The notes under the pieces were generated by a model. The model was not told the origin of the DNA. It ran no database searches and worked only from the letters and a program-made list of their open reading frames with translations. 64,000 nt of DNA from Aldrovandia affinis. Its lineage: Eukaryota; Chordata; Actinopteri; Notacanthiformes; Halosauridae. The position numbers and the translations under genes were made by a program. Shown piece after piece: positions 1 to 64,000 of this stretch (position 1 is its first letter; every line of letters begins with the position of its first letter). Location of the stretch: positions 782,506-846,505 of the forward strand of contig JAINUG010000165.1 in assembly GCA_029706075.1 (NCBI GenBank), written 5' to 3'.

Positions 1-1400
1 AACCCTCTTTAATGTTTACATTAATGAGTTGGCGGTGTTGTTGGAACAATCTGCAGCCCCTGGCCTAACCCTAAACAACAAGGAAGTTAAATTCTTGCTC
101 TATGCAGACGACCTGGTGCTGCTGTCACCCACAGAACGGGTTACAGCAGCACCTGGATCTGCTGGAGCAATACTGTCAGAACTGGGCCCTAATGGTAAAC
201 TTTTAAAAATCTAAAATAATAATCTTCCAAAAATAGCCCAGATCCCAGGAAAGCAGACATTCACTCGAGGAAACACCACACTAGAGCACACCTTGTTCTA
301 TGACTACCTGGGGCTCAAAATCAGTGCCTCAGGTAACTTTGGTCTGGCAGTGAATGCACTGAAAGAGAAAGCCTGTAGAGCTTTCTATGCAATTAGAAGA
401 AAATTCCACAAAATAGACATACCAGTCAGAATTTGGTCTAAGATATTTGATAGTGTAATCCTACCAATTGCCTTATATGGAAGTGAAGTGTGGGGTCCAC
501 TCAGTCAACTCGACTACACTAGATGGGACAAGCATCCTATAGAGGCCCTGCACGCAGAATTATACTTAATATCCAAAGGAAAACACCAACCAACGCATGC
601 AGGGCAGAATTAGGTCGATACCCATTAATTATAAACATTGAAAAAAGAACACTTAAATTCTGGATGCATCTTAAATCTAGTCCCCAAGATACTCTGTAAT
701 TTCAAGCACCGCAAAACCAAGAACTGAACTCCAAAACGAATCCCCTCAGTCAGCTGGTCATGAGACTTACTAACCAAATAACACCTTCAATCTCAGTACA
801 GCACTGCTTTACAATCACAAATCAGAGTAAACCAAATTATTAAACAAACTAAAAATACCTATCTGGAACATTGGAACAATCAAACCAAAACACAAAACAA
901 ACTTAATTGCTATCTGGCTCTAAAAAGAGAGTACACATTGGCGGAGTATCTCTTCACAGTCAAGAGATACAAAGCAGAGACAGATCCTGACCAAGTACAG
1001 ATTCAGTGACCACAGTCTAGCCATAGAGAAAGGTAGACACAAGAAATCCTGGCTACCAAGAGAAGAAAGAATATGTGGTCACTGCATGACAGGTGAGGTA
1101 GAGACAGAGATGCACTTCCTCTTGAATTGTGAAAAATTAAATAACATTAGAATAGAATATTTTAACAAATTTGATTTATTAATCCCTAATTTTACCCAAT
1201 TGGACAACAATAAAAAAATGGAAAAAAATTAGGAGAGGGGCATGGAGCACATTTAGCCGCCAAGTATGTGACAGCATGTCACAACCTGAGGGACAAACAG
1301 TGAGGAGAATGTCAATAAGAATATGTTGAACTGTCAATATGTTGTTGTTTATGTTGTGTTATTTGTCATGTTACTTTATTTAAATGTTTGTTTGAATTGC
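1..1400 (+). mobile_element. 3' part of a non-LTR retrotransposon (LINE), degraded
   Basis: The left edge enters a LINE ORF2 at the reverse-transcriptase palm. An open stretch (29-214) contains YADDLVLLSPTE, the catalytic YADD motif C. A second (293-613) carries the post-RT thumb region with YLGLKI and LYGSEVWGP, typical of fish LINEs. Further on, translated fragments show CGHCMTGEVETEMHFLLNC (about 1078-1135), the C-terminal Cys/His motif of such ORF2 proteins. Stops and frameshifts separate the pieces, so the copy is dead. The 5' part lies outside the window. Clade not assigned with confidence. Confidence 0.8.
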
Positions 1401-1410
1401 TTTGGCATTC

Positions 1411-1472
1411 AGAGAGAGAGAGAGAGAGAGAGTGAGAGAGAGAGTGAGAGTGAGAGTGAGTGAGAGTGAGAA
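1411..1472. repeat. GA-rich simple repeat
   Basis: (GA)n run grading into GTGAGA-type units. Open translations across it are an artefact of the repeat. Confidence 0.9.
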
Positions 1473-1479
1473 TAAACGG

Positions 1480-1750
1480 GAACTGAAAAGTTTCCGGTTC
1501 CTTTATAATACTTTGATTTGTGTTTTCGAGTTTATTGTTTTGTGTCCCGAACCCGTGAGGGCGATAGACGAATTCATTTTCTGTTTCAGTTAAAGCTCCC
1601 AGTCTCGTTCTCTGCCCTTGTCTGGGATCAGATAACTTCCCTGACTACAATAAAAATCCGGTCTGTGGACCAGAGAAATCCACTCCGTCTCCAGACTGCT
1701 CGGATCCCGTCCAGGGATTCTCACGTGGCGTGTGACAGTAACATTTTATA
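1480..1750 (+). other. LTR-like segment (possible), between LINE remnant and Tc1
   Basis: A 270-bp stretch has a TATA-like CTTTATAATAC near 1500, an AATAAAA at about 1651 and ends near TGTGACAGTAACA. That order would suit the promoter/poly(A) part of an LTR, but no partner LTR, primer-binding site or pol sequence is adjacent. Tentative only. Confidence 0.2.
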
Positions 1751-1782
1751 ATAAATGTGTTTTGCTAATTGTATGGTTTATA

Positions 1783-3351
1783 TACACCCATGGCCAAAAG
1801 TTTTGAGAATTACACAAATATTAATTTTCACAAAGTCTGCTGCCTCAGTTTTTATGATGGCAATTTGCATATACTCCAGAATGTTATGAAGAGTGATCAG
1901 ATTAATTGCAATTAATTGCAAAGTCCCTCTTTGCCATGAAAATGAACTTAATCCCCAAAAAAACATGTACACTGCATTTCAGCCCTGCCACAAAGGGAAT
2001 AGCTGACATCATGTCAGTGATTCTCTCGTTAACACAGGTGAGAGTGTTGATGAGGACAAGGCTGGAGATCACTCTGTCATGCTGATTGAGTTAGAAAAAC
2101 AGACTGGAAGCTTTAAAAGGAGGATGATGCTTGAAATCATTGTTCTTCCTCTGTTAACCATGGTTACCTGCAAGGAAGCACGTGCAGTCATCATTGCTTT
2201 GCACAAAAAGGGCTTCACAGGCAAGGATATTGCTGCTAGTAAGATTGCACCTAAATCAACCATTTATCGGATCATCAAGAACTTCAAGGAGAGAGGTTCA
2301 ATTGTTGTGAAGAAGGCTTCAGGGCGCCCAAGAAAGTCCAGCAAGCGCCAGGACCGTCTCCTAAAGTTGATTCAGCTGCGGGATCGGGGCACCACCAGTG
2401 CAGAGCTTGCTCAGGAATGGCAGCAGGCAGGTGTGAGTGCATCTGCACGCACAGTGAGGCGAAGACTTTTGGAGGATGGCCTGGTGTCAAGAAGGGCAGC
2501 AAAGAAGCCACTTCTCTCCAGGAAAAACATCAGGGGCAGACTGATATTCTGCAAAAGGTACAGGGATTGGACTGCTGAGGACTGGGGTAAAGTCATTTTC
2601 TCTGATGAATCCCCTTTCCGATTATTTGGGGCATCCGGAAAAAGGCTTGTCCGGAGAAGAAAAGGTGAGCGCTACCATCAGTCCTGTGTCATGCCAACAG
2701 AAAAGCATCCTGAGACCATTCATGTGTGGGGTTGCTTCTCAGCCAAGGGAGTGGGCTCACTCACAATTTTGCCTAAGAACACAGCCATGAATAAAGAATG
2801 GTACCAAAACATCCTCCGAGAGCAACTTCTCCCAACCATCCAAGAACAGTTTGGTGACGAACAATGCCTTTTCCAGTATGATGGAGCACCTTGCCATAAG
2901 GCAAAAGTGATAACTAAGTGGCTCGGGGAACAAAACATCAACATTTTGGGTCCATGGCCAAACTCCCCAGACCTTAATCCCATTGAGAACTTGTGGTCAA
3001 TCCTCAAGTGGCGGGTGGACAAACAAAAACCCACAAATTCTGACAAACTCCAAGCATTGATTATGCAAGAATGGGCTGCCATCAGTCCGGATGTGGCCCA
3101 GAAGTTAATTGACAGCATGCCAGGGCGAATTGCAGAGGTCTTGAAAAATAAGGGTCAACACTGCAAATATTGACTCTTTGCATAAACTTAATGTAATTGT
3201 CAATAAAAGCCTTTGACACTTGTGAAATGCTTGTAATTATACTTCAGTATAGCGTAGTAACATCTGACAAAAATATCTAAAAACACTGAAGCAGCAAACT
3301 TTGTGAAAACCAATACTTGTGTCATTCTCAAAACTTTTGGCCACAGCTGTA
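1783..3351 (+). mobile_element. Tc1-like DNA transposon, near complete
   Basis: The element begins at TACACCCATGGCCAAAAG after a TA (1781-1782). It ends in an inverted counterpart, CTTTTGGCCACAGCTGTA, at 3334-3351. The ends share GGCCAAAAGTTTTGAGAAT as terminal inverted repeat. The 1.57-kb length, TA target and single long open frame fit Tc1 elements abundant in salmonid/pike-type genomes. Both ends and the transposase are present, so this is the best-preserved classical transposon here. Confidence 0.93.
2160..3173 (+). CDS. Tc1 transposase, DD34E, open reading frame intact
   Basis: Cut-and-paste transposase that would bind the terminal repeats, excise the element and reinsert it at TA. I start it at the ATG at 2160 (MVTCKEARAV), giving 337 aa, the usual Tc1 length; the frame is open from an upstream ATG at 2079, but those residues have no family counterpart that I know of. 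The N-terminus holds paired helix-turn-helix domains (about residues 1-110) with the GRPRKS AT-hook-like linker. The catalytic triad is visible: D149 in FSDESPF, D241 in FQYDGAPCH, and E276 in [11 protein letters not shown], with 34 residues between the second D and E. No stop or frameshift. Individual substitutions could still inactivate it. Confidence 0.92.
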   Translation: MVTCKEARAVIIALHKKGFTGKDIAASKIAPKSTIYRIIKNFKERGSIVVKKASGRPRKSSKRQDRLLKLIQLRDRGTTSAELAQEWQQAGVSASARTVRRRLLEDGLVSRRAAKKPLLSRKNIRGRLIFCKRYRDWTAEDWGKVIFSDESPFRLFGASGKRLVRRRKGERYHQSCVMPTEKHPETIHVWGCFSAKGVGSLTILPKNTAMNKEWYQNILREQLLPTIQEQFGDEQCLFQYDGAPCHKAKVITKWLGEQNINILGPWPNSPDLNPIENLWSILKWRVDKQKPTNSDKLQALIMQEWAAISPDVAQKLIDSMPGRIAEVLKNKGQHCKY

Positions 3352-3540
3352 CAGTATACATCGGGGATTTTTTCTCTTTCAGGTAAAATTTAACTCCGGC
3401 TCCATAAAGTCATTAGCCTATTGTTACTCATTTGTGTCAGTCACTCAAGAAAGTTATAAAACACGAGACAAGCGCAGTGTGCATATAGTTGTATTTATTC
3501 AAACAAATAGGGTGTGTCATATAGAGAGAGAAAAAAGTTT

Positions 3541-3603
3541 CGACCAATCGGGGAAAAATGGCTGTTGGTCGACCAAGATTTGTTTTAGTTGGGGACAGCC
3601 CTA
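3541..3603. mobile_element. short hAT-like MITE end (remnant)
   Basis: The stretch containing GTTGGTCGACCAAGATTTG and TTAGTTGGGGACAGCCCTA resembles one end of a common fish hAT-type MITE. No matching other end was found, so it is a fragment. Confidence 0.35.
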
Positions 3604-4543
3604 CAATTTTCAACATGCTTGTTACAGCATCCACTATTTTGTGCAAAATTTAATTTAAAAAATACAAGTAAAAAATAAAATAACCATACATGTCTTAAAA
3701 TTGTATTAAAAACACAACATTCAAACAAAGTTTGTGTTACTACAAATACTGATTTGTTATTCAGTAAAAACAAATGGAATATCAGCATTAAACTTGTGAT
3801 AGACAGATAAGAATAACCTATATTTTACTCATTACTCCATACAAATAGAAAACATATTTCAGAACTTAAATAATAACCTTGTCAAGTTTCATAAATGTCA
3901 GTCATAATAATAAAAAATAAAATAATTGTTTTATTTCATTAATTACATTTTACTTTTGGAAACATATCCTTGGTAATATTTATTCACTGTATTGCAGGCT
4001 GCTGTGGGTGTTGGATAAAGTTTGACAACACTCATTTTGTAGAGGTGGGGGGCTTTGGCCAGAGTGGTCATTTTAAGGGCCCTTGAGATTAAAACATTAC
4101 ACATTACCAGCAATATCAAATTATCACATGTGGGGGTTAAAAACAAAACAAAAAAACCCTGAGAACAACAAAGAATATGGTAACTGAATTCATTGTGTTA
4201 CTGAATAAAATGTTTGTCAGATGATGCAGTAGATATAAAAACTACTGAAATGTAACTGAAAATTGTTTCTCATTAACCTTGCATTTTCCCCATCACTTCT
4301 GCTACCATTACTGGAATCTGTTGGTACACTACTTAATCTATATCCCTGATGGTAGCTAGTTTGAATGCATGGCATTTATAGGCTACCAGCATTGCCTACA
4401 TTGACAATTCACAAAATAATATCATGTGGTGAAGTTATTGTGCAGTAATTGAATGATGGCTTCACCGATGGCAGGGGATCTCTGCAGTTGGTGTGACCGC
4501 AGAGTCTGGCAAGAGGGATTTTATTCACACACAACACACAATT
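3604..4543 (-). repeat. 3' flank of the znf1 unit (duplicated block)
   Basis: AT-rich sequence recurring beside every ZNF copy. Landmarks are CAACATGCTTGTTACAGCAT, GGCTGCTGTGGGTGTTGGAT and CACCGATGGCAGGGGATCTC. Equivalent blocks occur near 9.3, 17, 28.6, 36.5, 43.3, 54.2 and 60.6 kb. No credible coding frame is shared among copies. It marks the downstream side of znf1 on the minus strand. Confidence 0.8.
4520..4525 (-). promoter_or_regulatory. family poly(A) signal, separated from znf1
   Basis: TTTATT on plus (AATAAA on minus), in the GTGAATAAAATCCCTCTT context conserved in the znf2, znf3, znf5 and znf6 units. In this unit the gypsy LTR and integrase fragment lie between it and znf1. Confidence 0.6.
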
Positions 4544-4790
4544 TGTTATGTTGCGGAATCAGGAGGCAAGAGGCAAGGCAGTCACGTTAATAGAAGTTAG
4601 GTTTACTCAGAGCAAGAGCAGAACATGGCATCCATTCAATCCTTCTTCTCTGCATTTTTCCCGCCCGCACTACGTCACATCCTCACAGGATATCCAATAC
4701 CAGAGGTAAGCAGGAATTAACACAGTGACCTCTAGAGGTAAGTATGTATACCTATTTGTAACGTGTACCACAGTATCACAGAACACAACA
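4544..4790 (-). mobile_element. Gypsy-type 3' LTR
   Basis: 247-bp TG...CA unit (TGTTATG at the left end, CACAACA at the right end). On the minus strand it is preceded by a purine tract, AAAGGGGGAAA (plus 4791-4801), the expected polypurine primer next to a 3' LTR. Upstream on the same strand is integrase coding sequence, so polarity agrees. The left side directly abuts ZNF 3' flank at ACACAACACACAATT. Confidence 0.82.
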
Positions 4791-4876
4791 TTTCCCCCTT
4801 TCTTTAAAATAACATTTCTCCAACCTGACATAATAAACTTGAGATGATAAACTGTACGCAAGCACGTAGTTATAAA

Positions 4877-5525
4877 CCAAGGTATTACATTTTAAAGTAT
4901 TCAAATGTTTCAACAGTTGTACAGTTCAGTCATTCTCAACAGTTTATTTTCACCATTCTTAACAGGTTTTTTTCACATAACAAAGTCTTTAACCCAGTGG
5001 TTACTCCGCTGAGCTTCTGGAACCATTTCTGTCAGTTCACCACGCGACTCAGGGATTGGCACTGGTACACCGAGACAGGCGCTCCGCATTCCATCTTCTT
5101 CCGTCGCTCAGCACGAATGAGCTCGGCCCGGTCTGGCGCTCGACCGAAACAGGAGAGGCGAACCTGGCCTCAGCTTTCTTGACGTGGAAAGGTTTGCGCA
5201 CTCGTACCTTATCTCCAGGTTTGAAATTCGGTGCTTTCGCTCCACGTTTCTTATCTGTATAACGTTTGCTTTTCTCTTGTTGCAGAGTAACGCGTTCATG
5301 GACATTCTGGTGTCCCTCTTGGTCACGGACTGGTAGGATATCCAGTTTCGTGCGCATCGGCCGTCCCCGTAGGAGTTGGAATGGAGACTGATTAGTCGTT
5401 GCATGCACTGTCGCACGATAACTTTGAAGGAGTGTGGTCACTTCCTGTTTCCATGGTTTGTGGTGAGTTTCGGCAGCCTGGATACACTCTTTCAGGACCC
5501 TGTTGAATCGTTCTGCTGTTCGGCA
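4877..5525 (-). pseudogene. Ty3/gypsy integrase C-terminal fragment
   Basis: On the minus strand the translation reads AERFNRVLKECIQAA, then a long open part (5441-5049) with LLQSYRATVHATT, SPFQLLRGRPMRT and KFKPGD-like NFKPGDKVRVRKPF. These are the end of the catalytic core and the C-terminal GPY/F-like domain of Ty3/gypsy integrases. A frameshift lies near 5055; the other frame continues to the polypurine tract. Gag, protease, RT and the N-terminal integrase are absent. The 5' junction at about 5525 fuses directly to znf1. Confidence 0.85.
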
Positions 5526-6526
5526 GTGTAGTGTAATGTATGAATTTTCAAGTGGATATTTAAATGAGCCTTCTGTTTAAAACACTTCCCACACTGAGTA
5601 CATTCATAGGGCTTTTCACCTGTATGAATTCTCAGGTGGTACTTTAAAGTACCTACTCGGTTAAAACACTTCCCACACTCAGTACATTTGTAGGGCTTTT
5701 CACCTGTATGAATTCTCAGGTGGTACTTTAAAGTACCTGCTTGGTTAAAACACTTTCCACACTCAGTACATTTGTAGGGCTTTTCACCTGTATGAGTCAT
5801 TTGGTGTTTCCTTAAACTGGCTGTGCAGTTAAAACACTTCCCACACTGAGTACATTTGTAGGGCTTTTCACCTGTATGAATTCTCAAGTGGTACTTTAAA
5901 GCACCTGCTTGGTTAAAACACTTCCCACACTGAGTACAGATGTAGGGCTTTTCACCTGTATGAATTTTCAAGTGGATATTTAAATGAGCCTTCTGTTTAA
6001 AACACTTCCCACACTCAGTACATTTGTAGGGCTTTTCACCTGTATGAATTCTCAGGTGGTACTTTAAAGTACCTGCTTGGTTGAAACACTTCCCACACTG
6101 TGTGCAGTTGAAAAGCTTTTCACCTGTACGAATTCTCCTGTGGTCTTTTAAATTAGATTGCTCATTGATATTCATGAGATCACTCACTAAACTTTCACTG
6201 GATTCACACTTCACTTGATCAGATATTATAGTGACACATTTAATATCCTGCAAGTCACTGTCCTGTTCAGTCTTAAGGTAGCCTCCATCATCAGTCTCTG
6301 TTTTGATCTGGTCAGGATGCAGGTGGGGTACATATCCCAGCTCTGTGCTGTCGAAGTTCTCTGTCTTAATAAGATCCCCAGTGTGGGTGGAGCCCAGATC
6401 AGTTTCTGTTTTTATCAGTGACGTGTGTGTGTGGTGTAGATCCCTGACCCCGCTGTGTGCTGTAACATACTCTGGCTCCAGTGTGTGGAGTCCTGGTGCA
6501 GCACACTCGGTCTCTGACTCTGCCAT
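5492..6526 (-). CDS. znf1: C2H2 zinc-finger protein, 3'-truncated
   Basis: Likely nuclear DNA-binding repressor-type protein, 344 aa from the ATG at 6526 (MAESETEC). Residues 1-125 are the family N-terminus with five psi-K-x-E motifs (IKTE x3, LKTE, VKCE). Seven C2H2 fingers follow with TGEKP linkers; helix residues -1,2,3,6 read QGTY, QAHI, QGAY, CASK, QGTY, RGTY, QAHI. After finger 7 the frame runs 16 codons into the gypsy integrase fragment (LHYTAEQQNDSTGS) and stops, so the usual final fingers and CMK end are missing. The exon starts after a 3' splice site at 6660/6661 (TTTCCCTGCAG). Upstream of MAES the exon carries a 4-bp deletion relative to znf7, which favours MAES as the start. Expression unknown. 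Confidence 0.85.
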   Translation of the reverse strand: MAESETECAAPGLHTLEPEYVTAHSGVRDLHHTHTSLIKTETDLGSTHTGDLIKTENFDSTELGYVPHLHPDQIKTETDDGGYLKTEQDSDLQDIKCVTIISDQVKCESSESLVSDLMNINEQSNLKDHRRIRTGEKLFNCTQCGKCFNQAGTLKYHLRIHTGEKPYKCTECGKCFKQKAHLNIHLKIHTGEKPYICTQCGKCFNQAGALKYHLRIHTGEKPYKCTQCGKCFNCTASLRKHQMTHTGEKPYKCTECGKCFNQAGTLKYHLRIHTGEKPYKCTECGKCFNRVGTLKYHLRIHTGEKPYECTQCGKCFKQKAHLNIHLKIHTLHYTAEQQNDSTGS

Positions 6527-6659
6527 GTGGACAAACTCCAGTCCACTGAGTTCCTCTTCTTTTTGTCTGATCCTGTGCTGCTCAGTGAGCTCTGGTAGTG
6601 TTGTCTCAGACTCCTGCCTGCAACACACTGCTGCTCAAAGCTGTGCAGAAGTGCAGCTC

Positions 6660-6700
6660 CTGCAGGGAAATGAGAGTAGGAGGCAGAGGGATTTAGCCTC
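6660..6700 (-). promoter_or_regulatory. 3' splice site of the znf1 coding exon
   Basis: Pyrimidine-rich tract ending TTTCCCTGCAG followed by GAGCTGCA. The same acceptor is present in znf2 (23102), znf4 (34191), znf5 (40045), znf6 (51645) and znf7 (62953), so the coding exon is not the first exon. Confidence 0.6.
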
Positions 6701-6928
6701 AATCAAACTGGTCCTACTACATCAGAGTGTTGGCACACACATGCATCAATGCTATAAACCTGAATGAACTAATATAACATCACTTCCCACGGTAGATGTC
6801 AGTGGGAAGTGGGCATTTCAGATTTCAATGGGCAAATTGGGCTTTATTAAAAGAAACAAAGAAATTAGCATTTATAAATTACTTCAAGTTAATGATTAAA
6901 AGAGTTTAGCATGAGCCTGAGTTTAGCA

Positions 6929-6992
6929 TAATTATCCATCAATGTCATGTGAGCCATCATATGAAAGCTCACATGAAATTGATGGATAATTA
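6929..6992. repeat. 26-bp inverted repeat upstream of the znf1 exon
   Basis: Arms 6929-6954 and 6967-6992 (TTATCCATCAAT...ATTGATGGATAA) match at 25 of 26 positions around a 12-base loop. The same hairpin is at 23374-23435 and 51313-51376 and is decayed at about 33905 and 39755. Could be a small palindromic MITE or a conserved element. Confidence 0.8.
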
Positions 6993-7221
6993 TACAGTAT
7001 GTAGTCTCACTTATTTGTTTCCATCACAGTGTTTACGATAGGAGCTAGCAAACCATACAAGGGTAGCGATATAAAATGTCTGTTTTCTTTTTTTATTTTA
7101 GTTATCTGTTTGTCAGGGTCATAGCAAAAGCATCGTCACAATGTATAAAAAACAAGCATCAGTTGCATTACATGAAGTAATGTTGTTGTTGATTGCTGTA
7201 CCTGCTGATTAGCTCCGGATC

Positions 7222-7293
7222 TCACGCACACGCACACGCACACGCACACGCACACGCACACGCACACGCACACGCACACGCACACGCACACGC

Positions 7294-7351
<58 letters not shown>
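7222..7351. repeat. (CACACG)n/(CA)n microsatellite
   Basis: A run of CACACG units changing to pure CA, about 130 bp. The long open frames across it are repeat artefacts. Confidence 0.97.
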
Positions 7352-7355
<4 letters not shown>

Positions 7356-7747
7356 CCCCCTCTACAGTTTAGTAGTAGTGTAGTACCTCCCAGCCCTCTC
7401 TTCACATTTCAGCTTTCCACTGCTTCCCCATGACTTAGATACGTGCCCCATATGATCAGTGGATTCCTGCTTTTGTACATTCTGTGTATAATTGTACATA
7501 TGTTGTTACTTGTTTATATGTTTATTCGTTGTTGTTTTTTATTTTGTTATTTACTAGACTATGACAAAGTAGCTATTCTTACCTGACCCTTCTTGGCCAG
7601 GTCATGAGAGTCTACATTGCCCTATAGGTGTGAGTGTGTGAGTGAATGGTGTATGTACCCAGGTATGTACCCAGGCCGCCATTGTAAATAAGAACTTGTT
7701 CTTAATGGCTTGCCTGGTTAAATAAAGGTTAAATAAAATAAATAAAA
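7352..7747 (+). mobile_element. LINE 3' tail inserted in the znf1 upstream region
   Basis: Contains GCCGCCATTGTAAATAAGAA and GCCTGGTTAAATAAAGG ending in (TAAA)-type repeats, a common fish LINE 3' end. Comparison with the znf2 unit (about 23600), which reads straight from the GCATCAGTTG context to GTGCTTATAGCCC, shows that about 7176-7747, including the microsatellite, is an extra insertion in this unit. Confidence 0.65.
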
Positions 7748-7849
7748 AGTGCTTATAGGCCAAGGCTAATTTCCAAAATATGACCCCAATAACCTCCTAA
7801 ACGAAAAGTAGCTATGCATCAAAAAATAAAAGCAAAAAATACAAGATAC

Positions 7850-8162
7850 TAGGGATGTAACGGTACACGTATTCGTACCGAACCGTTCGGTACAGGAATT
7901 TAGGTTCGCTACTCGCTGTGAACTGGACGAATGCAATCTTGCTTTAACGCACGTGCGGAACTTTTTTGTGTGCGGTTGCAGCGGTATTGACGGACTTTTT
8001 ATTTATTTATTTAAGGAATTAAGTTATGTAACTTACTTTGTTCAGTAAATGAAGGCCAATTAGCCACTTTCTACAAACTGCTTATGTTTTGCATGTATTT
8101 CCCCCCCCCCACTATACCGAAAACGTACCGAACCGTAATCTTTATGTACCGTTACACCCACA
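7850..8162. mobile_element. hAT-type MITE, 313 bp
   Basis: Ends TAGGGATGTAACGGTAC and GTACCGTTACACCC are inverted. Flanks are identical 8-bp direct repeats CAAGATAC (7842-7849 and 8163-8170), the target-duplication length of hAT transposons. No coding capacity. The same site is occupied in the znf2 and znf6 units. Confidence 0.85.
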
Positions 8163-8170
8163 CAAGATAC

Positions 8171-9190
8171 AAACCCGATCTGATGTTATTTTAAACACTA
8201 TGAGTTCTGTCAACAATGTTTCCGGCATTGTTCCGAGTATCAAACCAAACATCCGCTTCCAAAACTCCAGAATGAATTGAAGGAAACAGAAAATGAAATA
8301 TAACTCCGTGACATTTTGCACTGTGCGTAGTGATTTATAACTGTGAGGAGTCAATTCTGAGCATATATAAACTTTGCCTGCAGATATGCAAAAACAAAGC
8401 ACGATTGTCAACCAAGCAGAATTAAGTGGGCTATGTATCTAAACTACAACTGGACAACATGTGGAAGAGCGGCACTAGAGAGTTATGAAGACCAAACCGC
8501 ATTTGCTGACGTCTGGCAGACGCTAAAACTTAACTAAACACAACATCGCCCCGGCAAACTTGGCCTGGATTTGTACATCAGGCCGTGTCGGGGAGACATA
8601 GGCTACCAGAATTTCCAACTACTGCGAAAGAAAAATAGCTACCATTGATTGGTAATAATTATTATGTTTTTAAACACATACCCGTATTCGCTCAGATTGT
8701 CTTTATCTCTCTCGTTTTGATTGTCCAATGATTTTCCTCGCACCTTCAGTGCATCTTGATGCAAACTTTTTTTCTCTACAATTTATTCACAACAATACAC
8801 TGGGAAAGCGGAAACTGAAGTCAAGCAACTTCCGGGACGAAACTCGATTTCGAAGCCATTCATCCAATGGGACGCGAGCTTTCCTTCATCACAAAATGCT
8901 TAAAAACGCTGGAGAGCTCCTCTTTGATTTATTAGTTGTTAACCAACCCCATGTATTAAGGAATCGAGCTATTGCCGTAAAAGTATAACGCTTAAAATAA
9001 TATTTTTGTTACGAGAGCGTAATATTTCATAGCAACCGGTGGCAACTGCAGGTGTAGTTTAATGTTGTACTTTTTATGTTGATTGCCCGATCTCGGCGTT
9101 TTTATACTTGGCTTAAAGTTTGTACTGAGATTAGTTTTAAGTAACTTATATCCTATTAAGACAATTTATAAAGCTCACTGCTAAATTCCT
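8171..9190 (-). promoter_or_regulatory. conserved 5' block of the znf1 unit (candidate promoter/first exon)
   Basis: About 1 kb recurring upstream of other copies (near 27.9, 33.1, 38.9, 50.2 and 63.7 kb) in a fixed orientation relative to the ZNF exon. On the minus strand it has an ATTGG (CCAAT) box at 8864-8868 and CCCGGAAGTT (ETS-type) at 8827-8836. A TGACGTCT CRE-like site lies at about 8507. The spacing, GC-poor setting and lack of coding suggest a promoter plus untranslated first exon. No transcript evidence is available. Confidence 0.4.
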
Positions 9191-9199
9191 CTCTGCTAA

Positions 9200-9611
9200 C
9201 TACCAAGTCTGTTGCACTTGGGGGTGCTACACATGCAAGGGTGGCGATACAATGACTGTTTTACATTAATATCATTTTACACAATGAGTTCTGCCAACAA
9301 TTTCACAGTTAGATTTTGAAAAAACACATTACATGATGGGGATCTATACAATCCAACAATGTTAAATGACATTTGTGAAGAAGGGTATACACATAACATA
9401 CAATAAACATAAGGGTTTATTTGACAGGGACAGTATACAATTTTCAACATGCTTGTTACAGCATCCACTATTTTGAACCTAATTCAATAATAAAAAAAGA
9501 TACAAAAAGTAAAAAATGAATAATACCATTTTGATATGCATGGTTAGAACACAACATGCAAACAAATCGTTTTTTGTTATTACAAATACTGATTAATTAT
9601 TCAGTAAAAAC
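9200..9611 (-). repeat. truncated 3' flank of a lost ZNF unit
   Basis: Matches the flank at 60430-60731 (GATTTTGAAAAAACA, then CAACATGCTTGTTACAGCAT, then ATTCAGTAAAAACA) but stops abruptly at 9611 where foreign GC-rich sequence begins. The unit resumes at 16306 at an earlier point of the same flank. A deletion/replacement removed whatever lay between. Confidence 0.7.
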
Positions 9612-10021
9612 AGTCCGGCCGCCGTCAGAAGCAAGCCCTCTGCCAGACTGCGGCCTCGCCCATCGCCGCCCTGCCTGTGTAACATTGCTGTTTTGACTTG
9701 TTATAATTACACAGAATCTGTATTCTTTTATTTGTTATTTTCATATGTACATGCGTTTTATTAATTTACTGTAATGGGCTACTGTATATTCACCGGAAAG
9801 ATTTTAGCCCCTCCTTCTGTGAGGTTGCCCTTTATAACTTTGGGTTTTCCCCCCCTCCTCTGCCTCTTTCCGGGGATGTCAAATGTGGAAAGAGCTGGAG
9901 CTGCGGATCAACTAGCTAGCTCGCAATACCGCATGAATAAACGGTCAGAGACCAAAGAAAGAAGTTGTCCGCCTCCTCCTTGGACAAATAATTAAAAATA
10001 CACAACGCAGAAAGACACCGG
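9612..10021 (+). mobile_element. LTR-like segment (possible gypsy 5' end)
   Basis: From TGTAACATTGCTG (9678) to AAAATACACA (10004) the segment has LTR-like order: TATA-like TTTATAACTTTGGG near 9830, AATAAA at about 9936, TG and CA ends. It differs from the LTR at 12096. A primer-binding site is not convincing, so the assignment to the downstream gypsy fragments is uncertain. Confidence 0.4.
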
Positions 10022-11100
10022 TCACACCTGCACTGCCTGCCGTCGTTCAAACAGCCACTTATCTGCTGCACTGCACCACCTGCTGTCGCCCAACAGCCAC
10101 CCGTCTGCTGCACTGCACCACCTGCTGTTGCCCAACAGCCACTTATCTGCTGCACTACACCACCTGCTGTCGCCCAACAGCCACCTGTCTGCTGCACTGC
10201 ACCGCCTGCTGTCGCCCAACAGCCACTTATCTGCTGCACTGCACCACCTGCTGTCGCCCAACAGCCACCTGTCTGCTGCACTGCACCGCCTGCTGTCGCC
10301 CAACAGCCACTTATCTGCTGCACTGCACCACCTGCTGTTGCCCAACAGCCACTTATCTGCTGCACTACACCACCTGCTGTCGCCCAACAGCCACCTGTCT
10401 GCTGCACTGCACCGCCTGCTGTCGCCCAACAGCCACTTATCTGCTGCACTGCACCACCTGCTGTCGCCCAACAGCCACCTGTCTGCTGCACTGCACCGCC
10501 TGCTGTCGCCCAACAGCCACTTATCTGCTGCACTGCACCACCTGCTGTTGCCCAACAGCCACTTATCTGCTGCACTACACACCTGCTGTCGCCCAACAGC
10601 CACCTGTCTGCTGCACTGCACCGCCTGCTGTCGCCCAACAGCCACTTATCTGCTGCACTGCACCACCTGCTGTCGCCCAACAGCCACCCGTCTGCTGCAC
10701 TGCACCACCTGCTGTCGCCCAACAGCCACTTATCTGCTGCACTGCACCACCTGCTGTCGCCCAACAGCCACTTATCTGCTGCACTACACCACCTGCTGTC
10801 GCCCAACAGCCACCTGTCTGCTGCACTGCACCGCCTGCTGTCGCCCAACAGCCACTTATCTGCTGCACTGCACCACCTGCTGTCGCCCAACAGCCACCTG
10901 TCTGCTGCACTGCACCGCCTGCTGTCGCCCAACAGCCACTGCCCGCTGCACCACCTGCTGTCGCCCAACAGCCACCGGCCTACTCCACTGCACCGCCTGC
11001 CGTCGCCCAACAGCCACCGGCCTACTCCACTGCACCGCCCGCCGTCGCCCAACAGCCACCGGCCTACTCCACTGCACCGCCCGCCGCCACTCCACAGTCA
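10022..11100. repeat. 42-bp minisatellite, about 25 copies
   Basis: Unit resembles CTGTCGCCCAACAGCCAC followed by TTATCTGCTGCACTGCACCAC. Two main variants (ACTTATCTG and ACCTGTCTG) partly alternate, and some copies carry CACTACACC, giving a higher-order pattern. One copy near 10578 lacks 3 bases. Toward the right end units diverge (GGCCTACTCCACTG). As 42 is a multiple of three, nearly all frames stay open on both strands; I regard them as artefacts. Confidence 0.95.
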
Positions 11101-11199
11101 TCGGCCTCTCCTGCTGCGCTGCCCCAGCGGCCCAGGCCTCTGTCCTCCAACTGCCCTGCACCGCCGCCAACCACTGAAATGGCTCAGGCTGTCCACGAC

Positions 11200-11745
11200 T
11201 TGTGGCAACGCAGCAGCAAACGGTTTGGACCCCACACAGCAGCAACAGCTGCAAGCAGCTGCTCCGGGAGTACGCCGACAGCTTCGCTGCCGGGGATGAG
11301 GACTGCAAGCGCACGGGGCTGGTCCAACACATCATAGACATTGGCTCTGCCCCGCCCATTCACTTGCGCCCTCGCTAAGCACCAGGGCAGCCCGTGGGCG
11401 GCCCCCGTCATCCTTGTGGGGAAAAAAAAAAACGACAGCTGGGACTTCTGTGTGAACTACCAACGCCTAAATGTGGTGACAAGATAGGGGCTCCTACCCG
11501 CTGCCGCGCATCGACGACGCGTTGGACCACATCAGCGGTTCCAGATGGTTCAGCTCGCTCGACCTGCGGAGCGGCAACTGGCAAGTAGAGCTGGCTCCGG
11601 ACGCCCGGCCCAAAACCGCCTTCACCATCGGGCAGGGGCTATGGCAATTCTGCTTTATGCTGTTTGGGCTCTGCAATGCGCTGGCCACCTTCGAGCGGCT
11701 GATGGAGCGGGTGCTGAGTCACGTCCCCAAGCAGCACTGCACGGG
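11200..11745 (+). pseudogene. Ty3/gypsy reverse transcriptase N-terminal part
   Basis: Translated fragments show DEDCKRTGLVQHIIDIG, then APVILVGKKK, then YPLPRIDDALD and SSLDLRSGNWQVEL with KTAFTIGQGLWQF. These match the fingers and motif A (S-L-D-L) region of Ty3/gypsy RT. An in-frame stop near 11489, frameshifts in the A-run at 11420-11431 and a deletion after HLRPR break it. The frame ends at VLSHVPKQH; the YxDD motif C, RNase H and most of integrase are missing. Confidence 0.85.
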
Positions 11746-11799
11746 TGTGGATCTTCTGCCCCTCCTGAACAAAAGGGGTGTCCCCCCAAGCTGCGAAGC

Positions 11800-12095
11800 C
11801 ATTGGCGCAGGCCTGGTGAAGTCCTGCAGCGGCTTAGTGAGGTAGTGTATCGGGTGCGCATACCCGGCCGGGGGCGGTAAGTGGTCCTGCATCAAAATCG
11901 GCTGGCCCAGTACCGACCCCTGGCACAGCCCGCTGCCGAAGTGGCAGGTGAGTCGCCCAGACCTCTTTCCCCCAGAGACTCTCTCGGTGCACCTGGAGGA
12001 GGCCGGAGGCGAACCCTGCGGCGGCGCCACATTTGAGGGACTATGTACTGGACAGTGGGGTCGCCGGGGATGACTGACCCCTTGCAAGGGGGCTA
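11800..12095 (+). pseudogene. Ty3/gypsy integrase C-terminal end and polypurine region
   Basis: One frame reads EVVYRVRIPGRGR, stop, VVLHQNRLAQYRPL, the C-terminal signature of gypsy integrases of this type. It joins the RT fragment after a large internal deletion and runs into a G-rich tract (GCAAGGGGGC) just before the LTR at 12096. Confidence 0.65.
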
Positions 12096-12387
12096 TGTAG
12101 CGATCCTGTGAGGGTCGCTCCCCTAAAATGTGTGCGCGGGGCATTGTGGGGGAACGCAATTGTTACTTTGTGCGTCTCACCCGGATTAGTTATAAAAATG
12201 CTCTGCTAATCCTTTATGTGTGTGTTAAATGACCCTGTTGTTGGGTTAGCTAGCTGGTCACGGTGAGTTGGTGGCTGGAGCCACCGCGACCAGTACGCCC
12301 AGTGTAAAAAGTGCAGTCCCTCGTGTTCCAGGGCAACTGAGTTCAACCAACCAAGTGTGAATTGGACTGTTACTTCCTGATTGTTGC

Positions 12388-13130
12388 AATTACAATTACA
12401 TCAATTAATACCCGAAGCATCAAAGATCCCACCAAACGGCATGCAGTTTTCTCCATCCTGCAACAGCTGTCCTTAGACGTCATCCTCCTACAGGAGTGTG
12501 GGATTCCCTTCCGCTCCATGGATGACAGTCTGAGGGAGGGATGGAGAAGGGGAGACTCTCTCTGGTCTGGCTCAAATGTATCGCGAGCTGACGGGGTCGG
12601 CACGTTGATCAACAACCCCTATGTCAGAATAACATCATCTGACATAGTAGAGAGTGGGCGAATCCTCGTCACCGACCTCGACGTCGGGGGTTCCCCACTC
12701 CGGGTGATCAACGTGTATGGCCCTAATAGCAAGGCCGATTGAGCCTCCCTATTTACAAAAATCAGATCCCTAATCACCCCCCGTATGCCGGTGGTCGTGG
12801 GGGGAGATTTCAACTGTGCCCTTAGGGATGAAGACCGCAGCAGACCAATGAGGGACCAATCCAGCAGGGAGCTGCGGTCCATCATAGAAGATTTCTCCCT
12901 CCATGACGCTCGGGTGCCTCTCCCCCTCAATACACATGGGTGAGTTCCTCTGGCGCCTCCTTCTCCAGAATAGACATGTTTTTGCTCTTCAGGCCTGAGA
13001 GTGCGCTCCTATACCATCGGAGCAGTGCACTTCTCAGACCACCACAGGGTGACCGTGTCCTTGGACTGGGAGAAGACCATCACGGTGGGTAGGGGTCCGT
13101 GGAGGATGAATACCAGCCATCTCCAGGACC
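12388..13130 (+). pseudogene. LINE endonuclease domain (APE type)
   Basis: Fragments contain the expected APE-like landmarks in order: SINTRSIKD near the start, LLQECG (metal-binding E), INVYGPN, VVVGGDFNCAL (catalytic D/N) and FSDHHRVTVSL (catalytic D-H). A TGA stop at 12740-12742 and a frameshift around 12940-13000 interrupt it. It would nick target DNA during retrotransposition; this copy cannot make an intact product. Confidence 0.85.
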
Positions 13131-13616
13131 CCAAAGTGCGCCTCTCCTTCTCGAGACGATACCTGGAGTGGGTCACACTAAAACCCCTTTTGACTCCCGA
13201 TAGAGTGGTGGGAGATGGTGAAGGATCGGGTGCGGGGCTACTTCCGGGCAGTCGGACAGAGGAAGGCAAAGGAAAGGAGGGCAGCTTATAACCACCATAA
13301 CGCTGCCCTCCAAAGACTGAGCCTCCTCCAGGCCCAAGGCCTGGAGGTCAGTACGAAGTGGCCCAGACTAGACAGCATCTCTCCGCCTCTGTCGGGAGGA
13401 GCGGAGGAAATACACCTTCCGCTCCAAACTCCAGGGTCTCGAGGAGGACGAGAGATGCACTCGCCACTTCTTCCGCAAGGCACGGTCAAGGAAAGCCGAC
13501 ATTCCCTCCCTGTATAACAACGCAGGGGTGGTGGTGTCTGAAGAGGCAGAGGTCCGGGAGGTGGCCAGGAGTTCTACCTGGGTCTGTATGCCAACAGGCC
13601 CACGGACGGGGCTCTC

Positions 13617-14597
13617 ATGGACACCTTCCTGGACGGCCTGGACAGACGCCTGGAGGGACAGAGCATGGAGGGGGAGCTGAGCGCCGAGGAACTCACCCGG
13701 GCCGTGCGCTCCTTTAATCTACATAAAGCTCCTGGTCCTGACGGAATCCCAGCTGAGTTCAATCAGGCTTTCTGGGATCTCCTGAAGGACGACGTGGCGG
13801 ATGTCTTCAGAGCGGCTTTCAGGGAAGAGCGGCTGGGTGACTCGCTGCGACAGAGTTCAGTGGCCCTTGTCCCAAAGAAGGGGGACCTAAAGGACCTCCG
13901 GAACTGGCGGCCGATCAACCTCCTCTCAGTGGATTATAAGATCATGGCCAAATCACTGATGAGGAGGTTCCAAGACCTGCTACCAGCGGTGATCGGCCGC
14001 AACCAAACATGCAGTGTTCCTGGGAGGTCCATAAATGAAAATCTGCTCCTCGTGAGAGACATAATTATCCACTCCGGGGAGCGCAGGTCCCCTTTAGGCC
14101 TTCTCAGTCTTGACCAAGAGAAGGCCTTTGACAGGGTTAGCCATGTGTGCCTGGAGAGGGTGCTGGAGAGGTTTAACTTTCCAAATCCCCTCCGGCGCTG
14201 GACCAGAATGTGTTTGCGTGACATCTCGGGCAGAGTGGTTGTCAACAAGCACCTCTCTGCCCCATTTGACATCAGGTCCGGCGTCAGGCAGGGGTGCCCT
14301 CTAGCACCCCTCCTGTACGTCATCTACCTTGAGCCGTTTCTGCAGGCCATCCGGCGAAACAAAGACGTCAGGGGATACCTACTGCCGGGTGGCAGTGGGG
14401 AGCGGCTCGGGGTGATGGCGTACATGGATGACATCACCATCGTTGGCACAGATAGTCGTTCCATCACCACCGCTACAAAGGTGGTGGACGACTTCTGTGC
14501 GGCCACAGGCGCCCTGGTCAACCGGGGCAAGAGCGAACTGTACCTGTCGCCATCATGGAGTGAGTCACTAACCTGTTCTTTCCCTGTACGCACATAA
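13617..14597 (+). pseudogene. LINE reverse transcriptase domain
   Basis: About 326 codons open. RT blocks in order: HKAPGPDGIPAEF, ALVPKKGDLKDLRNWRPIN, SLDQEKAFDRVSH (motif A aspartate), GVRQGCPLAPLLY (motif B) and MAYMDDITIVG (motif C). Motif C reads YMDD where LINEs usually have Y/F-A-D-D. The frame ends at TAA 14595-14597 in the thumb, so the copy is inactive. RT belongs to the same LINE as the endonuclease fragments. Confidence 0.88.
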
Positions 14598-14849
14598 GGC
14601 ATAAAGCTCCTGGGGGTCACCTTCCAGAACGACGGGGGAGGGAACCGGAGCTGGGAGGAGGCCCCTCTGCCACGTCCAGAAAAAAATCGGGAGCTGGAGC
14701 ACACGGCCCCTGACAATGACGGGTAAGATCCTGGTCCTGAAGGCAATAGTCCTTCCCAGCTTTCTGTATATTGGGCGAGTGTTTCCCCCGGACAGAGCCA
14801 CTAGCAAACTTGTGGCTAGAATGGCCTTTCGCTTTGTCTGGGGAGCAAA

Positions 14850-15761
14850 ATGGAGAGGCTGGGAAGGACAACCCTGATGAAAGAGGAGGAGAAAGGGGGC
14901 AGGGGGGTCCCAGACATAACATCAGTAATATTGGCACAGGGTCTGGCCGCACTGGTCCAGAACACCCTGGGGGAGTCGGCCTCTGGTAAATTTGCTAAAT
15001 ACTATGCCACTCCCTTCCTCAGATCTATGGGCCTGTGTGGGCTGGACCACAATGTGCCATACAGCTGGGACCCCCCATATGTATACAGGGCCCTGAGGGA
15101 TTTTGCCTTTAGGACGGGATTGGTCGGGGCTGGGTTGCCCTCATGGACATATAAAAATATCATGTCCTTTTTTTTATTTTTAGAGATCGGGAGACCCATG
15201 ACGCTCCCGAGGGGCAACCCAGCCTTGAACCCTGAAATTGTATGGAAAAATGCAAATCATAAAACTTTAAACAATAAACAAAAAGACATCACATGGATGT
15301 CTGCTCATGGCTGTCTCCCCACCAGGCCATTTATGTTTAGACGGCACTTAACCCTGACCGAGAACTGCCCCCACGGATGCACTGACTCAGAACATGTACA
15401 CCATCTGTTCTGGGAGTGCTCCGTGGCCAGACGGGTCTGGGGCCTTGTTGTGTCCTCTGTCTCCCAGAACAGGCTCCTGCCGAGATCCTCCCTGATGACT
15501 GAGAGGGTCCTGTACGGCCCCCGTGAGGGATGTAGGACCCCGGAGCTGCAGCGCCAGTGGAGGATCATTAACACCGTTAAGCAGGTCCTGTGGGAGGCAA
15601 GGAACATCAGGGTCTTCCAAGAACTAACAGTGGACCTGTTCACTCTTCGGAGGAGGCTTCAAAACCTCCTCCAGGACGGCGTTTTGGTGGACTTTTTGAA
15701 GGACGAGAGAGGGGCAAGGAGGAAATGGGGGGTGAGCCACTGGAAAGAACTAATTATATAG
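14850..15761 (+). pseudogene. LINE ORF2 C-terminal region
   Basis: 303 codons in the same frame as the RT part, separated from it by a stop and frameshifts at 14598-14850. Contains WMSAHGCLPTRPFMF and CPHGCTDSEHVHHLFWEC, the Cys/His motif at the end of Tx1/L1-type ORF2. Ends at WKELII, stop at 15761, then the 3' UTR. Confidence 0.8.
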
Positions 15762-16305
15762 CTCACCCCCCCCTCCCAGAGGAGGTGCGCTCTGGACACT
15801 CAAGCCCAAGCACAAACATTTGTTTTTTGTTGTCTTTTTGTTTTGTTTTTGGTTTGTCCTGATTTAAGACTATATGTATTTCCAGTCCTGTCTGTTGTAT
15901 AGTTTAGTCTGTTAAGTTGTTCCCCTGTCTTTGAAACCCTATTGTTCCCAAATATTGTTTTTTTTGTTTTTACCCTCCAGTTGGTATGCCAACTTGAACT
16001 GAAAAGTTTTTTAAAAAATTGTAAGATCTTTTTAAAACCAATAAAAGAACATTCCTGATTGTTGCGACATCTACGGAAGGCGTTTAATGGTCAAACGTGT
16101 CCTTCTAAGGATGCATTTGTATCAGAAGGGTTTTCGGGCATCATCCGTAGTTGTGCGGTGTATGGAACACGGATGTTTGCCACCGATATTATCCATAGCT
16201 GTGCGGTGTATGGAGCATGGATAATTATATATATATATTTTTAATAGAGTGGCTACTCGCGTGGTCATTTTTGCACTACTACTGGACTCTGTCTCTTTCT
16301 TGATA

Positions 16306-18216
16306 CTGTCAGGTGGTCATCCGTTCTCCTGCATGATTGTTTGGAAGGGAGTTTGAATAATTATCCAAGTGCCTGGATGAGTCTCAGAAATGTTAATGTT
16401 TTTGCAAAATGTTTTCTTGAACCTGAATTTTTTTAAGTGCATTTAAATTCAATGTTTAAAATCGGAATGTAATAATCATTCAATTCAGTTACAAACCATT
16501 AGTTTCAACGTGGTTGAACTACAGATTAAATTTTTCCACACAATTATCCAATTCAAGCGTTAGAAATTCAATATGATGGCATTCAAATTTGTGGTGGCAA
16601 ATTTCGCTCCATATGTAAATTTGGCTTATAAAAATGATTTTACATGGAATGTTTCATCAATAAAACACATTGTTTGTGCATAAGAAATTGAAATATTTTT
16701 CTTGTGAGGGATATTGAATTTGCCAGTTGTTTTAAGATCTTGCATTTCAAATGGAGCAAATACAACTATTTTACATGAGAATTAGCTGCTTATTGTGGTC
16801 ACATTTTTTCAAGAGTTAAATTAGATTTTGAAAAAAACATCATTACATGGTGGGGGTCTAAAAAACTATACATCATTATTTCATGATTGAGGGGCCAGGC
16901 CCAAGATTTTTACTCTGGTGTACCTAGTATCACAGATGTAACAAATAAAGGAATCAATGTTAATCTGAATTGTTAAATGACATTTATGGAGATAGGGTAT
17001 ACACATAACATACAATAAATACAAGGGTTTATTTCACAGGGACAGTATACAATTTTCAACATGCTTGTTACAGCATCCACTATTTTGTGCCAAAGTCAAT
17101 AAAATAAAAAATAAAATAAAAAACCATAAACATGTCTTAAAATGGTATTAAAAACACAACATTCAAACAAAGTTTGTGTTACTACAAATACTAATTTGTT
17201 ATTCAGGAATATCAGCATTAAACTTGTGATAGACAGATAAGAATAACTTTTATTTTACTCATTACTCCATACAAATAGAAAACATATTTCAGAACTTAAA
17301 TAATAACCTTGTCAAAACTGTCATAATAATGTCAAAGTCATAATAATAAAAATACAGTAATTGTTTTATTTCATTAATGACATTTTACTTTCATAAACAC
17401 ATCCTTGGTAATATTTATTCATTGATGTATTAAAGTATGGGTTTATATTGAACGATATACTTGTCTGACATTAGATCCACAGTATGACATCTGTTAGACA
17501 TGCTTCCATATAGTAGTGTGTTAAACAACCCACTGTATTGCAGGCTGCTGTGGGTGTTGGATAAAGTTTGACAACAACACTAATTTTGTAGAGGTGGGGG
17601 GCATTTTAGGGGCCCTTGAGATTAAAACATTTGGGAACAACTGTTTTATAATTATTATTTTTTAGAAGTGTCCACCGCCCCAAAAAAAAAAACACATCAG
17701 CATCAAATTATCACATGGGGGAAAAAACTGAGAACAAAGAATACGGTAACTGAATTCATTGTGTTACTGAATAAAATGTTTGTCAGATGATGCAGTTGAT
17801 ATAAAAAGTACTCACTGAAATGTAACTGAAAATTGTGTTGTTTCTCATTAACCTTGCATTTTCCCATCACTTCTGCTAACATTACTGGAATCTGTTGGTA
17901 CACTACTTAATCTATATCCCTGATGGTAGCTAGTTTGAATGCATGACATTTATAGGCTACCAGCATTGCCTACATTGACAATTCACAAAATTATATCATG
18001 TGGTGGAGTTATTGTGCAGTAATTGAATGATGGCTTCACCGATGGCAGGGGATCTCTAGACTGCAGTTGGTGTGACTGTAGGGTCTGGCAAGAGGGATTT
18101 TATTCACACACAACACACGTGACACAGCTGCTTGCACAATCGCTGTTCACACTGTACTGCCTGTGACTGTTCACACTGTACTTCAACCTTTTTAATACTC
18201 TCAAATATATCATTTA
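16306..18216 (-). repeat. 3' flank and 3' UTR end of the znf2 unit
   Basis: Same AT-rich flank as at 59899-61250. It includes the poly(A) region, the CACCGATGGCAGGGGATCTC segment, and TTTTTAATACTCTCAAATAT just before the transposon at 18217. A small extra segment near 16885-16950 (GGGGCCAGGCCCAAG) is unit-specific. No coding seen. Confidence 0.75.
18099..18104 (-). promoter_or_regulatory. poly(A) signal of the znf2 unit
   Basis: AATAAA on the minus strand in the conserved GTGAATAAAATCCCTCTT context. A 3.46-kb transposon lies between it and the znf2 stop codon. Confidence 0.55.
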
Positions 18217-18510
18217 TAGTCAGGGAATATTATCAGATATTTGGCCAATCTTGGAATAAATTCCTTACCAAGACATTTCTTCACCAATGTGTTTGCAAAG
18301 GTGTCTAATAATACATATAAAAAGATTTAAATCCAACTCCCATAGGAAAACCTGTGACAGCTGCTGAAAGTTGGGGTACCCGGAACCTTATCTGTGAAAA
18401 ATTGAAAATGTTTATTTCTGCCTTAAGTACCTTGTAAGGGGTCAAACTAGGGGTTTTTCATGATTCTGAATCGATTGCAAGCATTTATTTTGCACTAAAA
18501 TCACTCCTTG
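18217..18510 (+). repeat. left terminal inverted repeat of the TTA-target transposon
   Basis: Pairs with 21392-21674 over nearly its full length with scattered mismatches and small indels. Matching landmarks are ATTCCTTACCA, TTCTTCACCAATGTG, AACTCCCATAGGAAAACC, GGTACCCGGAA and GCAAGCATTTATTTTGC. Confidence 0.88.
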
Positions 18511-19292
18511 ACGTCCACGTCCACCTTTCCCACTCATCGCAAACCCTTTTTTCGTGTGAAAATAAATATGGCTGGATGCATGTAAATTAAAAAGTAGCTT
18601 TATTCGTTTATTTATTCATGTAGTTGCCATGGTAACTTATTGTTTACTGGTAACTGCTGTAGTTGGTTGGCATTCGCAGAAAATGAGTGGTAGGTCCCAG
18701 ACATGCTCAAGCCATTTACAACCCTCTCCTGTGTGGATCATGGACAGACACAATAGACTCCACACATCAAATAACAATATTCACCACTCAGCAAGATACT
18801 GCAAGAAGATTTTACATCTGATATGTAAGTATTATCTACATTTTTTTTACAACTGGAAATATTTCATGTCACTACATTGATAATATGCATATATAAACAA
18901 TATATAAGGTGCGTACTATCATCAAATTATCTTACTTGTTAGCTAGCTAACACCAGGTAACATGGTTAGCTAGCTAACTCCCACTTGTGTATTACATACC
19001 CCAAGTGCATCTGATGACCGTTTTACTTGCTTCATTGCTAGCTGACTGCTTCATGCTAACGTTAGCGAGTTAGCTAGCTAGTTTAAAGTGGTTTCTCTCG
19101 GTTTCTCTAGGGCTTTTTGCAGTTACTGGAAATCTGACCCCCTACTCTCTCCTAAATAAAACACATTAGAGAGAAGATATCTGTCCACATGACAAAGGAT
19201 GCCTTTAATGTTGCAAGAATGATTATGACTGATTTTCGACGAAAAATGAAGTTACTGCCTTTTTCCTTTGTAGAGCATTACAGTCTAGCAGT

Positions 19293-21296
19293 ATGGACAT
19301 AGACATTATTCCTGCACCTCCGCTCAATTGCTTCATCTGTGAAGGCCCGGAGATGCCAGCTCAGAAGCTCGTACAGGCAACTACTAAAGGCTACCCTACT
19401 CTGTTAGCGTATGCAGAAGCAGTTAAAGATGCTACAATTTTGGAGCGCATGAAGGAGGCACAAAATGTCGGAAGACTGAGACATCACATGGAGTGTAGAC
19501 GTGATTTGTACAACAAGTCTGTCCAGGTCACCACAAAGTCAACTCGTGCATCAGAGGCAGAGAAAGAGTCAGCACAGATGAAGAGACGACGCACTTGCTC
19601 TGGGTTCAGTGCATCTACTGTATGCAGTTCTACAAGTTCACGGTCCGTTCAGCTTCTGTACAAGAATGTATGCATTCTTTGCAACCAGCCCGCTCACCTC
19701 TTCCCAAAAAATCCAGAGATTGCTAGAAAGAGATACAGAGTTCCTGACAATTTGACTGCGGATGGACTGAAGACAAGCTTGCTGAAGACAGCACAGGGTC
19801 GCAAGGATGATTGGGGCACTGAAGTCATTAGTCGCCTGGAAGGAATCAACAACTTGATAGCAGAGGAAACCTTATATCATTTGCGCTGCAAAGTTCTTTT
19901 CGAGACGGGTGGTCATTACTCCAAGACTAAAGATGTAGGAAGGAAAACGGATGAGGAGCGAGAGGCTGTTTTCTATGCACTCTGCGAATGGTTAGACTCG
20001 GAACTCGAGCATGGGGTGATGACACTTGACCAAGTCCACGAAAAGCTGCAGCAGTTTGATCAGTCACCAGATAAGAGTCTCTCATATTCAAAGAAGTGGC
20101 TAAAGAAGAAGCTCCTAGGGAAATACCATGACACATTGTATTTCACATCACAGTAGAGGAGGGCAGATGTGCTCTGCCTCAAAGATAAGACCAGCAACAT
20201 TCTGCGAGAGCATCATGCTAATGCTGAGTTTGGAGATGAGAAAACTCAGATCATAAAGACTGCACTAAAGTTCATTTGCAACGACATTGCCACTATTGAT
20301 CTAGATCCAAAGTCATACCCCACTGCACACAGTATGACTGATATCGCTAGTCAGCTGGCACTTGTTCCTGAGAGCCTTCAGATGTTCTTGAGACCGATAG
20401 TGAAGACAGACGAAAGAGTAGCCATTTGTGGGCAGAACTTCATAAAGGCCTATCGGCCTCGGTCAGGGGTATTGCCATACCAAATTGGGCTTGCCGTACA
20501 ACTGGATCATAGATTTGGGTCAAAGTGGATGCTCAACAAGTTACACCGGTTGAGATACACTGAGTCTTACTCAGAGACACAAAGTTACAAATACTGCTTC
20601 CTCAATGACAGGAATGGAGTTGGCATCTCTGATGCTTCTGGCGCTCTTGGTACCATTGTTGAAGAAACTGATGATCAGATTGATCAGATAGATGATGAGG
20701 TTGAGGTTGACGCCGAACTTGAGGATCTATCAGTTATGACAGCCAGTGAAAGTGAAATATAGAGTGACGATCAGGTGGTCTCCATGGAGGTTGGGGATAC
20801 AAGCTCAATCTGTGCAGTCACTCAGTTTGTCGGAGACAATATAGATTTGAACATTGTTTCTATTTATGGGAACACCCCCTTTCATTCAATGGGTTTGATT
20901 AAAGTCACCTCTCCGGCGGCCGGGCTGATCAAACCAGAGACTCTACCTCCAACAGAGGGTGCAGCTGCACAGCATTCTCTCCGTGCCTATCTCCAAACCC
21001 GGGACTGGATGCTGCTGCAGAGCATGTCTTTGGACCCCAGTGACTATGAATGGATGGTAGGGGTTCATGGTTATGAGCCAGTTCCAACACTAAACCCCAT
21101 GGCTCCTGAGGAGCTACTCCGGTTCACAAGCTGTAATTGTAATGGAGATTGCAGCAACCGGCAGTGCAGCTGCAAGAAGAATGGTTTCAAGTGTATCTCA
21201 GCATGTGGAAATTGTAAAGGCATTACATGCAATAATTGTATTCATGATGGTGTAGAGTCTGGAGAAGACTCAGACTTTGACTCATTAAGCATTTGA
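19293..21296 (+). pseudogene. putative transposase with C-terminal CXC domain, two amber stops
   Basis: A 668-codon frame, uninterrupted except for TAG at 20154-20156 and TAG at 20760-20762; no frameshift. N-terminus: Cys/His cluster NCFICEG...HHMECRR (residues about 10-70), then a second, VCILCNQ...YHLRCK (about 127-202). Middle: TDIASQLALVPESLQ, FIKAYRPRSGVLPYQIGLAVQLDHRFGS, and FVGDNIDLNIVSIYGNTPFHSMGLI, the most likely catalytic-core-like stretch. An acidic linker and the C-terminal CXC-like domain (CNCNGDCSNRQCSC...CGNCKGITCNNC, about residues 619-650) follow; that pattern resembles tesmin/TSO1 domains. Similar uncharacterised proteins recur in animal genomes to my recollection, but I cannot name the family. 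Role as transposase is inferred from its position between TIRs. Confidence 0.75.
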
Positions 21297-21391
21297 CATT
21301 GTGGAACAGTATTGTTTTCTAACTAATATTCGAGATATTGAAATAAACTGATAAAGCTACTTTTTCATTTACATGTAAAAGTGGGCGTGGC

Positions 21392-21674
21392 CAAGGAGTG
21401 GTTTTAATGCAAAATAAATGCTTGCAATCAATTCAGAATCATAAAAAAGCCTAGTTTGACCTCTCACAAGCTACCGAAGGCAGAATTAAACATTTTCAAT
21501 TTTTCACAGATAAGTTTCCGGGTACCCCAACTTTCAGCAGCTGTCACGGGTTTTCCTATGGGAGTTGAATTTAATTTTTTTAATATTTGTTATTAGACAC
21601 CTTTACAAACACATTGGTGAAGAAATTTTTTGGTAAGGAATTTATTCCTAGATTTCTTTATATTTCCCTGACTA
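21392..21674 (-). repeat. right terminal inverted repeat of the TTA-target transposon
   Basis: Inverted partner of 18217-18510. The terminal 10 bases (TAGTCAGGGA read inward) are identical. Confidence 0.88.
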
Positions 21675-21677
21675 TTA

Positions 21678-21795
21678 AGACAATTCAATACATATTTTGG
21701 TCAAAAACTGAAGCAACAAAATTTGAAGATATTTTCAGGAGTCTGCCTGTACCTTAATGAATTCTCCACTGCCCGCTTAAACTGAAACACTTCCC
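21678..21795 (-). repeat. znf2 3' UTR (proximal part)
   Basis: Conserved sequence between the transposon and the znf2 stop, containing ATTTTGGTCAAAAA and the CTCCACTGCCCGCTTAAACTG segment shared with the other copies. Confidence 0.7.
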
Positions 21796-22965
21796 TCACT
21801 TCATACATTTGTAGGGCTCATCACCTGCTTGAATTTTCAGGTGGTACTTTAAATGACTGTTTTGGTTAAAACACTTCCCCCACTGAGTACATTTGTAGGA
21901 CTTTTCACCTGTATGAGTCATTTGGTGTTTCCTTAAACTGGATGTGCCGGTAAAACACTTCCCACACTGAGTACATTTGTAAGGCTTTTCACCTGTATGA
22001 ATTTTCAGGTGGGTATTTAAATGAGATTTCGAATTAAAACACTTCCCACACTCGGTACATTGGTAGGGCTTTTCACCTGTATGACTTCTGAGGTGGCGCT
22101 TTAAATTACCTGCTTGGTTAAAACACTTCCCACACTGTGTACATTTGTAGGGCTTTTCGCCTGTATGACTGCTCAGGTGGGATCTTAAATTAATGTATTG
22201 CGTAAAACACTTCCAACACTCAGTACATTTGTAGGGTTTTTCACCTGTATGAATTCTCAGGTGGTACATTAGAGTACCTGCATGGCGAAAACACTTCCCA
22301 CACTGAGTACATTTGTAGGGCTTTTCACCTGTATGAATTCTCATGTGGTACTTTAAACTACCTGCTTGGTTAAAACACTTCCCACACTGAGTACATTCGT
22401 AAGGTTTTTCACCTGTATGAACTTTCAAGTGGTTATTTAAATAAGAATTCCGACTAAAACATTTCCCACACTCAGTACATTTGTAGGGCTTTTCACCTGT
22501 ATGAATTCTCAGGTGGTACTTTAAAGTACCTGCTTGGTTGAAACACTTCCCACACTGTGTGCATTTGAAAAGCTTTTCACCTGTACAAATGATCTCTTGG
22601 TCTTTTAAATTAGATTGCTCATTGATATTCATGGGATCACTCACTAAACTTTCACTGGATTCACACTTAATTTGATCAGATATTATCGTGACACGTTCAA
22701 TATCCTGCAAGTCACTGTCCTGTTCAGTCTTAAGGTAGCCTCCATCATCAGTCTCTGTTTTGATCTGGTCAGGATGCAGGTCTGTGCTGTCGAAGCTCTC
22801 TGTCTTAATAAGATCCCCAGTGTGGGTGGAGCCCAGATCAGTTTCTGTTTTTATCAGTGACGTGTGTGTGTAGTGTAGATCACTGACCCCGCTGTGTGCT
22901 GTAACATACTCTGGCTCCAGTGTGTGGAGTCCTGGTGCAGCACACTTGGTCTCTGACTCTGCCAT
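21796..22965 (-). CDS. znf2: C2H2 zinc-finger protein, 9 fingers
   Basis: 389 aa from MAESETKC at 22965. The N-terminus has the five family psi-K-x-E motifs but lacks about six residues around ELGYVPH. Helix residues -1,2,3,6: QGTY, RSYN, QGSY, HGTY, QINS, QGNR, SSHT, GSSK, and degenerate finger 9 (second Cys is Trp, last His is Gln). Finger 5 has CWKCF instead of CGKCF. Ends with the family tail GDEPYKCMK. Upstream of MAES a T-run is one base shorter than in znf1 (one base lost in the codons for KEEE), putting upstream exon codons out of frame; initiation at MAES avoids this. 3' splice site at 23102. Likely nuclear DNA-binding protein; its 3' UTR is split by the TTA transposon. Confidence 0.87.
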
Positions 22966-23690
22966 GTGGACAAACTCCAGTCCACTGAGTTCCTCTTCTT
23001 TTGTCTGATCCTGCGCTGCTCAGTGAGCTCTGGTAGTGTTGTCTCAGACAGACTCCTGCCTGCAACACACTGCTGCTCAAAGCTGTGCAGAAGTGCAGCT
23101 CCTGCAGGGAAACAGGGGTAGGGATTTAGCCTCAATCAAACTGGTCCTACTGCATCAGAGGAGAGAAGCGTGTTTGCACACACATGCATCAATGCTATAG
23201 ACCTGAATGAACAGATATAACATCACTTCCCACAGTAGATGTAAGTGGGAAGAGGGCTTTTTTCAGATTTCAATGGGTAAATTGGTCTTTTTTCAAAGAA
23301 ACAAAGAAATTTGCATTCATAAATTACTTCAAGTTAATGATTAAAAGAGTTTAGCATGAACCTGAGTTTAGCATAATTATCCATCAATGTCATGTGAGCT
23401 ATCATGAAAGCTCACATGAAATTGATGGATAATTATACTGTATGTAGTCTCACTTATTTGTTTCCATCACAGTCTTCACGATAGGAACTAGCAAACCATG
23501 CAAGGGTAGCGATATAAAATGTCTGTTTTCTTTCTTTATTTTAGTTATGTTTGTCAGGGTCAAATAGCAAAAGCATCGTCACAATGTAAAAAAACAAGCA
23601 TCAGTTGTGCTTATAGCCCAAGGCAAATTTTCTAAATATGACCCCAATAACCTCCTAAACGAAAAGTATGGATCAAGAAATACAAGATAC
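22966..23690 (-). other. upstream exon part and intron of znf2
   Basis: From MAES back to the splice acceptor at 23102, then intron-like sequence with the GTTTAGCAT region and the inverted repeat 23374-23435. Contains the AGCAAAAGCATCGTCACAATG block shared by all units. No other gene seen. Confidence 0.6.
23374..23435. repeat. inverted repeat upstream of the znf2 exon
   Basis: Arms 23374-23399 and 23410-23435, same sequence as at 6929-6992, with a shorter loop of about 10 bases. Confidence 0.8.
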
Positions 23691-24004
23691 TAGGGATGTA
23701 ACGGTACACGTATTCGTATCGAACCGTTCGGTACAGGACTTTAGGTTCGCTACTCGCTATGAACTGGACGAATGCAATCTTGCTTTAACGCACGCGCGTA
23801 ACTTTTTTTGTGTGCGGTTGCAACAGTATTGACGCACATTTTTTAAATTTAAGTTAGAAAGTTATGGCCAATTAGCCACTGTTTACAAACTGCTTATATT
23901 TTGCATTTCTTTTTCCGCCCCACTGTACCGAAAACGTAGCGAACCGTGACTTCAAAACCGAGGTACGTACCGAACAGTGATTTGTATGTACCGTTACACC
24001 CCCA
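23691..24004. mobile_element. hAT-type MITE (same insertion as in the znf1 unit)
   Basis: TAGGGATGTAACGGTAC ... GTACCGTTACACCCCCA with CAAGATAC on both sides (23683-23690, 24005-24012). Identical target site to 7850-8162. Confidence 0.85.
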
Positions 24005-24022
24005 CAAGATACATGAACAAAC

Positions 24023-26240
24023 CTGGGGGGTATTTCACGAAGCGCGATTAAGCTGTAAACCTGGCTGGATAAATTATCGGATAAATTCGCGGATAATTTG
24101 GTTTCACGAAGCAAGCTTGCCTAGATGTCAGTTAAGTTACAACGGCAACATATGCTTTTCGGCTAGCCTGGCCGGGAGCAGGCTTACCGTGGTTCAAGCT
24201 GGATTTATTCCCAAATATCCAGCCGGTGTTACAGTGACAACGACTCGGACGGACCACTGGCTTAGAAGGAAGATGTTCCAGACTTTTTTGCCAAGTAATT
24301 ATTTTTCGTTGTCATATTATTAAAACATTTACAATTCAAGTTTTTGACTTTGTTTTTATTTGCAGTTTATGTTAAAATAAAATAAAATAAAATAAAAATT
24401 AGATTTATATTATATATTATATTTTTATATTATTAAACCATTTACAATTCATGTTTTTGTCTGGTTTTTATGTGCATTCTATGTCAAAAAAGCCACTCTG
24501 AAACAGTATAAAAACAAAAGTGTTTTGAGTGGGTTTGTTTCGATCATGGCGTGTCCGTTCTTAGACGATCCCGTAGATGAGGGGGCACAAATAATTAAGG
24601 AGGTTTTAGAGCGGAGAGGGTGTTCCGAGATAGAGATAGAGATAGAGATAGAGTCCACTCAGTTTCTCAGAAGAGCACCTGTACGAACGCTATAGATTTT
24701 CCCAGCAGGGAATAATCTATATTTGCGATTTGCTCGAGGCCGAAGTTGCAAACAACACTCATCGCAGCCAGTCGATTAGTGCAATGCAAATGGTGTGCAT
24801 TGGGTTGCGTTTGGTGGCACCTTTCTGTACACTGTAGGGAATGCCGAGAACCTCAGCAAAGCCACTGTGTGCCGCGCTGTGCGTAAAGTGTGCCTTGCCC
24901 TGAAAATACTTCTAAATGTCTTTATTACATTTCCTGGCCACCAAGGGTTACTGCACATCAAGCAAGGTTTTTACAGAATTGCAGGTAATCTATTTAATAG
25001 TTTGTCTTTATTTATAGCGCTTTCATGTCTGGGAAGTAGAAATGACACATTTTTCATATCAATGTTTTTCATATTAGGGTTCCCAAACGTAATTGGTGCT
25101 GTGGACTGCACCCATGTCCGGATAAATTCACCCCCAGGACCTCTCGAGGGAGATTATATCAATCGGAAATATTTCCACAGCATCAATGTACAGCTAGCCA
25201 AATGGGTTCAGGCTACCATACACGCACTGTCAGCATAACCAAATAACCTACGCACTAACGTTTAGCCTATGCATGCACAAGACCGATAACTTTTTGCACT
25301 GTTAATTGTACCACAGCTATCTGGCTACATGGTAATTATTTCACAATTTCTATAGATGATCTGCAACTCTGATTGCGTCCTGACCAACATAGTGGCCAAA
25401 TGGCCTGGCTCGGCCCATGACTCACGCATCTTTAGAATGTCCACAATTGCTTCAGGTTTAACTAAAATCCACCGTTTGTAGGCTACAGAAGCCACTTTCA
25501 TAATGAATATGATATTTAAATTAAAAAAATATATATAAAAGAAGTATCTAGGGTAGGTGAAGTGGCCTGAACTTTTATAAAGAATGACCACGGGATGCCT
25601 ACAGCCCATTTGAATGATCTAACATTCCCTCTTCTATACCCTATAGGGGAAATATCTGGGATGCTGCTTGGGGACAGGGGATATGCCTGCTAACCATACC
25701 TCATGACACCCTACCCAGACCCATCTACTGTGCCACAGATGAATTACAATAGGGCACACTCCTCCACCAGAGGCCTCATTGAGATGGCATTTGGGCAGAT
25801 GAAGTCCCGCTTTAACTGTTTGCGTCATCTCAGGGTGGCTCCAGACAGAGCATGCGACATTATTGTTGCCTGTGCGGTGCTGCACAATGTGGCCAAACTA
25901 AGGAGGGAGAGGGACCCCCCACTGGAACCCATGGAAGAGATGCCGCCGCTCAATCTCATGCATTTGGACCACAGAAATTACAGAGTTCAGCGTGATCTAA
26001 TTGCGATTAATCACTTCCAATAAGTTATTTCTTATCTTCCACTTTTTGTTTTGTCTTGTTAAGGGGAGGTACCACAGGTGAATAGGAAAAAATATATCCT
26101 TTCCTCCTATCAGAATGAAATTTGACCAGTTGAATATACACATAAATACAAGATATCTTTGTATTATGACTGAATTTATTTTTATTAAAATATGCAAATG
26201 AGGTACTCATTAAATATGCACTAATTTGTTTTATGACTCG
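24023..26240 (+). mobile_element. PIF/Harbinger transposon, right end missing
   Basis: Starts at CTGGGGGGTATTTCACGAAGC, inserted into unit sequence (CATGAACAAAC is intact in the znf6 unit). The subterminal region repeats TTTCACGAAGC twice. The body encodes a HARBI1-like transposase. No matching right TIR was seen before LINE sequence begins at about 26240, so that end is lost or overwritten. Confidence 0.75.
24546..26023 (+). pseudogene. HARBI1-like Harbinger transposase, broken
   Basis: Begins MACPFLDDPVDEGAQ. Further fragments read YRFSQQGIIYI, then GTFLYTVGNAENLSKATVCRA and VRKVCLALK, then after an apparent intron (GT at 24985, AG at 25077) FPNVIGAVDCTHVRI (first catalytic D) and EGDYINRKYFHSINVQ. 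After a second apparent intron come NIVAKWPGSAHDSRIF, and from about 25650 GMLLGDRGYAC (second D), stop, PYLMTPYPDP. The conserved E is in RGLIEMAFGQMKSRF, followed by CLRHLRVAPDRACDII. Frameshifts near 24660 and 24830 and the stop inside the second D block show it is inactive. Confidence 0.88.
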
Positions 26241-27868
26241 GTTTTAGACTCAGTGGATGAGGTCAGAATTAATTTATTTGTTTTAATGCGACAAACAATG
26301 CAGCCCTCAGACCACAATGCCCCAACCTCAGCCTGGCCAATAAGCCCCACAGCATATTCGTAATGCAGCAGCCTGCACAATATCCAGTCTCCTCAAGGAG
26401 GACACTGCCGCTGACCCATAAGCCTGACACCCATAATCCATCACAGAGCGGATCATGGCCCAATATATGCACAATAATGCATCCCTCTCAGCACCCCAAT
26501 GACTCCCAGCCAAGCACTGCATGTGATTCTTAATTTTAGAACATTTGGCCACCATCTTATCAATATGAGTCCCCCATGTCAGTCTCTCATCAAACCACAT
26601 GCCTAAAAAACTATATATACATGCACCCTCTCTAATGGCATTCCATATAGGGACAGAGCTACAGGCCCCAACTTCCGCCTCCTACCAAAAACAACAAACT
26701 TAGTCTTTGCCGTTGAAATCCTGAGGCCCCACAACCCTGACCACCGCTCCACAACACCCAGAGCACGCTGCAGTTGCTTCACCACGTATCTAACATTCTT
26801 CCCCCTCTTCCACAGAGCACCATCATCTGCATATAATGAGAACCCAAATCCGGAACCCACCTCCTCAAACAAATCATTGATCATGATATTAAAAAATACT
26901 GGGCTTATTACACTTCCCTGAGGAATGCCCCAATCTATCCCCACCGAATCCGATAGTGCCCTGTCCACTCTCACCTGAATTGTGCGTTTTAACAAAAAAA
27001 AAAAAATCCAATTAAACATTCTGCCCCGAAGGCCAAGCCCCCACAACTTGTGTAACAAGCCCTCCCTCCAAAGAGTATCATATGCCTTCTCTATATCGAG
27101 GAAAATAGTCATGACTATCTCTTTGTTCTCCACAGCCGAGTGAATATCAGCATCGAGTGCCAGCACATTGTCCATCGTGCCCCTGCCCCTCCTAAAGCCA
27201 CTCTGATAATTGGCTAAATACGAGTGCGTCTCCAATAAATGTACTAATCTGTCTGTCACCATCCTCTCCATAAGTTTGCACAGTACTGATGTTAATGCAA
27301 TCGGCCTATATGAGGATGGTGAGGACGCCTCCTTCCCAGGCTTCAGTATTGGGACCACTACAGCATGCCTCCAGGCCCTCGGCAACTCCCCTGTCTTCCA
27401 CACTCTGTTGAACAGACTCAGCAGCTCGTCTAACAAGACCTCATCAAAATGCCTAAAAAACCTGTAACACATCCCATCCCCTCCAGGCGCCGTATTGCCC
27501 CCAGCCACAATAGCTTCCTGAAGCTCCAACATTGTAGAATACATATTTACAGGGTCACTGTTGTCCTTATCCCTCACAAAACCTTGTTCCCCCCAATTAA
27601 CTGTCCCAGGCTCTACTCCCACACTATGTACCTGACTAAACACCTCAGCTAACAAATTTGCTTTACCGGAACCATCACATGCCACCCCCGATTCAGAAAC
27701 CTAAACCGCCTGAACCGGCCCTGACATGCGTTTCACCACAGCCCACACCTCAGTGATGGAAGTGTCCCGCCCAATCAACTCACAATACGCCTTCCAGCAG
27801 TCACGCTTAGCAGGCTTAATGGTCCTCCTAGCTATAGCCTTCAGTTTTTTATATTTAAATACATTTGC
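26241..27868 (-). mobile_element. Nimb/I-like LINE fragment
   Basis: Antisense LINE covering the linker, RT and post-RT regions. The 5' end (27868) abuts ZNF promoter-block sequence at TTCAGTGCATCTTGATGC; the 3' end abuts Harbinger-derived sequence. 5'-truncated and lacking the endonuclease. Confidence 0.75.
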
Positions 27869-27961
27869 TTCCATCCCTTCAGTGCATCTTGATGCAAAAT
27901 TTAAATTTATTGACAATACACTGGGAAAGCGGAAACTGAAGTCAAGCAACTTCCGGGACAA
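26328..27961 (-). pseudogene. LINE reverse transcriptase (long open stretch 27685-26603)
   Basis: 360 codons open. Landmarks: TAPGGDGMCYRFF, VVVPILKPGKEASSPSSYRPI, FLDIEKAYDTLW (motif A), GIPQGSVISPVFFN (motif B), SLYADDGALW (motif C) and KTKFVVFGRRRK. A stop near 27702 separates the linker (KAIARRTIKPAKRDCWKAYC). A small frameshift near 26605 separates the thumb fragment (MWFDERLTWGTHIDKM...DYGCQAYGSA). The pattern fits the I/Nimb side of the LINE tree; clade is tentative. The product would copy its own RNA, but this copy is truncated. Confidence 0.85.
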
Positions 27962-28340
27962 AACTTGATTTCAAAGCCATTCATCCAATGGGACGCAAGC
28001 TTTCCTTCATCACAAAATTCTCAAAAATGCTTGAGAGCTCCTCTTTGATTTATTAGTTGTTAACCAACCCCATGTATTAAGGCATCGAGCTATTGCCGTA
28101 AAAGTATAACGCCTAAAATAATATTCAACTACGACTCCCACGAGAGCGCAACATTTCATAGCAACTGGTGGGAACTGCAGTTGTAGTTGAATTTTGGACA
28201 TTTTATGTTGATTGCCCGATCTCTGAAAAAGGTTCGATTACCAACAAATAATTCAAGAAACACCCCCGAAACATTTTGGCGTTTTTATACTTGGCTTAAA
28301 GTTTGTAGTGAGGTTAGTTTAAAGTTACTTATATTGTATT
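27870..28340 (-). promoter_or_regulatory. 5' block of the znf2 unit, truncated
   Basis: Same block as 8745-9190: CTGGGAAAGCGGAAACTGAAG, ETS-type ACTTCCGGGA at 27949-27958, CCAAT at 27984-27988. The LINE/Harbinger insertion region separates it from znf2 by about 5 kb and has replaced the exon-proximal part. Confidence 0.4.
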
Positions 28341-29162
28341 AAGACAATTTATAAAGCTCACTGCTAAATTCCTCTCTGCTAACTACCAAGTCTGTTGCAC
28401 TTGGGGGTGCTACACCTGCAAGGGTGGCAATACAATGACTGTTTAACATGAATATCATTTTACACAATTCTGCCAACATATTCACAGTTAGATTTTGAAA
28501 AAACATATTATATGATGGGGGTCTATACAATCCAACAATGTTAAATGACATTTGTGAAGATAGGGTATACACATAACATACACATACAATAAACATAAGG
28601 GTTTATTTGACAGGGACAGTATACAATTTTCAACATGCTTGTTACAGTATCCACTATTTTGGACCTAATTCAATAATAACATTTTTTTTTTAAAGTAAAA
28701 AATAAAATAATACCATTTTGACGTACATGGTTAGAACACAACATTCAAACAAATAGTTTGTGTTCTTACAAATACGGATTAGTTATTCAGTAAAAACAAA
28801 TTCAGCATTAAACTCGTGATAGACAGATAAGAATAAGCTTTATTTTACTCATTACAAACATATATCAGAGCTTTAAATAAATTATAACCTATATGTCAAT
28901 TTGTTAATTCCATGAATGACATTTTACTTTCGGAAACACATGCTTCATTATATTTTATCATTGAAAGTTCATATTTATATTGTGCAATATGCTTATCTGA
29001 CATAAATCCACAGCATGACATCATTTAGTTGTTTTAAACAACCCACTGTATTGCAGGCTGCTGTGGGTGTCGGATAAAGTTTGACAACAATGAATCATTT
29101 TATAGAGGTGGGGGGCTGCAACCAGTGGTCACTTTGGGGACACTTGAGATAAAAACATTTGG
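28341..29162 (-). repeat. 3' flank of the znf3 unit, first part
   Basis: Starts after AAAGCTCACTGCTAAATTCC and follows the family flank to GAGATAAAAACATTTGG. No gene seen. Confidence 0.7.
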
Positions 29163-29535
29163 AGGGGCCTCCCGCGTTATCCAGTGGTTACAACGTCCGA
29201 TGCCGGCCACGGGTTCAATTCCCCGTCTCGCCAGAGTCGGCTCTGGCCGGGAGTGCCACCAGGGGTGGCGATTGGCTGTCCGCCCCAGGGAGGGGGGAGG
29301 GAAACAGACATGACGTTCGCTGCGTATAAGAGTGGCCCTGTAGTACCGGGTTACAGTCGACGGCTTGGCGAGTGCTGTCTCAGAAGAGGCGTTACTTCGC
29401 CTTCGTCACTACCGGTCGCAGGACTACGGCAGCGAACTCACTTTACTAGGGAGGGATTGACATAAAATAGCGGGTCTAATTGGCTACCAAATTGGGAGAA
29501 AATGGGAGAAAATCAGAAACAAAATGTAAAGAAAA
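29163..29535 (+). mobile_element. tRNA-derived SINE, 373 bp
   Basis: Flanked by GAGATAAAAACATTTGG (29146-29162) and GAGATTAAAACATTTGG (29536-29552), a 17-bp target duplication with one mismatch. The undisturbed site is at about 17617 and 4084. The head has a tRNA-like B box GGGTTCAATTCC. The tail ATTGGCTACCAAATTGGGAG is shared with the SINE at 58029. Non-coding; would be transcribed by RNA polymerase III. Confidence 0.85.
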
Positions 29536-29559
29536 GAGATTAAAACATTTGGGAACAAC

Positions 29560-30238
29560 TGTAAGGTCAGAGTTCTTAATTCACTATAAGAAAGAAGAAA
29601 CAATACCTGCACACATATGAGGAAAGACCAATACAACACGATTCAAATTTCTAAACACAAAGTACTTTATTCAATATACTTGTAAGCAGGCACACACACA
29701 GCTTTGCTAGAGCTCGATATGATGTGCAAAGAGAGGCGGTCTCTCTTTGCCTTAAATACAGGTTTTCGCACACGCAGGGGCATCCTCTAACACTATTGGT
29801 TGGTACGAGGCTCTTCTTTCTTAGCTAAGTTGACCTTCAGTTCTGGCGCGTCATCATATATGGCTGCCTGTGGGCCCCCCGCTCATGGAAGCGAGCTTTG
29901 TCTTGCAGATTTCCTGTGTCTTGAAAGCCTACCACATCCTTCTTCTTCATTTTAGCAGTTACAAACATCACAATCAGTTCCTCTTTGGTTCCTCCCATCT
30001 CATGTGACATTTAAAAAGTCCCCTGCACCTTAGCCGCAGACATTTGTCAGGAGCCAGCCCTCTTGGCAGTTTCCATAAGCTTTGCACAATTATTCATTTC
30101 GCATTAATGTTCCTCTTTAGCGAGGTCACTTACAGGTCAGACAGAAATACAGTTTAATTCTTATTTCTATATAAAACACATGCTTACAACTCATGCTTAC
30201 ACATGCTTTAAACATTGTCATTTGAAATTTCCCTCACA
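29560..30238 (-). mobile_element. solo LTR of an endogenous retrovirus-like element
   Basis: 679 bp, TG at the left end and CA at the right, flanked by CAAC (29556-29559 and 30239-30242). Empty site GGGAACAACTGCTGTAGAATT exists in the znf4 flank (about 36348-36370, reverse). On the minus strand a TATA-like TATTTAAGGC precedes AATAAA by about 120 bases, the usual U3-R order, so polarity is minus. No internal sequence remains; recombination between two LTRs is the likely origin. Confidence 0.68.
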
Positions 30239-30242
30239 CAAC

Positions 30243-30879
30243 TCTGCTGTAGAATTATTCTCATAAAAAGTTTTTAAAGAGGATTTTCCCCCCAACAACA
30301 CATAACTAGCATTATCAAATGACCACAGGAAAAAAACCCTGAAAACAACACAGAATATGGTAACTGAATATTGTGTTGCGTTTGCCATTAAACTAGCATT
30401 TTCCCATCACTTCTGCTAACGTTACTGGAATCTGTTGGTACACTACTTAATCTATATCCCTGATGGTAACTAGTTTGAATGCATGACATTTATAGGCTAG
30501 CAGCATTGCCTACATTGACAATTCACAAAATGATATAATGTGGTGAAGTTATTGTGCAGTAATTAAATGATGGCTCCACCGATGGCAGGGGATCTCTAGA
30601 CTGCAGTTGGTGTGACCGTAGGGTCTGGCAAGAGGGATTTTATTCACACACAACACACGTGACACAGCTGCTTGCACAATCGCTGTTCACACTGTACTGC
30701 CCGTGTTCAACATTTTTAATACTCTCAAATATATCATTTAAGACAATTCAATACATATTTTGGTCAAAAAATGAAGCAACAAAATTTGAATATATTTTAA
30801 GGAGCCTGCCGGTGCCTGAATAAACCAAAATTAATTATCCACTGCCCGCTTAAACTGAATCTTAATTAAAACACTTCCC
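30243..30879 (-). repeat. 3' flank and 3' UTR of the znf3 unit
   Basis: Family flank including GGAATCTGTTGGTACACTAC, the poly(A) region and the uninterrupted TTA site (ATCATTTAAGACAATTC at about 30735) that the 18217 transposon occupies in the znf2 unit. Confidence 0.75.
30639..30644 (-). promoter_or_regulatory. poly(A) signal of the znf3 unit
   Basis: AATAAA on minus in the conserved GTGAATAAAATCCCTCTT context. Confidence 0.55.
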
Positions 30880-31895
<1,016 letters not shown>

Positions 31896-31975
31896 ATCTT
31901 GTAAGTCGCTCTGGATAAGAGCGTCTAATAAATGTTTAAAATGTAAAATGTAAATGTAAATATATGCTATCAGGG
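31896..31975 (-). mobile_element. SINE/L2-type 3' tail
   Basis: GTAAGTCGCTCTGGATAAGA followed by AATGTAAATGTAAAT, a widespread fish SINE/LINE tail, joined to znf3. The same junction is at 37980-38045. Confidence 0.7.
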
Positions 31976-32520
31976 CCTGCTGCCATATTTGTCTTAAGTT
32001 TTGGTAGTAGGCTACTTCTACGTCCCTTATCTCAAAGTCCTCCAAAACATTCTGTACATTCCTGTACAGCCTCTTCTCTCGTAAAGTTCTCAACAAAGTA
32101 ACTATTTAGTGTGTTAGCAATATACTTATTATTATAAACCAAGGGTCCTTCCTTATTATTAATGGACTAAACCTCATCATTAGCTTTACTTTTTCTACTA
32201 CAATATTGAAAAAACATCCTAGATTAATTTTTTGCATCTTGGGAAATTTTCAATTTCAAACCGTCTTTTAGCTGCTCTTATTTCCTTTTTAGCCTTAGCC
32301 CGCATATTACAATAATCTACTACCCTGTTCCTCTCTGAGTTTTACTTTTTATATACTCTGTACAGTCGCTCAAAATCTCTCGTAAAGATGTAGTCATCCA
32401 CTGCAGTTTTTTCATCCCATACGATGTCATATAACCCCCATATGTCATATAACCCTCCCCTTTTTTTTTTTTTTTTTTTTTATATATTTTCATGCTCCTA
32501 GCATTTAAACACAGGACGCA
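31976..32520 (-). mobile_element. LINE ORF2 fragment (endonuclease-RT linker)
   Basis: Minus-strand translation gives AKAKKEIRA-type linker helices, NNKEGPLVYNNKYIANTLN and, at the left end, NMAAGPDSI, the conserved A-G-P-D-S of the RT start. It then breaks into the SINE-like tail. Frameshifted and truncated at both ends. A T-run (32461-32480) sits near its right border. Confidence 0.7.
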
Positions 32521-32698
32521 TTTGTTTGAACAGTGTGTGAAGCGGATGTTTGGTTTGACACTCGGAACAATGCCGGAAACGGTGTACAAGCTCGCGTCCC
32601 ATTGAAAATGGTAGAGGTTAGATGCCACCCATGCACAGGAGGAGATGCGATTCGAGATGTGATTGGCCTTTTTTTCGCTTTTACAGTGCGCGTGACCG

Positions 32699-32765
32699 AA
32701 CCCTAACCCCTAAACCTAACCGTAATACAAACCCTAACCCCTAAACCTAACCATAACCCTAACTG
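32699..32765. repeat. degenerate telomere-like (CCCTAA) repeat
   Basis: About nine imperfect CCCTAA/CCTAAC units interspersed with variants such as CCCCTAAACC. Repeated in the duplicated segment at 38758-38822. Confidence 0.75.
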
Positions 32766-32834
32766 TAAGTTACGATGGTCAATTTCACCCATTTTACTTC
32801 GCATCTCGGTCCTCTGGATGGGTAGCATCTAGCC

Positions 32835-33037
32835 CAGGGGTGTCAAACTCACTCCATCGTGGGCCGAGTGTATGCAGGTTTTTGTTGCAACCAGTGCACA
32901 ACACCAGGTGATTTCAATTAGTTCCCCTCCTTGGTTGAGGAAGGAAGCTAATTAGTGAAATCACCTGGTGTAGTGCACTGGTTGCAACAAAAACCTGCAT
33001 ACACTCGGCCCACGATGGAGTGAGTTTGACACCCCTG
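32835..33037. mobile_element. palindromic MITE, 203 bp, absent from the paralogous site
   Basis: CAGGGGTGTCAAACTCACTC at the left is repeated inverted at the right. The arms pair over about 88 bp around a short centre, so it is almost a perfect palindrome. The duplicate at 38884-38893 is empty (GTAGCATCTAGCCTCTACCC). Flanks are CTAGCC on both sides, read either as an 8-bp hAT target copy with two changes or, if the ends are CCCAGGGG, a 4-bp CTAG. No coding. Confidence 0.88.
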
Positions 33038-33039
33038 GG

Positions 33040-33660
33040 CTAGCCTCTACCCATTTCAAATGAATGAGATCGAAATCGAGTTTCGTCCCGGAAGTTGTTT
33101 GACCTTGGTTTCCGCTTTCCCGGTGTGTTGTTAGGAATACATTGTAGAGAAAGAGGATTGCATCAAGATACACTGAAGGTGCGAGGAAAATCATTGGACA
33201 ATCAATCCGAGGGAGAGAAACATAATCAGAGCGAGTACGGGTATGTGTTTTTTTTAAACGACCAATCAATGGTAGATCGTTTTCTTTTGCCCAAGTTGGA
33301 CACTCCGGTAACATACGTTTACCCATCAGAGCCCGATGTACAATCCAGGCCAAGTTTGCCGGGACGATGTTGTGTTTAGTTCAGTTTTAGCGTCTGCAAG
33401 ACGTCAGCAAATGCGGTTTGGTCTTCGTAACTATAGTGCCGCTCTTCCACATGTTGCCCAGTTGTAGTTTAGATAAATACTTAATTCTGCTTGGTTAACA
33501 ATCGTGCTTTGTTTTTTGCTTATCTGCAGGTAACGTGTATATATGCACGGGATATCAGATCTGACTCGTCACAGTTATAAATCACTACGCACACTGCAAA
33601 CGCGAACGTCACTGAGTTATATTTCCTTTTGTGTTTCCTTCAATTTAGTCTGGAGTTTTG
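33040..33660 (+). promoter_or_regulatory. 5' block of the znf4 unit (candidate promoter/first exon)
   Basis: Plus orientation, with CCCGGAAGTT at 33088-33097, GACGTCAGC at about 33400 and the shared AGTTTTGGAAGCAGACGTTT at 33655. Arrangement relative to znf4 matches the other units. Confidence 0.4.
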
Positions 33661-34190
33661 GAAGCAGACGTTTGGTTTGATACTTGTAAATTAGGTTTGA
33701 TGTTGGGAATTAGCATTGGGCTATACGCACTTAATGTAATGCATCTGGTGCTTGTTTCTCACATTGACAATACTTTTGCTATGACCCTGACAAACAAACA
33801 AATTAAAAAAACACATTTTATATTGCTACCCTTGCATGGTTTGCTAGGTCGTATCATAAAGACTGTGATGCAAACAAATAAATGAGGCTAGATGCTGTAT
33901 AATTTTCCATCAATGTCATGTGAGCTATCATATGAGTCAAGGCTCATGCTAAACTATTTTAATCATTAACTTAAAATAATGTATAAATTTAACAAAAGCC
34001 CAATTTTCCCATTGATATCTGAAAAAATGCCCAGTTTCCACTCTCATTACTGTGGGAAGTGATATTACATCAGTTGACCAGTTAATGCAGGTTTATAGCA
34101 TTGATGCATGTGTGTGCCAACACACTTCTCTCCTCTGATGCAGTAGGACCAGTTTGATTTAGACTAAATCCCTACCCCTGTTTCCCTGAA
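33661..34190 (+). other. intron-like region upstream of the znf4 exon
   Basis: Shared with the other units (TTTTGCTATGACCCTGACAAA, decayed inverted repeat near 33905). Lacks the hAT MITE found in the znf1, znf2 and znf6 units. Ends at the acceptor TTTCCCTGAAG at 34191. No gene seen. Confidence 0.6.
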
Positions 34191-34328
34191 GGAGCTGCAG
34201 TTCTGCACAGCTTTGAGCAGCAGTGTGATGCAGGCAGGAGTCTGTCTGAGACAACACTACCAGAGCTCACTGAGCAGCACAGGATCAGACAAAAAGAAGA
34301 GGAACTCAGTGGACTGGAGTTTGTCCAC

Positions 34329-35765
34329 ATGGCAGAGTCGAGGACCGAGTGTGCTGCACCAGGACTCCTCACACTGGAGCCAGAGTATGTTACAGCACAC
34401 AGCGGGGTCTGTGATCTACACCACACACACACGTCACTGATAAAAACAGAAACTGATCTGGGCTCCACCCACACTGGGGATCTTATTAAGACAGAGAGCT
34501 TCGACAGCACAGAGCTGGGATATGTACCCCACCTGCATCCTGACCAGATCAAAACAGAGACTGATGATGGAGGCTACCTTAAGACTGAACAGGACAGCGA
34601 CTTGCAGGATATTAAACGTGTCATGATAAAATCTGATCAAATGAAGTGTGAATCCAGTGAAAGTTTAGTGAGTGATCTCATGAATATCAATGAGCAATCT
34701 AATTTAAAAGACCAAGAGATAATTCAAGGTGAAAAGCTTTTCAAATGCACACAGTGTGGGAAGTGTTTCAAACAAGCAGGTACTTTAAAGTACCACCTGA
34801 GAATTCATACAGGTGAAAAGCCCTACAAATGTACTCAGTGTGGGAAGTGTTTTCACCAAGCAGATAAATTAAAATGCCACCTGAGAATTCATACAGGTGA
34901 AAAGCCCTATACGTGTACGCAGTGCGGGAAGTGTTTTAGTCGGAAGTCTCATTTAAACAACCACTTGAAAGTTCATACAGGTGAAAAGCCCTACAAATGT
35001 ATGCAGTGTGGGAAGTGTTTTAACCAAGCAGGTAATTTAAAGTACCACCTGAGAATTCATACAGGTGAAAAGCCTTACGAATGTACACAGTGTGGGAAGT
35101 GTTTTAGCCAAGATGCTCATTTAAATACCCACCTGAAAATTCATACAGGTGAAAAGCCTTACAAATGTACTCAGTGTGGGAAGTGTTTTAACTGCACAGC
35201 CAGTTTAAGGAAACACCAAATGACTCATACAGGTGAAAAGCCTTACAAATGTACTCAGTGTGGGAAGTGTTTTAACTGCACAGCCAGTTTAAGGAAACAC
35301 CAAATGACTCATACAGGTGAAAAGCCCTACAAATGTACTCAGTGTGGGAAGTGTTTTAACCAAGCAGGTAATTTAAAGTACCACCTGAGAATTCATACAG
35401 GTGAAAAGCCTTACGAATGTACTCAGTGTGGGAAGTGTTTTAACTGCACAGCCAGTTTAAGGAAACACCAAATGACTCGTACAGGTGAAAAGCCCTACAA
35501 ATGTACTCAGTGTGGGAAGTGTTTTAACTGCACAGCCAGTTTAAGGAAACACCAAATGACTCATACAGGTGAAAAGCCCTATACCTGTTCGCAGTGTGGG
35601 AAGTGTTTTAACCAAGCGGGTAATTTAAAGTGCCACCTGAGAATTCATACAGGTGAAAAGCCCTACAAATGTACTCGGTGTGGGAAATGTTTTAGCCAAA
35701 ACAGTCATTTAAAGTACCACCTGAAAATTCAAGCAGGTGATGAGCCCTACAATTGTATGAAGTGA
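34329..35765 (+). CDS. znf4: C2H2 zinc-finger protein, 12 fingers
   Basis: 478 aa from MAESRTEC. Five psi-K-x-E motifs centre on K39, K54, K75, K85 and K106. Twelve fingers, helix residues -1,2,3,6: QGTY, QDKC, RSHN, QGNY, QAHT, CASK, CASK, QGNY, CASK, CASK, QGNC, QSHY. Finger 9 ends QMTR (last His to Arg) and finger 12 ends KIQ (last His to Gln). The CASK finger occurs four times, a sign of recent internal copying. In frame with the exon's upstream codons (LHSFEQQC...SLSETTLPEL), unlike znf1, znf2 and znf6. Closest relative is znf7, in inverted orientation. Likely nuclear DNA-binding protein; the 3' UTR lacks the family poly(A) signal. Confidence 0.92.
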   Translation: MAESRTECAAPGLLTLEPEYVTAHSGVCDLHHTHTSLIKTETDLGSTHTGDLIKTESFDSTELGYVPHLHPDQIKTETDDGGYLKTEQDSDLQDIKRVMIKSDQMKCESSESLVSDLMNINEQSNLKDQEIIQGEKLFKCTQCGKCFKQAGTLKYHLRIHTGEKPYKCTQCGKCFHQADKLKCHLRIHTGEKPYTCTQCGKCFSRKSHLNNHLKVHTGEKPYKCMQCGKCFNQAGNLKYHLRIHTGEKPYECTQCGKCFSQDAHLNTHLKIHTGEKPYKCTQCGKCFNCTASLRKHQMTHTGEKPYKCTQCGKCFNCTASLRKHQMTHTGEKPYKCTQCGKCFNQAGNLKYHLRIHTGEKPYECTQCGKCFNCTASLRKHQMTRTGEKPYKCTQCGKCFNCTASLRKHQMTHTGEKPYTCSQCGKCFNQAGNLKCHLRIHTGEKPYKCTRCGKCFSQNSHLKYHLKIQAGDEPYNCMK

Positions 35766-38530
<2,765 letters not shown>

Positions 38531-38757
38531 TATTTTTTTATATGTTTTTATGGTCCTAGCATTTAAACACAGGGCGCATTTGTTTGAACAGTGTGTGAAG
38601 CGGATGTTTGGTTTGACACTCGGAACAATGCCGGAAACGGTGTACAAGCTCGCGTCCCATTGAAAATGGTAGAGGTTAGATGCCACCCATGCAGAGGAGG
38701 GGATGCGATTCGAGATGTGATTGGCCTTTTTTTCGCTTTTACAGTGCGCGTGACCGA

Positions 38758-38822
38758 ACCCTAACCGTAACCCTAACCGTAATCTAATCCCTAACCCCTA
38801 AACCTAACCATAACCCTAACTG
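38758..38822. repeat. degenerate telomere-like repeat (duplicate)
   Basis: Counterpart of 32699-32765 with slightly different units. Confidence 0.75.
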
Positions 38823-38829
38823 TAAATTA

Positions 38830-39510
38830 CGATGGTCAATTTCACGCATTTTACTTCGCATCTCGGTCCTCTGGATGGGTAGCATCTAGCCTCTACCCAT
38901 TGAAAATGAATGAGATCGAAATCGAGTTTCGTCCCGGAAGTTGTTTGACCTTGGTTTCCGCTTTCCCGGTGTGTTGTTAGGAATACATTGTAGAGAAAGA
39001 GGATTGCATCAAGATACACTGAAGGTGCGAGGAAAATCATTGGACAATCAAACCGAGGGAGAGAAACATAATCTGAGCGAGTACGGGTATGTGTTTTTTT
39101 AAACGACCAATCAATGGTAGATCGTTTTCTTTTGCCCAAGTTGGACACTCCGGTAACATACGTCAACCCATCAGAGCCCGATGTACAAATCCAGGCCAAG
39201 TTTGCCGGGACGATGTTGTGTTTAGTTCAGTTTTAGCGTCTGCAAGACGTCAGCAAATGCGGTTTGGTCTTCATAACTATAGTGCCGCTCTTCCACATGT
39301 TGTCCAGTTGTAGTTTAGATAAATGCTTAATTCTGCTTGGTTAACAATCGTGCTTTGTTTTTTGCATATCTGCAGGTAACGTGTATATATGCACGGGATA
39401 TCAGATCTGACTCGTCACAGTTATAAATCACTACGCACACTGCAAACGCGAACGTCACTGAGTTATATTTCCTTTTGTGTTTCCTTCAATTTAGTCTGGA
39501 GTTTTGGAAG
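38830..39510 (+). promoter_or_regulatory. 5' block of the znf5 unit (candidate promoter/first exon)
   Basis: As at 33040, without the palindromic MITE. CCCGGAAGTT at 38933-38942 and GACGTCAGC near 39247. Confidence 0.4.
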
Positions 39511-40045
39511 CAGACGTTTGGTTTGATACTTGGAAATTAGGTTTGATGTTGGGAATTAGCATTGGGCTATACGCACTTAATGTAATGCATCTGGTGCTTG
39601 TTTTTCACATTGACAATACTTTTGCTATGACCCTGACAAACAAACAGATAACTAAAAGAAAGCATTTTATATTGCTACCCTTGCATGGTTTGCTAGGTCG
39701 TATCGTAAAGACTGTGATGCAAACAAATAAATGAGGCTAGATGCTGTATAATTTTCCATCAATGTCATGTGAGCTATCATATGAGTCAAGGCTCATGCTA
39801 AACTATTTTAATCATTAACGTAAAATAATGTATAAATGCTAATTTAACGAAAGCCCAATTTGCCCATTGATATCTGAAAAAAATGCCCAGTTTCCACTGT
39901 CATTACTGTGGGAAGTGATATTACATCAGTTGACCAGTTAATGCAGGTTTATAGCATTGATGCATGTGTGTGCCAACACACTTCTCTCCTCTGATGCAGT
40001 AGGACCAGTTTGATTTAGACTAAATCCCCCCCTGTTTCCCTGCAG
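39511..40045 (+). other. intron-like region upstream of the znf5 exon
   Basis: Near-duplicate of 33661-34190, ending in acceptor TTTCCCTGCAG at 40045. No gene seen. Confidence 0.6.
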
Positions 40046-40182
40046 GAGCTGCAGTTCTGCACAGCTTTGAGCAGCAGTGTGATGCAGGCAGGAGTCTGTC
40101 TGAGACAACACTACCAGAGCTCACTGAGCAGCACAGGATCAGACAAAAAGAAGAGGAACTCAGTGGACTGGAGTTTGTCCAC

Positions 40183-42294
40183 ATGGCAGAGTCGAAGACC
40201 GAGTGTGCTGCACCAGGACTCCTCACACTGGAGCCAGAGTATGTTACAGCACACAGCGGGGTCAGTGATCTACACTACACACACACATCACTGATAAAAA
40301 CAGAAACTGATCTGGGCTCCACCCACACTGGGGATCTTATTAAGACAGAGAGCTTCGACAGCACAGAGCTGGGATATGTACCCCACCTCCATCCTGACCA
40401 GATCAAAACAGAGACTGATGATGGAGGCTACGTTAAGACTGAACAGGACAGTGACTTGCAGGATATTAAACGTGTCACAATAATATCTGATCAAATGAAG
40501 TGTGAATCCAGTGAAAGTTTAGTGAGTGATCTCATGAATATCAATGAGCAATCTAATTTAAAAGACCAAGAGATAATTCGTACAGGTGAAAAGCTTTTCA
40601 AATGCACACAGTGTGGGAAGTGTTTCAACCAAGCAGGTACTTTAAAGTACCACCTGAGAATTCATACAGGTGAAAAGCCCTACAAATGTACTGCGTGTGG
40701 GAAGTGTTTTAATCGGAAGTCTAATTTAAATAACCACTTGAAAATTCATACAGGTGAAAAACCTTACACATGTCCTCAGTGTGGGAAGTGTTTTAATCGT
40801 AAGTCTCATTTAGATAACCACTTGAAAGTTCATACAGGTGAAAAACCTTACACATGTCCTCAGTGTGGGAAGTGTTTTAACCAAGCAGGTACTTTAAAGT
40901 ACCACCTGAGAATTCATACAGGTGAAAAGCCCTTCAAATGTACTGAGTGTGGGAAGTGTTTTAACCATGACAGTAATTTAAGGTACCACCTGAGAAATCA
41001 TACAGGTGAAAAGCCCTACAAATGTACTGAGTGTGGGAAGTGTTTTAACCATGCAGGTACATTAAATTACCACCTGAGCAGTCATACAGGTGAAAAACCC
41101 TACAAATGTGCTCAGTGTGGGATGTGTTTTCACCAAGCAGGTCATTTAAAGGGCCACCTGAGAATTCATACAGGTGAAAAGCCCTACAAATGTACTGAGT
41201 GTGGGAAGTGTTTTAATCGGAAGTCTAATTTAAATAACCACTTGAAAATTCATACAGGTGAAAAACCTTACAAATGTAGTAAGTGTGGGAAGTGTTTCAA
41301 CCATGCACGTTCTTTAAGTTACCACCTGAGCAGTCATACAGGTGAAAAGCCCTACAAATGCACACAGTGTGGGAAGTGTTTCAACCAAGCAGGTCATTTA
41401 AAGTGCCACCTGAGAATTCATACAGGTGAAAAGCCCTACAAATGTATTGAGTGTGGGAAGTGTTTTAACCAAGACAGTAATTTAAGGCACCACCTGAGAA
41501 GCCATACAGGTGAAAAGCTCTACAAATGTACTGAGTGTGGGAAGTGTTTTAAACATGCAGGTGTTTTAAATTACCACCTGAACAGGCATACAGGTGAAAA
41601 GCCCAACACATGTACTGAGTGTGGGAAGTGTTTTAATCGGAAGTCTCATTTAGATAACCACTTGAAAGTTCATAAAGGTGAAAAACCTTACACATGTACT
41701 CAGTGTGGGAAGTGCTTTAACCAAGCAGGTACTTTAAAGTACCACCTGAGAATTCATACAGGTGATAAGCCCTTCAAATGTACTGAGTGTGGGAAGTGTT
41801 TTAATCGGAGGTCTAATTTAAATATCCACTTGAAAATTCATACAGGTGAAAAACCTTACACATGTCCTCAGTGTGGGAAGTGTTTTAACCATGCACGTTC
41901 TTTAAGTTACCACCTGAGCAGTCATAAAGGTGAAAAGCCCTACAAATGTACGCATTGTAGTAAGTGTTTTAACCAAGCAGGTACTTTAAAGTGCCACCTG
42001 AGAATTCATACAGATGAAAAACCCTTCAAATGTACTCAGTGTGGTAAGTGTTTTAAACAAGCAGGTACTTTAAAGTGCCACCTGAGAATTCATACAGGTG
42101 AAAAACCCTTCAAATGTACGCATTGTGGTAAGTGTTTTAACCAAGCAGGTACTTTAAAGTACCACCTGAGAATTCATACAGATGAAAAGCCCTACAAATG
42201 TACTCAGTGTGGAAAATGTTTTAGCCAAAACGGTCATTTAAAGAACCACCTGAAAATTCATACAGGTGATAAGCCCTACAAATGTATGAGGTGA
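40183..42294 (+). CDS. znf5: C2H2 zinc-finger protein, 20 fingers
   Basis: 703 aa from MAESKTEC, the largest member. Five psi-K-x-E motifs (fourth is VKTE). Helix residues -1,2,3,6: QGTY, RSNN, RSHN, QGTY, HSNY, HGTY, QGHG, RSNN, HRSY, QGHC, QSNH, HGVY, RSHN, QGTY, RSNI, HRSY, QGTC, QGTC, QGTY, QGHN. All 20 keep both Cys and both His. Order suggests block copying: RSHN-QGTY at 3-4 and 13-14, RSN-HRSY at 8-9 and 15-16. Finger 7 has CGMCF, finger 17 CSKCF. Some linkers vary (KGEKP, TDEKP, TGDKP). Ends GDKPYKCMR. Likely nuclear, with long DNA contact potential. Confidence 0.93.
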   Translation: MAESKTECAAPGLLTLEPEYVTAHSGVSDLHYTHTSLIKTETDLGSTHTGDLIKTESFDSTELGYVPHLHPDQIKTETDDGGYVKTEQDSDLQDIKRVTIISDQMKCESSESLVSDLMNINEQSNLKDQEIIRTGEKLFKCTQCGKCFNQAGTLKYHLRIHTGEKPYKCTACGKCFNRKSNLNNHLKIHTGEKPYTCPQCGKCFNRKSHLDNHLKVHTGEKPYTCPQCGKCFNQAGTLKYHLRIHTGEKPFKCTECGKCFNHDSNLRYHLRNHTGEKPYKCTECGKCFNHAGTLNYHLSSHTGEKPYKCAQCGMCFHQAGHLKGHLRIHTGEKPYKCTECGKCFNRKSNLNNHLKIHTGEKPYKCSKCGKCFNHARSLSYHLSSHTGEKPYKCTQCGKCFNQAGHLKCHLRIHTGEKPYKCIECGKCFNQDSNLRHHLRSHTGEKLYKCTECGKCFKHAGVLNYHLNRHTGEKPNTCTECGKCFNRKSHLDNHLKVHKGEKPYTCTQCGKCFNQAGTLKYHLRIHTGDKPFKCTECGKCFNRRSNLNIHLKIHTGEKPYTCPQCGKCFNHARSLSYHLSSHKGEKPYKCTHCSKCFNQAGTLKCHLRIHTDEKPFKCTQCGKCFKQAGTLKCHLRIHTGEKPFKCTHCGKCFNQAGTLKYHLRIHTDEKPYKCTQCGKCFSQNGHLKNHLKIHTGDKPYKCMR

Positions 42295-42527
42295 AGGAAG
42301 TGTTTTAATTAAGATTCAGTTTAAGTGGGCAGTGGAGAATTCATTCAGGTTTATTCAGGCACAGGCAGACTCCTTAAAGAATCTTAATTTTGTTGCTTAA
42401 ATTCTTGACCCAAATATGTATTGAATTGTCTTAAATGATATATTTGTCAGTATTAAAAATGTTGAACACGGGCAGTACAGTGTGGACAAGGATTGTGCAA
42501 GCAGCTGTGTCATGTGTGTTGTGTGTG

Positions 42528-42533
42528 AATAAA
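42528..42533 (+). promoter_or_regulatory. poly(A) signal of znf5
   Basis: AATAAA in GTGTGTGAATAAAATCCC, about 235 bases after the stop codon. Confidence 0.65.
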
Positions 42534-44469
42534 ATCCCTCTTGCCAGACCCTACGGTCACAACAACTGCAGTTTAGAGATCCCCTGCCATCGGTGAAGCC
42601 ATCTTTCAATTACTGCAGAATAACTTCACCACATGATATAATTTTGTGAATTGTCAATGTAGGCAATGCTGGTAGCCTATAAATGTCATGCATTCAAACT
42701 AGTTATCATCAGGGATGTAGATTAAGTAGTGTACCAACAGATTCCAGTAACGTTCGCAGAAGTGATGGGAAAATGCACATTTAATGACAAACACAGCACA
42801 ATTTTCACTTAAATTTCAGTAAGTACTATTTATGCCCACTGCATCATCTCACTTCAATCTGTTGCTTGTTAGTTTGTTAGCTAGTTACTAACAAGATATG
42901 TCCTACTGCTGTAACCCATAGTTAACTTTAGCAGAAGCAATGGGAAAATTATTATTGAATGGTAAACGCAACACAATATTCAGTTACTATATTCTGTGTT
43001 GTTTTCAGGTTTTTTCCCCCTGTGATAATTTGATAAGGCTGGTAATGTGTTGTTGGGGGGAGAATATTTATTTTTTATTTTTATAAATTAAATAATTCTA
43101 CAGCAGTTGTTCCCAAACATGTTAATTTCAAGGGCCCCTGAAACAACCACTGTCTGGCTGAACCCCCCACCTCTATAAAATGAGTATTGTTGTCAAACTT
43201 TATCCAACACCCACAGCAGCCTGCAATACAGTGGGTTGTTTAACACACTACTATATGGAAGCATGTCTAATATATGTTATACTGTGGATCTAATGTCAGA
43301 CAAGTATATCGTTCAATATAAATATGTACTTTCAATGAATTAATGTTACCAAGGATGTGTTTCTGAAAGTAAAATGTCATGAATGAAATGTACAAAATAT
43401 TTTATTTTTACATTATTTTTATGACTTTTACATAAAGGTTATTATATACTTAAAGTTCTGAAATATGTTTTATATCTGTATGGAGTAATGAGTAAAATAA
43501 AGGTTATTCTTATCCGTCTATCACAAGTTTAATGCTGATATTTAATTTATTTTTACTGAACAACTAATCAGTATTTGTAATAACACAAACTATTAGTTTG
43601 AATGTTGTGTTCTTAACCATGCATGTCAAAATGGTGGGGGGGTTTTTCTTTTTTCTTTTTTACTTCTTGAAAAAAAAAAAAAAAAAAGTGTGGTCCAAAA
43701 TAGTGGATACTGTATCAAGCATGTTGAAAATTGTATACTGTCCCTGTCAAATAAACCCTAATGTTTATTGTATGTATATGTTGTGTGTATACCCTATCTC
43801 CATAAATGTCATTTAACATTGTTGGATTTTATAGACCCCCCATCACGTAATGATGTTTTTTCCAAAATCTAATTGAACTCTTGAAAAAATGTGACCACAA
43901 TAAGCAGCTAATTCTTATGTAAAATACTTGTATTTGCTCCATTTGAAATGCAAGATCTTAAAACAACTTACAAAAGGCTACCAATTCAATATCACTTACA
44001 AGAAAAATATTTCAATTTCTTATGCAGTTTTCGTTAAGAAATACGTATGAAACACATGTTTCTCAATTTGTTTTATTGATTAAAGGTTCCATATAAAATA
44101 ATATTTGTATTTTAGCCAAATTGCAGTTGACATATGGAGCGATATTAGTGCCACCACAAATTGAATTAGAATTTTATCATATCGAATTTATAACGCTTGA
44201 ATTGGATAATTGTATGCAAAAATGTAATCTATTGCACAATATGAAGTTGAAACTAATGGTCTGTAATCCAATTTAATTATTACATTCAGCTTTTAAACAT
44301 TCAATTTAAATGCACTTTAAAAAAAAATCCAAAACCATTCACATTTCTGAGACGCATGCGGGGATTTAGTTAGGAAAAAGCAGAAGATCATGGATTTAAT
44401 AGAACTCCCTTCCAAACAACCATGCAAGAGACCACCTGATTCTGTCAATCTGGGCAATAGTGCTTAATA
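42534..44469 (+). repeat. 3' flank of the znf5 unit
   Basis: Family flank, most similar to 53458-55345. Contains a poly-A run at 43671-43686. No coding seen. Confidence 0.75.
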
Positions 44470-44489
44470 TACGCCATTTAGCAGACGCT

Positions 44490-45398
44490 AAAGGTGTCTG
44501 TGAACAACAAGCGCTTGGAGTTCCAGCAAGCCCCCAAGTACCTGGGAGTACGGCTGGACAGGACACTGTCCTTTAATCAACACCTTGAAGAAGTGAGGGC
44601 CAAAGTAACAACAAGGGTTTCACTTATTCGCCGCCTCGCTGGTACGACATGGGGAGCCTCAGCCAGGACACTTCGAATTTCCACCCAAGCCCTGGTCTTC
44701 TCTGCAGCTGAATACTGTGCCCCAGTCTGGAGCAGAAGCCCACACACCAAGAAGGTGGACATTGCCATTAACAGCGCCCTCCGGGTCATAACTGGCTGTC
44801 TTAAGCCCACCCCTGTCTCCTACCTGCCAGTCCTCGCAGGAATTGCCCCAGCCAGCCTCCGACGAGAGGCTGCTACACTCGCACTCGCAAGGAAAGCCCT
44901 AAAACACGAATGGCACATCCTGCACAACACCACCACGACAGAGCTGTCCCCAAAAAGGCTCAGGTCCTGCCACCCCTATAACAGGGTGGCACAGGAGATG
45001 CTTAGATCCATCCCTGAGGACCTGTCTACGGGAGCATGGCTGGCAGCATCCTGGAAGCAGGGATGGGATTCTGCTGGAACCGCACGTATCCACCACTACA
45101 TCCGGGACCCTGGAGATGGCGCTGCAGGAGAAGATCTACCACGCCGTCAATGGACCCTATTGAACCGCCTGCGCACTGGGATCGGCTGTTTCAAAGCGTC
45201 CATGAGGAAGTGGGGCCTTGCGGACAGCGCAGCATGCGATTGCGGGGAGCCTGAGCAGACTGCCGACCACATAACCCACACCTGTCCCCTGTTTAGACCA
45301 CCTTCAGAGGAGGGGCTCTTTCTAGTGGGTCCAGAGACGAGGACGTGGCTGAGCGACACCAAGTTGGACATCTGAAGCCGATACACGAAAGAAGAAGA
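44490..45398 (+). mobile_element. Jockey/I-like LINE 3' fragment with 10-bp target duplication
   Basis: Flanked by AGCAGACGCT at 44480-44489 and 45399-45408, inside the SINE. Ends in GAAAGAAGAAGA, a GAA-rich tail. A 5'-truncated insertion of about 0.9 kb. Confidence 0.85.
44494..45375 (+). CDS. LINE ORF2 C-terminal 293 codons (truncated insertion)
   Basis: Uninterrupted frame starting at the insertion junction. Begins KYLGVRLDRTLSFNQH (end of RT), then FSAAEYCAPVWSRSPHTKK and ends with CDCGEPEQTADHITHTCPLF, the C-terminal Cys/His motif of Jockey/I-related ORF2. No stops in 293 codons suggests a young insertion. With no RT core or endonuclease it has no retrotransposition function. Confidence 0.85.
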   Translation: MSVNNKRLEFQQAPKYLGVRLDRTLSFNQHLEEVRAKVTTRVSLIRRLAGTTWGASARTLRISTQALVFSAAEYCAPVWSRSPHTKKVDIAINSALRVITGCLKPTPVSYLPVLAGIAPASLRREAATLALARKALKHEWHILHNTTTTELSPKRLRSCHPYNRVAQEMLRSIPEDLSTGAWLAASWKQGWDSAGTARIHHYIRDPGDGAAGEDLPRRQWTLLNRLRTGIGCFKASMRKWGLADSAACDCGEPEQTADHITHTCPLFRPPSEEGLFLVGPETRTWLSDTKLDI

Positions 45399-45533
45399 AG
45401 CAGACGCTTTTATCCAAAGCGACTTACAGTAGTGAATGCATACATTTTCAGTATATGTGGCCCCAGTGGGGAATGAACCCACAACCTAAGCATTGCCAAC
45501 GCCATGCTCTACCAACTGAGCCACAGAGAACCA

Positions 45534-45714
45534 CTTCTGTCAACATTAAATAGTACAACTTGAATCGACTGCAATTTTTTTGGTAACCGATCGTTTTGGT
45601 GTTACAGGACGAATTACTGTGTATTAATACTGGGTATTACTGTCGGTGGAGTCACCAATGTTTGCCCGCCTAAGACATAATGTTATTGCTCTTAGGCCAT
45701 GCATTATGTAGCTA
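45534..45714 (+). repeat. znf5 unit flank continues
   Basis: Matches 55327-55480 (CAACATTAAATAGTACAACT) up to the TA at 45713, with a small insertion near 45671-45703. Confidence 0.6.
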
Positions 45715-46923
45715 CACTGCTTGGCCCAAAAGAAAAGTCACCACCTGGATTTAATTAAGCAAATAGGTAAGAGCCTTCCATTGGATAATTACTGCAGTGA
45801 TTAATATGTTTTAGCTGGCAACAAGTTATTTAACCCTAACTGATGCAGCGAGTAGCTTCTCATTTCTTAAACAACCATGTCGGAAGACATATCCTGTGGT
45901 CGTGGAAAATATGTTAATCTGTTTCAGTAGGGTCAAATTATTGGCCTGCATCAAGCAAAGAAAACAACTAAGGAGATTACTGAAACTACTAAAATTGGGT
46001 TAAGAACTGTCCAACACATTATTAAAACCTGGAAGGATAGTGGTGAACCATCATCTTCGAGGAAGAAATGTGGTCGGAAAAAAATCTTGAATGATCGTGA
46101 TTGGCGATCAGTTAAACGTTTGGTGAAATCATATCGTAAAAAATCAACAGTAAAACTCACGGCTATGTTTAATAGTGAAAGTAAGAGCATTTCCACACGC
46201 ACAATGCGAAGGGAACTCAAGGGATTGGGACTAAACAGCTGTGTAACCTTAAGAAAACCACTTGTCAATGAGGCTAATCGGGAAAAAAAGGCTTCAATTT
46301 GCTAGGGAGCATAAAGATTGGACTCTGGAGCAATGGAAGAAGGTCATGTGGTCTGATGAGTCCAGATTTACCCTGTTCCAGAGTGATGGGCGCATCAGGG
46401 TAAGAAGAGAGGCGGATGAAGTGATGCACCCATCATGCCTAGTGCCTACCGTACAAGCCTGTGGGGGCAGTGTTATGATCTGGGGTTGCTGCAGTTGGTC
46501 AGGTCTAGGTTCAGCAATGTTATGTGCCCAAAGAATGAGGTCAGCTGACTACCTGAATATACTGAATGACCAGGTTTTTCCATCAATGGATTTTTTCTTC
46601 CCTGATGGCACGGGCATATTCCAAGATGACAATGCCACGATTCATCGGGCTCAAATTGTGAAAGAGTGGTTCAGGGAGCATGAGACATCATTTTCACACA
46701 TGGATTGGCCACCACAGAGTCCAGACCTTAACCCTATTGAGAATCTTTGGGATGTGCTGGAGAAGACTTTGTGCAGTGGTCCGACTCTCCCATCATCAAT
46801 ACAAGATCTTGGCGAAAAATTTATGCAACTCTGGACGGAAAGATTTATGTTGTGACATTGCAGAAGCTTATCGAAACAATGCCATGGCGAATGCGTGCCG
46901 TAATCAAAGCTAAAGGCGGTATT
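45715..46923 (+). mobile_element. second Tc1-like transposon, 3' end deleted
   Basis: Left end CACTGCTTGGCCCAAAAGAA follows TA (45713-45714), which is the site GTAGCTATATTG in the znf6 flank. The transposase region is recognisable as a different fish Tc1 family from 1783-3351. The right inverted repeat is absent: sequence departs after AAAGCTAAAGGCGGT at about 46920. Confidence 0.88.
45877..46855 (+). pseudogene. Tc1 transposase, stop plus frameshift
   Basis: Starts MSEDISCGRGKYVNLFQ, then TAG, GQIIGLHQAKKTTKEI and a continuous frame through NDRDWRSVKRLV to [14 protein letters not shown]. An extra base near 46283 shifts the frame; it resumes as [20 protein letters not shown]. Triad region: [12 protein letters not shown] (D), [13 protein letters not shown] (D), [15 protein letters not shown] (E). 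The C-terminus is out of frame after 46855. Inactive. Confidence 0.9.
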
Positions 46924-47690
46924 TTCAGATCCGTTTAGGGCCACATTCATATGTGGAAATAAATCCGTTAGGAATCTGATATCTGCCAATACGACTGTCA
47001 TTTAAATGTATAGGTTGGAATTTCCTTGTCATTGTGATGAGCTCGCATCGCACGTCATTCAAAATGCGACACTCTTATACTTTTTCGCATTTGAATGACG
47101 TGTAACGTTTCACATGCAGAACCAGAAATATACAGGGGATGTATCGCAACAAAGCCGTTTTTGAAGAGATTTCCACAGACATCAGACCAAGCGACAATTA
47201 TCACACCTTCGCACAAAAACTTAAGTCTTGCTGAAAGGAAATCAAAGCTACTCTCATTGGACCTTGTCATGTTTTAAATAAGAAGGGTCTGATTATGAAC
47301 TTTTTTTAAATGTATTTTTTTGCTCTTGGTTATCTGGCCTACACTCTTTTTATACTCTCCTATATTGAAATGAAATGTACTGTCTTCGCCTGCCACGGGA
47401 CTACAGATGAAAACTAGCTCTCGAGCTAACTCTGGCATTGTACCCATTGACGCCTTTTGCGGATATGTTGATTACTATGTGCTGTCCCTTTTAAATACAT
47501 AAATCCTACATACTGTGTATTAACATATAATGTTTTAAAATATAAAACTTAAATTGGCATTTACATTTGCCAGCGGTCGTTCCATTTTTATATACGACTA
47601 TATACGGTATGACTACATACAGGACTATATAAGTGCACGTGTTTTTCACCACCTCTCAAGAAGCTGCAGTTCTGTCATGCCAGAATGTGT
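46924..47690. other. no recognised gene
   Basis: Unique-looking AT-rich sequence. A short inverted pair is present near 47055-47105 (CGTCATTCAAAATGCG and CGCATTTGAATGACG). Short open frames show no recognisable motif. Confidence 0.5.
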
Positions 47691-47830
47691 CCGGGTCTCA
47701 GGAATGTGTCCGGATGACGTCATTGGAATTTTGGACTGTAGTTGCTATGCCAACATGATGAGCTCGCATTCCTGAGTGAGAAAACCTGGAAGAATGTGTC
47801 CGGGGTGTCTGGGTGATGTCATTTAGCTAC
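47691..47830 (+). promoter_or_regulatory. CRE plus CCAAT motif cluster
   Basis: Three GAATGTGTCCGG repeats (about 47683, 47703, 47793), a full palindromic CRE TGACGTCA at 47715-47722 and an immediately overlapping ATTGG. Motif-level evidence only; no gene is seen directly downstream. Confidence 0.3.
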
Positions 47831-47869
47831 GAATAAGCTGTACAGCTAAGTTAGCTGCCTTGCTACGAA

Positions 47870-48480
47870 CATGATATATGAATTATAATACATAATTATA
47901 TTATAATTATATAGCCAGCTAGCTACGAAAATAATAATATGCATTGTCTGTTCAGCTGTACAGTTAAGTTAGCTGGCTAGCTACGAATATAATATATGGA
48001 AGTCATTACATTACAGCTAGGTGGCTAGCTACGAATAACCATTGCTTGCTCAGCTGTAAAACTAGCTAGCTGGCTAGCTATGAACATAATAATATGCATT
48101 GTCTGTTCAGCTGTACAATTAAGTTAGCTGGCTAGCTACGAATATAATATATGGAAGTCATTACATTACAGCTAGGTGGCTAGCTACAAATAACCATTGC
48201 TTGCTCAGCTGTAAAACTAGCTAGCTGGCTAGCTACGAACATAATATATGAATTATATAGCCAGCTAGCTACGAAGATAATAATATGCATTGTCTGTTCA
48301 GATGTACAGCTAACGTTAGCTGCCGAGCTACAAATATATATAGGCTATATAATTCATATATTATGTTCGTAGCTAGCCAGCTAGCTAGTTTTACAGCTGA
48401 GCAAGTAATGGTTATTTGTAGCTAGCCACCTAGCTGTAATGTAATGACTTCCATATATTATATTCGTAGCTAGCTACAAC
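47870..48480. repeat. tandem plus inverted repeat array rich in TAGCTAGC
   Basis: A unit beginning GCATTGTCTGTTCAG recurs at 47941, 48096 and 48287 (periods 155 and about 191). A further copy of about 130 bp lies inverted at 48345-48475 opposite 48130-48256, so the right half can fold into a long hairpin. Confidence 0.85.
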
Positions 48481-48589
48481 AAGTCATGAAAGAGAAAACA
48501 ACAAATTATCTGACAATGATTAAATTCAGCACAAATATAACTATAGACTAAATAGAATAAATATTAAAAAGGGCTGCAATTGCTACATA

Positions 48590-48750
48590 GCTCACTTGAT
48601 ATGGATCAAAATAAACTCAAATTAAAGGTGACAGTCTGCACTTTAACCTCATAATCATTGTTTCATTTCAAATCCAATGCGCTGGAGTACAGACCCACAA
48701 CAATAACAAAATGTCACTCTCCAAATACTTATGGACTGCACCGTATAGTC
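48590..48750. mobile_element. Tc1-type 3' end remnant
   Basis: GGTGACAGTCTGCACTTTAA, TCAAATCCAATGCGCTGGAG and CCAAATACTTATGGACTGCA match the right end of a common fish Tc1 element. No transposase or left end was found nearby. Confidence 0.65.
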
Positions 48751-49250
48751 AAATGTTAGTCTGACATTTTAGCATAGAAATTTAGGGGGAATTAAAATAA
48801 TTGTATTTGTAAAGATTGTAAAGAATCATTAAATCCACTCATGTATTTGTGAGACCTTTTGCTCTCGTAAAAATAGGGGGAAATGAGGACGTCCCATATG
48901 TTAATGGATCTGAAACAACTTCTTCCAGCCATTCTGTGAGTGACATCTGCTATTTGTCTTTGTTATTTATGTCAGTCCATGCCATTGTTGAAGATGATTT
49001 TGGTGCACTCCTCATTACCCTTCACTGGCCCGTGGCTGCCTTTGCGTCCTCAAAATAGAGGCCATTCCGATAGTGTAGTAGAGCGTAGGGGCCAGTCAGG
49101 CACCATTCCTTTGGAATACAGGCCGCAATTTAACGCAATCGAAAAAGCAACTTCATGTCAAACAAAGACAATTGGGCCTACATCAAGCTGCACGGAGCGA
49201 ATACAGGTATGTTTTATTTTTTCTTTACAAATAGCTTAGTTTTCGATAGC
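48751..49250. other. no recognised gene
   Basis: Short open frames only, none with a recognisable motif. Confidence 0.5.
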
Positions 49251-50800
49251 GGCACTGTGATAACACATAAGTCTTCCATCTGGATCTGATGTAAAAATGT
49301 AATCCAAATTTGCCGGGGCGATGTTGTGTTGAGTTCGTTTTCAGCGACGGCCAGACGTCCGCAAATGCGCCTTTGGTCTGCAGAACTCTCTACTGCCGCT
49401 CTCCCACATGTAGTCTTAAAGTTGAAGGCTTAAGGTAGTCGGTAGCATGGATATATCTGTACCACGGCTTGGGTACATTTTCAATTCTGATTGGGTGACA
49501 ATCGTGCTTTATCCACTGCAACACCTCCAGTGCCTCATCACATTCCTAAGTAACTACGAATTTCAAACGCTAAATTTAGTCTCGGCGGTTTTGCGAGCAG
49601 ACGTTGTATTTTCTCGACCTCCGGATATCCCCTTGCCGTTATCGAATAAAACAGGTTTAAAGTTTATTACAAGGGGAGCAAGATCTAATTCAGGAGTCAC
49701 CAGTATGCTTGGTTGGCTACCCCCTCACTGGTAACGGGGCTGGACCTGTGGCTCGGAGAACAGACTTGGTAGTTAGCAGAGAGGATTTATAAACTTACCC
49801 AATAGAATGTAAATCACTTCAAACTAATCTCACCACAAACTTTAAGCCAAGTATAAAAACGCCGAAACGGGTCGGGGATGTTTAGTGAATGATTTGCTCG
49901 TAAGCAAACCCTTTTCAGAGATCGGGCAATCAACATAAAAAGTACAAAATTAAACTACAACCGCAGTTCCCATCGGTTGCTATGAAACGTTGCGCTCTCG
50001 TGGGAGTCGTAGTTGAATATTATTTTAGGCGTTATACTTTTACGGCAATAGCTCGATGCCTTAATACATGGGGTTGGTTAACAACTCATAGGCTACATCA
50101 AAGAGGAGCTCTCAGGCGTTTTTGAGCATTTTGTGATGAAGGAAAGCTGTCGTCCCATTGGATGAATGGATTCGAAACCGTTTCCTCCCGGAAGTTGCTT
50201 GACTTCAGTTTCCGCTTTCCCAGTGTATTGTTATGAATAATTTATAGGGGAAGAGGATTGCATCAAGATGCGAGGAGAACCATTGGACAGTTACATTTAG
50301 GGAGAAACATAATCTGAGCGAATACGGGTATGTGTTTTTTAAAATGTATTTATTACCAATCAGTGGTAGATAGTTTTCTTTCGCACAATTCGGACACTCC
50401 GGTAACGTATGTCTCCCCATCAGAGCCTGATGTACAAATCCAGGCCATGTTTGCCGGGGCGATGTTGTGTTCAGTTTAGTTTTAGCGTCTGCCAGACGTC
50501 AGAAAATGCGGTTTGGTCTTCCACATGTTGTCCAGTAGTAGTTTAGATACATACTTAATTCTGCTTGGTTGACAATCGTGCTTTGTTTTTGCATATCTGC
50601 AGGCAAAGTGTACATATGCACAGAACATCATAATTGATTCGTCACAGTTATAAATCACTACGCACACTGCAAAAGCGAACGTCGCTGAGTTATATTTCAT
50701 TTCCTGTTTCCTTCAATTTAGTCTGGAGTTTTGGAAGCAGACGTTTGGTTTGATCCTCGGAACAATGCCGGAAACATTGTTGACAGAACTCAGTGTGTAA
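49251..50800 (+). promoter_or_regulatory. 5' region of the znf6 unit, with two copies of part of the block
   Basis: A diverged copy of the GCCGGGGCGATGTTGTGTT segment at about 49312 and a second at about 50454. Between them, in plus orientation, lie the flank/promoter parts including ATTGG at 50157-50161 and CCCGGAAGTT at 50188-50197. This most complete 5' region ends with AGTTTTGGAAGCAGACGTTT at about 50731 and GGAACAATGCCGGAAAC. Candidate promoter and first exon. Confidence 0.4.
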
Positions 50801-50834
50801 AATAACATTAGATTGTGTTTGTTCATGTATCTTG

Positions 50835-51030
50835 TAGTGGTGTAACGGTACGGGGGCGATACAAAACGTAAACAGTGGCTAATTGGCCATAATTTACTGA
50901 ACAAAGTAAGGCACATAACTTTCTTTCTTAAATAAAATACTTAAGTTCACAAAGCAAGATTCGTTCAGTTCCGAACCTAAAGTCCTGTACCTAACGGTTC
51001 GGTACGAATACGTGTACCGTTACACCCCTA
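50835..51030. mobile_element. hAT-type MITE, internally deleted (same insertion site)
   Basis: TAGTGGTGTAACGGTAC ... GTACCGTTACACCCCTA, flanked by GTATCTTG (50827-50834) and GTATCTTC (51031-51038), the complement of the CAAGATAC site used in the znf1 and znf2 units. Confidence 0.82.
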
Positions 51031-51312
51031 GTATCTTCTATGTTTTGCTTTTATTTTTTGATGCATACTTTCCGTTTAGTAGCTTATTGGGGTCATATGT
51101 TGCAAATTAGCCTTGGGCTATAAGTACTTAATGTAATGCATCTGGTGCTTGTTTTTTACATTGTGACGATGATTTTGCTATGACCCTGACAAACAAACAG
51201 ATAACTAAAATAAAGAAAGAAAACAGACATTTTATATCGCTACCCTTGCATGGTTTGCTAGCTCCTATTGTAAAGACTGGAAACAAATAAGTGAGACTAC
51301 ATACTGTAGCCT

Positions 51313-51376
51313 ATAATTATCCATCACTGTCATGTGAGCTTTCATATGATAACTCACACGACTTTGATGGATAATC
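51313..51376. repeat. inverted repeat upstream of the znf6 exon
   Basis: Same hairpin as at 6929-6992 with several arm mismatches. Confidence 0.7.
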
Positions 51377-51778
51377 ATGCTAAACTCAGGCTCATGCTAA
51401 ACTATTTTAATCATTTAAGTAATTTATAAATGCTAATTTCTTTCTTTCTTTGAATAAAGCCCAGTTTGCCCATTGGAATCTGAAAAAAATGGCCAGTTAC
51501 CACTGACATCTACCATGGGAAGTGATGTTATATCAGCTAATGCAGGTTTATAGCATTGATGCATGTGTGTGCCAACACACTTCTCTCCTCTGATGCAGTA
51601 GGCCAGTTTGATTGAGGCTAAATCCCTACCCCCGTTTCCCTGCAGGAGCTGCACTTCTGCACAGCTTTGAGCAGCAGTGTGTTGCAAGCAGGAGTTTGAG
51701 ACAACACTACCAGAGCTCACTGAGCAGCACAGGATCAGACAAAAAGAAGAGGAACTCAGTGGACTGGAGTTTGTCCAC

Positions 51779-53218
51779 ATGGCAGAGTCAGAGACCGAGT
51801 GTGCTGCACCAGGACTCCACACACTGGAGCCAGAGTATGTTACAGCACACAGCGGGGTCAGGGATCTACACCACACACACACGTCACTGATAAAAACAGA
51901 AACTGATCTGGGCTTCACCCACACTGGGGATCTTATTAAGACAGAGAGCTTTGACAGCACAGAGCTGGGATATGTACCCCACCTGCATCCTGACCAGATC
52001 AAAACAGAGACTGATGATGGAGGCTATGTTAAGGCTGAACAGGACAGTGACTTGCAGGATATTAAATGTGTCACTATAATATCTGATCAAATGAAGTGTG
52101 AATCCAGTGAAAGTTTAGTGAGTGATCTCATGAATATCAATGAGCAATCTAAATTAAAAGACCACAAGATAATTTGTACAGGTGAAAAGCTTTTCAAATG
52201 CACACAGCGTGGGAAGTGTTTCAGCCATGCAGGTACTTTAAATTACGACCTGAGAATTCATACAGGTGAAAAGCCCTACAAATGTACTCAGTGTGGGAAG
52301 TGTTTTAATCGGGAATCTCAATTAAATAACCACTTGAAAATTCATACAGGTGAAAAGCCTTACAGATGTACTCAGTGTGGGAAGTGTTTTAACCAAGCAG
52401 GTCCTTTAAAATACCACCTGAGACTTCATACAGGTGAAAAGCCCTACAAATGTACTGAGTGTGGGAAGTGTTTTACCCAAGACATTAATTTAAGGTACCA
52501 CCTGAGAAGTCATACAGGTGAAAAGCCCTATAAATGTACTGAGTGTGGGAAGTGTTTTAACCATGCAGGTACTTTAAAGTGCCACCTGAGAAGTCATACA
52601 GGTGAACATCCCTACAAATGTACTGAGTGTGGGAAGTGTTTTAAACAGAAGACTCATTTAAATATCCACCTGAAAATTCATACAGGTGAAAAGCCCTACA
52701 AATGTACCCAGTGTGGGAAGTGTTTTAACCAAGCAGGTACTTTAAAGTACCACCTGAGAATTCATACAGGTGAAAAGCCTTACAAATGTATTCAGTGTGG
52801 GAAGTGTTTTAACTGCACAGCCAGTTTAAGGAAACACCAAATGACTCATACAGGTGAAAAGCCCTACAAATGTACTGAGTGTGGGAAGTGTTTTCACCAA
52901 GCAGCTTCTTTAAAATGCCACCTGAGAAGTCATACAGGTGAAAAGCCCTATACATGTACGCAGTGCGGGAAGTGTTTTAACCGAGCAGATAATTTAAAGT
53001 GCCACCTGAGAATTCATACAGGTGAAAAGCCCTACAAATGTACGCAGTGTGGGAAGTGTTTTAACCAAGCAAGTAGTTTAAAGTACCACCTGAGAATTCA
53101 TACAGGTGAAAAGCCCTACAAATGTACTCAGTGTGGGAAATGTTTTAATCGGGAATCTCAATTAAAGAACCACTTGAAAATTCATACAGGTGAAAAGCCT
53201 TACAAATGTATGAAGTGA
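51779..53218 (+). CDS. znf6: C2H2 zinc-finger protein, 12 fingers
   Basis: 479 aa from MAESETEC. Five psi-K-x-E motifs (fourth is VKAE). Finger 1 is degenerate (second Cys to Arg, first His to Asp). Helix residues -1,2,3,6 for fingers 2-12: RSQN, QGPY, QINY, HGTC, QTHI, QGTY, CASK, QASC, RDNC, QSSY, RSQN. Finger 5 is followed by a TGEHP linker. Ends [10 protein letters not shown] with an intact last His, unlike znf2, znf4 and znf7. The exon begins after the acceptor at 51645; upstream codons carry the same 4-bp deletion as znf1, so MAES is the likely start. Probable nuclear DNA-binding protein. Confidence 0.93.
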
Positions 53219-53451
53219 GGGAAGTGTTTTAATTAAGATTCAGTTTAAGCGGGCAGTGGAGAATTCATTCAGGTTTATTCAGGCACAGGCAGACTCCTTA
53301 AAGAATCTTCATTTTGTTGCTTCATTTTTTTACCAAAATATGTATTGAATTGTCTTAAATGATAAATTTGAGAGTATTAAAAATGTTGAACACGGGCAGT
53401 ACAGTGTGAACAGGGATTGTGCAAGCAGCTGTGTCACGTGTGTTGTGTGTG

Positions 53452-53457
53452 AATAAA
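53452..53457 (+). promoter_or_regulatory. poly(A) signal of znf6
   Basis: AATAAA in GTGTGTGAATAAAATCCC, about 235 bases after the stop codon. Confidence 0.65.
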
Positions 53458-55480
53458 ATCCCTCTTGCCAGACCCTACGGTCACACCAACTGCAGTCTAG
53501 AGATCCCCTGCCATTGGTGAAGCCATCATTCAATTACTGCACAATAACTCCACCACATGATATAATTTTGTTTATTGTCAATGTAGGCAATGCTGGTAGC
53601 CTAAAAATATCATGCATTCAAACTAGTTATCATCAGGGATATAGATAAAGCAGTGTACCAACAGATTCCAGTAACGTTCGCAGAACTGATGGGAAAATGC
53701 ACGTTTAATGACAAACAACACAATTGTCAGTTACATTTCAGTAAGTACTGTTTATGCCCACTGCATCATCTGACTTCAATCTGTTGCTTGTTAGTTTGTT
53801 AGCTAGCAACTAACCAGATACTTCCTGCTGCTGTAACCCATAGTTAACTTTAGCAGAAGCTGTTTTCAGGTTTCTTTCCCCCTGTGATAATTTGATAAGA
53901 CTGGTAATGTGTTGTTGGAGGAAAAAAACTATTTAAAACAATACAATTTAATAAATTAAATAATTGTAAAGCAGTTGTTCCCAAACATGTTAATCTCAAG
54001 GGCCCCTAAAATGACCACTTTCTGGCTGAAGCCCCCCCACCTCTATAAAATGAGTATTTTGTGTCAAACTTTATCCAACACCCACAGCAGCCTGCAATAC
54101 AGTGGGTTGTTTATCACACTACTATATGGAAGCATGTCTAAAATATGTTATACTGTGGATCTAATGTCAGACAAGTATATCGTTCAATAAATATGTACTT
54201 TCAATGAATTAATATTACCAAGGATGTGTTTCCGAAAGTAAAATGTAATTAATTCAATTTAGAAAATTTTATTTTTTTATTATTTTTATGACTTTTACAT
54301 AAAGGTTATTATTTATTTAAAGTTCTAAAATATGTTTACTATTTGTATGGAGTAATGAGTAAAATAAAGGTTATTCTTATGTCTATCATAAGTTTAATGC
54401 TGATATTTAATTAGTTTTTACTGAATAATCAGTATTTGTATAACACAAACTATTAGTTTGAATATTGTGTTCTTAACCATGCATGTCAAAATGGTGGGTT
54501 TTTTAGTTTTTTTTTTTTACTAATTGTATTTTTATTTTTTATTTGGTCCAAAATAGTGGACACTGTAACAAGCATGTTGAAAATGGTATACTGTCCCAGT
54601 CAAATAAACCCTAATGTTTATTGTATGTGTATGTCATGTGTATACACTATCTCCACAAATGTAATTTAACATTGTTGGATTGTATAGACCCCCCATCATG
54701 TAATGATGTTTTTTCCAAAATCTAATGGAACTCTTGAAAAAATGTGACCACAATAAGCAACTAATTCTTATGTAAAATACTTGTATTTGCTCCATTTGAA
54801 ATGCAAGATCTTAAAGCAACTTACAAAAGGCTACCAATTCAATATCCCTCACAAGAAAAATATTTCAATTTCTTATGCACATTTTTAGTTAAGAAATACG
54901 TATGAAACACATATTTCTAAATTAGTTTTATTGATCAAAGGTTCCATATAAAATAATGTTTTTATTTTTATTTTAGCCAAATTGCAGCGATATTAGGTGC
55001 GATATTAGTGCCACCACAAATTGAATTTGAATTTCATCATATTGAATTTATAACGCTTGAATTGGATATTGTATGAAAAAATGTAATCTATTTCACAATA
55101 TGAAGTTGAAACTAATGGTCTTTAATCAAATTTAATTATCATTACATTCAGCTTTTAAACATTCAATTTAAATGCACTTTTAAAAAAAATCCCAAAACAT
55201 TCACATTTCTGAGACGCATCTGGGGATTTAGTTATGAAAAAGCAGCAGATCATGGATTTAATAGAACTCCCTTCCAAACAACCATGCAAGAGAACGGGTG
55301 ACCACCTGACAGAAGTCTGTGCAATAGTGCTTCTGTCAACATTAAATAGTACAACTTGAATCGAATGCAATTTTTTTGATAACCGATTGTGTTGTTGTTA
55401 CAGGACTAATTACTGTGTATTAATACTGGGTATTACTGTGGAGTAACCAATGTTTGCCCGCCTGAGTATGTAGCTATATT
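53458..55480 (+). repeat. 3' flank of the znf6 unit
   Basis: Close paralogue of 42534-44469 plus 45534-45714, providing empty sites for the SINE/LINE and Tc1 insertions of the znf5 flank. No coding seen. Confidence 0.75.
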
Positions 55481-56092
55481 GTGTGTAATAAGGAGATGTG
55501 TTCATCCCTAGCCTACTCATCAAGTTACACACCTGACAATTCCACAGTATTAACTGAGCGTTATGAGTTTGTATTTGGATTCGTCAGCAAAGAAGCACAT
55601 CACTCAATCAAATATTTTGGGAGATTGGCCGGACTTTTGAGGACTGCTAACTAATTGGGTAACTTTGGCTGGTGCGAAACTCGCTATTATTGCTCAGTTT
55701 GGTAGCTAGCCGCCAGTTACATTAGCGGATAACTGCAAAGATTACAATAGTAGTACAATAATTATGTAGCTACATTCGCCATTCTTGCTAATGTAGCAAT
55801 AACCTTAGCCAGCTTGGCTCAAGCCAGCATAATGTTGCCTCCGCTGAGTCTCCAGTTATTGTGCATATCCCCTTTCACGAGTCATTGCGGGACGCTCGTC
55901 AGCGGCTGTTGTAAGGCTGCTGAGAATGTTAAGAACCATTGTGGAAGTTGAGTCATCCCGACTGTGTCCATCTGTGAAAATAAGAGCATGTATGGCTTGT
56001 CTGCCTTCACCGGTCACTGCCCCCTGATTAAATGCAAAGTAAATTGTTCAGAGATAATAGACATGTCATTAACCTGACACCTGACTTTTTCT
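55481..56092. other. no recognised gene
   Basis: Non-repetitive in this window apart from TAGCTAGC-rich patches near 55700-55830. No open frame with a recognisable motif. Confidence 0.5.
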
Positions 56093-56245
56093 CAAAGTCA
56101 AAGTCAGCTTTATTGTCAATCACTGTATATACACGACATACAGGGATTGAAATTGCGTTCTCTCTCATCCACAGTGCAGTTTAAAATGAATACAAACAAC
56201 AAACACACACACAATACAAAAACACACAATATAAAATCTAAATCT
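56093..56245 (-). mobile_element. LINE 3' tail, antisense
   Basis: AAGTCAAAGTCAGCTTTATT with GTATATACACGACATACAGG, a common fish LINE 3' end (AATAAAGCTGACTTTGAC on minus), followed by an A- and CA-rich stretch. Confidence 0.6.
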
Positions 56246-56935
56246 AAAAATAGATCGCTGCTGTTCGCGACTGTCCGCTCCCCACCAACGTCAGCGACCT
56301 GCGAAACTTCCTGGGGCTCGCATCATACTACCGCCGGTACGTGCAGGACTTTGCCAGCCTGCTTCACCGCTTGACTGACTGCAGCCAGCCGTACGTCTGG
56401 GACGACCCCTGTTCCATGGCTTTTAATACTCTCCAAACTGCCCTTATCACGGCCCCTGTGCTGGCGTATCCTGACGTGAACCGCCCGTTCATCATCGACA
56501 CAGACGCTAGCAACGTCGGTCGGTGCAGTCCTGTCCCAGCAATGCGACAGCGGAGAGCAGGTGATCGCTTATTACTCCTCGCCGTGGTCGTGGCCCTGCG
56601 GCACTTCCGGGCCTATCTGCGCGGTGTCCGGACCGACCACGCCTCTCTCATGTGGCTGCTCAACTTCAAAAACCCAGAGGGCCAGGTTGCACGCTGACTG
56701 GAGACGCTGCAGGAGTATCACTTTGAGCTACAGCATCGTCCGGGGCGATGGCACGGCAACGCCGATGCCCTCTCGCGGCGGCCATGTGTGACAGCGGACT
56801 GCGAAAACTGCCCTTGGCAGGAGGCATGGGCTCAGTTGGCCCCGACAGTGGCCACCCTTCAGGCAGTTGACGGGGAAGCTGGCTGGCTCCCCCTCATGCC
56901 ATCCCAGTCACTGCCGGAGGCTGCTCCCGATCCAT
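56246..56935 (+). pseudogene. Ty3/gypsy RT connection and RNase H fragment
   Basis: Translated pieces: VSDLRNFLGLASYYRRYV, then PVLAYPDVNRPFIIDTDAS with the first RNase H aspartate, LAVVVALRHFRAYLRG, TDHASLMWLLNFKNPEGQ, stop, LETLQEYHFELQHRPG and NADALSRRPC. These are the RT thumb and RNase H of a gypsy pol. A frameshift at DASNVG, short internal deletions and a stop at 56697 make it dead. Style and codon use resemble the pol fragments at 11.2-12.1 kb. Confidence 0.88.
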
Positions 56936-57075
56936 ACTGCTGCTGTTGTTGTTGCTGTTGGTTACCTTGAGTTGCCCCCTCCTCTTGGTCCGGCTCTGCG
57001 ACCACCTCTTTCTCCTCCACGATTTCCTCCTCCTCTGCTGCTGCTGTTGTTGACCCTGTTGTCCTTGATAGAACA
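56936..57075. repeat. CTG/CTT/CCT trinucleotide-rich tract
   Basis: Imperfect triplet repeats producing poly-Cys, poly-Leu or poly-Gln artefact frames. Confidence 0.8.
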
Positions 57076-57137
57076 TCAGCTGCGCAGTCATCAGTGTATG
57101 TTGGCCTTTTTCCTGTTTTTCCTGTAACAGTCTTTCA

Positions 57138-57395
57138 TCATGTACTATCCCAGTCTATCCGCTCCTTATGCTTCTTCCTCTTTTTAACATTCTCTTTGTC
57201 CCAGTCATTAAAGTCATTCTCACATGCGCGTAATCTTTCTACACTCAGTGTGCCGTCTACTGTAAATCCATGTTTTGTTATTTCATGCCAAAATTGTACT
57301 TGTGTTAGTGGCCCATATCCCCATTTGTCGTACATTACCTTACACAGTCCAGTTGGGTATGGGGGCTCGGCAGGTCTGCTGTTGCGGCTTCCCAT
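57138..57395 (-). pseudogene. retrovirus Gag-like N-terminal fragment (tentative)
   Basis: 85 codons from an ATG on the minus strand. The first residues MGSRNS fit an N-myristoylation signal (Gly2, Ser6), as in retroviral matrix proteins. The body (KVMYDKWGYGPLTQVQFWHE) is hydrophobic/aromatic then highly basic (KKRKKHKE). It stops after 85 codons and no pol follows. Identification as Gag is inference from the N-terminal signal and the surrounding retroelement debris; I do not recognise a specific virus group. Confidence 0.35.
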
Positions 57396-58028
57396 GTTGA
57401 CCTACTTGAAAATCTACTTTTGTACAATTTAGTCGGTTTGCTTTAAAGAAAACTTTATTTCTGTGAAACTTGTAGTTTACACCGTTCTTCTATACCCTCT
57501 CTCAGAATGAGATTCCTTTCAAATATAAAATGTGGACCTTTTACCCTTATAGATCACACATTCGTCCCTCCTATTATTTCATACGTATATTGGGCACACA
57601 TACACGTATGTATATAGATGTATTTTATACTTTATGCGAACTTATTTTGTTATACACAGAATATCTAGACTGTTTGTGAAATCCCTATGACTCACAACCC
57701 AGTACAGGCAGTCCCCGGGTTACCAACGAGATCTGTTCTTAAGTCTGTCTTTAAGTCGAATTTGTATGTAAGTCGGAACAGGCACATACAGTTCTTATTA
57801 ATCATCACTTAGTCAAATGTTTGTTTTAGTATAGTATTTATTTGACCTTTCTGTGCATATGAAACACTTAAGAAAAACTTCAAAATACAATAAAACATCT
57901 TAAACATAACATTCAGTACATAATAATACTGTAATAATAACAATACTGTAATATTAATAATACAGTAATAATAGAAGTAACTATGCACATACAGTACTCT
58001 AAAAAAAACAATAAAGAAAGGCTTCAAG

Positions 58029-58412
58029 GGGCTGGCGGATGGCCCAGCGGTCTAGTGCACCGCGCTTTGGAGCGGTGTGCGTTGCCCGTCAGAGACGCGG
58101 ATCGAAACCCGCGTTTCTACCAGACCGGCCCTGGTCGTCAGACCGATCGGAGGCAGCATTTGGCTGTCCGCCTCCGGGGGAGGGGGAAGGGAGAGCCGGC
58201 ACGAGTCCGCCGAGGAGAAGGTTAATGGAGTCCGTGGAAGATCTCCGTCTCAAAAGAAGGTGGGGTAATAGGTCCAGGAATACGAATCTCGTTCCCGGAG
58301 GACGGGCGGCGGACTCGTGAGGGTGGGGAATTGAAAATAAAATAGAGGGTATAATTGGCTACTAAATTGGGAGAAAAACGGGGGAAAAATCAGAAATAAA
58401 TTTATTTAAAAA
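58029..58412 (+). mobile_element. tRNA-derived SINE, 384 bp, inside the Tigger element
   Basis: Exact 16-bp target duplication AAAGAAAGGCTTCAAG at 58013-58028 and 58413-58428. The head contains ATGGCCCAGCGGTCTAGTGC (A box) and a GGATCGAAACCC B-box-like motif. The tail TAATTGGCTACTAAATTGGG is shared with the SINE at 29163, although the heads differ. Confidence 0.9.
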
Positions 58413-58423
58413 AAAGAAAGGCT

Positions 58424-58718
58424 TCAAGCCTTTTCTTGCACTAAAGAAAGGCTAATAGGCATATTACGCTGATTTTGGTCTTCTATCCAAATTATCAATA
58501 GCCTTTCCATCTCAATAATTAAACCATTGCGTTGCTTGGTAATAATCGTGGCATTCAACGGGGCATGGCCTTTCACATGCTCCATTATTCTCCCTTTGTC
58601 TTTTAAAATTGTTTTCAAAAAATTGATCGTTGACCGGCTGTAGCCTAATGCTTTCCCCAATGGCTGATGGCGTTTCAACTCTCTCCGATCTCTTTATTAT
58701 TTCAACTTTACTTTCCAT
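58424..58718 (-). pseudogene. Tigger transposase N-terminal HTH fragment
   Basis: Two overlapping frames together show ESKVEIIKRSER, GKALGYSRSTINFLKTI, IITKQRNGLIIEMERLL and WIEDQNQRNMPISLSLVQEK. This is the CENP-B-type DNA-binding start of Tigger transposases. One frameshift; the DDE domain is missing. Confidence 0.82.
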
Positions 58719-58914
58719 GGTGATTGTTTTCCTTTAAGAAAAATTGAAAACAAAGCAAAACTAAAATGTATTCAAATTAATATAATTTTAATAGGCCTTA
58801 TGGCACCCCGTTCGTAAGTACAAGTTGTCCGTAAGCCGGACGTTCGTAACCCGGGGACTGCCTGCACACTTGTAGTATGTGCCGGGTCCCCCCCCCCATG
58901 GAGACATGCAGAAA

Positions 58915-61375
58915 TGCTGATATTCCTCAATTTTTAATATTATTCATTTTTTTAATGAAAATAATATTTTTACTTTTTTCTTTTGCAGTACATGGAAAAA
59001 ATGTAAATCCATGAATTAATGTTAAGATGTATTTTGGTGATTTCGCTTATTAATAATATTAATAGGAAGTCTTGGGGACTTAAAGGACACCAAATACAGA
59101 GAATCGCCCACACTCATACACGCGGTTAATCAGTTAAGCAGGTGCTCCACTAAATGTGAAAAACAGGCTAGGTTTAGTTTGTAGTTAAACCTCGTCTGGC
59201 AGTTTAATCCGGCTGGCATGTGCGATGCTTGCGTAACAATGGAAGTTTTCATGAATTAGTTGACACTTTTGATACATTTTACAAATGCTTTAAATCATGG
59301 CCAATACTGCCACCAAAGCCAAAATGGATATCGGTTAAACCTTGATTAGGACAGTTGATGACTAGCTGCGCATAAAGCTATCTGACAGTTATCTGTGTAG
59401 CCGGTGGCATCATAGATATACTGTTTATGCGTAGATGCCGCATTCACCCTGTTCAGATACGTCTGGCTGTGAAAACGGTATGAAGAGGAATTAGCCTATG
59501 CAAAAATGCCACAAAGTTTTTTGTATATTTGTATAACTAAAGCAGCATTTGGTTATACAAATAGGAGAAACCATAGAAGCAAGGCTTGTGGGATAACTTT
59601 TCAAAAGTAAGTGGCAATTTCACTGTCACTTACAGCTGACGTTGAATGAATGACAGATATCACTATGATAACAAAACATAACGTTAGCTAGTTGACAAAC
59701 CATTTGTTAGGCAGGGTGATCCAACTTTCACCCTGGTTCTTAATGTGTATGTGATGGGCAAACATTGATTACTGCATAGCAATACTCCAATTCAATTCTA
59801 TAACACAAACACGATCGGTTACAAAACAATTTGCAGTCAATTCAAGTTGTACTATTTCATGTTGCCAATGGCAGAGGCACTTACTTGCCCAGACTTCTGT
59901 CAGGTGGTCATCCGTTCTCCTGCATGACTGTTTGGAAGGGAGTTAGAATAATTATCCAAGTGCCTGGATGAGTCTCAGAAATGTTAATGTTTTTGGAAAA
60001 TGTTTTCTTGAACCAGAATTTTTTTAAAGTGCATTTAAATTCAATGTTTAAAATCGGAATGTAATAATCATTCAATTCAGTTACAAACCATTAGTTTCAA
60101 CTTTGTTGAACTACAGATTCAATTTTTCCATACAATTATCCAATTCAAGCGTTACAGATTCAATATGCCATTCAAATTTGTGGTGGCACTAATATCACTA
60201 CATATGTAAATTTGGCTTATAAAAGTGATTTTACATGGAACGTTTAATCAATAAAACACATTGTGCACAAGAAATTGAAATATTTTTCTTGTGAGGGATA
60301 TTGAATTGGTAGCCTTTTGCCAGTTGTTTTAAGATCTTGCATTTCAAATGGAGCAAATACAAGTATTTTACATAAGAATTAGCTGCTTATTGTGGTCACA
60401 TTTTTTCAAGAGTTCAATTAGATTTTGAAAAAACATCATTACATGATGGGGGGTCTATAAAATCCAACAATGTTAAATTACATTTATGGAGATAGGGTAT
60501 ACACACAACATACACATACAATACATATATTGGTTTATTTGACAGGGACAGTATACAATTTTCAACATGCTTGTTACAGCATCCACTATTTTATGCCAAA
60601 TTCGATTGTAAAAAAAATACAAGTAAAAAAACAAATAACCATACATGTCTTAAAATGGTATTAAAAACACAACATTCAATCAAAGTTTGTGTAACTACAA
60701 ATACTGATTTGTTATTCAGTAAAAACAAATGGAATATCAGCATTAAACTTGTGAATAAATAGAAAACCTTGTCAAAAGTATCATAATAATAATGTCAAAG
60801 TCATAATAATAAAAAATAAAATAATTGTTTTATTTCATTAATGACATTTATGACAAAACAAAAAACAAAACAAACCCTGAGAACAACAAAGAATATGGTA
60901 ACTGAATTCATTGTGTTACTGAATAAAATGTTTGTCAGATGATGCAGTATATATAAAAGTACTCACTGAAATGTAACTGAAAATTGTGTTGTTTCTCATT
61001 AACCTTGCATTTTCCCATCACTTCTGCTAACATTACTGGAATCTGTTGGTACACCACTTAATCTATATCCCTGATGGTAGCTAGTTTGAATGCATGACAT
61101 TTATAGGCTAGCAGCATTGCCTACATTGACAATTCACAAAATTATATAATGTGGTGAAGTTATTGTGCAGTAATTGAATGATGGCTTCACCGATGGCAGG
61201 GGATCTCTAGACTGCAGTTGGTGTGCAAATATAAATATATCATTTAAGAAAATTCAATACATATTTTGGTCAAAAAATAAAGCAACACAATTTGAAGATA
61301 TTTTCAGGAATCTGCTTGTACCTGAATTAATTCTCCACTGCCCGCTTAAACTGAATCTCAATTAAAACACTTCCC
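58915..61375 (-). repeat. 3' flank of the znf7 unit (longest copy)
   Basis: Inverted relative to 35766-37794 and more complete, including the CTGTCAGGTGGTCATCC region near 59899. Like the znf4 flank it lacks the poly(A)-signal segment (GTTGGTGTGCAAATATAAAT at 61218). No coding seen. Confidence 0.8.
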
Positions 61376-62815
61376 TCACTTCATACATTTGTAGGGCTCA
61401 TCACCTGCTTGAATTTTCAGGTGGTACTTTAAATGACTGTTTTGGCTAAAACATTTCCCACACCGAGTACATTTGTAGGGCTTTTCACCTGTATGAATTC
61501 TCAGGTGGTACTTTAAATTACCTGCTTGGTTAAAACACTTCCCACACTGCATACATTTGTAGGGCTTTTCACCTGTATGAATTCTCAGGTGGCACTTTAA
61601 ATTATCTGCTTGGTTAAAACACTTCCCGCACTGCGTACAGGTATAGGGCTTTTCACCTGTATGACTTCTCAGGTGGCATTTTAAAGAAGCTGGTTGGTGA
61701 AAACACTTCCCACACTGAGTACATTTGTAGGGCTTTTCACCTGTATGAGTCATTTGGTGTTTCCTTAAACTGGCTGTGCAGTTAAAACACTTCCCACACT
61801 GAGTACATTTGTAAGGCTTTTCACCTGTATGAATTTTCAGGTGGATATTTAAATGAGCATCTTGGCTAAAACACTTCCCACACTGTGTACATTCGTAAGG
61901 CTTTTCACCTGTATGAATTCTCAGGTGGTACTTTAAATTACCTGCTTGGTTAAAACACTTCCCACACTGCATACATTTGTAGGGCTTTTCACCTGTATGA
62001 ACTTTCAAGTGGTTATTTAAATGAGACTTCCGACTAAAACACTTCCCGCACTGCGTACACGTATAGGGCTTTTCACCTGTATGACTTCTCAGGTGGCATT
62101 TTAAAGAAGCTGCTTGGTGAAAACACTTCCCACACTCAGTACATTTGTAGGGCTTTTCACCTGTATGAGTCATTTGGTGTTTCCTTAAACTGGCTGTGCA
62201 GTTAAAACACTTCCCACACTGAGTACATTTGTAAGGCTTTTCACCTGTATGAATTCTCAGGTGGGTATTTAAATGAGCATCTTGGCTAAAACACTTCCCA
62301 CACTGTGTACATTCGTAAGGCTTTTCACCTGTATGAATTCTCAGGTGGTACTTTAAATTACCTGCTTGGTTAAAACACTTCCCACACTGCATACATGTGT
62401 AGGGCTTTTCACCTGTATGAATTCTCATGTGGTCTTTTGAATTAGATTGTTCATTGATATTCATGAGATCACTCACTAAACTTTCACTGGATTCACATTT
62501 CATTTGATCAGATATTATCGTGACACGTTTAATATCCTGCAAGTCACTGTCCTGTTCAGTCTTAAGGTAGCCTCCATCATCAGTCTCTGTTTTGATCTGG
62601 TCAGGATGGAGGTGGGGTACATATCCCAGCTCTGTGCTGTCGACGCTCTCTGTCTTAATAAGATCCCCAGTGTGGGTGAAGCCCAGATCAGTTTCTGTTT
62701 TTATCAGTGACGTGTGTGTGTGGTGTAGATCACTGACCCCGCTGTGTGCTGCAACATACTCTGGCTCCAGTGTGTGGAGTCCTGGTGCAGCACACTCGGT
62801 CTCTGACTCTGCCAT
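61376..62815 (-). CDS. znf7: C2H2 zinc-finger protein, 12 fingers with a 5-finger duplication
   Basis: 479 aa from MAESETEC at 62815. Five psi-K-x-E motifs in the N-terminus. Helix residues -1,2,3,6: QGNY, QAHT, CASK, QASC, RSHN, QGNY, QAHI, CASK, QASC, QDNC, QGNY, QSHY. Fingers 1-5 and 6-10 are successive copies of a 420-bp block. The usual first finger (KLFKC) is missing; [15 protein letters not shown] follows the N-terminus directly. The last finger ends KIQ (His to Gln). Upstream exon codons ([10 protein letters not shown]...[10 protein letters not shown]) are in frame to 62952, where the acceptor lies. Probable nuclear DNA-binding protein, sister of znf4. Confidence 0.93.
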
Positions 62816-62952
62816 GTGGACAAACTCCAGTCCACTGAGTTCCTCTTCTTTTTGTCTGATCCTGTGCTGCTCAGTGAGCTCTGGTAGTGCGGTCTCAGAC
62901 AGACTCCTGTCTGCAACACACTGCTGCTCAAAGCTGTGCAGAAGTGCAGCTC

Positions 62953-63371
62953 CTGCAGGGAAACGGGGGTAGGGATTTAGCCTCAATCAAACTGGTCCTA
63001 CTGCACCAGAGGAGAGAAGTGTGTTGGCACACACATGCATCAATGCTATAAACCTGCATTAACTGATATAACATCACTTCCCACGGTAGATGCCAGTGGG
63101 AAATGTGCATTTTTTATGATTTCAATGGGCAAATTCTGCTTTATTCAAAGAAACAAAGAAATTAGCATTCATAAATTACATTACATTACAGGTAGTTATC
63201 TGTTTGTTTGTCAGGGTCATAGCAAAAGCATCGTCACAATGTAAAAAAACAACCATCAGATGCATTACATTAAGTGGTTATAGCCCAAGGATAATTTCCT
63301 AAATATGACCCCAATAACCTAGAAAACGAAAAGTATGCATCAAAAAATAAAAGCAAAAAATAAAAGATAGC
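62953..63371 (-). other. intron-like region upstream of the znf7 exon
   Basis: Shared unit sequence (CATCGTCACAATGTAAAAAA, ATATGACCCCAATAACC). The inverted repeat found in other units is deleted here, replaced by TTACATTACATTACAGG at about 63177. Confidence 0.6.
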
Positions 63372-63618
63372 TAGGGATGTAACGGTACACCGTTCGGTAC
63401 AGGACTTTAGGTTCGGTACTCGCTGTGAAATGGACGAATACAATCTTACTTTAACGCAGGTGTGGAACTTTTTTTGTGTGCGGTTGCAGCAGTATTGACG
63501 GACATTTTTTTTAATTTAAGGAAGAAAGTTATGTGCCTTACTTTGTTCAGTAAATTAAGGCCAATTAGCCACTGTGTACAAACTGCTTATGTTTTTCATT
63601 TCTTCCCCCCCCAAAAAA
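63372..63618. mobile_element. hAT-type MITE, right end deleted
   Basis: TAGGGATGTAACGGTACACC start and internal TTTAGGTTCGGTACTCGC match the MITEs at 7850 and 23691. The right terminal repeat and the adjacent unit sequence are missing after CTTCCCCCCCC. Confidence 0.75.
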
Positions 63619-64000
63619 ATGTGCAGTGTCCGTAGTGATTTATAACTGTGACGAGTCAATTCTGATATTCTGTGCATATATAAACTTTGCCTTCAGACAT
63701 GCAAAAACAAAGTACGATTGTCAACCAAGCAGCATTAAGTATGTATCTAAACTACAACTGGACAACATGTGGAAGAGCGGCACTAGAGAGTTATGAAGAC
63801 CAAACCGCATTTGCAGACGTCTGGCAGACGCTAAAACTGAACTAAACACAACATCGTCCCGGCAAACTTGGCCTGGATTTGTACATCAGGCTCTGATGGG
63901 GAGACATACGTTACCGGAGTGTCCAACTTGTGCGAAAGAAAACTAGCTACCATTGATTGGTCGTTTAAAAAACACACATACCCGTACTCGCTCTGATTAT
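63619..64000 (-). promoter_or_regulatory. 5' block of the znf7 unit, cut by the window edge
   Basis: Matches 8320-8700 (TATGAAGACCAAACCGCATT, GCAGACGTCTGGCAGACG, GGCAAACTTGGCCTGGATTT). The ETS/CCAAT part lies beyond the window. Confidence 0.45.

Follow-up and report, generated by a model that had tools for sequence, protein, structure and literature searches.

An internally deleted DNA transposon, likely of a new Academ (AcademX) family, in the halosaur Aldrovandia affinis

What kind of mobile element lies at positions 18217-21674 of a 64,000-nucleotide stretch of the genome of the halosaur Aldrovandia affinis (contig JAINUG010000165.1; this whole stretch is hereafter the window), and does its unusual Cys/His-rich frame mark a separate or poorly described superfamily, as a sequence-only reading had proposed? 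The element is real and is a DNA transposon. We hold with considerable confidence that it is an internally deleted copy, belonging to a likely new family of Academ (AcademX), and that its cut-and-paste movement is predicted to occur in trans.

The terminal sequences of the element are TAGTCAGGG at 18217 and CCCTGACTA at 21674, with the 11 outermost bases identical between both ends. Its inverted arms, 18247-18528 and 21377-21654, align over 282 columns with 89.4% identity (E 1.6e-103), and there is an extra pair of 35-bp inverted arms. TTA adjoins the element on both sides, and an uninterrupted site with a single TTA is present in five paralogous zinc-finger units (at about 30740, 53356, 42432, 61243, and 35897), the sites at about 61243 and 35897 having a shorter left-flank match than the other three. 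These observations bear out the inverted ends, the TTA flanks, the empty site in at least four paralogous units, and the overall view of a transposon with terminal inverted repeats (TIRs) and a 3-bp duplication, all of which had been read from the window. The ends comprise the following features:

18214-18216, no strand: target duplication, left copy (TTA), from the flank, the empty sites, and the 3-bp rule
18217-18528, plus strand: left TIR, from the arm alignment
18579-18613, plus strand: subterminal 35-bp arm pairing with 21341-21375, from the arm alignment
21341-21375, minus strand: subterminal 35-bp arm, from the arm alignment
21377-21674, minus strand: right TIR, from the arm alignment
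21675-21677, no strand: target duplication, right copy (TTA), from the flank, the 3-bp rule, and the empty sites

In the host genome as a whole, 33 ends out of 34 in 17 paired copies match TAGTCAGGG exactly; the exception, the left end of the copy in C1754, differs from it by two changes. A solitary TAGTCAGGGAA at 1637-1647 on the minus strand of the window is at about chance level; with up to one mismatch, TAGTCAGGGAA has 3 matches in the window, against a mean of 0.99 in shuffles, 7 of 100 of which have 3 or more.

The surroundings of the element are themselves rich in repeats. Paralogous zinc-finger arrays built of 84-bp repeat units occur in both orientations (21785-22965 on the minus strand, 34617-35840, 40470-42470, 51600-53300, and 61279-62450), and the transposon adjoins one such unit. 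An inverted pair of 624-bp segments (37090-37713 and 58996-59619) is 99% complementary, a closer likeness than that among the zinc-finger paralogues, and is perhaps a young repeat or a recent duplication. A tandem array with a 42-bp period spans 9951-11251, and a remnant of a LINE-like reverse transcriptase (1-1300), followed by a Tc1-like transposase stretch (about 1740-2600), was recognized by eye.

TTA had been taken as the target rule of the element, a claim that the other copies refute. We compared the 17 copies with both ends at hand and found an exact 3-bp repeat in 16 of them and none in the remaining one (C2244:2530357-2532927), the match extending to 4 bp in one copy of the 17. The 16 duplications comprise 12 different trinucleotides: TTA occurs three times, AAA and GTA twice each, and TAT, CAG, TAC, CCC, ACA, CTC, GAG, CAA, and TGA once each. 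As a control, slid 3-mer comparisons match in 4 of 204 cases, one right flank having only five known bases. Since duplications of 12 kinds were recovered from 16 copies, the target rule is 3 bp of variable sequence, and TTA is the target of the window copy only. Four of the 17 copies (C2122, C36, C136, and C1754) span 8.4 to 10 kb, and these spans may reflect nested insertions inside them.

The same survey bears on the idea of a PIF/Harbinger or Kolobok element. PIF/Harbinger favors TTA/TWA targets and Kolobok favors TTAA, and the TTA flanks of the window copy and of two others could be accommodated by such an identity. However, 13 of the 16 duplications are something other than TTA, and 3-bp duplications of varied sequence do not agree with a TTAA target. 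The helical insertion, which is long, and the XPG-type nuclease fused to the core, both predicted on models (see below), also argue against this identity, as do the accessory nucleases of Kolobok, which are of other types (lambda-exonuclease-like, His-Me, and DnaQ) in the excerpted account (PMC9587614). We therefore regard a PIF/Harbinger or Kolobok element as hardly credible.

What had been read as one frame of 668 codons between the TIRs (19293-21296) is interrupted by in-frame TAG codons at 20154-20156 and 20760-20762 and is the product of a fusion by internal deletion. The two Cys/His clusters and the C-terminal CXC domain noted earlier are nevertheless present, and zinc binding by both N-terminal clusters is likely from their sequence. 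A relative, P0105, gives a weak preSET_CXC match (E 0.32, below the cut-off). The frame is made up as follows:

19293-20153, plus strand: N-terminal piece of the transposase frame, closed by the TAG at 20154-20156, from sequence
19329-19496, plus strand: first Cys/His cluster (CxxC ... HxxC type), from sequence and majority residues in the A2 consensus
19671-19889, plus strand: second Cys/His cluster (CxxC ... HxxC), from sequence and alignment A2
20157-20759, plus strand: middle frame piece, closed by the TAG at 20760-20762, from sequence
20763-21293, plus strand: last frame piece, stop at 21294-21296, with the start of the predicted DDE core deletion-fused to the C-terminal tail
20835-20837, plus strand: predicted first catalytic Asp codon, in a DNIDL motif; 41 of 41 alignment rows with a residue there
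20917-20918, plus strand: deletion scar, at which 2.77 kb of C136 (predicted second D, E, and nuclease) is missing
21132-21239, plus strand: C-terminal CXC domain with nine spaced Cys, from sequence and near-invariant Cys columns in A2

The nature of the missing part is apparent from an 8,428-bp copy in the same genome (C136:1966339-1974766), which also has a TTA duplication. It is 96.6% and 93.5% identical to the window copy in the segments flanking a 2.77-kb stretch that is absent at window position 20917, and it retains, upstream of the frame, 2.3 kb with no counterpart in the window copy. Its coding region is divided between two main frames, is broken once in the N-terminal part, and likely has a short intron near the end. 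The 2.77 kb is predicted on models to code for the second Asp and the Glu of a DDE transposase, followed by an XPG/FEN1/EXO1-type nuclease, such that the predicted first Asp is the sole residue of the triad remaining in the window copy. The window frame is thus a deletion fusion that has lost the diagnostic domains; this loss is why known transposase blocks are not recognizable in its protein.

The DDE core was called from AlphaFold models and structure searches, and the nuclease from these together with a sequence profile. Comparison with DDE/RNase H folds, which the sequence-only reading had left to be made, indicates that full-length relatives have a predicted transposase core of this fold, with a D...D...E arrangement and a large helical insertion ahead of the E. 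An RNase H fold with such an insertion before the final catalytic Glu is reminiscent of the P-element and Hermes (hAT) transposases, a similarity of the models at the fold level only; these elements make 8-bp duplications and are not known to carry a nuclease domain of the XPG kind. Residues 631-959 of the P0039 model are predicted to adopt the fold of the EXO1/FEN1/XPG 5' nucleases and possess their acidic motifs, but differ from them in that the element's nuclease sits behind the transposase core and is followed by the CXC domain. Single-sequence searches of the PDB retrieved nothing significant, the matches being mostly designed ankyrin proteins, and Foldseek with the core model likewise gave no significant match.

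Profile searches of the window pieces and seven close relatives recovered no Pfam family above the cut-off, nor did NCBIfam searches of the close relatives. Among six distant relatives, two exceed the curated cut-off of 27 bits for DUF6589 (PF20231), namely, P0082 (41.1 bits) and P0084 (31.9 bits); another relative, P0071, falls just under it (26.1 bits). In contrast, DUF6589 is matched by neither the window pieces nor the seven close relatives. P0084, from a sea urchin, is 23% identical to the C136 protein over 1,086 columns. Because full-length distant relatives of the transposase reach its cut-off, these sequence matches suggest that DUF6589 is part of the DDE transposase core; a literature search on DUF6589 found no papers. 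The public records for transposase pieces P0002, P0053, and P0063 bear the names "Leucine--tRNA ligase," "Polyserase-2," and "Tesmin/TSO1-like CXC domain-containing protein." Relatives from hagfish, the rotifer Seison, and the octocoral Paramuricea (P0003, P0032, P0044, and P0018) are 76 to 90% identical to the C136 protein.

The nuclease of AcademX is of the XPG type. AcademX makes duplications of 3 or 4 bp and AcademH of 9 or 10 bp, a difference tied to the encoded helicase and nuclease in the excerpted account (PMC10045372). The element has terminal inverted repeats, a DDE core with an RNase H fold predicted on models, a predicted XPG-type nuclease, and duplications of exactly 3 bp in 16 of 17 copies. 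As a DDE transposase, an XPG-type nuclease, and a 3-bp duplication fit published AcademX, a new Academ family is most likely, the assignment being by architecture and duplication length and the comparison with AcademX by description. Academ is also among the superfamilies to which, in the sequence-only reading, a strong match would have refuted its proposal. The likeness lies in the 3-bp duplications and the nuclease encoded beside the transposase, the DDE core and the nuclease being predicted here in one protein; the element's family differs in its TAGTCAGGG ends and its many deletion and fold-back derivatives from AcademX as known by description. AcademH, with its helicase, was rejected given the 3-bp duplications and the absence of helicase families from the Pfam matches obtained for 7 plus 6 scanned relatives.

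The separate superfamily with TTA target specificity has in its favor that close relatives reach no Pfam or NCBIfam cut-off and that the tie to DUF6589 is a distant one. Yet the target varies, and the predicted DDE core and XPG-type nuclease, with the 3-bp duplication, form the combination published for AcademX, as far as the excerpted description goes; we consider a separate superfamily quite unlikely. Literature searches found no papers on a TTA-target fish transposon, nothing on transposons of such a kind among the matches listed for Academ with XPG, and none recognizable among those listed for Academ nuclease.

In the mechanism we envisage, binding to the TIRs or to the target would fall to both Cys/His clusters at the N-terminus, perhaps together with the CXC domain; the DDE core would cut with a 3-bp stagger, and the flap-type nuclease would process ends or gaps when the element excises or inserts. 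The window frame is a decaying remnant from which no active transposase is expected, and the window copy would depend for its movement on the DDE transposase that full-length copies supply in trans.

The distribution of derivatives is consistent with such a dependence. The window element lies in G000:C724 of the 1.22-Gb host genome, for which the left TIR gave at least 42 matches (with 40 of 114 candidates scored), a minimum estimate of how many ends exist; a further DNA search scored 40 of 116 candidates. We surveyed 68 loci for scars, counting the full middle part among copies scorable at the deletion point. The scar of the window copy is common to C2233, C2045, and C36, and C1668 has the same scar with a further loss. 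A remnant of 266 to 315 bp lies at the deletion point in 16 other copies (284 bp in 11 of them) and, in the four of the 16 that were read, consists of sequence from either end of the missing part, left by a larger first deletion; the second deletion has five bases common to both sides. The full middle part is found in two copies, C136 and C1754. Among those examined, 21 copies thus have shared deletion scars and 2 have the full middle part, so that derivatives likely spread after forming; the common breakpoints suggest that they multiplied after arising, with transposase from other copies.

Three further derivatives are fold-backs (C2244:9116856-9121717, L012/L062; C1691, L017/L063; and C335, L011/L064). 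In these, the right end has given way to an inverted copy of the left 1.49 kb, which takes in the beginning of the frame; the arms are about 1.49 kb long and 90 to 96% identical, and the inner junction is common to all three. The data for C335 lack about 11 terminal bases.

Shortened proteins can themselves be kept as repressors of transposition, as in the KP type of the P element, and the leftover frame might likewise be maintained by selection as a repressor or host gene. Both shared internal deletions preserve the reading frame along with the likely DNA-binding Cys/His and CXC parts, and the C335 derivative has an open frame of 758 codons, features that such a role would explain. Against it, the window copy carries two stops, and we examined substitutions in 35 aligned rows of 541 codons, including the window copy and two long copies, with three palindromic places giving two rows each. 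Each single-base difference from the majority codon was assigned to a class, that codon serving as a stand-in for the ancestor in what is a rough test. Private changes comprise 164 replacement, 69 silent, and 16 stop changes (omega about 0.88; 10.1 stops expected), and shared changes comprise 70, 28, and 3, respectively (omega about 1.12; 3.2 stops expected). The leftover frame decays close to neutrally and stops are not depleted, on which ground a functional short protein was rejected; its retention by selection is highly unlikely.

The close relatives of the full-length copy are scattered across phyla. Identity to the C136 protein is 90.1% for a hagfish (Myxine) protein (563 columns), 88.0% for one of the rotifer Seison (576 columns), and 82.0% for one of the octocoral Paramuricea (634 columns), but 74.4% and 75.2% for two proteins of the icefish Chaenocephalus (844 and 797 columns). 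In a FastTree phylogeny of 37 sequences, all these relatives fall into a single shallow clade whose inner branches are short and whose supports are modest; another hagfish lineage (P0003, 76.5% identical to C136) has a different place within that clade. The halosaur, hagfish, rotifer, and octocoral hosts split from one another over half a billion years ago, and vertical descent would need extreme conservation. On the basis of this protein comparison, we slightly favor a recent horizontal spread of this AcademX clade among marine animals belonging to three or more phyla (halosaur and other teleosts, hagfish, rotifer, and octocoral). Contamination is possible, above all for Seison and Paramuricea, whose sequences are on contigs of 4 to 6 kb. 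In scans of viral contigs for a carrier, the P0035 pattern had two matches, neither of them a relative, and the P0047 and TIR patterns had none. No report of horizontal transfer in Academ was found in the excerpted literature on it.

An unannotated fish repeat family thus gains a likely superfamily, and its window copy illustrates how deletion can mimic a new superfamily, the window frame having lost exactly the diagnostic domains. Proteins now labeled DUF6589 or uncharacterized could be recognized as transposon-derived, and if the cross-phylum similarity is not contamination, the family would present a case of horizontal transfer in Academ.
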